Virus record (IMG/VR): IMGVR_UViG_3300012207_000004
Span: 1 to 40,008 of that record
DNA from: a virus
Strand: one strand, 5' to 3'
DNA length: 40,008 bases
Shown: piece by piece, positions 1 to 40,008 of the stretch
Layout: each line of letters starts with the position of its first letter
How positions within the stretch are numbered: the first letter of the stretch is position 1
Made by a program: the position numbers and the translations under genes
Notes under the pieces: model-generated
Seen by the model: only the letters and a program-made list of their open reading frames with translations
The model's database searches: none
What the model was told of the DNA's origin: nothing

Positions 1-58
1 GGGTCCCCGGGAAAAATCCAAGTCTGGGACTTTTTCGTGACCCTATGTAATGCCCGCT
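1..58. other. Left non-coding end, probably next to the packaging (cos) site
   Basis: No open frame is convincing here. The stretch holds an imperfect inverted pair (GGAAAAATCC near 10-19 and GGGACTTTTTC near 27-37). The motif TTCGTGAC at 35-42 recurs near the right end of the window, around 39977, and both copies are close to a GGGAAAA run. The location between an HNH gene at one window end and HNH/TerS/TerL genes at the other is where cohesive-end phages keep cos and terminase-binding sites. No terminal direct repeat was seen. The exact cut site cannot be read from sequence alone. Confidence 0.4.
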
Positions 59-86
59 TTGGCACCCAGCGCAGCGGCTGTATAAA
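59..86 (+). promoter_or_regulatory. Candidate late promoter upstream of the packaging and structural operon
   Basis: TTGGCA at 59-64 (5 of 6 to TTGACA) is followed by a 16-bp spacer and TATAAA at 81-86 (5 of 6 to TATAAT). A second possible -10, CATAAT, lies at 92-97. Transcription would start about 80 bases before the HNH start codon and would read through the leader hairpin at 124-155. Confidence 0.55.
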
Positions 87-123
87 TCCCGCATAATCGC
101 CCGCCGGTAGCTCCGGTCGGGAA

Positions 124-155
124 GGAAGGCCCGGGTCTCCAGGCTCGGGCCTTCC
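124..155 (+). terminator. Leader hairpin (attenuator-like) ahead of the first gene
   Basis: A perfect 10-bp inverted repeat (GGAAGGCCCG at 124-133, CGGGCCTTCC at 146-155) encloses a 12-nt loop. There is no T tract, so it is a weak intrinsic terminator at best. It could be an attenuator, an mRNA-stabilising 5' hairpin or part of the packaging site. Confidence 0.4.
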
Positions 156-173
156 GCATGTCCTGGAGACAAA

Positions 174-905
174 ATGCGACACTTCCCGCTGCCCGAGCCA
201 GGTTCCGCTGTGGTCACTCTCGACGAGGTATGCGAAGCGTGGGGTATCACCCGCGCCGCAGTCGTTTCGCTGGCCGGCAGACACCGATGGCGAAGGCTCG
301 CCAATGGCCCGGGTCGACCGGTCAGGTATGCCACCGATGACGTGGCGGCGACACTCGTGATGCGGACTGCCGTACGCGAATGTGACCACTGCGGCGCCGT
401 TTGTCCGCCGCATAGTGGCCCGGGATCACCGTCGAAATGGTGCAGCGAGTCCTGTTCCGATCGAGCACAGCGAGCGAACCGCAAAGCTTCGAGGGCAGCG
501 TCTGGAGATCTCTGCTCGGTAGTCGACTGTGTACGAGGTCGCCTCGCCAACGGGATGTGCGGCTACCACAACAAGCGAGCGAACCCTAGTCCAGGCGATA
601 AGGCGAACAAGGTCCGTAGAGACCGCGCGAGGACGAAGGTACGGCGGGCGCGAACGACGTCGGCTGTCGTTGAGACGGTCCACATGGACGTTGTCGGTGA
701 GCGTGACGGATGGCGTTGCTTCTGCCGCCGCCGTATCAATCGGCTGCTGACCTATCCGCATCCGCGTAGCCCGTCCGTAGATCACATTGAGCCGCTAAGC
801 CTCGGCGGTGAGCACACCTACGCCAATGTGCGCATTGCACACCTTGATTGCAACGTTCGTCGCGGTAACCGCATCGCCGTCGAGCAACTAGCTCTGTTCG
901 GTTAG
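174..905 (+). CDS. HNH endonuclease with N-terminal HTH-like and zinc-ribbon regions
   Basis: The 243-residue protein starts with a helix-turn-helix-like segment (about residues 16-45). It then has cysteine pairs resembling a zinc ribbon (CDHCGAVC and CSESC, about residues 68-95) and ends in an HNH nuclease core. The core shows D203-H204, a following GG turn, an Asn, and the HLDCNxRRGN signature. The start has GGAG seven bases upstream. HNH proteins beside terminase genes are a known component of cos-phage packaging machines, where they work with TerL at cos (established for HK97-like phages). Here the gene is the first of the late operon, 9 bp before TerS. It could instead be a homing endonuclease, but it is not inside another gene. 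A second HNH gene sits at the opposite window end. Confidence 0.85.
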   Translation: MRHFPLPEPGSAVVTLDEVCEAWGITRAAVVSLAGRHRWRRLANGPGRPVRYATDDVAATLVMRTAVRECDHCGAVCPPHSGPGSPSKWCSESCSDRAQRANRKASRAASGDLCSVVDCVRGRLANGMCGYHNKRANPSPGDKANKVRRDRARTKVRRARTTSAVVETVHMDVVGERDGWRCFCRRRINRLLTYPHPRSPSVDHIEPLSLGGEHTYANVRIAHLDCNVRRGNRIAVEQLALFG

Positions 906-914
906 GGGGACACG

Positions 915-1364
915 ATGGCCGGTCATGGGCCCGCGCCGAAGCCGAACCCTGTCCGTTCTGGTCGTGGGCTATCACAGCCGCTGATGGTGCTGCCCGCGGG
1001 CGGGCGTCCCGGTAAGCCCCCGAAGTGGCCACTTTCCGAAGCATCGGCCGATGAACTGGCCTTGTGGGCGCAACTGTGGAAGCAGCCGCAGGCTTACGCG
1101 TGGGAACGCATCGGCTCCGAGAGGGTCGTCGCCCGCTACTGCCGACTGCTGAACATTGCCGAGATGCGTGAGTCGGCTGGTGCCGCTATCCGTGGTGTCG
1201 CCGGCCTGCTTGGCGAGGTTCGGCAGCTTGAGGACCGTCTCGGGCTGTCTCCGATGGCGATGCTGCGGCTGCGGTGGCAGATCGCCCCGGATGAGGTCGC
1301 CGAGAAGCGGCAGACGCAGTCGACGAGTGTCCGCGGGCGTCTCCGGGCCGTCGAATCGGCGTAG
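915..1364 (+). CDS. terS: Terminase small subunit
   Basis: The 149-residue protein has a basic, proline-rich N-terminus, then a mostly helical region with WAQLWKQPQAYAWE and a C-terminal GLSPMAMLRLRWQIA segment. That helix pattern is familiar from actinophage small terminase subunits, which bind cos DNA and recruit the large subunit. A purine-rich AGGGGGA site lies just before the ATG. The gene ends three bases before TerL, and this order (HNH, TerS, TerL) supports the call, since TerS sequences are poorly conserved. Confidence 0.8.
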   Translation: MAGHGPAPKPNPVRSGRGLSQPLMVLPAGGRPGKPPKWPLSEASADELALWAQLWKQPQAYAWERIGSERVVARYCRLLNIAEMRESAGAAIRGVAGLLGEVRQLEDRLGLSPMAMLRLRWQIAPDEVAEKRQTQSTSVRGRLRAVESA

Positions 1365-1367
1365 CCC

Positions 1368-2969
1368 GTGCCGTGGCGTGGTCCGGAAGAGGACGGCGAA
1401 TTCCCCACTTTGGGTTTCGACGTCGGCGAGTGGATAGAAGCGAACTGCGTCGTCCCGGACGGCTACCAGTTGGGCCAGCCGTACAAGCTGACCGACGAAA
1501 TGTGGCGTTTCTTGATCCACTTTTACCGGGTGTATCCGCACGCAGCGCCGTGGCCGGCGCCTGACGCTTTGCGGTACACGGGCGCACAGCTGCGGCGGGT
1601 GCAGAAGTGGGGCAAGGACCCATTCGGCGGTGCCGCGGTCAACCTTGCTGAGGCTTTGGGTCCGACACGCTTCGACGGCTGGAATGCGGCCGGTGAGCCG
1701 GTTGGCGCCCCGTATCCGACGCCGCTGATCGTGTGCCTGGGCACATCGGAGGATCAGACCGACAATACGTGGCGGCCGCTGCTGTCGATGATCCGTAACG
1801 GTCCGCTGATTGACTTGCCGGGTATGGATGCGGGCCAAACCAGGGTCGAACTACCGACCGGTGGGCGTATCGAGCCGGTCACGACGTCGGCGAAGGCTCG
1901 TCTCGGCGCGCCGCTGACGTTCCTGTCGATCACCGAGTCTCACCTGTTCACGCTGCAGGGCGGCTACCGCAAGGTGTGCGGCGCGGTCAAGCGCAACGTC
2001 GCCGGCATGGACGGCCGCTGGATCGAGTTGACGAACGGTTGGGACCCGACGGAGGGGTCTGAGGCGCAGGTCACCGCCGATTCGGGTGACGAGCGGGTGC
2101 TGATTGACACGATCGAGTCGCGCCGGGTCGACGACCTGGGTGACACCGACGCCGTCTATGCGGAGCTGCTGCGCCAGTACGGCGACAGCGCGCGTGAGGC
2201 CGGCGGCTGGGTGAATGTCCGTGGCCGGATCCTGCATGAGGTCCAGTCGCCGCGGCACCTCGAGGCTGACCGGCGCCGGTTCTTCTTGAACGAGATCGTC
2301 GTCGGCCAGTCGGTGCTGGTGGACAGGGTCCGCTGGGATGCTGCGGCCACCGACGACGCGTTGAAGCCCGGCGATCTGATCGCGCTCGGCTTCGACGGGT
2401 CGAAATACCGGGACGCCACCGCGGTGATCGCGTCGCGGCTCTCCGACGGGCGGCTGTTCTGCCTGCATGTGTGGGAGAAGCCGGCGCTGGCTGTGGACTG
2501 GACGGTGCCGTCGGCCGAGGTTGACCAGGTGGTGCGGGACACGTTCAAGGCGTATCAGGTCGCCTACATGTTCGCGGACCCGTACCGGTGGCAGGACTAT
2601 CTGGACCGGTGGGCGGCCGACTTTCCGAAGAAGATCGTCGAGTATCCGACGAACAACGAGTTCCGCTTCGATGCCGCGATCGAACGGTTCACGACGTCGT
2701 TCGCCGGTGGCGAGATCACCCACGACGGTTCCGAGATCCTGTCGAGGCACATGAACAACACGGTGATCGTGAAGGGTTCGCGGAAGAAGCCGCGCCCGGG
2801 TGAGCCGGATGACCTGCCGACGCACTATCTGAAGTTGGCGAAGCGTGGCGACGGCCTACTGATCGACGCAGCGGTGGCGACGGTGCTCGCGCATCATGCC
2901 CGCGGCCAAGCCATTGAGGACAACATCCAGGTCGAGGAGGAGCAGGAGCCGTGGGCAGTGTTCGCCTGA
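1368..2969 (+). CDS. terL: Terminase large subunit (packaging ATPase and nuclease)
   Basis: The 533-residue protein, GTG start, powers DNA translocation into the prohead and cuts the concatemer. The N-terminal ATPase has a Walker A-like VQKWGKDPFGGA (about residues 78-89), the non-classical form common in actinophage terminases. A Walker B-like strand LTFLSITES follows, with the likely catalytic E190. The residue before the glutamate is Thr, not the usual Asp. The RNase H-like nuclease domain shows the three expected acidic ligands: D343 in GFDGSKYRDAT, D404 in FADPYRW, and D500 in LLIDAAVATVLA. Length is normal for the family. The end overlaps the next gene by 19 bases. Confidence 0.95.
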   Translation: MPWRGPEEDGEFPTLGFDVGEWIEANCVVPDGYQLGQPYKLTDEMWRFLIHFYRVYPHAAPWPAPDALRYTGAQLRRVQKWGKDPFGGAAVNLAEALGPTRFDGWNAAGEPVGAPYPTPLIVCLGTSEDQTDNTWRPLLSMIRNGPLIDLPGMDAGQTRVELPTGGRIEPVTTSAKARLGAPLTFLSITESHLFTLQGGYRKVCGAVKRNVAGMDGRWIELTNGWDPTEGSEAQVTADSGDERVLIDTIESRRVDDLGDTDAVYAELLRQYGDSAREAGGWVNVRGRILHEVQSPRHLEADRRRFFLNEIVVGQSVLVDRVRWDAAATDDALKPGDLIALGFDGSKYRDATAVIASRLSDGRLFCLHVWEKPALAVDWTVPSAEVDQVVRDTFKAYQVAYMFADPYRWQDYLDRWAADFPKKIVEYPTNNEFRFDAAIERFTTSFAGGEITHDGSEILSRHMNNTVIVKGSRKKPRPGEPDDLPTHYLKLAKRGDGLLIDAAVATVLAHHARGQAIEDNIQVEEEQEPWAVFA

Positions 2970-3181
2970 CCCGTAAACGTCGCGCGCTGCTCGGCTACAT
3001 CGCCAGTTGCCTACTCGTCGTCGCCGGCGCGTACGTCGCGAAGGGCCTCGCCGGCGCGCTGATCATCGCCGGGATCATCGGTGGCCTGTCGTTTCTGCTG
3101 CTAACCGACGTCGAGGAGGGTACGGGTGAACCTCCTGCAGTCGTTGTTGCGCCGCAACGCCACTTCGATCCAACGCTATGA
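2951..3181 (+). CDS. Small membrane protein overlapping terL and portal
   Basis: The 76-residue product has a GTG start and a basic N-terminus (RLTRKRR), followed by two hydrophobic segments (about residues 13-31 and 33-51) separated by Lys-Gly, giving a probable two-helix hairpin. It overlaps terL by 19 bases and the portal start by 56 bases, an unusually long overlap. The hydrophobic pattern and the ORF span argue that it is translated, but function is unknown. The portal ribosome site lies inside this gene, so it may also serve translational coupling. Confidence 0.6.
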   Translation: MGSVRLTRKRRALLGYIASCLLVVAGAYVAKGLAGALIIAGIIGGLSFLLLTDVEEGTGEPPAVVVAPQRHFDPTL

Positions 3182-4583
3182 CGGTGTCGACTTCGCCGGT
3201 CAGGACCCGCTCGACTTCTCGTGGTCGTACGGCGGGAACACCTACACCGGCATCCCTGGTGTGGCTGGGAACAAGACCGAAACGCTTGAGTCGAACTTCC
3301 TCGGCATGGTGCAGGGCGCATACAAGCGCAACGGCGTCATATACGCGTGTATGCGAGCCCGACTTTCGGTGTTTTCTGAGGCTAGATTCATGTATCGCGA
3401 GATCAATAAGGGTCGGCCCGGGAACCTGTTCGGCGACAGTAGCGACCTTCGAACGTCCGGTAGCCGTGGCCTGCAGTTGCTTGGAAGCCCGTGGCCGAAC
3501 GGCACGACCGGTGATCTGCTGACCCGGATGCTGCAGGACGCGGACTTGGCCGGGAACGCCTACTGGACGGTTCGGAAGGGCAACCTGCGCAGGATGCGCC
3601 CCGACTGGGTGATGATCGTGATGGGTTCCTACGACGACCCGGACATCCTGCCCGACGATTTGGACGCGGAACTGCTCGGCTACACCTACTGGCCTGGTGG
3701 CCAGTTCAACAAGCAGTCACAGCCGGTGTTCCTGATGCCCGACGAGGTGGCGCATTTCGCGCCGGTGCCTGACCCGGCCGCGCACTACCGCGGCATGTCG
3801 TGGCTGACCCCGGTGATTCGTGAGGTGCAGGCCGACACTGCGGCGACCGTCCACAAGCTCGCGTTCTTTGAGAACGGGGCGACGTTGCAAACGATCGTGT
3901 CGTTCAAGGACATGAAGCAGGAGACGTTCGAGAAGTTCGTCAAGACGATGGACCTCGCACACAAGGGCGCCCAGAACGCGTACAAGACCCTGTACCTGGG
4001 CGGTGGCGCCGACGCGACCGTGGTGGGTGCCGATCTGCGGCAGTTGGACTTCAAGGCGACGCAGGGCGCGGGTGAGACCCGTATCGCGGCGGCGGCGGGT
4101 GTGCCCCCCGCGATCGTCGGTCTGTCCGAGGGTTTGGGTGGTTCTTCGTTGAACGCCGGGAACCTGGGTCAGCTGCGGCGCCAGTTCGCGGAGGGCACCC
4201 TGGCCACTTTGTGGCGTAACGCGGCGTCGTCGCTGGCGACGCTCGTCCCGCCGCCGGGTGGTGCGGAGCTCTGGTACGACATCCGTGACATCCCGTATCT
4301 GCGTGAGGACCTGAAGGACCGCGCGGATATTCAGCGGGAGCAGGCGGCAACCCTTTCGTCGTACATCAACGCCGGCTTCACGCCGGACTCGGCCATCGCT
4401 GCCCTCGATGCCGAGGACATCACACTCCTCGAGCACACCGGTTTGTACTCCGTGCAGTTGCAGCCACCCGGCAACGGCGAGATGCCGGGCTCGCCGCAGC
4501 CGGAACTTAGCGCAGCACCGGCCCCGCCTGCCGTCAACGGCGTCAAGGTGCCGCCCGCAATCACAGCAAAGGCAGGAGCGTAA
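3126..4583 (+). CDS. Portal protein (HK97 family)
   Basis: This 485-residue protein would form the dodecameric ring at the head vertex through which DNA passes. The region TAATVHKLAFFENGA (about residues 239-253), followed by QTIVSFKDMKQETFEKF, is typical of HK97-type portals (phage_portal family). So is the late segment GGSSLNAGNLGQLRRQFAEGTL. The C-terminus is proline-rich and probably disordered. The GTG start at 3126 has a strong GAGGAGGG site eight bases upstream. Length fits the family. The next gene begins two bases after the stop. Confidence 0.93.
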   Translation: MNLLQSLLRRNATSIQRYDGVDFAGQDPLDFSWSYGGNTYTGIPGVAGNKTETLESNFLGMVQGAYKRNGVIYACMRARLSVFSEARFMYREINKGRPGNLFGDSSDLRTSGSRGLQLLGSPWPNGTTGDLLTRMLQDADLAGNAYWTVRKGNLRRMRPDWVMIVMGSYDDPDILPDDLDAELLGYTYWPGGQFNKQSQPVFLMPDEVAHFAPVPDPAAHYRGMSWLTPVIREVQADTAATVHKLAFFENGATLQTIVSFKDMKQETFEKFVKTMDLAHKGAQNAYKTLYLGGGADATVVGADLRQLDFKATQGAGETRIAAAAGVPPAIVGLSEGLGGSSLNAGNLGQLRRQFAEGTLATLWRNAASSLATLVPPPGGAELWYDIRDIPYLREDLKDRADIQREQAATLSSYINAGFTPDSAIAALDAEDITLLEHTGLYSVQLQPPGNGEMPGSPQPELSAAPAPPAVNGVKVPPAITAKAGA

Positions 4584-4585
4584 CC

Positions 4586-5656
4586 GTGGCCGACGCCAGC
4601 AAGCCCTACGGAGACGTCCAATACGCCGACCCGGGCTACCAAGCCGACAAGAAGAAGCGCTACCCGATCGACTCGGAGGCGCACTGCCGGGCTGCGTGGT
4701 CATACATCAACCAGGCCGACAACGCAGCCAAGTACACGGCCGAGCAGGTGTCGGCCATCAAGGGACGCATCCGGTCGGCCGGCAAGAAGTACGGGATAAC
4801 GTTCGAGTCCGACTCGGCCAGCCGTACGGAGACACTAGACATCGTCATCCCGCAGCCGCTGATGATTCACCGCACGGTGCCGCTGGAGGACATCAGCATC
4901 AAGCCGGGTGACGGCCGGACCGTCGAGGCGTTGTTGGCCGTGTTCGACACTGAGGCCGAAATCCATGACAGTCAGGGCCACTACAAAGAGGTCATCGAAC
5001 GGTCCGCGTTCAACAAGGCCATCTCCGACGCGCGTCCCAACGGCTCGCGTGCGGGCTGGAAAACCTCGGTCTACTACAACCACGCCATGACCCCGTACGG
5101 CACGCCGTCGGAGCGTTGGTCGGCGCCGGTCGCGGTCACGCAGGACCTGGTCGTCGAGTCGCGTGGTGTGCGCGCCATCGACCGCTACATGGCCACCCCC
5201 GACGGCGACTACGCGCTGGAGTTGGTGCGTGCTGGCGCCGTCAAGGGCTACTCGTTCACCGGCCGGATGATCGCGTCGGATCCGAACCGGCCGCCGGCCG
5301 GCGGCTACCGCGCCAACCGTAACGGCGCGCTGACTGTGGTCCGCCGCCGCGAGCTCGGCCTCGCTGAGTATGGACCGACACCGGAACCCGCCTACGAAAC
5401 CGCTGGCGTGCTCGGTATGCGCGCCGACTTCGCCCGTCGCCTACTCGCGGCCGGGTTCACCACCGATGAGATTGCACAACTTGCGTCTGCCACTCCCGAC
5501 GGGGAGCCGGAAGACGTCGACACCTCCGTGACGGAGGCCGTCGCCGATGAGCCGCTCGCAGAGCACTCGGCTCGGCAGTCCCCGTATGCGCGCCGACTCC
5601 AGTTGGCGCTGACCGCGAGAGGTATCCGTAATGATGAAGTTGCAGGACATTCTTGA
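4586..5656 (+). CDS. Prohead protease with N-terminal DUF6582-type domain
   Basis: In this 356-residue protein, residues about 6-70 (KPYGDVQYADPGYQADKKK, AAWSYINQADNAAKY, AIKGRI) match a short domain often seen in phage and actinobacterial proteins (DUF6582). Residues about 105-270 form an HK97-type (U35) serine protease, with likely catalytic H166 in YYNHAMTPYG and S223 in VKGYSFTGRM. It would cleave the capsid delta domain during maturation. The GTG start has GGAG upstream. The last 26 bases overlap the major capsid gene, suggesting coupled translation. The C-terminal tail beyond about residue 280 is acidic and may be scaffold-like. Confidence 0.9.
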   Translation: MADASKPYGDVQYADPGYQADKKKRYPIDSEAHCRAAWSYINQADNAAKYTAEQVSAIKGRIRSAGKKYGITFESDSASRTETLDIVIPQPLMIHRTVPLEDISIKPGDGRTVEALLAVFDTEAEIHDSQGHYKEVIERSAFNKAISDARPNGSRAGWKTSVYYNHAMTPYGTPSERWSAPVAVTQDLVVESRGVRAIDRYMATPDGDYALELVRAGAVKGYSFTGRMIASDPNRPPAGGYRANRNGALTVVRRRELGLAEYGPTPEPAYETAGVLGMRADFARRLLAAGFTTDEIAQLASATPDGEPEDVDTSVTEAVADEPLAEHSARQSPYARRLQLALTARGIRNDEVAGHS

Positions 5657-7019
5657 CCGGCAGACGGCGATCCGCGCCGAGCTGCTGACGATCGAGAAGC
5701 AGGCCGCGAACGGCGAGATCGAGGCCACGGCCGAGGAAGAGTCGCAGGCGTGGACTGACACGCTGATGTCGGAGTGGGACCAACTGGAGGAGCAGCGGGT
5801 TCCGCTCGCGGCCCGGATGCAGAAACTCGACGCGATCCGCTACGCGTCGCAGGATGACCGGAAGGTCGAGAAGGGGACCCCGGATCTGGTCGTCAAGACG
5901 AACCGGGACCCGTTCGAGGACCTGACCGCGGTCCGGAACCGGATGGTTCCCCGGTCGGAGATGACCGGCCGTGCACTCGACGCGATCGAGCGCTCGAACC
6001 GGCTCGGTCAGTTCGGCAACGACTTCGCTGAGGCCGCGACGAAGACGGCGCAGCATGATGTCGGCATCGCCCGGCACATGCTGCTGACCGGGTCGGACGA
6101 GTACCAGGACGCGTTCCGCCAATACGTCGAGGACCCGGAGGGCAACGCCCAGCGTGCCGCGCTGACGCTGACGCTCGCCAACGGTGGTTACATGCTGCCG
6201 TTCGTGCTCGATCCAACAATCGTTCTGACCAACTCTGCGTCGGCCAATCCGTGGCGTCGGATCTCGAACATCAAGCAGACCACGTCGAACACCTGGAACG
6301 GTGTGACCTCGGCCGGCGTCTCGGCGCAGTGGTTGGCTGAGGCGACGATCGTCACCGACGCATCGCCGACGGTCGGCAACATTCAGATCACGCCATCCAA
6401 GGCGGCGGCGTGGGTGTTCGGTTCGTACGAGGTCCTGGCTGACACCGACTTCGCGAACCAGCTGCCGGTGCTGCTCGGCGATGCGAAGGACCGCCTCGAG
6501 GAGGCGGCGTTCGCGACCGGTCCGGGTACGACGACCCCGTTCGGTGTCATCACCAGTGCGACGACCCAGGTCACCACTGCGACGACCCTCGTGTATGCAC
6601 TGGCCGATGTATACGCCACGCAGGCGGCGTTGCCGGCCCGGTTCCGTACGAGCCCGTCGGCGGCGTGGGTCATGAACGTGGCCTACATCAACAAGACCCG
6701 GCAGTTCGACACCGCTGGTGGTTCGTCGTACTGGACGAACCTCGGTAAGGGTCAGCCGGAGACGCTGCTCGGGGCGCCGATCTACGAGTCGACGACGATG
6801 TTCGGCGGCACGCAGGCGGCGAACTCGCTGCTGGCGGTGTTCGGGGACTTCTCGAACTACTACATCGTCGACCGGGTGGGCGTTTCGCTCATGTACGAGC
6901 CGATGGTGAAGGGTACGGGCGGCATCCTCCCGAACGGCCAGGCTGGCTGGTACATGTTCTGGCGCGTGGGCGCCAACGTGTCGACGCCGAACGCGTTCCG
7001 TGTCCTGAAGGGCGCGTAA
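5631..7019 (+). CDS. Major capsid protein (HK97 fold) with N-terminal scaffolding region
   Basis: The 462-residue protein begins with a heptad-like, charged helical region (about residues 1-80, ILDRQTAIRAELLTIEKQAA and similar), as in the delta domains that act as built-in scaffolds and are removed by the protease. The remainder has HK97-fold features: NGGYMLPFVLDPT before the N-arm, QWLAEATIVTDASPTVGNIQITPSKAAAW for the P-domain, and GDFSNYYIVDRVGVSLM near the C-terminus. It is followed directly by a strong hairpin, consistent with a highly expressed gene. There are tandem ATG codons at the start; either may be used. Confidence 0.95.
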   Translation: MMKLQDILDRQTAIRAELLTIEKQAANGEIEATAEEESQAWTDTLMSEWDQLEEQRVPLAARMQKLDAIRYASQDDRKVEKGTPDLVVKTNRDPFEDLTAVRNRMVPRSEMTGRALDAIERSNRLGQFGNDFAEAATKTAQHDVGIARHMLLTGSDEYQDAFRQYVEDPEGNAQRAALTLTLANGGYMLPFVLDPTIVLTNSASANPWRRISNIKQTTSNTWNGVTSAGVSAQWLAEATIVTDASPTVGNIQITPSKAAAWVFGSYEVLADTDFANQLPVLLGDAKDRLEEAAFATGPGTTTPFGVITSATTQVTTATTLVYALADVYATQAALPARFRTSPSAAWVMNVAYINKTRQFDTAGGSSYWTNLGKGQPETLLGAPIYESTTMFGGTQAANSLLAVFGDFSNYYIVDRVGVSLMYEPMVKGTGGILPNGQAGWYMFWRVGANVSTPNAFRVLKGA

Positions 7020-7026
7020 GCAAGAT

Positions 7027-7058
7027 GCCGGTGGCGCGGGGGGAACCGCGCCACCGGC
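7027..7058 (+). terminator. Hairpin after the major capsid gene
   Basis: A perfect 13-bp stem (GCCGGTGGCGCGG at 7027-7039, CCGCGCCACCGGC at 7046-7058) has a 6-nt loop, directly after the capsid stop codon. There is no T tract. It is likely to be a partial terminator or a 3' mRNA-stabilising element that makes capsid mRNA more abundant than downstream message. Confidence 0.65.
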
Positions 7059-7083
7059 CCCGACCCGAGGAAGGAGGGCCCGC

Positions 7084-7272
7084 GTGAAGCAGGCCAAAGA
7101 GTCGTTTTTCATCGGCGACGGCAAGGGCGTCGAAACGTTCGTGCCGAAGGGGAAGGTCTACCCGGACAATCACCCGTTCGCGGTGAACGCCCCGCTGCAC
7201 TTCGAGGACCTCGCGATCGACGAGACGCCTGAGCCGGCGAAGCGTGGCCCGGGCCGGCCGAAGGCTTCCTGA
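7084..7272 (+). CDS. Small head-region protein with AT-hook-like tail
   Basis: The 62-residue protein has a GTG start preceded by GAGGAAGGAGG. It contains FVPKGKVYPDNHPFAVNAP, a pattern common in small proteins just after actinophage capsid genes, and ends in KRGPGRPKAS, which resembles an AT-hook core (RGPGRPK). A DNA-contacting or capsid-interior role is possible but unproven. It overlaps the next gene by one base (TGATG). Confidence 0.75.
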   Translation: MKQAKESFFIGDGKGVETFVPKGKVYPDNHPFAVNAPLHFEDLAIDETPEPAKRGPGRPKAS

Positions 7273-7592
7273 TGGCTGAATACGGGATCCAGACGGTGCC
7301 TGACGGTATGCCGGTCGGGCCCGGACAGTCGGACCGGATCGCCGAATCGGTGCCGATGTCGATCGCCGAGGCAATGGCGAAGATCAACGCGATGCAGGCC
7401 GATGCGATGGGTGTCGGGTCGACACTCGGGCAGGTCATGCCTGTCCCTGGGCCGATCTCGCAGGAGGGTAACTCCCCGCTGCTCGACTCGGACGGCGACT
7501 ACGACTACGACAAGAGCCCGGACGTCGCGGTCGACGAGTCGACGCAGATGGACGACAACGGATCCGTCGCGCTACAGAATCCACTCGGGTAG
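7272..7592 (+). CDS. Hypothetical head-region protein
   Basis: The 106-residue acidic protein has no recognised domain. The middle is methionine-rich (AEAMAKINAMQADAMG) and the last third is Asp-rich (DSDGDYDYDKSPDVAVDE). It sits between two small head genes and is coupled to the previous one. A structural or assembly role is inferred from position only. Confidence 0.65.
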   Translation: MAEYGIQTVPDGMPVGPGQSDRIAESVPMSIAEAMAKINAMQADAMGVGSTLGQVMPVPGPISQEGNSPLLDSDGDYDYDKSPDVAVDESTQMDDNGSVALQNPLG

Positions 7593-7599
7593 GAGAGTC

Positions 7600-7794
7600 A
7601 TGAGTCAGCCCACTTCGAATCAGGAACCGGCCCGCAACGTCCCGACAGCGAGCATGACGCCGGTCGGCGCCGGTGCGGAGATGTACGTGCCGGACACCCA
7701 GCCGATGGTCAACCTGAACGTGCCGATCCCCGCGGTCGGCATCACGGACTCGGCCGAGGGTCACCCCGTCGCGGGTCCGTTCCTCAACGGCTAA
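7600..7794 (+). CDS. Hypothetical small structural-region protein
   Basis: The 64-residue ORF starts at the ATG at 7600, behind GTAGGAGAG, rather than at upstream in-frame codons inside the previous gene. The sequence is polar and proline-rich with no recognised domain. The gene ends two bases before the next start, so it is part of the late operon. Confidence 0.65.
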   Translation: MSQPTSNQEPARNVPTASMTPVGAGAEMYVPDTQPMVNLNVPIPAVGITDSAEGHPVAGPFLNG

Positions 7795-7796
7795 AG

Positions 7797-8009
7797 ATGG
7801 CCGCACGCTATGCGTTGCAGGCGTTTTTCTTCACGAACAACGTCACCGGGCGCGAAGAGTTCATTCAGCTAGGCGCGTCGCGTGATTCGGTGTCGTCGCA
7901 GGCGTTTACGCAGACCCCGGCATCGTTCTGGTCGACCACACCACTAGTCGTCGGCTCGCAGATCAATCCGAAGCGCGCGGCGCATCTCCTGCTGTACCCC
8001 AACACGTAG
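7797..8009 (+). CDS. Hypothetical small structural-region protein
   Basis: The 70-residue protein opens with AARYALQAFFFTNNVTGREEFIQLG and has no recognised domain. The alternation of hydrophobic and polar residues suggests beta structure. Position immediately before the head-tail adaptor suggests a virion or assembly role. The start is the first ATG after the upstream stop and has only a weak ribosome site. Confidence 0.65.
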   Translation: MAARYALQAFFFTNNVTGREEFIQLGASRDSVSSQAFTQTPASFWSTTPLVVGSQINPKRAAHLLLYPNT

Positions 8010-8018
8010 GAGGTAGCG

Positions 8019-8558
8019 GTGAGCGTGATGTATGCGACGCCGTCCGAGTTGGCCTCGTTCCTGAAGGAAGACGTCGACACGTCGACGGCGACGCTGGCGC
8101 TGCAGGTCGCGTCGGAGTTGTTCGCGAAGGCCGCGCACACCCGGTGGGAGTCGACGGCCACCACCTACAGCCAGCCGGGTGTGAACGCGTTCGAGATTGT
8201 GTTGCCGTTCGCCCCGGTGATTGCCGTGTCCGCGGTGCGGATCGCGGGTGTCGCGGTCACCGACTACACGGTCATCGCTGGTGCCGTCTACCGGCGGCTG
8301 GCGTTCGGCAACTGGTGGCGGTTCCCGCCGGACCTGGTCGAGGTTGACTACACGCACGGCTACACGTCTGTCCCCGATGACGTGAAGGGTGCCGTGCTGG
8401 AGACGGCGGCGACCGCCTACATCAGTCCGGTGGCGTCGATCGTCAGTGAGTCGATTGACGACTACGCGGTGAAGTCGGCACCGAATATCGGCGGCATCAT
8501 GCTCACCCCGTCCGCGGCGTCCCTCGCAGCCTTCTACGCGGGTGTGCTCGTCGCCTGA
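8019..8558 (+). CDS. Head-tail connector (adaptor, HK97 gp6-like)
   Basis: The 179-residue protein has an N-terminal helical half (TPSELASFLKEDVDTSTATLALQVASELF) and a central beta insertion with LAFGNWWRFPPDLVEVDYTHGY. A C-terminal helical region follows (VPDDVKGAVLETAATAYI). This layout is that of connector proteins that ring the portal. The GTG start lies behind AGGAGG. In most HK97-like genomes the head-tail stopper follows directly. Here a block of other genes intervenes before it at 11736. Confidence 0.85.
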   Translation: MSVMYATPSELASFLKEDVDTSTATLALQVASELFAKAAHTRWESTATTYSQPGVNAFEIVLPFAPVIAVSAVRIAGVAVTDYTVIAGAVYRRLAFGNWWRFPPDLVEVDYTHGYTSVPDDVKGAVLETAATAYISPVASIVSESIDDYAVKSAPNIGGIMLTPSAASLAAFYAGVLVA

Positions 8559-8570
8559 TCGGGGGTTGCC

Positions 8571-8726
8571 GTGTTCGCGTTGCTGGCGCTGCTTGCGTTC
8601 GTGCTCGCCTTGTTCGACGTGCACATCGGGTCGGTCGATCTGGTGGTGCTCGGCCTGGCGTTCGTCGCAGCGCATTTGTTGTTCGGTGGGGCCGTCGGCC
8701 TCAACCGGTGGCGTAACAAGAGCTAG
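8571..8726 (+). CDS. Small two-helix membrane protein
   Basis: The 51-residue ORF (GTG start behind GGGGGTT, TAG stop) consists almost entirely of two hydrophobic helices: FALLALLAFVLALF and VDLVVLGLAFVAAHLLFGG. A short basic tail, LNRWRNKS, follows. It fits the gap between the adaptor and the next gene. Coding potential is supported by position and composition only. Function is unknown. Confidence 0.55.
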   Translation: MFALLALLAFVLALFDVHIGSVDLVVLGLAFVAAHLLFGGAVGLNRWRNKS

Positions 8727-8737
8727 GGAGTAAAGCC

Positions 8738-9193
8738 GTGAAGGCTGGCTACTACGCCGAAACCGCACTGCCTACGGTGGCGCTGGTAGGCGGCACAGCG
8801 AAGACTGTCCTGTCCGTTATCGCCCCGGCACAGTTCGGTGTCGACCTCATCGGCTACCGGATCGGCTTCGACGGTGTTACCGCCGCGAACACGCCGGTCA
8901 TCATCGAGATCGTCTCGTACACCACCGACGGTACCGGGACCGCCGGCACCGTCGTGCAGTCGTATGGGCGGACAATCACGGCCGGTTTCACCACCAAAAA
9001 CAATTACTCGGTCGAGCCGACTGTCCCAACCCTGATCGACGCGTTCCGCATCACCCCCAACGGTGGGGCGATCGTTTACGACTACCCACGGGACCGGACC
9101 CCTGACACGGCGGTGTCGAACCTGATCGGTTTGCGGCTTACAGCGGCGCAGGCTGTCAACGTGACCGCCACGATGATCTTCGAACGCTGCTGA
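8738..9193 (+). CDS. Hypothetical beta-rich structural protein
   Basis: The 151-residue protein has a GTG start behind GGGAG. The composition (Thr, Val, Ala and Gly with few charges) and segments such as TPVIIEIVSYTTDGTGTAG suggest a beta-sandwich virion protein. No family is recognised. It is the first of four genes that separate the head-tail adaptor from the stopper, and it may be a decoration or fibre protein. Confidence 0.65.
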   Translation: MKAGYYAETALPTVALVGGTAKTVLSVIAPAQFGVDLIGYRIGFDGVTAANTPVIIEIVSYTTDGTGTAGTVVQSYGRTITAGFTTKNNYSVEPTVPTLIDAFRITPNGGAIVYDYPRDRTPDTAVSNLIGLRLTAAQAVNVTATMIFERC

Positions 9194-9197
9194 TCGA

Positions 9198-9746
9198 ATG
9201 TCCATCAAACTCGTCACGCCGCTGACGCCGCTTCATGTTGTTGATGGTGCGGCGTTTGCCACGTTCACTGCGTTCCAGGATATTTCTCCATCACCACAGT
9301 CGCTTGTTCCGCAGCAATCACTGGAGGTCGGTCTGGACGTAGAGCTGGAAGCGTGGGGTCAGTTTTCTACGACGGGTACGCCGACACTCTCGATCGGTTT
9401 CTGGTTTAACACGGCAGCAACGGTTCTGGCGCAGTCGAGTGCGATTACGACCGGTACGGGTGCAGCGGCATGGCCATGGCACGCGGTCTACAGTGGCCGG
9501 TTGCGAGCTGTGGCATCAGGTGCTTCGGGTGGTTCGTGGCAAGGACAGGGACTGCTCGATCTGGGTACGGCACTGACGACCTTTGCAACCGCTGTACCGA
9601 TCCCAGTGACCCTCGCATTGCGTACGGTCACGTGTGACGTGACGGCGGCTCGTGCGATTGGTGTCGGTGCTTCATGGGGTACGTCGAGTGCATCCAACAG
9701 CATTACGGTGAACAAGTTCACATGCCGATTGATTTCTGGTTTGTAG
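9198..9746 (+). CDS. Hypothetical beta-rich structural protein, lower GC
   Basis: The 182-residue protein is rich in Thr, Ser, Ala and Gly, with a pattern of short beta strands (ELEAWGQFSTTGTPTLSIGFWF, SGRLRAVASGASGGSW). Codon use is visibly more AT-tolerant at third positions than in the capsid or tail genes, a sign of separate origin. No family is recognised. A virion-surface role is inferred from position and composition. Confidence 0.65.
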   Translation: MSIKLVTPLTPLHVVDGAAFATFTAFQDISPSPQSLVPQQSLEVGLDVELEAWGQFSTTGTPTLSIGFWFNTAATVLAQSSAITTGTGAAAWPWHAVYSGRLRAVASGASGGSWQGQGLLDLGTALTTFATAVPIPVTLALRTVTCDVTAARAIGVGASWGTSSASNSITVNKFTCRLISGL

Positions 9747-9755
9747 GAGTTTGTT

Positions 9756-10016
9756 ATGGCGGATAAGTATTTCGCTTACATGACTGGCATGACCGCAGTC
9801 GATATTGGTGGTCCGACACATATTAAGGCGACTGCGGATGTGTTCGGGATCGATGTTGACGATAATCATGCTGACGGATTTGTGTCGGTTGGGGTTTTTC
9901 TTGAGTCAACTGATACATCGCAATCGATCCATGACAATTTGGCGGACGCTATACGCGAGCACTTTTCTGATGCATCAATCAGGGTCGTCTTCTTGGACGC
10001 GCCTGGTCGGTTCTAA
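9756..10016 (+). CDS. Hypothetical protein in the low-GC insertion
   Basis: The 86-residue protein has an ATG behind TAGGAG. It is acidic and soluble, with an N-terminal YFAYMTGMTAVDIGG and an Asp-rich centre. No domain is recognised. Codon use is the most AT-tolerant of the late operon (many codons end in T or A), which sets it apart as a recent acquisition. Confidence 0.6.
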   Translation: MADKYFAYMTGMTAVDIGGPTHIKATADVFGIDVDDNHADGFVSVGVFLESTDTSQSIHDNLADAIREHFSDASIRVVFLDAPGRF

Positions 10017-10085
10017 ACATCCTCTTCTGTTCGCTCATTACTGGTCTGTAGTCGCCCCGACCGGCCCCAATTAAGGGCGGCATAG

Positions 10086-11726
10086 ATGACGCTATCGGTC
10101 AATACCGCCACCGCCCACGTCATCGATTCCAACGCAACCACATCGGTCACCCTCACGCCGGCCGCGAACTCGCTACTGGTCGTGTTCGCGGCGGCAGACG
10201 AGAACACTGGCAGCACCGACGAGACTTTGACGGTTGCCGCTGCTGGTTTGACCTTTAATCTCGGTGTTCGGCACAATGGCAGTCCCGGTGCTACTGCTGA
10301 GATCTGGTGGGCGAACGTCGCCACCAGCGCCTCGGTCACCGTCAACGTCACCGACAACAAGGGCTCCGTTTCTAAGGCCGTCAAGGCTGTCTACTTCACG
10401 TCGAGCCTTGGTGGCATCCCGGTCTTCGGCAACACGGCCAGCGGCGGCAACCCAGCCAACCTGACTGTGACCTCGGGCGGCAACAACTCGTGGGCTTGGG
10501 ACCTGGGTCTCGGCGGTACGAACTTCACCACCTTGTCCGGTCACACACTGCAAGAGCATGTCGACATCGCGGATGGGTTCGACGGCGGTGACGCCACCGG
10601 TGTCTACAGCTTGGATGCACTAGCAGCCGGTCCCGGCCAGTCGATGGTGATCTCCAAGTCTGCGGCCACGAATCATCTCGACGCGGTCTCGATCGATGAG
10701 CCGGCCGTCTCGCAGACCAGTGTTCCGCAGGTGCCCTGGTACATACTCCAGGATGCCCTTGCGGCACAACAGAAGTACGCTCCGGTAGCGGTTGCGTCAG
10801 CGGTTGTCTCTGCGTCAGCGCAGCCACTAGTTCAGTCCCCGGCGTTCGCTTGGCCGTACATTCCGGTTGCCAGCGTTACGGCGTCGCAGCCGCTCGGGAA
10901 CCCCGCAGTACCAACGCCTGGACCGGTTGTCCAGTCTCCGATCTTTACGTGGCCGAAGATTCCTCCGGTCAGTATTACGGGCGTTCCGTTCGTTGGGCTT
11001 GCCTCGGCACAGCCGTTGGTGGTCTCGACACCGGTAATGGCCAAGGTCCCGGGCGCGCTGCTGTTCGGCCCGGGCGCACCGGCCGCAGTCGTCTCCACGG
11101 TGGGCACGCCATCGCCGCTGGCTGTCTCGCCGCCATTCAGGTGGCCGTATATCCCGCCGGTGACGGTCACCGCCAGCCAGCCGCTGGGTAACCCGGCCGT
11201 CGCAACACCGGAACCATTGGTGGTCGGTCCGCCGAATGTTGCGGCGCCGATCCCCGGGGTGCGGCTGTTCGCTGCACCTACCACGATCGGGGCACCGGCC
11301 CCGCTGGTCAGTGTGCCAGCGTTCACTTTGGCGCCGATTCCGGGTGCGAAGGTGTTCGCCGCACCACAGGCCCCGATCGTCGTGTCGACTACGGCCACAC
11401 CCGGCCCACTGGTTGTGACACCGCCATGGCAGCCGGTCGCGATACCGCACAGCTACTTGTCATGGTCTGTGCCGCTCGGCAGTCCTGCCGTTGCGTCGCC
11501 GAAGCCGATGGTGGTTACACCGCCGCAGCGTTGGCCGGCGTGGACGCCGTCGTTGGTGACCGCATCAGTGGTCTCGGCACATTCCTGCACCACGCTGCGG
11601 CCGTTCACCGGCAACACGGGCCGCCCGGGTTCGGGCAGTACGGCCTACGCCCTGGCCACCACTGCGCGACCGGGCTCGGGCACAACCGCCCGGCCCAACA
11701 CAGGCATCACCGACGATCCGTGCTGA
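10086..11726 (+). CDS. Proline-rich repeat surface protein (candidate fibre or decoration protein)
   Basis: In this 546-residue protein, residues about 1-215 are Thr/Ser/Ala-rich and look like one or two beta-sandwich domains. Residues about 245-495 are made of some eight degenerate repeats of about 30 residues. A core like PxPLVVxPP recurs, then a hydrophobic or aromatic stretch ending in PIP or YIP, and often SQPLGNPAV. The last 45 residues carry GRPGSGSTA and ARPGSGTTA repeats. Such a fibrous layout suits a capsid or neck fibre that binds cells or polysaccharide. Position between the adaptor and stopper genes supports a virion role. No family is recognised and no catalytic motif is visible. 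Confidence 0.7.
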   Translation: MTLSVNTATAHVIDSNATTSVTLTPAANSLLVVFAAADENTGSTDETLTVAAAGLTFNLGVRHNGSPGATAEIWWANVATSASVTVNVTDNKGSVSKAVKAVYFTSSLGGIPVFGNTASGGNPANLTVTSGGNNSWAWDLGLGGTNFTTLSGHTLQEHVDIADGFDGGDATGVYSLDALAAGPGQSMVISKSAATNHLDAVSIDEPAVSQTSVPQVPWYILQDALAAQQKYAPVAVASAVVSASAQPLVQSPAFAWPYIPVASVTASQPLGNPAVPTPGPVVQSPIFTWPKIPPVSITGVPFVGLASAQPLVVSTPVMAKVPGALLFGPGAPAAVVSTVGTPSPLAVSPPFRWPYIPPVTVTASQPLGNPAVATPEPLVVGPPNVAAPIPGVRLFAAPTTIGAPAPLVSVPAFTLAPIPGAKVFAAPQAPIVVSTTATPGPLVVTPPWQPVAIPHSYLSWSVPLGSPAVASPKPMVVTPPQRWPAWTPSLVTASVVSAHSCTTLRPFTGNTGRPGSGSTAYALATTARPGSGTTARPNTGITDDPC

Positions 11727-11735
11727 GGAGGCGAC

Positions 11736-12137
11736 ATGTCCGCCACCTCGGTCACCCTGCGCGGCCGCGTCGCCGCGCTGGCCTTAATGCAAGACCAGTG
11801 CACCATCACCCGGGTCACCGGCCAGACGACGAACCTACAAACCGGCGTCGTCACCAACACGACCAGCACCATCTACACCGGAGTCTGTCGGGTGCAACGC
11901 CTGCCGTCGGGTGGCCTGTCCCGGCCGGCAACGGTCGGTGAGGCGCAGCTGTATCAGCAGCCCCTGTACGTGCAGGTGCCAACAACAGTGGCCGGTGTGC
12001 TGCTCGGCGACGTTGTGACGATCACCGCGTCGGTGCTGGATGCCGATCTGGTGGGCCGCAGCTTCTGGGTGAAGGAACTGCCGGCGAAGACGCACACGAC
12101 GGCGCACCGATTCGGCGTCGAAGAAGTGACTGGTTAA
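11736..12137 (+). CDS. Head-tail stopper / head closure protein (DUF6093-like)
   Basis: The 133-residue protein has the signature layout of actinophage head-closure proteins: MQDQCTITRVTG, a TSTIYTGVCRVQ strand, YVQVPTTVAGVLLGDVVTI, and a final SFWVKELPAKTHTTAHRFGVEE. It would plug the connector after packaging and bind the tail. The ATG lies behind GAGGAGG. The order stopper, neck protein, tail terminator that follows is the standard one. Confidence 0.8.
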   Translation: MSATSVTLRGRVAALALMQDQCTITRVTGQTTNLQTGVVTNTTSTIYTGVCRVQRLPSGGLSRPATVGEAQLYQQPLYVQVPTTVAGVLLGDVVTITASVLDADLVGRSFWVKELPAKTHTTAHRFGVEEVTG

Positions 12138-12141
12138 GGAC

Positions 12142-12309
12142 ATGACAAAGCGCAAAAGGAACGCCGCCACACGTCTAGAACTGCGGCGCCAAGTATCAGC
12201 GCTGATGGACGAAGCACCAGCGTGGCGGGACTGGTTGGAGTGGCAACTACACCTACTCGACCTTGAATACGACCCGGGCCACTGGATCACCTTTGAGTAC
12301 GTCCGATGA
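12142..12309 (+). CDS. Hypothetical small basic protein
   Basis: The 55-residue ORF starts at an ATG four bases after the stopper stop, behind TTAAGGAC. It has a basic N-terminus (KRKRNAATRLELRRQ) and a Trp-rich middle (WRDWLEWQLHLL). Small proteins of this style are often found between stopper and neck genes in actinophages. Function is unknown. Confidence 0.6.
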   Translation: MTKRKRNAATRLELRRQVSALMDEAPAWRDWLEWQLHLLDLEYDPGHWITFEYVR

Positions 12310-12325
12310 TGGAGGTGACCGGCTG

Positions 12326-12718
12326 ATGGGTGACTCGGTCAGCGTGTCGATCAAGGGCGAGAAGGAACTGGTCGCCGAGTTCGATGCTGCGATCGAGGCA
12401 CTACCGCCTGAGGCCAAGAAGATCGTCAGCAAGGGAAGCGTAAACATCAAGGCGGACACCCGACGCCGGTGGCGGGGTATCGCGCATGCGCCGCGCCTGC
12501 CGCTGTCGGTGTCGTACGACCTGACCGAGTCGGCGGGTGAGATCTCGTCGGAGATTGGCCCGGTCGACGGTCCCGCGTTGCAAGGCTTCCTCGGCGGCAT
12601 CATCGAGTTCGGCGGCATCCACAACGCCCCGCGCCCCGGTCTTCTGCCGGCATTGGCGGCCGAGGAGCCGAAGTTCGCGCAACAGGCTGAGGCGCTACTC
12701 GCGAAACTGCTGCCCTGA
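12326..12718 (+). CDS. Neck / tail-completion protein (HK97 gp10-like)
   Basis: The 130-residue protein is placed at the ATG at 12326, behind GGAGGTGACC, rather than at an upstream ATG inside the preceding gene. It shows the family pattern: an N-terminal beta strand (VSVSIKG), a helix with FDAAIEALPPEAKKIVSKG, then an Ile-Glu-Phe-Gly segment (GGIIEFGGIHN) and APRPGLLPALAAEE. It acts at the head-tail interface or the tail end. It overlaps the next start by one base. Confidence 0.8.
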   Translation: MGDSVSVSIKGEKELVAEFDAAIEALPPEAKKIVSKGSVNIKADTRRRWRGIAHAPRLPLSVSYDLTESAGEISSEIGPVDGPALQGFLGGIIEFGGIHNAPRPGLLPALAAEEPKFAQQAEALLAKLLP

Positions 12719-13143
12719 TGCCGATCACCATCGACCAACTCGACGAGCTCCATGCGCAGGTCGCATTGACGATCCTGCTCGCCGACGCGAACCAGCAGGT
12801 CTACGCGGGCAGCGTCCCCGACAATCCGCCGCTGCCGTATGTGCTGGTGTACGCGGTCGTGGAGTGGCCGGACAACACGGACGGGAAGTCGTTCGACGGG
12901 ACCACGTCGACGTGTGTGACCCGCTGGTATACGCATTCGGTGGGCGCCACCGATCAGTCGACGCGTGCGGTCGCGAACCGGGTCCGGCAACTGCTGGTGA
13001 ATGTGCATCCGACGATTGCTGGCCGGTCGTGTGGGTTCATTCAGCAGGAGGCGGCGCTGCCGATGGTGCGGGATGAGACGACCGGTGTCCTGGTTCAGGA
13101 CTTGGCCGCCGTGTACGTCCTGACCACCTACAGCGCGCCCTGA
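12718..13143 (+). CDS. Tail terminator protein
   Basis: The 141-residue protein matches the size and style of tail terminators, which cap the tail tube and join it to the head. An N-terminal helix precedes PPLPYVLVYAVVEWPDN. Then come the strand TCVTRWYTHSVGATDQSTRAVANRVRQLL and a final VLVQDLAAVYVLTTYSAP. The motif YTHSVGATDQSTRAVANRV is characteristic of the family in actinophages. It is translationally coupled to the neck gene by a one-base overlap and followed by a hairpin. Confidence 0.8.
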   Translation: MPITIDQLDELHAQVALTILLADANQQVYAGSVPDNPPLPYVLVYAVVEWPDNTDGKSFDGTTSTCVTRWYTHSVGATDQSTRAVANRVRQLLVNVHPTIAGRSCGFIQQEAALPMVRDETTGVLVQDLAAVYVLTTYSAP

Positions 13144-13157
13144 CCCATTCAGTTTCT

Positions 13158-13183
13158 AGCCCGTCCCCGTGGGGGTGCGGGCT
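13158..13183 (+). terminator. Hairpin after the tail terminator gene
   Basis: The stem AGCCCG (13158-13163) with CGGGCT (13178-13183) is extended by CCCC/GGGG inside and followed by GTTTG. It is a moderate terminator-like structure in the 73-bp gap before the next gene. Confidence 0.5.
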
Positions 13184-13216
13184 GTTTGTGACGCCCCAAC
13201 CAAGGAGGACGCCGGC

Positions 13217-13555
13217 ATGGCGCTGCTCACCGCAATAACTACGCCCACCGCGGCCGGCGCCGTCTACACGACTCAGGCCGTGTCTGCTTCGGACACGATC
13301 CCGGCGTCCGCGCTCGGCACCCGCGGGTGCCTGCTGTTCGTCATCAACGGCGGCGGCTCCGCGGACACGGTGGGCGTTGTCGACGGGTCGTCGTCACCGG
13401 CCGGCAACATCGGGCAGACGCTGACGAACTCAGTCACCAACGGCACCACCGAGGTCATGTTCATTCCGCAGTCGACCGTCAACCTGGCCACGCAGGTAAC
13501 CACGATCACCCACACCTTCACGACGTCGGTGACCTGCGCCGTGGTGACGCTCTGA
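13217..13555 (+). CDS. Hypothetical beta-rich structural protein
   Basis: The 112-residue protein has an ATG behind AAGGAGG. Thr and Val-rich composition (TEVMFIPQSTVNLATQVTTITHTF) predicts a beta-sandwich. Small proteins of this type lie before the major tail gene in many actinophages. It may be a tail-tube decoration or an assembly factor. No family is certain. It is coupled by overlap to the next gene. Confidence 0.65.
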   Translation: MALLTAITTPTAAGAVYTTQAVSASDTIPASALGTRGCLLFVINGGGSADTVGVVDGSSSPAGNIGQTLTNSVTNGTTEVMFIPQSTVNLATQVTTITHTFTTSVTCAVVTL

Positions 13556-13797
13556 TGGCCGCCGACGTGTGGCTGAAGCATCCCAACCTGCCTGACGAGC
13601 AAAAGCCCTGGCTTTGTCCCGCAGAGGCGGTCGACGGGTGGCGCGAAATCGGCTGGGAGCCCACCGACGAACGGCCCGTCGATGTCAACCCGGTGATGGT
13701 CGAGATGCCCCGCGAAATGTTCGAACCGATCCCCGGACCCAAGCCGGACAAGACAACCAAGACCAAGCCGGCTGCCGGCGCTAACGTAGGAGGCTGA
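13555..13797 (+). CDS. Hypothetical small tail-region protein
   Basis: The 80-residue protein starts at the ATG at 13555, which overlaps the previous stop by one base (TGATG). It has WLKHPNLPDEQKPWLCP, a pattern seen in small actinophage proteins before the major tail gene, then a Pro/Lys-rich tail (GPKPDKTTKTKPAA). Its role is unknown. Confidence 0.65.
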   Translation: MAADVWLKHPNLPDEQKPWLCPAEAVDGWREIGWEPTDERPVDVNPVMVEMPREMFEPIPGPKPDKTTKTKPAAGANVGG

Positions 13798-13802
13798 TCC
13801 GT

Positions 13803-14282
13803 TTGGGATTCATCGCTGTAGACGGCACCGTACGGGTCAGTTGGGTGACGTCCATCGCCAGCATCTCGGCACCCACCGCCGCCGAACTCACCGCCGGGCT
13901 GCTGCTGACATCGATCCTGACACCGGACGGGGTGCAAAACTTCCAGCCGTCCACCGCGTCGATCCCGACATCGTCGTTGGCGGACACGTTCGACACCGTA
14001 GGCGCCGGCCGCACGTCATTCCAGACCGCGATCCTGCAGTTCTACAAGCAGCCGTCGGCGGACACCGCCTACACGACGCTGATCCGTAACGCTGCCGGCT
14101 TCGTGGCGATCCGCCGTTACATCGCCACCGCCACCGCGTACACGGCGGCGCAGTCATGCCAGGTCTATCCGGCGATCTGCGGCGACCCGATCGACATGGA
14201 CGCGGCGCCGAACGAGGCCGCGAAGTGGCAGGCGCAGATTTTCATCTCGTCGGCTCCGGCCCTGCGTGCGGTCATCGCCTAA
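13803..14282 (+). CDS. Major tail protein (tail tube)
   Basis: The 159-residue protein has a TTG start six bases after the previous stop, with GTAGGAGG overlapping that stop as ribosome site. The opening (VRVSWVTSIASISAPTAAEL, then LTPDGVQNFQ) is the familiar start of phiC31-like major tail proteins. Later segments, SLADTFDTVGAGRTSFQTAI and the C-terminal AAPNEAAKWQAQIFI, also fit. It would polymerise into the tube around the tape measure. A strong hairpin follows. TTG is rare here, but no other start gives the full N-terminus. Confidence 0.88.
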   Translation: MGFIAVDGTVRVSWVTSIASISAPTAAELTAGLLLTSILTPDGVQNFQPSTASIPTSSLADTFDTVGAGRTSFQTAILQFYKQPSADTAYTTLIRNAAGFVAIRRYIATATAYTAAQSCQVYPAICGDPIDMDAAPNEAAKWQAQIFISSAPALRAVIA

Positions 14283-14291
14283 TCCACAGTC

Positions 14292-14329
14292 CGGGCGCAG
14301 CAGCCTCCCGTCCGGGGTTGCTGCGCCCG
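14292..14329 (+). terminator. Hairpin after the major tail gene
   Basis: A 14-bp stem (CGGGCGCAGCAGCC from 14292, GGTTGCTGCGCCCG ending at 14329, one G-T pair) closes a 10-nt loop and is followed by CCTTTGTC. It is likely to reduce read-through from the highly expressed tail gene into the chaperone and tape measure genes. Confidence 0.65.
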
Positions 14330-14365
14330 CCTTTGTCTACGGACGGAACCGCGAAGGGACGGCTC

Positions 14366-14899
14366 GTGCAGGACATCAAGCAACTCATAAAGTCGGCGAA
14401 ACTGCCGGAGCGTTCGGTGATGATCTGCCTCGACCAGGGGTTGGTCGCCGACAAGGAAGCACTCGAACGCAAGCTCGAACAGATGGACGGCCCGGCGACG
14501 CTGGAGGGTGATCCGCGTGCGGCGGTACGCCGGCAGATCACGGCGCTGGACGCGGAGATGGCCGAACGCAGTGTCGAGTTCCGTTTCCGTGCGATGCCCC
14601 GGCAGGCGTATACGGCGTTGTTGAAGTCGTTCCCGCCGCGTGATGGTGACCGCACTGACCAGGTGGTTGGCACCAACTATGACGAGTTCACCGAGGCGAT
14701 GATCCGCCGTTGCGCGGTCGCGCCCGAACTCGACGCCGCCGATTGGACGACGCTGCTCGGCGACGGCACCGACACCAACCCTGGTGTCCTGTCGTCAGGT
14801 CAGTACGACACGTTGGCGAACACGGCCTGGTCGGCTAACCGCCGTGACGCGGATGTCCCTTTCTCGCCGGCCGTCTCCGCTCTTCGCCCGACCTCCTAG
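14366..14899 (+). CDS. Tail assembly chaperone, short form
   Basis: The 177-residue protein has a GTG start. The protein is acidic and helical (MQDIKQLIKSAKLPERSV, a charged central helix, FRFRAMPRQAYTALLKSFPPRDGD). That pattern is typical of gpG-type chaperones between the major tail and tape measure genes. The last 13 codons follow a slippery site at 14857-14863, so this is the unshifted product. It would bind the tape measure during tail assembly. The upstream in-frame ATG at 14156 lies within the tail gene and is not used here. Confidence 0.85.
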   Translation: MQDIKQLIKSAKLPERSVMICLDQGLVADKEALERKLEQMDGPATLEGDPRAAVRRQITALDAEMAERSVEFRFRAMPRQAYTALLKSFPPRDGDRTDQVVGTNYDEFTEAMIRRCAVAPELDAADWTTLLGDGTDTNPGVLSSGQYDTLANTAWSANRRDADVPFSPAVSALRPTS

Positions 14900-15279
14900 A
14901 GCGGGTAGAGGCGGCTGAGCGTCTCGGCATTTCGCCGAAACGCTTTGACGGCTGGGAACCACGCGAGACGACGCGGCATTTCTACCGCGGCGGCGTGTTG
15001 GTGCGGTCGGTGACGACGCGCGAGGTTGAGTGGGATGACGACCAGCAGGCGCTGATCCTGGCGTTGGCGTTGTACCGGCGCGAACACTGCGACCAGTGCG
15101 GCGGGTATCTGCCGGAGACCACGGACAAGGCCAACGAATACGGCTACGAGGCTGTCGGCCCGTTCATGTGCCACTCGTGTGAGGCGATGGGCAAGGCCCG
15201 CGACGAGTCGGTGAAGGCCCACGAGAAAAACCCGATCCACAACATGAGCCGCTGGTCGATTCGTCTGCGGAAGGGGTGA
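14366..15279 (+). CDS. Tail assembly chaperone, -1 frameshift long form
   Basis: Reading would pass from the first frame (14366-14863) into the -1 frame (14863-15279), giving 304 residues. The shifted frame is open from 14848 and has no good start of its own until an internal GTG near 14995. The heptamer C CCT TTC at 14857-14863 is in the correct phase for a -1 slip of the tRNAs for Pro and Phe. The added C-terminal part has RFDGWEP, TTREVEWDDDQQALILAL and a zinc-ribbon-like CDQC plus CHSC pair. This gpG/gpGT arrangement is conserved in long-tailed phages. It ends three bases before the tape measure start. Confidence 0.85.
14857..14863 (+). promoter_or_regulatory. -1 ribosomal frameshift slippery heptamer
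   Basis: C CCT TTC fits X XXY YYZ exactly in the zero frame (GTC CCT TTC TCG). It lies in the only window where the two frames overlap (14848-14896). Confidence 0.85.
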
Positions 15280-15282
15280 CCC

Positions 15283-17445
15283 GTGGCCGTCCGGACCGTC
15301 AGTGTCGAACTGAAGATGAAGATCAGCGACTTCGAGTTGGCGGCGGCGAAGGCCGCGGCGACGACGAAGGCGTTGGCCGGCGAGTTCGACGACCTCGGCA
15401 AGACCAGCAGCAAGTTTTCGACGGCGAAGCCGACGAAGGAGATGCAGAACTTCTCCCGCGTCATCGACGCTGCGGCGCGCGACGGTATGAGCGGCCTGCA
15501 GGGCATCCAACGCGCGATCGACGACACGAAAATCCACATTACGAAGCTGCGCAGCGAGTTCGCGCGGACGGGCTCGTCGAGTGTGTTCGGGGATCTGAAG
15601 TCGGCGCAGAAGGATCTGCGCACGCTGGAGAACGTGTTCAAGGAGATTGCGCCAGCCGCAGAGAAGGCCGGACTAAACATTGGCCAGCGGATGGCGCAGG
15701 GCCTTACCGACTCGCTAGCCAAGGATGTCTCCGGTATCGGCGAGATTCTGTCCAATCCCGTCACGTTGGCCGGCGTCGTCGTGGCCGTCGCCGCGTGGTC
15801 ACCCATCATCGCCAGCACTGTGTCGGCCGGGGTCACGGCTGGTGCCGGCCTCGGCCTGGTTGGTGCGGCCGCGCTGATCCAGCGCAATAACCCGCAGATT
15901 GTCGGCGCCTTCAAAGATCTGTCGGGAGAGGTCAAGACTGTCCTTCAGGATGCGACGCAACCGCTGGTCGGCCCGATGGCGGACGCGCTGAAGTCGATCG
16001 AGTCGTTCGTCGCGACCGAGGGCCCGGCGATCGCGAAGGTGTTCGCGCCGCTCGGCCCCGCGATCCACATGATGGCCGTCGACTTCGAGGGCCTGATCCA
16101 CGACATTCTGCCGCCGCTCGCGAACCTGTCCGCCGAGTTCAGTTCGGCGTTCCAGTCGCAGGTCGTACAGGCCGCCCTGTTCAACCTGTCGCACGAGTTC
16201 GCGGCCTTGTTCCAGACGGTCGCGGACCACCCGCAGGAGATCCGCGAGGGTTTCATCCTCATCGCCGGTGCGATCCAACTCGCCGTCGGCGCCGTCAACG
16301 ACTTCATCAAGTTCGCGCACGTGATGAACGAGGAACTCCAGATCGGCGCGGACCTCGTCACCGGGCATTGGGGCAAAGCCTGGGACGTCCTGAAGAGCGG
16401 GTCGAAGGAGTCTGTGCAGCCGATCACGCAGCTTGGCGATGTGATCAACGGTGTTGCAGTTGGTACGCAGCGGGCCACGATCGATTTTCAGCAACTGGGT
16501 GCAGCCGCTGGCGGTCTCGGTGACGAGATCGTCAACGTGCTCCTGGGCGCGTTTGATCAGTACATCGACAAGTCGTTGGGGGTAAGCAATGCGACGATCG
16601 CGTTCAAGAACGATCTCGCGAACCTGACCGCGTCGCTGAAGGCGAACGGCACGTCGTTCGACCTCAACACCCAGAAGGGCCGCAACAACCAGCAGATGCT
16701 CAACCAGGGCATCCTTGATGCGAAGAACGTCTACGACGCCAACATCACCAACGGTAAAGGCGTGGACGCGGCGTCATTGGCCTACCAGATGCAACTTGAC
16801 CAACTCAAGAAGAACCTGATCGCCGGCGGACTGACCTCGGCGCAGGTGGCGAAACTGACCAGGCAGTACGAACTGTTGCCGGCGCAGAAGGCCACCCTGA
16901 TCAAAGCGGAGGGTACCGGCGCCGCTCAGGCAGCGGTAGACGGTGTTCTTGGCGCGCTCGGCAAGCTGCCGAAGGACCGGAACGTCAACATCAACGTGCA
17001 CGCGTTCGGTGTTGCCGCGGCCGAGGCCGCTGTGAATGGCATCCTCGGCGCGCTCGGTCGTAGCGGCAGTCGCGGGAACCGGTGGGGCGGCATCTACGAG
17101 CACAACCGTTGGGGTGGTCTCTACCAGCCCGCCGCCGACGGGCTGCTGTCGCAGGCGCGGACGTACACGCCGGTCAATCCTGGCCGGTTCATGATCGCGG
17201 AGCCGCAGACTGGTGGTGAGGCGTTCGTGCCGAAGCGCGGCGACTACGGCCGGTCCATGTCGATCCTGTCCGCCGCGGCTGGCTGGTATGGCGCGCGGGT
17301 CGTCCCCGGCGGTGGCGGTGGTGGTAGCCCGGTCAGTATCACGATCACGGCGTCCGACCCGCAGAGTAAAGCGTTCCTTGCCGCGGCCCGGATCGCCGTC
17401 CAGAACAACGGCGGGGATCCGGTGAAAGTGTTCACACCGCGATGA
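15283..17445 (+). CDS. Tape measure protein
   Basis: The 720-residue protein has a GTG start three bases after the chaperone long form. It is a long, Ala-rich helical protein: the N-terminal part is charged and coiled-coil-like (about residues 1-130). A hydrophobic region (VTLAGVVVAVAAWSPIIASTV and LGLVGAAALIQ, about residues 160-205) may insert in the host membrane. The C-terminus has NRWGGIYEHNRWGGLYQPAADGLL and GRFMIAEPQTGGEAFVPKRG, a signature of many actinophage tape measures. By the usual 1.5 angstrom per residue, the tail would be roughly 110 nm (inference). No lytic domain such as a peptidase or LysM is seen. It overlaps the next gene by four bases. Confidence 0.93.
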   Translation: MAVRTVSVELKMKISDFELAAAKAAATTKALAGEFDDLGKTSSKFSTAKPTKEMQNFSRVIDAAARDGMSGLQGIQRAIDDTKIHITKLRSEFARTGSSSVFGDLKSAQKDLRTLENVFKEIAPAAEKAGLNIGQRMAQGLTDSLAKDVSGIGEILSNPVTLAGVVVAVAAWSPIIASTVSAGVTAGAGLGLVGAAALIQRNNPQIVGAFKDLSGEVKTVLQDATQPLVGPMADALKSIESFVATEGPAIAKVFAPLGPAIHMMAVDFEGLIHDILPPLANLSAEFSSAFQSQVVQAALFNLSHEFAALFQTVADHPQEIREGFILIAGAIQLAVGAVNDFIKFAHVMNEELQIGADLVTGHWGKAWDVLKSGSKESVQPITQLGDVINGVAVGTQRATIDFQQLGAAAGGLGDEIVNVLLGAFDQYIDKSLGVSNATIAFKNDLANLTASLKANGTSFDLNTQKGRNNQQMLNQGILDAKNVYDANITNGKGVDAASLAYQMQLDQLKKNLIAGGLTSAQVAKLTRQYELLPAQKATLIKAEGTGAAQAAVDGVLGALGKLPKDRNVNINVHAFGVAAAEAAVNGILGALGRSGSRGNRWGGIYEHNRWGGLYQPAADGLLSQARTYTPVNPGRFMIAEPQTGGEAFVPKRGDYGRSMSILSAAAGWYGARVVPGGGGGGSPVSITITASDPQSKAFLAAARIAVQNNGGDPVKVFTPR

Positions 17446-20400
17446 CGTTCGTCGCGCCGACAGCTTCGCAGCCGCTGCACGTGAAGGTGTATGCCGCGTT
17501 CGGGTCCACAAGCAACGACGATCCGACCACGTGGCGTTGGACCGACATCACCCAATGGGTCAAGGTCAAACCGCCCGTTGGGCAGCCGGTCACGTTATCC
17601 GGTGGCCGGTCCAGCCTGTCCGGTCAGGCGGACCCGTCGCAGATTTCACTGTCGGTGGACAACACGGACGGACGGTTCACCGCGCAGTCTCCGCTGCTGC
17701 GTAACGGCCAGCCGAACCCGTACTGGCCTTACGTGGTACGGGACACGCCACTGAAAGTCGCTGTCACCTGGGACGGTGCGGTGACCGAGTATGAGCTGCT
17801 GACCGCGTTTGTCGGCGGCTGGCCGCTGCGGCCGAACGCCGGGCTCATCAACGTGTCCGTACCGATCACGGCGTTCGGCCGGCTGCGTGCCCTGCGCCGC
17901 ACAAACAAAGTCGTAGCGTCGGCGCTGTTTAGGGCGATCACGGCGAATATCGCCACGAGTTACGACGGGTACTGGCCGATGGAGGACCCGGTCGGTTCGC
18001 AGCAGTTCGTTGCCGAACCGTCATCGATGCCGTCGATCACGTTGGCCGGTGTCAAGCGTGCCGCACTTGCCGCTAATTCGGTTACGCCAGGGTCTAATCC
18101 GTTGCCTGACCTGTCCAGTGGTATCAGGTTGACGGCGAAGGTGCCGCAGATCAACATCGGCGACAACGGGTTCTGTGTGGATCACGTACTGGTTGTCGGC
18201 GATACACCGTCGGGGTCCGGCCTGGTCACCCTGACACGGAGTTTCATGGCCAGCGGGTCGTGGCAGATTTCGCTGGACATGACCAACTCGGCATGGCAGA
18301 TGGATCTGTTTGACACCACCGGCGCCACCGTGGATTCGGTGTCGGCATCGTGGGCCTCGACCATCAACCCTTTCGACGGCCAGCCACACATGATTCGGTT
18401 GCTGACCTCGGTCAGCGGCGCGGTCGTAGCCCAATTCATAGTCGACAACCATCTGGTCCTGTCCACCGTGGATTTGACGCAGTACAGCGGCAACGTTGTC
18501 ACGATCGGCGTGGCCGGCGTCGCCACGTCATTCCCGCTGGTGATCGGACACCTGCTGGCCGTCAACATTTCCCCGGTGTTCTTCGACAACACCAGCGCCA
18601 TGAACGGCTACGTCGGTGAGGTGGCCTGGTTCCGTTTCAACCGGCTGTGTAACCAGTACGGAATCCCGGTCACCATCAACAAGTCCACCAACGTCCCCAG
18701 CCAGCTCATGGGGCCACAAACCGCCGACACGTTAGCTAATCTGCTCGATTCCTGTGCCGCGGTCGACAACGCGCTGCTGCACGATGCCGGCCCGGGCGGC
18801 GGTCTCGTTTTCACGTCAGGCACAGCAAAGTACAACGCCGCCGTAGGCATGACCCTGGACTACAACCTGCGGCAGGTCGGTGACGATCTCGCCGCCACAT
18901 ATGACGACCAGGACCTGGTGACGTCCACGACAATTAACCGGGTCGGTGGTTCCTCGGCCACGTCGACTCTTGCCGGGGCAGCGGATTTTGTTGGCGGATC
19001 GGACACGGTCAACGCAGAGTTTGATACACCGCAGCTGGGTAACATCGCCGGCTGGCGCACACACGTCGCGTCGTTCGACTCGTACCGGCTACCGACGGTC
19101 GACATCAACATGCGTACGACGCCCACCCTGGCGGAAGCGGCCACCACCGCCCAGTTGCCGTTCCGGTTGTCTCCGATCAACATCCCGTCGCCGTATCCGG
19201 CTGGTTCGCTTGACCAGCTGGCCGAGGCGTTCACTACCACGATCGATTCGGTGGAGTGGCGCACCACCTACTCGTGTACGCCGTACCTGCCGTGGCAGGT
19301 GGCGGTGTATCACACGTCACGCTATGACGCGTCGGGGAGTTTACTGGCCGCGCCGGTGACCGCCACCGCGACGACATTGACGGCGCCGGGTTCGCAGTGG
19401 AGTACCACCAGCACACCGTACGGCATCACGGTCGGGCCGGCCGGTGGTGAACGGTGCACGGTCACCGCCGTTGCCGCATCGGGTACAGCCGGCAGCCGGG
19501 TCGGCGCGTTCCTGTCGACGTCGGCGCTGGGTGCGGCCGACTTCACTGGGGCGTTGGCGAACTTCACCAGTATCACGGGCCTGTCGGTGCCGGTGGTCCG
19601 GCAGTACCAGGCGCAGGGCGACTTCGGGATCGGCACGAACCTGTCGCAGATGGTTTCGGCCGGGAAGAAGATCTGTATCACGCTGCGCCCGGACTACAAC
19701 CCGGTCAACCCGGCACACATCACGGCGATCGACACAATGCTTGCGTCGATGAAAGCTAGCGGCGCCGCCGTCAACGTCACGTTGTGGCATGAGCCGTTCT
19801 TCTCCGGGCTGACCGCTAAGCAGTTTGTGCGGATGGTGAAGTACTACGGGCCGACGGTTCGTAAGTACTATCCGCTGTGGGTGGTCTACTCGGGTGCGGA
19901 CGCCGACGTCGCCAACGACTACTACCCGGGTGACGCGTACTGCGATGGGGTGGGAGTCGACGCGTACGCGACGTCGAGCACACTGCAGGTCACGAACGCG
20001 CAGAGCATCGCGGATATGGGTAACAAACCGTTCGGTGTTTGGGAGTTCAACGGCGGTGCCGACTTGGGTCAGGGCACCGCCATCCAGGGGCAGAGCCAGT
20101 CTGCGGTCACCGCACACTTCCAGTACATCCAGGACCTGTTCACGGCCCGGCTCGCGGCCGGGAAACCGAACGGTGATCTGCTGTTTTTCTCGTCGCCTGG
20201 CCTACCGAACGGGTCGCAGAACTTCCTGGGTACCAGTCTGACGGCGGATGGCGGCTTCGAGACCGGGCTCGGGAACTGGATCGGCGGCTCGGCCACCTTG
20301 GCGCAGACCGCGGCACAGGCGCATTCGGGAACGAAATCTGGACAGATCACCGCGCCGGGCGGCGGTGGCACCGCCAACATCCTGATGTGTGCGACAGGAT

Positions 20401-20900
20401 CCATCACCACGCAAGGGCTGCCGTGTGTCGCCGGTCAGGTCGTTGCCGGGATGGGCTGGTTCCGCAGTGCGGTTACCGCACGGTCTTGCCGGGTCGACAT
20501 CGCGTTTTTCGACTCTGGTGGCGGGGCACTGTCGACAATCACCGGGTCGGCCGTCACCGACAGCACATCAGCATGGACATCGACAGTAACGAGTGGCGCC
20601 GCGCCGGCCAGTACCGCATACGCACGGATCGTTCCGGCCGTGCTGGCGACGGCGGGGTTGGAGGTGCATTACTTCGACGATCCGGAGATTGCGGTACTGC
20701 CGGCCACGAACGATCTGACGTCGCCGATCCAGTACCCGTGGGATTACCGGATCGCGCTGCTGTCGGCGATGATCACGGCGCTCGACAACACGAGCCCACC
20801 GCAGGCGCTGACGGTTACGCGCGGCGTCAACGGGATCAAGATCGCGCACAGTGCCGGTGATGCGTTGCACGTCTATCCGCTACCCATCTACGCGTTGTGA
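17442..20900 (+). CDS. Minor tail protein with embedded glycoside hydrolase and carbohydrate-binding-like domain
   Basis: In this 1152-residue protein, the N-terminal part (about 1-250) looks like a tail-tip protein (WRWTDITQWVKV, SQISLSVDNTDGRFTAQSPLL). Residues about 250-400 resemble a laminin-G or concanavalin-type beta domain. A TIM-barrel glycoside hydrolase lies at about 690-915. The candidate acid/base is E784 in VTLWHEPFF and the candidate nucleophile E868 in FGVWEFNGG, with GVDAY between them, as in clan-A families (GH26-like). A beta domain at about 935-1085 (GGFETGLGNWIGG, then HSGTKSGQI) resembles a carbohydrate-binding module. The last 65 residues return to tail-protein style. 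It would bind and cut a surface glycan at adsorption. Substrate is unknown. Confidence 0.85.
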   Translation: MTFVAPTASQPLHVKVYAAFGSTSNDDPTTWRWTDITQWVKVKPPVGQPVTLSGGRSSLSGQADPSQISLSVDNTDGRFTAQSPLLRNGQPNPYWPYVVRDTPLKVAVTWDGAVTEYELLTAFVGGWPLRPNAGLINVSVPITAFGRLRALRRTNKVVASALFRAITANIATSYDGYWPMEDPVGSQQFVAEPSSMPSITLAGVKRAALAANSVTPGSNPLPDLSSGIRLTAKVPQINIGDNGFCVDHVLVVGDTPSGSGLVTLTRSFMASGSWQISLDMTNSAWQMDLFDTTGATVDSVSASWASTINPFDGQPHMIRLLTSVSGAVVAQFIVDNHLVLSTVDLTQYSGNVVTIGVAGVATSFPLVIGHLLAVNISPVFFDNTSAMNGYVGEVAWFRFNRLCNQYGIPVTINKSTNVPSQLMGPQTADTLANLLDSCAAVDNALLHDAGPGGGLVFTSGTAKYNAAVGMTLDYNLRQVGDDLAATYDDQDLVTSTTINRVGGSSATSTLAGAADFVGGSDTVNAEFDTPQLGNIAGWRTHVASFDSYRLPTVDINMRTTPTLAEAATTAQLPFRLSPINIPSPYPAGSLDQLAEAFTTTIDSVEWRTTYSCTPYLPWQVAVYHTSRYDASGSLLAAPVTATATTLTAPGSQWSTTSTPYGITVGPAGGERCTVTAVAASGTAGSRVGAFLSTSALGAADFTGALANFTSITGLSVPVVRQYQAQGDFGIGTNLSQMVSAGKKICITLRPDYNPVNPAHITAIDTMLASMKASGAAVNVTLWHEPFFSGLTAKQFVRMVKYYGPTVRKYYPLWVVYSGADADVANDYYPGDAYCDGVGVDAYATSSTLQVTNAQSIADMGNKPFGVWEFNGGADLGQGTAIQGQSQSAVTAHFQYIQDLFTARLAAGKPNGDLLFFSSPGLPNGSQNFLGTSLTADGGFETGLGNWIGGSATLAQTAAQAHSGTKSGQITAPGGGGTANILMCATGSITTQGLPCVAGQVVAGMGWFRSAVTARSCRVDIAFFDSGGGALSTITGSAVTDSTSAWTSTVTSGAAPASTAYARIVPAVLATAGLEVHYFDDPEIAVLPATNDLTSPIQYPWDYRIALLSAMITALDNTSPPQALTVTRGVNGIKIAHSAGDALHVYPLPIYAL

Positions 20901-20910
20901 GGAGAATCAG

Positions 20911-21132
20911 ATGATGGCTGCCCGTACCGTCGAACTAACAGTCAAGCCGGTGCTCGACGCCGTGACTGTGCGCCCCGGTGACACGCTGGTTGTCCGCGTC
21001 GCGACCGACCTCAGCATGGACCAGGTCGCCGAGTTCAAGTCGCGGCTGACGGACCGCCTTCCTGGCGTTGACACACTGGTCGTGTGCGCCGACCAGTTGC
21101 TGGTCTACCGGCCAGACGGCAGCGAGGGCTGA
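20911..21132 (+). CDS. Hypothetical small tail-region protein
   Basis: The 73-residue protein has tandem ATGs behind GAGGAG. It has a beta-alpha layout: VELTVKPVLDAVTVRPGDTLVVRV, then a helix MDQVAEFKSRLTDRLPGV and the strand DTLVVCADQLLVYRP. Similar short proteins occur downstream of minor tail genes in actinophages. Function is not known. It ends one base before the next start codon. Confidence 0.7.
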   Translation: MMAARTVELTVKPVLDAVTVRPGDTLVVRVATDLSMDQVAEFKSRLTDRLPGVDTLVVCADQLLVYRPDGSEG

Positions 21133-21133
21133 C

Positions 21134-21622
21134 ATGCCTTCCGCTGGTGACATTGTCGAGGTTGCGGACGTCCAGATCCCTAACGTTCAGCTGGGCACCG
21201 TTGCGTACGTCACGCAGGCTTCCAACGGCACGGTCACGTCGAGTGGTACGGAAACCCGGGACGCTGTGCTCGGCAACCTGACGTTCGTGGTGGCCGCGGC
21301 GCAGAACACGACCCGGTACCGGATCGTGTTGGCTGGACGAGGTCTGAACTGCACCGCCGCCGCCGACCGTTTCACCCTGAACTTCCGCGACGGCGGCGCA
21401 TCCACACCAACAGCGGCGTCAACGCTGGTCGGCGTCAACTTCAATGTGACGTTCGCGGCGACCGGTTCCCCTGGCGTCGCGGCCGCCTTCTTCGGCAGCA
21501 CGTTCGTCCCCGGCACGGGCGCCCACACGATCAGCGCCTTCTGGATACGTACGTCGGGTACGGGTACAGCCACACCCGTCGGGGCGTGCGAGTTCTACGC
21601 CGAAGCACTGGGGACTATCTGA
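21134..21622 (+). CDS. Hypothetical beta-rich tail protein
   Basis: The 162-residue protein is placed at the ATG at 21134. Thr, Ala and Gly-rich with regular beta strands (NLTFVVAAAQNTTRYRIVLAG, TLNFRDGG). This style is common in distal tail or fibre subunits of actinophages. No catalytic motif is seen. It overlaps the endolysin start by one base (TGATG). Confidence 0.7.
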   Translation: MPSAGDIVEVADVQIPNVQLGTVAYVTQASNGTVTSSGTETRDAVLGNLTFVVAAAQNTTRYRIVLAGRGLNCTAAADRFTLNFRDGGASTPTAASTLVGVNFNVTFAATGSPGVAAAFFGSTFVPGTGAHTISAFWIRTSGTGTATPVGACEFYAEALGTI

Positions 21623-22542
21623 TGACGATCGCCATCAAGGGCGTGGATACGACCCATCACGATCTGACCGGTGCGATGCTCAAAGCCGCCGGTAAAGCGT
21701 TCGTCTGCCGGTATGTGCAGAACAAGGCCGGGTCGACGCTCGACAAGCAGATGCGTCATGACGAGTTGGTGGAGAAGGCCGCCGCCGGGGTGCTGACGGT
21801 GGCGAACTGGGAGCTCGAGTCGGCACCACCCAACAGCCGGTCGCGTGGTCAGGATGATGCGCACGCGTGTAAGGCGCGGCTGGCGGGGCTCGGCGTGGGC
21901 GCGTGGGTGAGGGTGTACTACTCGCTGGATACCCCGGCCAGCGCTAGCGATTACAACGCGTACGCCGCCGGCTGGCGTGATGTGTACCCGGCCGACCAGC
22001 TCGGCGTCTACGGCGACGGTGCCCTGTTCCGGGCGTTGAAGGCCGACGGCTATGTCAAGTACGCGTGGCAGTCGATGTCCCGCTCGTATCCGGGTAACCA
22101 TCACGCGGACGGCACCTGGAACCATGATGGTGCGGACATCATCCAAACCGGGTCGGGGACCCTGAACGGTTTCTCGTTGGACTATGACACCGCCGTCGTA
22201 GACGACTACGGCGGCTTCATGCTCGGAGAGGAAGACCCCATGGCGGTTACTGACACGGACGTTGCGACGATCCTGCACACCGACGGCATCATCCCGAATC
22301 CGGCGTACCGTTCGGACTCCCCGGCGCACACCCCACCCGGCACGAACGCGTTCGTCGCCTGGCAGACCCTGGTCCTCGAGTCGGCGATCAACGCATCCAA
22401 CGCGGTCGCCGGGTTGAATGCGTTGAAGGCGGCCGTGGCGAAGATCCCAACCACGGCAGGCACCGCGACACTGTCTGATGCCGACAAGGCCGACATCGCG
22501 CAACAGGTCGCCGACCTGCTGGCAGCACGGCTGCAGAACTAG
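21622..22542 (+). CDS. Endolysin, DUF1906 glycoside-hydrolase-like
   Basis: In this 306-residue protein, residues about 1-200 match the DUF1906 (Rv2525c-like) TIM-barrel family: IKGVDTTHHDLT at the first strand, AFVCRYVQNK, VLTVANWELES, WVRVYYSLDT and QLGVYGDGALFRAL. The likely active-site acids are D in GVDTT and E in NWELE. The C-terminal 90 residues are a helical or linker region (WQTLVLESAINASNAVAGLN) of unknown role, possibly wall binding. The start at 21622 is coupled to the upstream gene. Two holin candidates follow, so this is the lysis cassette and the enzyme most likely degrades the host wall. Confidence 0.85.
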   Translation: MTIAIKGVDTTHHDLTGAMLKAAGKAFVCRYVQNKAGSTLDKQMRHDELVEKAAAGVLTVANWELESAPPNSRSRGQDDAHACKARLAGLGVGAWVRVYYSLDTPASASDYNAYAAGWRDVYPADQLGVYGDGALFRALKADGYVKYAWQSMSRSYPGNHHADGTWNHDGADIIQTGSGTLNGFSLDYDTAVVDDYGGFMLGEEDPMAVTDTDVATILHTDGIIPNPAYRSDSPAHTPPGTNAFVAWQTLVLESAINASNAVAGLNALKAAVAKIPTTAGTATLSDADKADIAQQVADLLAARLQN

Positions 22543-22558
22543 CCGGCGAGGTCACACG

Positions 22559-22828
22559 GTGGTTCAACCATTTCAAGGCGACGGGAACATCACCATCACG
22601 CTGCGCGACGTGTGGACGGAACTGCGGGTGGTCTCGGCGAAGGTGGATCAGGTTGACCACAAGGTGACCGAGGTCGATCACAAGGTGGCCGAGGTTGCGA
22701 CGGACGGGCACGACCACGAGGTGCGGCTACGTGCGCTCGAGAGAGCGCGCTGGCCATTGCCGGCGCTGTCTGCCCTGATCTCGATCACCGCCATCATCGT
22801 GTCGGTACTCGTCGCATACCGTCGATAG
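22559..22828 (+). CDS. Putative holin or lysis accessory with coiled coil and one membrane helix
   Basis: The 89-residue protein has a GTG start. The middle is a heptad-like coiled coil (VVSAKVDQVDHKVTEVDHKVAEV), followed by a charged stretch. A single C-terminal hydrophobic helix (PLPALSALISITAIIVSVLVAY) ends in RR. Such N-in coiled-coil, one-helix proteins accompany holins in actinophage lysis cassettes. It could be the holin itself or a holin regulator. Confidence 0.75.
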   Translation: MVQPFQGDGNITITLRDVWTELRVVSAKVDQVDHKVTEVDHKVAEVATDGHDHEVRLRALERARWPLPALSALISITAIIVSVLVAYRR

Positions 22829-22836
22829 GAGAGATC

Positions 22837-23103
22837 ATGACGAATCCTGTTGCCCCGCCGGTGCCGTTGCCGATCCCAGCCCCGGCGCACGTGGATGCGA
22901 AGTCCCGGGCGTGGCGGACGCTCGTGCAAGGCGGCACGGTCACCGTCGCCGCCGCGGTCGTACCGGTCGTGCTCGCATCGACGGGGACGATCCAGTGGAC
23001 AGGTGCTTGGTGGGCGGCGTTGGGCGTGACATGCGGTCAGACGGCGTTGACGGCCGGGCTGTCGTATGTGGCGCGGCATGTGGTGCCACCGTCGACATCC
23101 TGA
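22837..23103 (+). CDS. Putative holin with two membrane helices
   Basis: The 88-residue protein starts at an ATG behind ATAGGAGAG. A proline-rich N-terminus leads to two hydrophobic helices (TVTVAAAVVPVVLAS, about residues 34-50, and AWWAALGVTCGQTALTAGLSYVA, about 57-79). This topology, and position directly after the endolysin, fit an actinophage holin that opens the membrane at lysis. It is the last gene before the operon-ending hairpin. Confidence 0.8.
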   Translation: MTNPVAPPVPLPIPAPAHVDAKSRAWRTLVQGGTVTVAAAVVPVVLASTGTIQWTGAWWAALGVTCGQTALTAGLSYVARHVVPPSTS

Positions 23104-23145
23104 TGCGATAGGATTCGCCCTGGGTTTCCCGGGGTGGGGATGAGA

Positions 23146-23187
23146 AAGCGGGCCCGACCACCGAATCAACGGTGGTCGGGCCCGCTT
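23146..23187. terminator. Strong bidirectional terminator between late and lysogeny operons
   Basis: A perfect 18-bp stem (23146-23163 with 23170-23187) has a 6-nt loop AATCAA. On the minus strand the hairpin would also end the convergent lysogeny-region transcript, whose last gene stops at 23340. Confidence 0.9.
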
Positions 23188-23339
23188 CGTTGTGTATTGG
23201 CCCGACCGCGACCACCAGCCTGGTCCGCCGAGTGTCCGGCGTCGATTAACAGGGACGACGTTTGCCCGGACTGACTGTGAGATCAAGGGTTAGCTGGGCC
23301 CTATCACTCACAACGGGTCGATGTTACCAGGGCGTCAGT
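23188..23339. other. Non-coding gap between convergent operons
   Basis: No credible ORF is present. It contains a 6-bp inverted pair (TGTGAG near 23275, CTCACA near 23307) around an imperfect palindrome AGGGTTAGCTGGGCCCT. No tRNA-like attachment core was recognised. An attP cannot be excluded here. Confidence 0.4.
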
Positions 23340-23621
23340 CTAGCGGACGATGATCTGTGCCTCGACGAACGTGGCGCAGGATACCGGCGCCAACGGGCAC
23401 ACCTGACCCTCAAGAGTCTTCACCTTAGTCAGGTAGGCGTCGGCTAGCGGCTTGTACAGGAATTGGCGGCGCGTCCACACGACCAGCCCGGGGCTAGTGG
23501 TCGAGTACCCGGTGACGGTCCAGCCGTTGAATATGGGTGCGGCGTTCGCCGTGGCGGCCGGTATGAATCCGGCGACGATAGCCACCGCGGCGACAACCGC
23601 GGCGATGATGAACTTCCTCAT
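23340..23621 (-). CDS. Small secreted protein
   Basis: The 93-residue protein is placed at the ATG at 23621, preceded by GAAAGGAC. It has a classical signal peptide: MRK, a hydrophobic core FIIAAVVAAVAIVAGFI, and a likely cleavage site after ATANA (about residue 27). The mature part is about 66 residues, with two cysteines and no recognised domain. It is the last gene of a minus-strand cassette of exported proteins and might be made in lysogens. Function is unknown. Confidence 0.75.
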   Translation of the reverse strand: MRKFIIAAVVAAVAIVAGFIPAATANAAPIFNGWTVTGYSTTSPGLVVWTRRQFLYKPLADAYLTKVKTLEGQVCPLAPVSCATFVEAQIIVR

Positions 23622-23680
23622 GATCTGTCCTTTCGGGTTGCGACATGTTTCGGCTGTTGCCTGAAGTACGGTGCGGCGGT

Positions 23681-24178
23681 TCATAGCGTGCTTACGTTCG
23701 TGATCTTGCAGGTGCCGAACGCCTCGGGTTCGATCGCGATGGCTACCGCCTGCGGATTCGCCGCCTGACCGGGGGCGAGGTCATTCACCGCGGCAGTGCC
23801 GCTGTCGACCTGGGTCGTCCCCGACGCGTCGAGGAATGCGACAGTCACGAGGTAGCTTCGCTGCACGCTGGCCGAGTTCGTGATCGACAATTGCGCCGTA
23901 GGCATATCGTTGACGTTTTTGCACCACTGGATGGTTACGTCGCTGGTGGCTGACTGCTGATCCTTCGTGATCGTGTTCGCCGCGTTGCCGATGAGGGCCA
24001 GGCAGCCGCCCAGCAGCACTAGGCATCCCACTCCCACGATGATCAATGCATTGCGCAGTCCATGGCCCTTGTGCGGTGGACGTGGTCCTACGTATTGGTA
24101 AGGGCCGTGCGGCGGTGACGGCGGGATGTAGCCTCCGGCGTTCGGCTGTGGCGGCTGGGGGTTGGTCGGGTAGGTCAT
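23681..24178 (-). CDS. Membrane-anchored protein with proline-rich N-terminus and extracellular beta domain
   Basis: The 165-residue protein starts at the ATG at 24178, which has AGGAG six bases upstream. An earlier in-frame ATG lacks a site. Residues 1-40 are proline-rich (NPQPPQPNAGGYIPPSPPHG). A membrane helix follows at about 43-67 (ALIIVGVGCLVLLGGCLALIG). The rest is an outer domain with alternating strands (AQLSITNSASVQRSYLVTVAFLDASG). The layout resembles FxLYD or DUF4352-type actinobacterial membrane proteins. A superinfection-exclusion role is possible but inferred only from context. Confidence 0.75.
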   Translation of the reverse strand: MTYPTNPQPPQPNAGGYIPPSPPHGPYQYVGPRPPHKGHGLRNALIIVGVGCLVLLGGCLALIGNAANTITKDQQSATSDVTIQWCKNVNDMPTAQLSITNSASVQRSYLVTVAFLDASGTTQVDSGTAAVNDLAPGQAANPQAVAIAIEPEAFGTCKITNVSTL

Positions 24179-24210
24179 TTCAGTCTCCTGTGTGGTGACG
24201 GGTGGGTTGG

Positions 24211-24381
24211 TCAACGCTTGAATTGGCGACGGATACCGGCGCGGGCGATACGGATCCGTTCACGAAGCGTCAGCGGGTGGCAGTGGCATTGGCATGTACG
24301 GTCGCGGCAGTCGCCGTGGTTGCCCTCGAAGCACATGTGGCTGACGATGTAATCGCCGTATTGGCGTTCGGGTGGGGTCAT
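24211..24381 (-). CDS. Small Cys/His-rich protein
   Basis: The 56-residue ORF starts at an ATG with a perfect GGAGGACAC ribosome site. A dense Cys/His cluster (MCFEGNHGDCRDRTCQCHCH, about residues 16-35) is followed by a basic tail (RERIRIARAGIRRQ). It looks like a small metal-binding protein. It fits between the lipoprotein gene and the membrane protein gene in the same direction. No family is recognised. Confidence 0.65.
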   Translation of the reverse strand: MTPPERQYGDYIVSHMCFEGNHGDCRDRTCQCHCHPLTLRERIRIARAGIRRQFKR

Positions 24382-24391
24382 GTGTCCTCCG

Positions 24392-24880
24392 TTATGCGCA
24401 GCTCTTGATTTTGACGGTGGGTTTGTTGTCCAGCGGGAATGAGAACGGTGCCCCGTTTGGGCCGGTTCCGGTGATCAGGACTGTCATCCGCCAGGTGCCC
24501 ACATGGCATATCCCTGGGAATGTGGCGTGGCAGTCGGTGGGGATGCCCCGGACCGGGATGGCCTCGCAGTACTTGGTACCCATGGTCACGTACTGGCTGC
24601 CATTGCCCGGATGGTACTGAAGGGTGATCAGGACGGTGTGCCTGATCGGAGGGCGGTCACATTCGCTGTGTGTCGCAGCTTCGACGGTGCGGGACCTGCC
24701 GACACGGCTGGGCTTCTGGGTGATTTTGGTGGCGCAGGATTTGAGGATGTGATCGGTGGTGCCGCCTTCGCCGGTTGCGCCCTGCTGGGATTGGCAACCA
24801 CTGGCTGCCCCGCCGAGGGTGAGGATGGTGATTGTGGCCGCGGCGAGCGCGGCGGGGATGCTGCGTGTTTTGATGTTCAT
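24392..24880 (-). CDS. Putative secreted lipoprotein
   Basis: The 162-residue protein starts at the ATG at 24880, with GGAGG eight bases upstream. The N-terminus is a lipoprotein signal (MNIKTRSIP, then ALAAATITILTLGGAASGC) with lipobox Ala-Ser-Gly-Cys; the acylated Cys would be residue 29. The mature part has five more cysteines and beta-type segments (RHTVLITLQYH, WRMTVLITGTG). It probably sits on the outer face of the membrane. Phage-encoded lipoproteins near integrases often block superinfection, but this is inference. Confidence 0.75.
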   Translation of the reverse strand: MNIKTRSIPAALAAATITILTLGGAASGCQSQQGATGEGGTTDHILKSCATKITQKPSRVGRSRTVEAATHSECDRPPIRHTVLITLQYHPGNGSQYVTMGTKYCEAIPVRGIPTDCHATFPGICHVGTWRMTVLITGTGPNGAPFSFPLDNKPTVKIKSCA

Positions 24881-24906
24881 GGGTCGGACCTCCAGTGTCC
24901 GGTCAA

Positions 24907-24941
24907 GGCCCCGGGTTGGCGTGCTACCGCCGCCCGGGGCC
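24907..24941 (-). terminator. Hairpin ending the repressor-integrase operon
   Basis: GGCCCCGGG (24907-24915) pairs with CCCGGGGCC (24933-24941), with an inner GGCG/CGCC stem. It lies just after the minus-strand gene at 24950-25174 and before the lipoprotein gene. There is no T tract. Confidence 0.5.
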
Positions 24942-24949
24942 GCCTTGTC

Positions 24950-25174
24950 TTACTCGGTTCGTGCTTGCTCATCTCGTAGCTCTTGGCGGATCGCCTCACG
25001 CAGCGACCAGAGCTGCGCGTTCTCCAGCGCGCCATCGCCGATGTAATGCTCGTACGCCTTGCCGACCTGCTCCCACACGTCGAGCCCAGCGCCCCAGCCG
25101 GCGGCACGCAGTTTCTCGTCAGTGTTCAGGTGCTCGTCGTCGTACTCGTCCGGGTGGACCGGTGCGCCTCTCAT
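24950..25174 (-). CDS. Hypothetical small acidic protein downstream of integrase
   Basis: The 74-residue protein is very acidic and helical (HPDEYDDEHLNTDEKLRAAG, then WSLREAIRQELRDEQ). Its ATG overlaps the integrase stop codon (ATGA) and has GGAG eight bases upstream. It could be an excision factor by position, but the charge and lack of an HTH argue against this. Function is unknown. Confidence 0.65.
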   Translation of the reverse strand: MRGAPVHPDEYDDEHLNTDEKLRAAGWGAGLDVWEQVGKAYEHYIGDGALENAQLWSLREAIRQELRDEQARTE

Positions 25175-26085
25175 CGGGCTATCTCCGTCCGTTGCGCTGA
25201 TGATGGCACGTTCGCCTCTAGTCGATGTGTCGGAATCATGTCAGCCTGTCCGGTAGACGGTGACTTGGGAAAGCCGCCGGCTAGGGAGGGCAGTGAATTG
25301 ACCGCGCGTCGCCGCTGCCCTCCCGTCACCAAAACGTAGATCTGCGTCGTCGACAGCGACGCGTGCCCCATCGACTCCCGCACCTCGGTGATGTCGTGGC
25401 CGAGCTGGATCTGCTTCGTCGCGAACCACGCCCGCAACCTGTGCAAATGCACATGTGGCAGACCAAGGTTGTCGAAGTGCTCTCGCGCTAGCAGCGTCAA
25501 CCGGTGCCGGTCGACCGGCCGATGCAATTTCTGCCCATAAATCAGGTGACCTTCGGGCCGCGATGCGACGAGTTCCCACAGTTCGGGGTGTGTCGGTATC
25601 GTCCTCGTCTTGTCACCCTTGCCGTGCTCGACCCGCACCCATTCGGCGTTGACGTGCCGGCGTTCGATGGCGCAGATTTCACCGGCACGCAGGCCGGCAT
25701 AGGCGGCGAGGCCGATAACCAGCCGCCACCAGTCGTCCGACTCCGCGTACGCGTATTCGAGTTCGGCGTCGATGACAGGGTCGGGCATTCCGCGGCTACC
25801 GGCGGGGCGTTGCATGTCGGCCATCGGGTTGTAGCCCATCCGCGGGTCGTGGATGACGGCGTAGGCGTAGAAGCTGGCCAGATGGCCGTAGTAGGTGGCA
25901 CGGGTCCACGGCGACCAGTGCGGGTAGGCCATGTAGGCGGCGATTTCCTCGGGTAGCACGTCGCAGATGCCGTGTGTGAGGTCGGCGTCGACGGCGGTGA
26001 GGAACCAGTAGCGGGCTTCGATGGTGGCGGGGCTTTTCCCTTCGGCCCGGAGCTGCGTCAGGTATGACGCGATGAGTGGATTCAT
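25171..26085 (-). CDS. int: Tyrosine recombinase integrase
   Basis: The 304-residue protein, from the ATG at 26085, catalyses integration of phage DNA at attB. The N-terminal SAM-like core-binding domain is at about residues 1-95 (LTQLRAEGKSPATIEARYWF). The catalytic domain has R133 (AGLRAGEI), K156 (HGKGDKTR), H215 and R218 (LHRLRAWFAT), H241 (MGHASLSTTQ) and nucleophile Y250. All are present. An ATG at 26175 would overlap the upstream stop (ATGA) and add 30 residues, but those codons have third-position GC near 50% against well above that elsewhere, so the extension looks non-coding. The ATG at 26085 lacks a good ribosome site but lies just after a possible promoter. Confidence 0.9.
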   Translation of the reverse strand: MNPLIASYLTQLRAEGKSPATIEARYWFLTAVDADLTHGICDVLPEEIAAYMAYPHWSPWTRATYYGHLASFYAYAVIHDPRMGYNPMADMQRPAGSRGMPDPVIDAELEYAYAESDDWWRLVIGLAAYAGLRAGEICAIERRHVNAEWVRVEHGKGDKTRTIPTHPELWELVASRPEGHLIYGQKLHRPVDRHRLTLLAREHFDNLGLPHVHLHRLRAWFATKQIQLGHDITEVRESMGHASLSTTQIYVLVTGGQRRRAVNSLPSLAGGFPKSPSTGQADMIPTHRLEANVPSSAQRTEIAR

Positions 26086-26171
26086 GGGATTGAGACTTAC
26101 CGATCGTTCACGTGTTGTCAGTAAGCGGTTACAGGTTTTGACCATGGTGCTAGTACTACGCGGCGTAATGG
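26086..26171 (-). promoter_or_regulatory. Candidate integrase control region
   Basis: An AT-richer stretch sits between the small gene and integrase. On the minus strand CTGACA (26116-26121), a 16-bp spacer and TAAGTC (26094-26099) would start transcription at about the integrase ATG. The inverted pair CTTAC (26096-26100) and GTAAG (26121-26125) may be a binding site. It may instead encode an integrase N-terminal extension that includes a rare TTA codon. Confidence 0.35.
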
Positions 26172-26381
26172 TCATGGCGTCGCCCGGTTCGCTGCGGCGG
26201 CGAGCCGCTTCCACGCGGCCGAACGCCGTTCGGTACGGCGGACCATGCGATGCCATTGCGTGTCGAGCTCGGCCGGCCACGACCGCGGATAGTTCTGCAT
26301 CAGTAGCGACGCGCCGTGGAGTTCATGCGCGGCCTGAATTGACCGGCGCGCCATTTCGTCGCGTGCTGCGGTGATGTTCAT
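26172..26381 (-). CDS. Hypothetical small basic protein between repressor and integrase
   Basis: The 69-residue protein has an ATG that overlaps the repressor stop (ATGA) and a GAGGAG site seven bases upstream. Helical and Arg/Ala-rich (AARDEMARRSIQAAHELHG, RRTERRSAAWKRLAAAANR). It has no recognised HTH. Coupling to the repressor implies co-expression in the lysogen. Role is unknown. Confidence 0.65.
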   Translation of the reverse strand: MNITAARDEMARRSIQAAHELHGASLLMQNYPRSWPAELDTQWHRMVRRTERRSAAWKRLAAAANRATP

Positions 26382-26791
26382 GCGGCTGCTCCTCTGCGTC
26401 GTTGGACTGCGCCCGGGCGTACCTCTGTCGGGCGGCGTTTAGCGCCATATGTGGAAGGACGCGAAGCGGGCGTTTGTGGACGGTCACGGGCAATTACCCG
26501 CGCCGGGCCATACGCAGTAATAGGCATTCGACGCCGCCTTTCGGCTAGTGCGCTAACGGGTAGCAGATCGGCGACCGGGACGTCCAAACCGCCTGCGATA
26601 TCGGCCAGGTCGTTGAGGTCGATGGTCTGCTTCCCGCTGAGTCGAAGGCTGACCCAGCTCGGTGAGACGCGCAGGATGCGGGCGAGTTCCGCCTGACTCA
26701 TGCGACGCCGGCCGAGTAGCGCGCGGATCTCCTCCGAGACCACGTCGGAAAGGCCCCTGATGGCCTGTCCTGTCACCACGTCGGTTGTCAT
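26378..26791 (-). CDS. Immunity repressor (XRE-type HTH)
   Basis: In this 137-residue protein an XRE-type helix-turn-helix occupies about residues 17-75 (IRALLGRRRMSQAELARILR, then VSPSWVSLRLSGKQTIDL). The C-terminal half is Arg/Pro-rich and ends in RRRGAAA. It would bind the GTTGCG-type operator in the divergent region and hold lytic genes off. The ATG at 26791 lies 6 bases after the -10 box, so the mRNA is probably leaderless; a TTG two codons upstream is less likely. The C-terminal AAA resembles degradation tags seen on repressors with integration-dependent immunity, a hint only. Confidence 0.85.
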   Translation of the reverse strand: MTTDVVTGQAIRGLSDVVSEEIRALLGRRRMSQAELARILRVSPSWVSLRLSGKQTIDLNDLADIAGGLDVPVADLLPVSALAERRRRMPITAYGPARVIARDRPQTPASRPSTYGAKRRPTEVRPGAVQRRRGAAA

Positions 26792-26797
26792 GGCCAA

Positions 26798-26827
26798 AGT
26801 ATGTTGCGCTCACCGCAACTTTGTCAA
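26798..26827 (-). promoter_or_regulatory. Repressor promoter (leaderless type)
   Basis: On the minus strand TTGACA (26822-26827), an 18-bp spacer and CATACT (26798-26803) place the start at or near the A of the repressor ATG at 26791. The spacer contains the operator dyad, so the repressor can control its own gene. Confidence 0.65.
26803..26819. promoter_or_regulatory. Repressor operator dyad
   Basis: The perfect palindrome GTTGCG-CTCAC-CGCAAC covers 17 bp. A related half-site GTTGCG lies at 26845-26850 and a degenerate 17-bp copy (GTTGTAAATTTCGCAAT) at 26863-26879, next to the Cro start. The three sites resemble a multi-operator switch. Confidence 0.7.
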
Positions 26828-26853
26828 CCTTCAGGACTAGCCGTGTTGCGCGC

Positions 26854-26882
26854 TTGACAATCGTTGTAAATTTCGCAATGCT
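26854..26882 (+). promoter_or_regulatory. Early (Cro-side) promoter
   Basis: TTGACA at 26854-26859, a 17-bp spacer and AATGCT at 26877-26882 would start RNA at about 26889-26891, the ATG of the Cro-like gene. That gene has no ribosome site, so a leaderless message is likely. The degenerate operator 26863-26879 lies inside it. Confidence 0.6.
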
Positions 26883-26890
26883 CGTGAGCT

Positions 26891-27127
26891 ATGACACCCA
26901 GCCTTGAGGAACGTGCAAGATCGGCTGTCCGCGAGCAAACGGTGGAGCGGGGCACGACGCAGCTACAGATTGCCGGTTGGCTGGGGCTGCACCCGAGTCA
27001 GATAACTCGCCGAATGAACGGCGATACCGACTTCACCCTGACTGAGCTGGGAATCCTTGCCGACGCCTGGCAAATCCCGCTATCGATGCTGCTGCCCGTT
27101 GATCGGCCGATCGTCGGCGCAGCATGA
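26891..27127 (+). CDS. Cro-like HTH regulator
   Basis: In this 78-residue protein an XRE-type HTH spans about residues 15-68 (TTQLQIAGWLGLHPSQITRR, FTLTELGILADAWQIPLSML). It is divergent from the repressor and heads the early operon, the usual place for Cro. It would bind the same operators and favour lytic growth. An excision role is less likely. It overlaps the next gene by four bases (ATGA). Confidence 0.8.
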   Translation: MTPSLEERARSAVREQTVERGTTQLQIAGWLGLHPSQITRRMNGDTDFTLTELGILADAWQIPLSMLLPVDRPIVGAA

Positions 27128-27408
27128 GAGACAGCAGACGGCCGTCCACCCCGCGCCGAAACACGCGGCCGGGCGGCCCCCCGCCGCCATCAGCACGCAA
27201 GGGCACAAGCGCCAGTAGTGCTGCCGGTGGCGGCTGCCTTCTTGTCGTCGCGTTCGCCGCCACGGCCGTCGGCCTGCTACTCGTCCTCACCCAGCTGTAC
27301 CCGACCGCCTGGGCCGACAACACCGTCGGGCCGCTGATGGCCGCCACGCTCCTGCCCGTCTACGCGTTCGCCACGTACGCGATGACACCCAACCGGCGCC
27401 GGCCATGA
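27124..27408 (+). CDS. Small membrane protein with Arg/Pro-rich N-terminus
   Basis: In this 94-residue protein, residues 1-35 are Arg/Pro/Ser-rich (SRRPSTPRRNTRPGGPPPPS). Two hydrophobic helices follow (GGGCLLVVAFAATAVGLLLVL and VGPLMAATLLPVYAFATYA). It shares the RPSTPRRNxRP start and GCLLxV helix opening with the protein at 27703, so the two are paralogues. The ATG overlaps the Cro stop. Function is unknown. Confidence 0.7.
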   Translation: MRDSRRPSTPRRNTRPGGPPPPSARKGTSASSAAGGGCLLVVAFAATAVGLLLVLTQLYPTAWADNTVGPLMAATLLPVYAFATYAMTPNRRRP

Positions 27409-27617
27409 GCGTGCTCGCACACCAGCATCGACGTGAACGCAACGGCTGGATCGTCGCCAGCGTCGTCCTATTCGCAGCCAACGCGGCCGGACATCTGTGG
27501 TGGCCGCCGGTTGCATCATTGGTCGGCAGCGCGGGCTGGGTCTGGTGCCTGGTCGGTGTGGCTTACCACGCGGGCTGGCTGCGCTGTGACCGCGACGTTC
27601 GCAAGGTCGCGTCGTGA
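27405..27617 (+). CDS. Small membrane protein
   Basis: The 70-residue protein starts at an ATG overlapping the previous stop (ATGA). A basic N-terminus (HQHRRERNG) precedes two hydrophobic segments (WIVASVVLFAANAAGHLWW, VASLVGSAGWVWCLVGVAY). A basic tail follows, so both ends are probably cytoplasmic. No family is recognised. Confidence 0.65.
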   Translation: MSVLAHQHRRERNGWIVASVVLFAANAAGHLWWPPVASLVGSAGWVWCLVGVAYHAGWLRCDRDVRKVAS

Positions 27618-27706
27618 AACGCGATGCCGAAACCTACGCCGGTGCGCTGCTCGGGCTCGCCATCCTGCTGTCGATCCTGCTCGTCCTGGTGGCGCTGTTC
27701 ATATGA
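27614..27706 (+). CDS. Tiny single-helix membrane protein
   Basis: The 30-residue ORF (GTG overlapping the upstream stop in GTGA, TGA overlapping the next ATG) reads as KRDAETYAG followed by one membrane helix (LLGLAILLSILLVLVALFI). Exact four-base overlaps at both ends support real translation. Function is unknown. Confidence 0.55.
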   Translation: MKRDAETYAGALLGLAILLSILLVLVALFI

Positions 27707-27873
27707 GCCGGCCCAGCACGCCGCGGCGTAACCCGCGGCCACGCCACCCATCCGCCGCACGACGCCGCGGCGGGCCCCCACGCAGCCCATCCCGCAGCGC
27801 CGGCGCAGCCAACAGCGGCTGCCTACTACTCGTCATCCTCGCCGTCATCGCCATCGGCGTACTCGTCCATTAA
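27703..27873 (+). CDS. Small membrane protein, paralogue of the 27124 gene
   Basis: The 56-residue protein has an Arg/Pro-rich start (SRPSTPRRNPRPRHPSAARR) and one membrane helix (SGCLLLVILAVIAIGVLV). The N-terminal match to the protein at 27124 shows a duplication that kept the basic arm and the first helix. It is coupled by ATGA to the 30-residue gene. Confidence 0.65.
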   Translation: MSRPSTPRRNPRPRHPSAARRRGGPPRSPSRSAGAANSGCLLLVILAVIAIGVLVH

Positions 27874-27902
27874 CCCGCCCCCACACCCACAGGAGCCCCG
27901 AA

Positions 27903-28415
27903 ATGACCAGCACCCTTGACGACCTTGTTCTCGACAAAGGCAGCCACAAGAGCGCCGCCGACGGCATGTGCATCATGGAGGCCGTCGCCTATTTCCAAGG
28001 CCAACCCTTCACCGATGCGCCGCCCTGCGTCTCGCCGATCCTGCGCAACTTCGGGATCAGTCTCAACGACCGGTTTCCCGACGATCAGCGGCAATTACTC
28101 AAACCGCTGATCCCGCTGCTGCCTGGCACGGCGGGCGATGGGCTCGACGAGGCGCGCGGCTATCTGGCGTTGGACTGGCTGATTCGTACGTACACAGCTG
28201 CATGGTTTGATCTTGCCGGGATGACGGCCGAGGCCGCAGAGCTGCGTGGTCTGGTCCGGATCGCCGATTTGGCTGCGGCGCACGCTGCTGGTCCGGTTGT
28301 TCGTGAAATGCGTTCGAGGGCGGCCGCCGCTGGGGCCGCCGCTTGGGACGCCGCTGGGGCCGCCGCTTGGGACGCCGCTGGGGCCGCCGCTTGGGCCGCC
28401 GCTGGGGACGGCTAG
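27903..28415 (+). CDS. Actinophage protein with C-terminal AAAWDAAG repeats
   Basis: The 170-residue protein has an ATG behind ACAGGAG. The first 130 residues (DGMCIMEAVAYFQGQPFTD, ALDWLIRTYTAAWFDLAGM, ADLAAAHAAGPV) match a widespread actinobacterial and actinophage family of unknown function. The C-terminus has three AGAAAWDA-type 8-residue repeats encoded by 24-nt DNA repeats. Repeat number varies between relatives of this family. No biochemical role is established. Confidence 0.8.
   Translation: MTSTLDDLVLDKGSHKSAADGMCIMEAVAYFQGQPFTDAPPCVSPILRNFGISLNDRFPDDQRQLLKPLIPLLPGTAGDGLDEARGYLALDWLIRTYTAAWFDLAGMTAEAAELRGLVRIADLAAAHAAGPVVREMRSRAAAAGAAAWDAAGAAAWDAAGAAAWAAAGDG
28330..28401 (+). repeat. 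Three tandem 24-nt repeats within the AAAWDAAG gene
   Basis: The unit begins CTGGGGCCGCCGCTTGGG. Copies are at 28330-28353, 28354-28377 and 28378-28401; the third carries an A to C change near its end. Slippage could change copy number in frame. Confidence 0.9.
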
Positions 28416-28492
28416 CCCCCACCGTCACCCAACTCCAGCACTCGGGGATCGATCTCTTCCACCGCATGGCCACCTGCGGCCAGTAGCAGAGT

Positions 28493-28527
28493 GCGGCCCG
28501 CCCCGGGGTCCAAGCCGGGCGGGCCGC
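28493..28527 (+). terminator. Hairpin in the gap after the AAAWDAAG gene
   Basis: An 11-bp stem (28493-28503 with 28517-28527, GCGGCCCGCCC and its complement) lies in a 157-bp gap. It has no T tract. It may be a partial terminator in the early operon. No other element was recognised in the gap. Confidence 0.55.
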
Positions 28528-28572
28528 CGAACCCAAGCTCAACCCACCATCCCAGAAGGGGAGCAGAGTCCG

Positions 28573-29124
28573 ATGAGCACAGACTACACATTCCACCAGG
28601 CGGTGTGGGCGATCGACCGGGCCACCGTCACCGGCCGCCCATTCCCGCGCTCACTACATGACAACGTCGCCGCCGGCCCACACGACGCAGGCGAACGGAT
28701 GCTGCTACTCGACTGGCCGACCGCCGTCGAACGCGACGCGTGGCTCGGCTACTTCGGTGTCGGGCCGCCAGTCAACGGTGTGTATTGGGTCGACGGCTGG
28801 CATGGCTGGACGGTCATCCTGACCGCGCACCGCGAGAATTCCGGGGCGGGTGCCGAGACTAGTGCTCCGTCACCTGCCCCGGTGAACGATGCCTGCATTG
28901 AGGCGTCCGCGCAACGTATCCACGGTCTGCACCGTGCCGCCGACTTGGACAACGCGCCCTGGGCGATGGCGGCACTCACCCCGGACGCGACGATCCAGAT
29001 GCCGTGCGGGCAGACCAGCCGGCGCGAGGTCCACGGCTCACACACGCCACACGTCGGCGCCTACTCCCGGTTCTGCACCGGCTGGGACACGCCGACCGTG
29101 CAGATGGCGGTGACGACGCGATGA
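28573..29124 (+). CDS. Hypothetical early protein
   Basis: The 183-residue protein is placed at the ATG at 28573, behind GGGGAG. The N-terminal half has HQAVWAIDRATVTGRPFPRS and a Trp-rich stretch (VYWVDGWHGWTVILTAHRE). The C-terminal half carries several His and Cys residues. No domain is recognised. It is the first of a run of ATGA-coupled genes. Confidence 0.7.
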   Translation: MSTDYTFHQAVWAIDRATVTGRPFPRSLHDNVAAGPHDAGERMLLLDWPTAVERDAWLGYFGVGPPVNGVYWVDGWHGWTVILTAHRENSGAGAETSAPSPAPVNDACIEASAQRIHGLHRAADLDNAPWAMAALTPDATIQMPCGQTSRREVHGSHTPHVGAYSRFCTGWDTPTVQMAVTTR

Positions 29125-29294
29125 CCGACCGCGCGGAGTACAACGAGTGGAAGATTCCGATCAACAACTCGGACTTGATCATCCTGTGGACACCCAGCAA
29201 CGGGCCGATGACGGCCGCCGAATGGAACCAGTTCACCCGGATGCTTGAAGCGATGCGTCCGGCGCTCGTCGTGGACCCCGCGGGTGCGTCGTGA
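29121..29294 (+). CDS. Hypothetical small early protein
   Basis: The 57-residue protein has an ATG overlapping the upstream stop (ATGA). The sequence is soluble with a beta-like start (EWKIPINNSDLIILWTPSNG) and a helix MTAAEWNQFTRMLEAMRP. Function is unknown. Confidence 0.65.
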   Translation: MTDRAEYNEWKIPINNSDLIILWTPSNGPMTAAEWNQFTRMLEAMRPALVVDPAGAS

Positions 29295-29461
29295 CGCCGC
29301 CGCCGTTGCCGCCCGGATGCTCCGGCTGGGCCGTCGACCCCGATGTCCACGCCGGCTGCGTCGAACCGGACCGTGGCGACGAGGACCGGCCGCTCACCTT
29401 CGACGAACACTGCGACAACACGCCCGACCTGATCGACCACACCCAACCGGAGGCACCATGA
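29291..29461 (+). CDS. Hypothetical small acidic protein
   Basis: The 56-residue ORF (GTG overlapping the upstream stop, TGA overlapping the next ATG) is proline-rich then acidic, with three cysteines (PPGCSGW, AGCVEPD, DEHCDN). It may bind a metal. Four-base overlaps at both ends favour translation. Confidence 0.55.
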   Translation: MTPPPLPPGCSGWAVDPDVHAGCVEPDRGDEDRPLTFDEHCDNTPDLIDHTQPEAP

Positions 29462-29640
29462 CTATCGGCGAGATATACGAATCATTGCCCGAGCATGGCT
29501 GGGTCCGGCACGGCGACGTGTGGTTCACGAGGGAACTGACCGACGAAGCCCCCGACGTGTGCCCGCAGGGTTGCGGCCGGATGACCGAGGACCCGTACGG
29601 CGGTCCGTGCAAAGCGTGCTGGGACGAGGTGCCGTCGTGA
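29458..29640 (+). CDS. Hypothetical small zinc-binding-like protein
   Basis: The 60-residue protein has a C-terminal four-cysteine cluster (CPQGCGRM and GPCKACWDE) that resembles a small zinc ribbon. The N-terminus is YESLPEHGWVRHGDVWFTRE. It is coupled by ATGA and GTGA overlaps to both neighbours. It may be a regulator or a nucleic-acid binder. Confidence 0.6.
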   Translation: MTIGEIYESLPEHGWVRHGDVWFTRELTDEAPDVCPQGCGRMTEDPYGGPCKACWDEVPS

Positions 29641-30008
29641 CGACCTTGGATCTGATCGTGTACGGCGGTGCACTGGTCGCCGCTGTCGCCCTCGCCTACG
29701 CCGCCACCACCCGACCCGCACGCCGCCGCGTCGAGACCGGGGCGGTGCTCGGCTGGTCACCGAAACAAGACCAAGCCGACACCAGCAACGAACTCACCCC
29801 CACCGGGCTACTCGAATGTGAAGCCCCCGCCACGTTGGACGATGGCACCGTATGCGGCGCCCGCGGCCTCCCCTCCTGGGAAGCGCTGTCCACCGACACA
29901 CACCATGCGCTGGACCTGCGGTGGGAAATCATGCTCGCCGAATTTAGGCACAACATGGACGCCATCATCGCGCGGCTGGGTGAACCCGCGACAGTCGGTG
30001 CGGCATGA
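29637..30008 (+). CDS. Hypothetical membrane-anchored protein
   Basis: The 123-residue protein has a GTG start. One N-terminal helix (LDLIVYGGALVAAVALAYAAT) is followed by a basic arm and a soluble domain with two cysteines (LECEAP, TVCGARG). Probably membrane-anchored with a cytoplasmic domain. No family is recognised. Confidence 0.6.
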   Translation: MTTLDLIVYGGALVAAVALAYAATTRPARRRVETGAVLGWSPKQDQADTSNELTPTGLLECEAPATLDDGTVCGARGLPSWEALSTDTHHALDLRWEIMLAEFRHNMDAIIARLGEPATVGAA

Positions 30009-30184
30009 TCCCGCGATTCAACACCTATCAAGCGGCAGACCATGGCTGGCGCACCGGCTGGAACGTCTACAACATCGAAGAGCGCGTCGAACGCCATCAT
30101 TACGCCGTCGTCGGCCGGCGCATCATCGGCGCATACGTTGTGCTTGGCAGCCGCTGTGTCAACTTGCAGTGGCGGCGACCGTGA
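30005..30184 (+). CDS. Hypothetical small protein
   Basis: The 59-residue ORF has ATGA overlap upstream and GTGA overlap downstream. It reads as a short beta-rich protein (HGWRTGWNVYNIEER, HHYAVVGRRIIGAYVVLGS). No domain is recognised. It was inferred from tight coupling and ordinary codon use. Confidence 0.55.
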   Translation: MIPRFNTYQAADHGWRTGWNVYNIEERVERHHYAVVGRRIIGAYVVLGSRCVNLQWRRP

Positions 30185-30396
30185 ACGGCTGGGTTGTGCT
30201 GATCCTCGGTGCGATCGTCGCCGCGATCCTGACCGGCATCATCCGTGCCGCGTTACGCCCCGAACAGCGTTACATCGGCCGGCACCGGCCCATCCCGGCG
30301 CGGCTCGACATGCAACGCGCCAGCGACGTGCAGGCACGCGCCGACGACCAGGTCATCGCCGAACTCGAAGCGATGCTCCAGGAGCAAAGCCGATGA
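30181..30396 (+). CDS. Small membrane-anchored protein
   Basis: The 71-residue protein has a GTG start and one N-terminal helix (WVVLILGAIVAAILTGIIRAAL). A basic stretch (RHRPIPARLDMQRA) and a helix ending in LEAMLQEQSR follow. It is coupled to the RecE-like gene by ATGA. Confidence 0.6.
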   Translation: MNGWVVLILGAIVAAILTGIIRAALRPEQRYIGRHRPIPARLDMQRASDVQARADDQVIAELEAMLQEQSR

Positions 30397-31283
30397 CCGA
30401 CGCCCTGTACGGTGACCTCGTCCACGAGCCGGGCGTCTACACCATGCCGGAAGACTGGTATCACTCCGATCCGGTGCCGGGTGGGTCGCTGTCCGCGTCC
30501 GGCGCGAAACTGCTACTCCCGCCGAGTTGCCCCGCGAAGTTCGCGTGGGCGCGTAGCCATCCGGCCAAGCCGAAACGGGCATTCGACCTGGGCCACGCCG
30601 CGCACAAGCTCGTACTGGGTGTCGGTGCACCGCTCGTGGAGATCGTCGGGTCGGGTAAAGATCCGAATGCATGGGCCACCGACAAGACGAAGGCTGAGGT
30701 TCAGGCCGTCCGCGACGCCGGGGCCATCCCGCTGAAATCATCCGACTACGAAGCCGTGCACGGTATGGCGCAGGCGTTGCACGACAGCAAAGACGCCCGC
30801 CGGCTGTTTGAGAACGGGCTACCCGAACAGTCACTGTTCGCGACGTTCATGCCGGACCGCGGCTGGCCGCACGCCTGGGGCCGCGGCCGACTCGACTGGC
30901 TACCCGAGCTCGGCCCGGGCCGGATGATTGTCCCGGATTACAAGAGTGCCGACGACGCCAGCCCCGACACGTTCCGCCGGCAGGCCGCGAGCTTTGGCTA
31001 CTACCGCCAGGCCGCCTGGTATCTGCGGCTACTTGCGGCGCTGGGCATCAGCAGCGATGCCGCATTCGTGTTCGTTGTCCAAGAAACGACACCGCCGTAT
31101 CTGGTGTCGATCTGCCAACTCGACGACGACGCCATGTTGATCGGCGACCACGAGATGACACAGGCACTCGACATCTACGCCGAATGCACCGCCACCGGCG
31201 ACTGGTACGGCTTTGATCGTGAGGTCAATCTGATTTCCCTGCCGGCGTGGAAGCGCCGCGAGTATATGGAGTCCTTCGCATGA
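30393..31283 (+). CDS. RecE/exonuclease VIII-like nuclease (PD-(D/E)XK)
   Basis: The 296-residue protein, probably a 5'-3' exonuclease, makes single-stranded tails for the annealase in the next gene. It has the DUF3799 style: an N-terminal YTMPEDWYHSDPVPGGSLSASG segment, the helix FDLGHAAHKLVLG (about residues 64-76), and D168 in GRLDWL. The catalytic strand IVPDYKSADD carries D182 and K184, followed by YYRQAAWYLRLL. It overlaps the annealase gene by four bases. The pair is a Red/RecET-type recombination module. Confidence 0.88.
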   Translation: MTDALYGDLVHEPGVYTMPEDWYHSDPVPGGSLSASGAKLLLPPSCPAKFAWARSHPAKPKRAFDLGHAAHKLVLGVGAPLVEIVGSGKDPNAWATDKTKAEVQAVRDAGAIPLKSSDYEAVHGMAQALHDSKDARRLFENGLPEQSLFATFMPDRGWPHAWGRGRLDWLPELGPGRMIVPDYKSADDASPDTFRRQAASFGYYRQAAWYLRLLAALGISSDAAFVFVVQETTPPYLVSICQLDDDAMLIGDHEMTQALDIYAECTATGDWYGFDREVNLISLPAWKRREYMESFA

Positions 31284-32011
31284 ACGAGATAGAGGTGCGG
31301 CCGGCCGCGTTGGCGATCCAGCCCGGGCAAGAAATGTTCGACGCGAAGCAGAAAGCCGCCCTGGTGTCGCTGGGGATCAAAGACGCATCCCCAGCCGACC
31401 TCGCCGTGTTCATGCACTATGCGCAGAAAACCCAACTGGATCCGTTCAGCAGGCAAATCTATCTGATCGGCCGCAACGTCCAGGAGAACGGTAAGTGGGT
31501 CACGAAGCAGACGATCCAGGTCGGCATCGACGGCCTCCGTGTTGTCCGTGACCGTATCGCGCGGCAGCTGGGTATCCCCGTCGAGTACGAGGACACGGTT
31601 TGGTACGACGCCGACGGTCGCGGCTACCACGTGTGGCTGGGCGAGGGGCCGCCGTTCGCGTGCGTCGTCACCGTGCTCAAGGACGGGAAACGGTTCCCCG
31701 GCGTCGTCCGCTACAGCGCCTATATGCAGACGACGAAAGACGGCAAACCCAACAGCATGTGGGCGCGGATGGGCGCCGAACAGTTGGAGAAATGCGCGGA
31801 GGCGAAAGCGCTGCGGCGGGCGTTCCCCAACGACCTGTCCGGCATCTACATCCCGGAGGAGATGAGCATCGACGGTCCGCCACGCCCACACAACCCGCCG
31901 CGGCCGGTGACGCTGGATGAGATCAACGGTGCGATCGACGTTGAACCGTCCGATGACCCCGTCGAGTGGCCCGACACAGCACAGCCGCCGGACAGTGAGG
32001 TCACGCCATGA
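31280..32011 (+). CDS. bet: Bet/RecT-type single-strand annealing protein
   Basis: The 243-residue protein has the Bet family layout: LASHD-like helix ADLAVFMHYAQKTQLDPF, RQIYLIGR, then a TIQVGIDGLRVVRDRI region. The signature MWARMGAEQLEKCAEAKALRRAFP (about residues 159-182) follows. The C-terminal tail is acidic and proline-rich, as in proteins that contact host SSB (inference). It anneals complementary single strands made by the RecE-like nuclease. Confidence 0.92.
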   Translation: MNEIEVRPAALAIQPGQEMFDAKQKAALVSLGIKDASPADLAVFMHYAQKTQLDPFSRQIYLIGRNVQENGKWVTKQTIQVGIDGLRVVRDRIARQLGIPVEYEDTVWYDADGRGYHVWLGEGPPFACVVTVLKDGKRFPGVVRYSAYMQTTKDGKPNSMWARMGAEQLEKCAEAKALRRAFPNDLSGIYIPEEMSIDGPPRPHNPPRPVTLDEINGAIDVEPSDDPVEWPDTAQPPDSEVTP

Positions 32012-32226
32012 AATACACCGTCTACCTGAAAAACACCGTCAGCACCGCGGTGAATGTGGAAGCCGATTCGCCGGATGAGGCTGTCGATCTGGCGTTTGAC
32101 TCGAACGACATGCCCGGCCGTATCACGTTCGGCGCGTTCGGTGAGGCCAGTGTCGACGACGGCGAATGGGAAGCGTTCGAGGTCACCGACGAGTCCGGGG
32201 CGACAGTATGGGAAGACCCGTCATGA
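32008..32226 (+). CDS. Hypothetical small acidic early protein
   Basis: The 72-residue protein is very acidic and beta-rich (KYTVYLKNTVSTAVNVEAD, DDGEWEAFEVTDESGA). The layout is similar to small DNA-mimic-like or single-domain proteins, but no family is assigned. It is coupled by ATGA to both neighbours in the recombination cluster. Confidence 0.7.
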   Translation: MKYTVYLKNTVSTAVNVEADSPDEAVDLAFDSNDMPGRITFGAFGEASVDDGEWEAFEVTDESGATVWEDPS

Positions 32227-32540
32227 CGGCCATGTCTGAGCGTCAGCTGGATGCGTTGATCGAGGACGCCCGTAAAGCGTTGGGGATCCGACTGTCGTAT
32301 CACACGCATGACTCGCGCCGGTCCCCGGCCGGGTTCCCGGACCGGGTGTACTGCGGCCCCGGTGGGGTCCTGTTCCGTGAACTGAAAACCGACAGCGGGA
32401 AGGTGTCGGCCAAACAGCAGGCGTGGATCGTCGGACTTTTCAAGGCCGGATTCGATGCGAAGGTGTGGCGTCCAATGGACTGGCCAGAGCAGATCTTCGC
32501 CGAGCTCCGCGTCATCGCGAAGGCGAAGGTGAACCGATGA
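32223..32540 (+). CDS. VRR-NUC domain nuclease
   Basis: The 105-residue protein shows the VRR-NUC pattern: GFPDRVYCGPGGVLFRELKT. The acid D in PD and the E-x-K in RELKT would form the metal site. The KVSAKQQAWIVGLFKAGF helix that follows is typical. These enzymes act on branched or single-strand DNA. With the RecE and Bet genes just upstream, it probably resolves recombination or replication intermediates. The start is coupled (ATGA). Confidence 0.85.
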   Translation: MTAMSERQLDALIEDARKALGIRLSYHTHDSRRSPAGFPDRVYCGPGGVLFRELKTDSGKVSAKQQAWIVGLFKAGFDAKVWRPMDWPEQIFAELRVIAKAKVNR

Positions 32541-32737
32541 AGCCGCAGCAGACATCGGCAGGTCGGCTACTCACACCGGCCGAGGTCGCCACCATATTCC
32601 GCGTCGACCCGAAAACAGTCAGCCGATGGGCGCAGGCTGGCCGACTATGGACCATCCGCACACCAGGCGGTCACTACCGGTTCTCTGAACGCCAGGTAAG
32701 TGCATTGGCCACGGTGCATGTCGGAGATGACGGCTGA
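32537..32737 (+). CDS. BldC-like MerR-family DNA-binding protein
   Basis: The 66-residue protein has the sequence LLTPAEVATIFRVDPKTVSR, then WAQAGRLWTIRTPGGHYRFSE. This is nearly superimposable on the wHTH of BldC, the Streptomyces developmental regulator (from memory, LLTPAEVATMFRVDPKTVTRWAKAG). BldC binds cooperatively along direct repeats. A phage copy could control early genes or alter host development, or act as an excisionase-like factor. It is coupled to the VRR-NUC gene by ATGA and to the next ORF by TGATG. Confidence 0.85.
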   Translation: MKPQQTSAGRLLTPAEVATIFRVDPKTVSRWAQAGRLWTIRTPGGHYRFSERQVSALATVHVGDDG

Positions 32738-32823
32738 TGATCGGCATCATGTTCGCCGTGGTGCTGGGCCGTGCGGTCGCGTTCACTGTCCCGTTCATCC
32801 TGTGGCTGCGGTGGCGGGCATGA
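32737..32823 (+). CDS. Tiny single-helix membrane protein
   Basis: The 28-residue ORF fills the gap between the BldC-like gene and the methyltransferase, overlapping both (TGATG and ATGA). It is one hydrophobic helix (GIMFAVVLGRAVAFTVPFIL) with a basic end (RWRA). Translation is plausible but unproven. Confidence 0.4.
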   Translation: MIGIMFAVVLGRAVAFTVPFILWLRWRA

Positions 32824-33500
32824 CCCGGCCACTACTGCTCGACCTGTTTTGTGGAGCCGGTGGCGCGGCGAAGGGCTACCACGACGCCGGCTTCGACGTG
32901 ATCGGCGTCGACATCGAGCCGCAGCCTCACTACCCGTACACATTCGTCCAGGCCGACGCCATGACCTATCCGCTCGACGGAATCGACGCGATCCACGCGT
33001 CACCTCCCTGCCAGTTCTTCACCCAGATGCGGGCCAGCTGGCGAGCCCAAGGCGTCAACGACGGATACGTTGACCTGCTCACGCCGACGATTGAACGCTT
33101 TGCGTCGCTCACGATCCCGTGGGTCATCGAGAACGTCGTCGGCGCCGGCAGCGTCATGGGCGCAACGCTTGCCCTACACGGCGGCATGTTCGGCCTAGGC
33201 GTTCACCGCCCCCGACTCTTTCGCTCCAACGTGCTGATCCTCGCGCCGGCTGCCCCCATCAAACGCAAGCCCATCGGCGTCTACGACCGCGGCCCCCGCA
33301 AGGTGACCCACTTCCGGACCCGACTCAACGGCAACGGCAAGGGCCGATCCGAGATGCGAATCGCGCGAACGCTTGAAGAGGCTCAGCAAGTCATGGGCAT
33401 GGAATGGGGCGACTGGCACGGCGTAAAAGAGGCAATCCCGCCCGCATACACCCGCCTGATCGGCGAACAACTCATGGCCGCGATCGCGGTGGTCGCATGA
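32820..33500 (+). CDS. C5-cytosine DNA methyltransferase, short form
   Basis: The 226-residue protein has the conserved motifs in order: I (LDLFCGAGGAAKGYH, residues 7-21), IV (ASPPCQ, catalytic C64), VI (VIENV, residues 103-106), VIII (HRPRLFR, about 129-135) and the C-terminal IPPAYTRLIGEQL helix. It transfers a methyl group from SAM to C5 of cytosine. It is shorter than usual (over 300 residues), mainly because little space remains for a target-recognition domain. There is no restriction partner, so protection from host restriction is likely. Confidence 0.88.
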   Translation: MTRPLLLDLFCGAGGAAKGYHDAGFDVIGVDIEPQPHYPYTFVQADAMTYPLDGIDAIHASPPCQFFTQMRASWRAQGVNDGYVDLLTPTIERFASLTIPWVIENVVGAGSVMGATLALHGGMFGLGVHRPRLFRSNVLILAPAAPIKRKPIGVYDRGPRKVTHFRTRLNGNGKGRSEMRIARTLEEAQQVMGMEWGDWHGVKEAIPPAYTRLIGEQLMAAIAVVA

Positions 33501-33733
33501 CGCAGCCGATGCCGTGCACACATCCGGAGTCGATGCGCCTGTACCGGGTCACCGGGCGGCGGCCCTATCGCACCATCATCTCCTGCCTGCGGCCCGGCTG
33601 CGGCGCGATCATCTCCGACACCGCCGCCAACCTGTGCCGGGTGCCGTACATCCTGCCCGGCCAACCCGACCGGGTCGCCCTGTGCGCACGGCCCAAAGGC
33701 CACCCCGACGACAACCACCAGGAGACACCATGA
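33497..33733 (+). CDS. Hypothetical small Cys-rich protein
   Basis: The 78-residue protein has the cysteine and histidine positions CTHPES, SCLRPGCGAI, NLCRVPY and LCARPKGHPDDNH, a probable zinc-binding fold. It is coupled to its neighbours by ATGA. Similar Cys-rich proteins are common in early regions of actinophages. Function is unknown. Confidence 0.7.
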   Translation: MTQPMPCTHPESMRLYRVTGRRPYRTIISCLRPGCGAIISDTAANLCRVPYILPGQPDRVALCARPKGHPDDNHQETP

Positions 33734-33939
33734 CCGAATGGATCTACGGACTGCGCCTCTGGGACGACACCGAGATACACGACGAGTGGTACCCGTCCGA
33801 GCAACTCGCCCGCCGATATCGCCAGGGCTACGAGTGCCAGTCAGCGCTGATCAGACGCAGCGCTGGACCGATCGAGGTACTCGACGTGTCGACGCCAAAC
33901 CCACACCACACCGACAACACGGAAGGAGCGCAGCCGTGA
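33730..33939 (+). CDS. Hypothetical small early protein
   Basis: The 69-residue protein opens with WIYGLRLWDDTEIHDEWY, then has a helix SEQLARRYRQGYECQSALI. No domain is recognised. ATGA and GTGA overlaps link it to its neighbours. The C-terminus is polar and probably disordered. Confidence 0.65.
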   Translation: MTEWIYGLRLWDDTEIHDEWYPSEQLARRYRQGYECQSALIRRSAGPIEVLDVSTPNPHHTDNTEGAQP

Positions 33940-34181
33940 TCGGGAACCCTGTCGCCCGCACCGACCGGCAAGCCATGGCCGAAGCCCGCGACACCGCCGA
34001 AATGCTGGTCGTTGTTGTCGGTGTGCAAACCCCGGCGCAAGCATCCGCGTGGTTGTTGGACCAGTTGACGTCGATCGGGCAGTTGGCGAATGTTGCGCTG
34101 TGTCTGGCGTCGATGGTGCCCGCCGACCACGCCTATGAGGCCGTCGTCGCGGAACGGTTCACACCGAAACCGCCGCGATGA
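33936..34181 (+). CDS. Hypothetical small helical protein
   Basis: The 81-residue protein has a GTG start. Mainly helical (RQAMAEARDTAEMLVVVVGV, then ASAWLLDQLTSIGQLANVALCLASM). No domain is recognised. It may be a small assembly or regulatory protein. It is coupled by overlap at both ends. Confidence 0.65.
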   Translation: MIGNPVARTDRQAMAEARDTAEMLVVVVGVQTPAQASAWLLDQLTSIGQLANVALCLASMVPADHAYEAVVAERFTPKPPR

Positions 34182-34378
34182 AAGCGCCGCATGACGGCTG
34201 GTTGATCGCCGGTAGCCCACGGTGGCGGCCATATCCGTGCCGGTGCGACCTAGGCCGGGCATGCGGCTACAAGTGCGCGTGTGTGGGGCGGACGGATGTG
34301 GATGTTGTGCCGGCACATTGCTGTGCGAGACGCAAGAGCGAAACGAAACAACGACTAGCAGAGCGGACGTCCACGTGA
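34178..34378 (+). CDS. Hypothetical Cys-rich small protein
   Basis: The 66-residue ORF has ATGA overlap with the previous gene. A cluster of eight cysteines (YPCRCDLGRACGYKCACVG and AHCCARRK) indicates a metal-binding or disulfide-rich protein. The end overlaps the MT-A70 start (GTGA). No family is recognised. Confidence 0.6.
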   Translation: MKAPHDGWLIAGSPRWRPYPCRCDLGRACGYKCACVGRTDVDVVPAHCCARRKSETKQRLAERTST

Positions 34379-35370
34379 GCGAGCTTCAACTCTTTGACCC
34401 GAGTCAGGCCGAGGCTTCCGCACTGCGGTCCAAGGTCATTGCACTTCGGCAGCAGATACCGGACTTCAGCGAGGACGAGCTGGACCGTCTCGAAGCGTGG
34501 TTGGTCGGCGTGGCAAAGCGGCTGCGTCAGTTGAAGCAAAGTTCGTCCGAGGCTGAGGCGTCGCGCGTCATGACCATCCGGCGCCTCGGCGAACTGCTAG
34601 GACCGGGTGTGACTGGTCGGCCGAAAACGTTACCCGATGGGAACGATAAAACGTTACCCGATGGGAACGTTTTATCGGCCGGCTATCGGAAGCGGTGCCA
34701 TGCTGCACGGTTACTCGCCGAGTTCGGCGACATCGTGGACCAACAAATAGGCGAGTTCCTGTCGGCGGGGAAGCCGGCCATCTCGCTGTCACGGATGGTT
34801 CGCATATGCCAGCGGCGGCGGTCCGCGCGCGAGGTGCCCTTCACCGACCGCCTGTATGCGCTGTTGTATGTGGACCCGCCCTGGCAATACGAAGGCGCCG
34901 AATCAGGAACGCGACAGATCGAAAATCAGTACGGCACCATGCCGCTGGACGAGATCAAAGCGCTAAGTATCCCATCGGCGGACGACGCAACCCTGTTCAT
35001 GTGGACGACCTCGCCGAAGCTAGCCGACGGCCTGGCGCTCGTGAAGTCATGGGAGTTCGAATACCGGACCTGCATGGTGTGGGTCAAAAACAAGATCGGC
35101 ATGGGCTACTACGCCCGACAGCAGCACGAGTTACTGCTGATCGCGAAGCGAGGCCAGCCGATCCTGCCAGCCCCTTCCAACCGACCGCCGTCGGTGTTCT
35201 ACGGCGACCGCGGCGAGCACTCGGCCAAGCCTGAACGCGCCTACGAACTGATCGAAGCCATGTATCCCGAGTACGAACGCAGCGACGAGTTCACCGAGTT
35301 TGTTGAACTCTTCGCGCGAGTTAAGCGTGCCGGCTGGGATGCATGGGGACTAGATACGGCGATCTCATGA
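34375..35370 (+). CDS. MT-A70 family adenine-N6 DNA methyltransferase
   Basis: The 331-residue protein has a GTG start coupled to the previous gene. The C-terminal domain carries DPPW at residues 167-170 (YVDPPWQYEG). It also has YGTMPLDEIKAL, ATLFMWTTSPKLADGLALVKSW and GYYARQQHELLLIAKRG, all MT-A70 features. The N-terminal 165 residues are helical (a region like IRRLGELLG and MVRICQRRR) and may guide DNA binding. A tandem 24-nt repeat in the gene gives KTLPDGNDKTLPDGN near residues 84-98. It methylates adenine N6, probably to evade restriction or mark phage DNA. Confidence 0.88.
   Translation: MSELQLFDPSQAEASALRSKVIALRQQIPDFSEDELDRLEAWLVGVAKRLRQLKQSSSEAEASRVMTIRRLGELLGPGVTGRPKTLPDGNDKTLPDGNVLSAGYRKRCHAARLLAEFGDIVDQQIGEFLSAGKPAISLSRMVRICQRRRSAREVPFTDRLYALLYVDPPWQYEGAESGTRQIENQYGTMPLDEIKALSIPSADDATLFMWTTSPKLADGLALVKSWEFEYRTCMVWVKNKIGMGYYARQQHELLLIAKRGQPILPAPSNRPPSVFYGDRGEHSAKPERAYELIEAMYPEYERSDEFTEFVELFARVKRAGWDAWGLDTAIS
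34624..34677 (+). repeat. Tandem repeat and 12-bp inverted repeat inside the MT-A70 gene
   Basis: The 22-nt unit AAAACGTTACCCGATGGGAA (plus CG) occurs at 34624-34645 and 34648-34669. In addition CGATAAAACGTT (34644-34655) is perfectly inverted at 34666-34677, around a CCC/GGG-capable loop. The hairpin is AT-rich within a GC-rich gene. Confidence 0.9.
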
Positions 35371-35942
35371 CCGTCCACGACTTCAACGAGCGGCTGGCCT
35401 ACTCGCATGAGCAGTCCGATCAGCCATGGCGGGAGACCGTCTACCGGCAAGCATTCCCGGATATGACGACCCTCGTCGACCTGCGCGGCGACGGATGGCA
35501 TCAGCGCGCCGGCCGGGACCGCGCCATCGTGCTGTCAAGCGGCCGAACAATCTACGTCGACGAGAAGGTACGCAGCGAGGCGTACGACGATATCGCCGTC
35601 GAGATTTGGTCGGTCTACCCGCGCGATGGCGTGTCCCCCTACAAGCCGGTGCCGACTGCGGTGCCCGGTTGGGCTCGTAAGCCGCTCGACTGCGACTGGC
35701 TGGCCTACGCGTTCGTGCCTACACAGACGTGCTACCTGTTCCCGTTCCTTGGCCTACGTGCAGCCGTCGAGAAGTCGAAACGAGTATGGGTCGACAACGC
35801 GTCCAGTAACACCAATGGGTTCCGCTGGGTCATAGCGAACAATGGCCGCTACAACACCGTCAGCATCGCCGTCCCGACGTGGATTCTGAGCGACGCAATC
35901 ACCGAGGCGCTGACCGTCTCCTGGAAAAGGGAGGCAGCCTGA
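35367..35942 (+). CDS. Hypothetical protein, possible PD-(D/E)XK nuclease-like
   Basis: In this 191-residue protein, GRDRAIVLSSGRTIYVDEKVR (about residues 49-69) has the beta-hairpin and acid-x-Lys layout of restriction-type nucleases (D51, D65 and K67). The following DDIAVEIWS strand carries a further acid. The second half has a Trp/Tyr-rich region (VIANNGRYNTVSIAVPTWIL). No firm family match can be made. The gene is coupled to the adenine methyltransferase by ATGA and to the replication gene by TGATG. Confidence 0.65.
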   Translation: MTVHDFNERLAYSHEQSDQPWRETVYRQAFPDMTTLVDLRGDGWHQRAGRDRAIVLSSGRTIYVDEKVRSEAYDDIAVEIWSVYPRDGVSPYKPVPTAVPGWARKPLDCDWLAYAFVPTQTCYLFPFLGLRAAVEKSKRVWVDNASSNTNGFRWVIANNGRYNTVSIAVPTWILSDAITEALTVSWKREAA

Positions 35943-36316
35943 TGGCGCGTATCCGATCGGTAAAGCCGTCCCTGCGAACATCGGAGACGGTGGCGGCGTG
36001 GCCATTCGAAGTCCGCTACTGCTGGGTGCTGCTGTGGGGTTACTTGGACGACTTGGGCCGCGGACTCGACATTCCGAAAACGATCGCCGGGGACCTGTTC
36101 CCCCTCGACGACGCTGTTACCGCAAAGACCGTCGACCGGTGGCTGACCGTGATGTCAACGGCACGTAGCGAAGACAAAGACGCCCCGCTGTGCCGGTATG
36201 AGGCGAACGGCCGCCGCTACATCCACTCATTGAACTGGTCGGAACACCAGCGACCCAACCGCCCGCTGCCCTCACAGCACCCGCCGTGCTGGGAACACGA
36301 ACAGTTGCATGAGTGA
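35942..36316 (+). CDS. Replisome-organizer-like replication protein, short
   Basis: The 124-residue protein starts RIRSVKPSLRTSETVAAWPF, then CWVLLWGYLDDLGRGLDIPK and a final YIHSLNWSEHQRPNRP. This is the usual N-terminal winged-helix region of actinophage replication initiators, which normally continue for another 100-200 residues with a DNA or helicase-loader part. Here a TGA ends it early. It could be a naturally short protein or a remnant. A 31-codon ORF (36309-36404) overlaps the stop but has no similarity that I recognise. Just after it lies a candidate origin. Confidence 0.75.
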   Translation: MARIRSVKPSLRTSETVAAWPFEVRYCWVLLWGYLDDLGRGLDIPKTIAGDLFPLDDAVTAKTVDRWLTVMSTARSEDKDAPLCRYEANGRRYIHSLNWSEHQRPNRPLPSQHPPCWEHEQLHE

Positions 36317-36373
36317 CGCAGCGCCCGAAGCAGTGAGTCGAACACTGCACCACTCATCAAGATCCCATGTGCT

Positions 36374-36412
36374 GGAATTTGAGGGTTTGACAGTAGGAAT
36401 TTGAAGGTTTGA
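36374..36412. repeat. Two 17-nt direct repeats (candidate iterons)
   Basis: GGAATTTGAGGGTTTGA (36374-36390) and GGAATTTGAAGGTTTGA (36396-36412) differ at one base and start 22 bp apart (two helical turns). The stretch is AT-rich, non-coding, and follows the replication-initiator-like gene. Confidence 0.8.
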
Positions 36413-36433
36413 AGGCAGCCGTCATGCACAGCC

Positions 36434-36442
36434 TGTGGACAA
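36434..36442 (-). promoter_or_regulatory. DnaA box
   Basis: On the minus strand the 9-mer TTGTCCACA matches the actinobacterial DnaA box. It lies 22 bp after the second iteron. The whole block 36374-36442 is a candidate replication origin. Confidence 0.55.
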
Positions 36443-36477
36443 CAGACGTTCATCTATTCGAAGCGGAGAACTTGACC

Positions 36478-36723
36478 ATGACCGACACCACGCCCACCGC
36501 AGACATCGACCCCAACATCCAAGCGACGAACCTGCGACTACATGCGCTGAACCTCGCCGTCGCATCCGACCGGCACCGGTTCCGGTTCGACGGCAAAGAA
36601 GACCACTGGACCGACCAAGCCGCAGCCGTCGTCCACGACGCGCAGGTGTACCTGGACTTCCTACTCGACGGAACCGTCCCACCCCTGCCGGGCATGGCCT
36701 CATTCGGCGAGGCAGCATCATGA
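36478..36723 (+). CDS. Hypothetical small acidic early protein
   Basis: The 81-residue protein is placed at the ATG at 36478, with CGGAG upstream; an in-frame ATG at 36423 overlaps the origin and is less likely. The centre is HRFRFDGKEDHWTDQAAAVV. No domain is recognised. It starts the post-origin part of the early operon and is coupled to the next gene by ATGA. Confidence 0.65.
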   Translation: MTDTTPTADIDPNIQATNLRLHALNLAVASDRHRFRFDGKEDHWTDQAAAVVHDAQVYLDFLLDGTVPPLPGMASFGEAAS

Positions 36724-37034
36724 CCGCCGACCTGCAGCCACCAGTCCACGGCTGGGAAACCGACGAACCCAACGACTGGACCGAAGACGACCGCGTCACC
36801 GCCGCCCAAGCCGCCGACCTACTCGAAGCCGAACGCGTCGCCGCCAACATATGCACCCGGCACCGGCCGCCAGCACTCGACGCCTGCACCCGCGGCTACG
36901 ACCACACCGGACCCTGCGATTGGTTCGCCGAAGCCATCAAGCGCAACTACACGATTGCGGACCTCGCCGCACAACTCGGCACCGACCCGGTGCACATCGC
37001 CACCACCATCGCCACGACGGTGCCCCGTGACTGA
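36720..37034 (+). CDS. Hypothetical early protein
   Basis: The 104-residue acidic protein has a Trp-rich start (VHGWETDEPNDWTEDD) and a Cys/His-containing middle (ICTRHRPPALDACTRGYDH). A helix with IADLAAQLGTDPVHIATTI, which resembles a small HTH, ends it. Zinc binding and DNA binding are possible. It overlaps the next gene by eight bases. Confidence 0.65.
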   Translation: MTADLQPPVHGWETDEPNDWTEDDRVTAAQAADLLEAERVAANICTRHRPPALDACTRGYDHTGPCDWFAEAIKRNYTIADLAAQLGTDPVHIATTIATTVPRD

Positions 37035-37227
37035 CACCGACCGCGGCTACCGCTGCGAAACCGGCGGCTGCATTCAAGCCGGCCACAACCCCGGCAGCAC
37101 CAACATTTGGCTACGCACCGGCGACGGCTCCGGCCGTTTCATCATCGCCACCCACGACGAATGGTTGACATTCCTGGCCGCCGTGAAAGCCGGCGAGTTC
37201 GACGACCTGGCGGCCGGCGATGAGTGA
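37027..37227 (+). CDS. Hypothetical small early protein
   Basis: The 66-residue protein has a GTG start overlapping the upstream gene. The sequence STNIWLRTGDGSGRFIIATHDEWLTFLAAVKAGEFDDL resembles the short DUF397-like or regulatory peptides of actinobacteria (moderate impression only). Two cysteines lie near the start. Overlap with the next gene is eight bases. Confidence 0.6.
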   Translation: MTDTDRGYRCETGGCIQAGHNPGSTNIWLRTGDGSGRFIIATHDEWLTFLAAVKAGEFDDLAAGDE

Positions 37228-37750
37228 CGGCGTCTACCAGGCGGCCGACGACGCATACGGAGACGCCTACCGGCTCGGCGCGGACCACGGCGACTCTCTC
37301 AACGCCGCGGTCGATGCTATCCGCGCACCACTGCTCGCCGAGCTCGACCGGCTCAAGCATGAGCAATCCGTCGAACTCGCCAACGCCGAAGCCAGGGCCG
37401 ACGTCCTCACCGAACAGGTCGCGCAGCTGACGGCGAAACTCGAAGCCGTGGACGCGCTTGCGCCAGCCAACGCCCTCATTCGCAAACTGCGCGCCGAAAC
37501 GGATGCAGCGAACGCAGCGCTCATCGACTCGTTGCAGGTCGAAGCGATCGATCAGCGGGCGCGCGCAGAACGGGCCGAGGCTGAGGCTGAACGGCTCAAG
37601 GCGAACCAGCTACCCGACGGCGCAATAATCGCACCCGAAGACATCGCCATCATCCGCCGCGATATCGACGGCGAAATCCTCGGCTACCGCTACAGCGGCC
37701 ATCAAGCAAGCCATCACATCGATGGCGGACCACCGGACATTGATCTGTGA
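37220..37750 (+). CDS. Coiled-coil early protein
   Basis: The 176-residue protein is dominated by a long heptad-like coiled coil (about residues 35-130: LLAELDRLKHEQSVELANAE, VLTEQVAQLTAKLEAVD, RARAERAEAEAERLKANQ). The last part is IAPEDIAIIRRDIDGEI followed by a His-rich stretch. It may be structural or a scaffold for another early protein. No family is recognised. Confidence 0.7.
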   Translation: MSDGVYQAADDAYGDAYRLGADHGDSLNAAVDAIRAPLLAELDRLKHEQSVELANAEARADVLTEQVAQLTAKLEAVDALAPANALIRKLRAETDAANAALIDSLQVEAIDQRARAERAEAEAERLKANQLPDGAIIAPEDIAIIRRDIDGEILGYRYSGHQASHHIDGGPPDIDL

Positions 37751-37760
37751 GGCATCAACG

Positions 37761-37967
37761 ATGACCGACATCGACGTCCTCGGCCGCTACAACGCCGAAA
37801 TCTCCCGCGGCATCATGCACACACCCGAATGGCAAGCGAAGATGGCCGAACTGCAATCCCGATTCGATGTCGAACAGTATGCGCGGATGATGGCGATGCC
37901 GAACGCCGTTGATTTCGGCGGTTGCATCATCTACGACTCGCCGAAACGCTGGTGGTGGCGCCGATGA
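37761..37967 (+). CDS. Hypothetical small early protein
   Basis: The 68-residue protein is helical with several methionines (HTPEWQAKMAELQSRFDVEQ) and a basic, Trp-rich end (YDSPKRWWWRR). No domain is recognised. It is coupled by ATGA to the following gene. Confidence 0.6.
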   Translation: MTDIDVLGRYNAEISRGIMHTPEWQAKMAELQSRFDVEQYARMMAMPNAVDFGGCIIYDSPKRWWWRR

Positions 37968-38662
37968 CTCTTTGTCTACTGCGGCAGCCCGCGCACCACA
38001 CCGACGGTGGCTACATCTGCACACCCCACCGCCGCCCGTTGCCCGGCATCCTCGACGACATCGCCCGCATGTACCCGCTACTCGAACTCGAGGTCGGCAC
38101 CACCGGCGACGACGCACGCGTCACCGGATCACGCGAAGCGCCCCTACCACTCTCGGTCGATGTCCTGGACCTGATGGCACCAGCGCGCTACGGGTCGGTC
38201 AGCGTCCCACGTGACCCAGACACAGACCTGCCGCTATATGCGGATCAGATCGGCTACGTGTCCGCGGCATCGTTGTTGGGCACCTGGGTTCGTGACTGGC
38301 GTGACCTTCGCGACCGCTCAGAACGGCTACCGGACGACGAAGTTGCGGTCATGGCAGCCTGGCTACGGGTACGCCTCGACTGGGCCGCAGATTGTCACCC
38401 AGCGGTCGATGACTTCGTAGCCGAGATCACCGGCCTGCGCGGTGCGCTAAAGGCGCTGTCCGGCGAAATACCACCCAAGGCGAAACGGCTCAACGCACCC
38501 TGCTCCGGCTGCAGCCAACTATCGCTGTGGCCGGCACCCGGCGAGGACTACGCGGCGCAGTGCAAAAACCCGGCGTGCCGGCGCGTATACACCGACGACG
38601 AGTATGTGCGGCTGACCAGGCTTGAGGTCGCCTACGCAACCCGGAAAGGCAGCGCAGCATGA
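37964..38662 (+). CDS. Hypothetical early protein with C-terminal zinc ribbon
   Basis: The 232-residue protein has an N-terminal Cys/His segment (RQPAHHTDGGYICTPHRR), a long helical centre and a C-terminal four-cysteine ribbon (APCSGCSQLSLW and AAQCKNPACRRVYTDDEY). This pattern is frequent in early genes of actinophages. The ribbon plus following helix (RLTRLEVAYATR) suggests nucleic-acid binding or regulation. Function is unproven. It overlaps the next gene by four bases. Confidence 0.7.
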   Translation: MTLCLLRQPAHHTDGGYICTPHRRPLPGILDDIARMYPLLELEVGTTGDDARVTGSREAPLPLSVDVLDLMAPARYGSVSVPRDPDTDLPLYADQIGYVSAASLLGTWVRDWRDLRDRSERLPDDEVAVMAAWLRVRLDWAADCHPAVDDFVAEITGLRGALKALSGEIPPKAKRLNAPCSGCSQLSLWPAPGEDYAAQCKNPACRRVYTDDEYVRLTRLEVAYATRKGSAA

Positions 38663-39069
38663 ATCCTGAGTTCCCCTGCCGGGAAATGCCCACACGGCAC
38701 TGTCCCGCCGTCTACCACGGCGTCTGCGGTGATGGTCGGCTATGTGCGCGCTTCGAGTCAAGCGACGAGACGCCATGGTGGCCAGAGATCAAACCGATAG
38801 GCGAGAAGGCGGCGAGCACGAACCTCGACGGCTTCGACCTGCTGGCCCTTAGCGGCGACGAGAATGGTGGCGTCGGCATCGGCTGCCGCGACCACTGGGA
38901 CGGCGGACGGCCACTCGGCTACCTGGGTTACGGGCAATACCCCGACCCGCTGGTGGTCGATGTAGACACCATCGCCGAACTACTCGCCGTCGGCCGGAGG
39001 CACCTCGACGAGAAGCACCGGACGGAGATCAGCGCAACACGAGCACAGTTGAAGCCCGCGCGGACATGA
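38659..39069 (+). CDS. Hypothetical early protein
   Basis: The 136-residue protein has a Cys-rich start (EFPCREM, RHCPAVYHGVCGDGRLCARF), then GFDLLALSGDENGGVGIGCRDHWDGG and a helix at the end. The repeated Cys motifs suggest zinc binding. The central part recalls DUF-type proteins common in actinophage early regions. It is coupled by ATGA at both ends. Confidence 0.65.
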   Translation: MNPEFPCREMPTRHCPAVYHGVCGDGRLCARFESSDETPWWPEIKPIGEKAASTNLDGFDLLALSGDENGGVGIGCRDHWDGGRPLGYLGYGQYPDPLVVDVDTIAELLAVGRRHLDEKHRTEISATRAQLKPART

Positions 39070-39239
39070 CACCGACCGAGATGGTCCTGACGATCAAGTG
39101 GCCACTCAACGGCTACGGCATGTCCCGTCAGGACCGAATGTGGCTCGATCAGATCAAGCGAGTCGTAGTCGAGATCCAGGCCGTCCGCGGCCCAACCGCG
39201 CCGCACGCGTTGTCGACGAACGCCCAACCGCGCGGCTAG
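39066..39239 (+). CDS. Hypothetical small early protein
   Basis: The 57-residue ORF has ATGA overlap with the previous gene. It reads MVLTIKWPLNGYGMSRQDRM, then a basic helix WLDQIKRVVVEIQAV and a polar tail. It is the last gene before the terminator at 39295. No family is recognised. Confidence 0.55.
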   Translation: MTPTEMVLTIKWPLNGYGMSRQDRMWLDQIKRVVVEIQAVRGPTAPHALSTNAQPRG

Positions 39240-39294
39240 TTGCGCCGCAGGTCAGGTCCGGTTTACAGTTCCACCCGTAGGACTATGTCCACGC

Positions 39295-39326
39295 AACGCC
39301 CCAACCACCCCCACGGTTGGGGCGTT
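39295..39326 (+). terminator. Terminator ending the early operon
   Basis: A perfect 12-bp stem (AACGCCCCAACC at 39295-39306, GGTTGGGGCGTT at 39315-39326) with an 8-nt loop is followed by TCCC. The T tract is short, but the position between the early operon and the final unit fits an intrinsic terminator. Confidence 0.8.
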
Positions 39327-39346
39327 TCCCATGCCCGGAGGTGACC

Positions 39347-39544
39347 ATGCCCACCGGCTACAACACCCTACTCACCGGCGCCCAAGCCGCCCAAGTCGCA
39401 CGCGTCAGCCGCCAGTTGGTGTACCGCTGGGAACAACTCGGCCACCTCACCCGCATCTCGGGGCGGTACAAGGCAGGGGACGTCCTGCGGGTCGAGGCCG
39501 AAATGCGGCAGCGATCCGGACGGCCCATCCGTGCAGCCGCCTAG
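39347..39544 (+). CDS. Small HTH protein (MerR/excisionase-like)
   Basis: The 65-residue protein is placed at the ATG at 39347, behind CGGAGG. The sequence LLTGAQAAQVARVSRQLVYR, then WEQLGHLTRISGRYKAGDVLRVE, is the wHTH pattern of MerR, AlpA and excisionase-like proteins. It may regulate the end unit or act as an excisionase. It ends two bases before the HNH gene. Confidence 0.75.
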   Translation: MPTGYNTLLTGAQAAQVARVSRQLVYRWEQLGHLTRISGRYKAGDVLRVEAEMRQRSGRPIRAAA

Positions 39545-39546
39545 CA

Positions 39547-39915
39547 ATGACGGGCACGCTCAAGGTGTGCCTCGGCTACGGGGACCAACGATGCACCCGG
39601 CTCAGCGAACATCCCCGGTGCTCGACACACGCCCGGGCATACCAAGTAGGGCGCACAGCAGACCGGGCATCACCACGGCAGCGCGGGTATGACGCCGAGT
39701 ACGACGCCAACCGCGCCATCCTGCGTGCTACCGCACCACCCGTGTGCATCCGCTGCCACCTACCCATAGACCTCGCATTACCAGGCACCCACCCCTACGG
39801 CTGGACCGCCGACCACTACCCGACACCTGTGTCACGTGGTGGAAGCAATGCACTGTCGAACCTGCGACCAGCGCATGGCCGATGCAATAACAGCCGCAAC
39901 AACCGCGATGCATGA
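39547..39915 (+). CDS. HNH endonuclease beside the right packaging end
   Basis: The 122-residue protein has an N-terminal Cys region (C8, C16, C25) and the RQRGYDAEYDANRA segment typical of phage HNH proteins. A CIRC pair (C67, C70) and the HNH core follow: D89-H90, a PVSRGG turn, N105, H110 and C113 in AHGRCNNSR. Small HNH proteins of this type next to cos stimulate terminase cutting in HK97-like phages. The start is the ATG at 39547; the longer upstream reading overlaps the HTH gene. If the ends are joined, it lies directly upstream of TerS and the other HNH gene. Confidence 0.88.
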   Translation: MTGTLKVCLGYGDQRCTRLSEHPRCSTHARAYQVGRTADRASPRQRGYDAEYDANRAILRATAPPVCIRCHLPIDLALPGTHPYGWTADHYPTPVSRGGSNALSNLRPAHGRCNNSRNNRDA

Positions 39916-40008
39916 ACATGCGAACGTATGCATGTCATGCGAAACGGCGATCACTCACAGTGATCGGGGGGGCGGGTTCGTGACGGGAAAACCCCAGGTC
40001 AACGGGAC
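39908..40008. other. Right non-coding end with direct repeats and hairpin (candidate cos region)
   Basis: Two related 19-nt repeats (ATGCATGAACATGCGAACG at 39908-39926, ATGCATGTCATGCGAAACG at 39929-39947) are followed by an 8-bp stem (CGATCACT at 39948-39955, AGTGATCG at 39959-39966). A G-run (GGGGGGGCGGG) comes next. The block occupies the position expected for terminase-binding and cohesive-end sequences. The exact cut cannot be read. Confidence 0.45.

Follow-up and report, generated by a model that had tools for sequence, protein, structure and literature searches.

The window, by which we mean the whole 40,008-base stretch of DNA analysed, is the entire virus record IMGVR_UViG_3300012207_000004. 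It carries terminase, portal, protease, capsid and tail genes, an Rv2525c-like endolysin, a tyrosine integrase on the minus strand, RecT and an exonuclease. This gene content identifies the window as a temperate tailed phage. An MT-A70-type DNA methyltransferase gene is found at 34222-35370, in the right-hand part of the genome. A DNA-level search of the phage collection with window positions 15000-22900 returned no match. The features of the tail region considered here are as follows.

15283-17445, plus strand: putative tape measure protein (720 aa), assigned mainly by its position between tail genes and the hub gene
17442-20900, plus strand: tail-hub protein gene (1152 aa, ATG start), directly 3′ of the putative tape measure gene with a 4-bp overlap
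17442-19361, plus strand: gp27/gp44-like hub scaffold, residues 1-640
18024-18581, plus strand: jelly-roll (ConA/LamG-like) domain inside the hub, residues ~195-380, boundaries approximate
19362-19484, plus strand: first half of the terminal beta domain, residues 641-681 (W653, GGE 668-670)
19497-20231, plus strand: predicted glycoside hydrolase family 26 (GH26) (beta/alpha)8 domain, residues ~686-930
19791-19793, plus strand: E784, predicted acid/base, in LWHEPF at the end of beta4
19923-19967, plus strand: YPGDAYCDGVGVDAY, the GH26 signature motif, within the Pfam-matched segment and recovered by a DNA pattern search
20043-20045, plus strand: E868, predicted nucleophile, in GVWEFNG at the end of beta7
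20235-20696, plus strand: carbohydrate-binding-like beta domain, residues ~932-1085
20718-20897, plus strand: C-terminal piece of the terminal beta domain, residues 1093-1152, a near-complete second copy
21586-22542, plus strand: Rv2525c-like endolysin (PF08924, 4e-11; phrog_13480 endolysin), a separate gene downstream of the hub gene and not part of the hub

The hub gene had been placed at 17442-20900 on the plus strand in a first-pass annotation, with E784 in LWHEPF and E868 in GVWEFNG, and both the coordinates and the residue numbers are correct. Hub residues 115-682 match phrog_5313 (3.5e-88), and scaffold homologues number approximately 115, from viral contigs as well as from Streptomyces, Micromonosporaceae, Nocardiopsis and related genomes; one of them (L052) shares 30% identity with the window hub over residues 1-678. 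The AlphaFold2 model of the whole protein is confident at residues 1-680 and 1117-1152, and is not confident in the insert, where the alignment had no rows. Foldseek matched the hub model to the Milano baseplate/tail tip, the MuSo2 43-kDa tail protein, Mu gp44, the T5 tail tip and VgrG, and matched residues ~195-380, a run of beta-strands in the model, to jelly-roll lectin folds. Kinship of this jelly-roll part with the unrelated lectin-fold proteins was rejected, and the matches are read as a common fold only. In view of both sets of structural matches, the protein is best described as a tail hub of the gp27/gp44-like type that contains a jelly-roll domain. Assignment to the phrog_5313 actinophage hub family agrees with the scaffold homology and hub fold, and with the position of the gene right after that of the putative tape measure protein, which itself has a weak PHROG tail match (phrog_788, E 0.006). 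Many homologues (L003/L004) possess a second insertion site, where ~200 aa are inserted in the N-terminal part of the hub; this insertion is absent at window residues 106-116.

The last ~74 residues of the homologues form a small domain that follows the pattern W-T-T-D..P-F-D-v..G-G-E-x-x-T-V-T-A-I ... P-Q-x-F-T-V-T-R-S-V-N-G-v..H-x-A-G, in which the residues equivalent to W653, G669 and E670 are nearly invariant. A profile of this terminal domain was built from 33 insert-free homologues and then run over all homologue tails. The domain is split at one place (~model positions 40/41) in 48 of the 55 long-tailed homologues, a count that includes some near-identical records, and the inserts at this hairpin are either ~140-215 aa or ~340-380 aa long. 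The window insert, at ~411 aa, occupies the same hairpin and is the longest of the set. The earlier proposal that cargo had been inserted into a structural scaffold is supported by the ~115 homologues, many of which either have an uninterrupted terminal domain or carry other domains in this hairpin.

It had also been proposed that the C-terminal tail segment resumes after the insert, and this holds in part. A piece of the terminal domain is present at residues 1093-1152 (model positions 15-74, 34.9 bits), but it is not a clean resumption. The first piece covers model positions 5-40 at residues 645-681, and the second restarts at position 15, not at 41 as in nearly all other homologues. Since 26 model positions are present in both pieces, the arrangement is a partial duplication. 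On the simplest reading, recombination placed a segment comprising a GH26 domain, a carbohydrate-binding module (CBM) and a terminal domain in the hairpin of a terminal domain that was already there. In the AlphaFold2 model, the two confident pieces that pair with each other are the first half (645-680) and the last third (1117-1152), a pairing that the alignment favours and that is not decisive. The duplication flanking the insert (19362-19484 and 20718-20897) could be a footprint of the recombination that brought in the GH26 domain and CBM.

The second part of the insert had been described as a carbohydrate-binding-like beta domain, which its homology to the CBM_4_9 domain of Streptomyces phage Ignacio supports. 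A BLASTP alignment of residues ~932-1085 with Ignacio gp18 (9e-12 in a small database) shows about 30% identity over a region assigned to Pfam CBM_4_9; a direct Pfam search with the window residues gave no CBM_4_9 match. The protein encoded right after the tape measure gene in Rhodococcus phage REQ1 is 38% identical over window residues 964-1079. Ignacio gp18, phiSASD1 gp38 and relatives share the scaffold of the window hub and are likewise tail proteins encoded after the tape measure gene. In Ignacio gp18, the CBM_4_9 is inserted in the same terminal beta domain, but before model position 16 and so earlier than the hairpin used in the window, and no enzyme was found in that insert. CBM_4_9-like ends are known from phiSASD1 gp38, at its C terminus, and from P1312 ORF22 (PMC4569894).

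The first part of the insert was recognised as GH26 by Pfam model PF02156 (Glyco_hydro_26), which matches residues 793-845 with E=1e-6 and 28.8 bits against a curated cut-off of 20.2, over 54 of the 311 model positions only. A PDB sequence search gave weak matches to Bacillus GH26 mannanases (E~0.001), and NCBIfam gave no match. Single-sequence searches of viral contigs, genome contigs and phages with the GH domain yielded no usable relatives (one candidate, L002, was rejected as an unrelated protein), and among 396 genomes sampled from the phylum there were marginal matches only. A degenerate DNA pattern for YPGDxYxDx[V/I][G/A]xDxY occurs once in the window, in none of 100 shuffles, and in 41 viral contigs, from which 32 GH26 domains were aligned with that of the window. 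The motif columns of this alignment are the search pattern itself, and their conservation is not independent evidence. The two glutamate columns both lie outside the pattern, and their conservation is therefore independent evidence: the residue equivalent to E784 is glutamate in 32/32 of the other viral rows, and that equivalent to E868 in all 31 rows with a residue there.

An AlphaFold2 model of residues 676-936, computed with the 32 viral GH26 sequences, consists of eight alternating strand-helix units (pLDDT 72, pTM 0.72). E784 is located just after model strand 102-106, and E868 belongs to model strand 189-196. The first-pass annotation had postulated a TIM barrel with candidate catalytic glutamates, and the predicted (beta/alpha)8 fold supports this: E784 and E868 align with the conserved catalytic pair, where strands beta4 and beta7 reach their C-terminal ends. 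The best Foldseek match was the GH26 lichenase CtLic26 (E 4e-8), followed by GH26 mannanases, with moderate TM-scores (~0.6) and 15-18% identity to the known enzymes. Because the AlphaFold2 alignment contained GH26 relatives, the barrel fold is partly dependent on the sequence match. GH26 was the top fold family, and neither of the outcomes that the first-pass annotation had named as refuting its reading, a lack of the TIM-barrel fold or a placement of the glutamates outside the active-site pocket, was found.

GH26 chemistry is retaining and employs two glutamates, with mannan, mixed-linkage glucan or similar polymers as substrates. A histidine typically precedes the acid/base in this family, where most clan-A families have an asparagine, and residue 783 of the hub is a histidine. 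Of the features by which GH26 membership is judged, the family-model match, the predicted (beta/alpha)8 fold and the predicted catalytic glutamate pair are present. In its predicted barrel, His-Glu on beta4, Glu on beta7 and YPGD...DxY motif, the window domain resembles CtLic26 (2cip and 2vi0) and the Bacillus mannanases (3cbw and 2whk), from which it differs in its low sequence identity (about 17%), its compact loops and its embedding in a predicted virion protein.

A Pfam scan of 47 homologue C-terminal segments found GH26 in the window only and CBM_4_9 in 11 segments, and no GH26 match above the cut-off was present in 75 scaffold-bearing virus records. GH26 domains do occur in other tail-type proteins. 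A 1371-aa hub of the same phrog_5313 scaffold family (L173, IMGVR_UViG_3300036829_000136; L194 5934-10049) also has a GH26 fused to its scaffold, but at the N-terminal side rather than within the terminal beta domain, which suggests that it was recruited independently of that in the window. A 1705-aa protein (L172 6035-11149) resembles an actinophage minor tail protein and combines a GH26 with a C-terminal right-handed-repeat (NosD-like) region; its reading as a tail protein comes from sequence, and a PHROG search gave no match. In a third contig (L177 1-3201, minus strand), a single ORF runs from an Mtd_N tail-fibre start through a GH26 to a polysaccharide-deacetylase-like domain, a tail fibre with more than one carbohydrate-active domain. 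In light of these three proteins, recruitment of GH26 into tails probably took place more than once.

The domain identities, the predicted fold, the conservation of E784 and E868 and the common insertion site were all established computationally here. We consider it likely that a temperate siphovirus infecting an actinobacterium uses the protein as its tail hub, and that the hairpin of this hub carries a GH26 retaining endo-glycosidase and a CBM for glycan cleavage at adsorption. The host would be a soil actinobacterium of the Streptomyces or Micromonosporaceae type. In this scaffold family, additional domains would dock at the exposed hairpin of the C-terminal beta domain. When the phage adsorbs, the CBM probably keeps the tail tip attached to a polysaccharide of the host surface, which the GH26 barrel probably cleaves by a two-glutamate mechanism, with E784 as predicted acid/base and E868 as predicted nucleophile; cleavage would clear a path along which the hub reaches the wall. 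The enzyme would then be active, displayed on the virion, directed at a host glycan rather than at plant material, and of influence on host range. Cutting of a capsule or wall glycan during adsorption and a role of the GH26 domain in setting host range, both suggested in the first-pass annotation, may be envisaged.

The barrel might alternatively be catalytically weak or dead and serve, together with the CBM, purely as a receptor-binding module for a surface glycan. The inserts found at the hairpin in other homologues do resemble binding domains only (CBM_4_9 and unassigned beta domains), and the window barrel is short and compact, with a beta4 loop (PFFSG) in place of the longer NGxWxxW of most viral relatives. 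Given this shortened loop, the substrate may differ from mannan, and activity may differ or be lost. However, loss of the catalytic pair would be expected in a pure lectin, whereas both glutamates and the YPGD...DxY motif are kept, as is the histidine at 783 that is shared with 8 of the 32 viral relatives. On balance, we regard a purely binding role as unlikely.

It is very improbable that the enzyme is the product of an auxiliary metabolic gene, acting in soil on mannan or beta-glucan from plants or fungi and feeding the host instead of aiding phage entry. GH26 genes, mannanases among them, are listed as auxiliary carbohydrate-active enzymes of soil viruses (PMC6460857, PMC10127799), and several of the viral GH26 ORFs have no obvious fusion to tail proteins. 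The GH26 of the window, by contrast, is fused in frame within a tail hub where binding domains are otherwise inserted, and the hub gene belongs to the late structural region beside the putative tape measure gene. We find it scarcely credible that two genomes were joined in assembly to give this architecture: the exact nested architecture was found in one record only and the terminal domain is partly duplicated at both ends of the insert, but the ORF is single and uninterrupted, GC is uniform across scaffold and insert, the junctions are in frame exactly at the insertion hairpin of the scaffold family, and the order of CBM and then terminal domain matches that of Ignacio gp18.

Among the closest known counterparts of the window hub are the evolved Dit and evolved Tal proteins of siphophages of Gram-positive bacteria, in which carbohydrate modules in loops of tail-tip proteins help adsorption to saccharide receptors (PMC7291167). 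As in the window hub, carbohydrate-active domains are inserted in a structural protein of the tail tip. The evolved Dit and Tal inserts are, however, binding modules in galectin or gp27-like domains, whereas the window cargo includes an enzyme, which forms its first part, and sits in the small C-terminal beta domain after the hub rather than in a loop of a Dit galectin or Tal gp27 domain. By analogy, the window hub may work like an evolved Tal, and it is not classed as one. As related viruses place sugar-binding domains of other kinds in the loop occupied here by the enzyme and CBM, the arrangement would be a recognisable, enzymatic version of a known means of passing the surface coat of the host. 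Binding modules in tail-tip proteins and virion depolymerases are known; our literature search on GH26 in phage tails found no description of an enzyme nested at the terminal hairpin in the phrog_5313 hub family.

Little is known of the receptors that Streptomyces-type phages use or of the surface barriers that they meet. The presence of a GH26 in the tail suggests that one such barrier is a mannan-like or beta-glucan-like polymer at the surface, and in Streptomyces hosts the CslA/GlxA apical glucan (PMC11022532) could hypothetically be such a substrate. The conserved insertion hairpin provides a concrete and comparable site at which the gain and swapping of surface-active domains in these phages can be studied. 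Actinophage hubs may possess, in their small terminal domain, a dedicated cargo-docking hairpin that accepts entire folded domains of up to ~410 aa, active enzymes included, with cargo swapping as a main route to altered binding or cutting of surface glycans; we put this forward tentatively, and give it slightly less than an even chance.

GH26-like genes are also present in six related actinobacterial genomes, and their alignment with the phage domain is weak. The neighbourhoods of three of these genes, obscured by high-GC shadow ORFs, gave no hint of a substrate. L135, L139 (Streptomyces sp. CB03234) and L134 (Actinoplanes) encode several divergent GH26-like proteins, all of which match one and the same stretch of 50-60 residues in the Pfam model.
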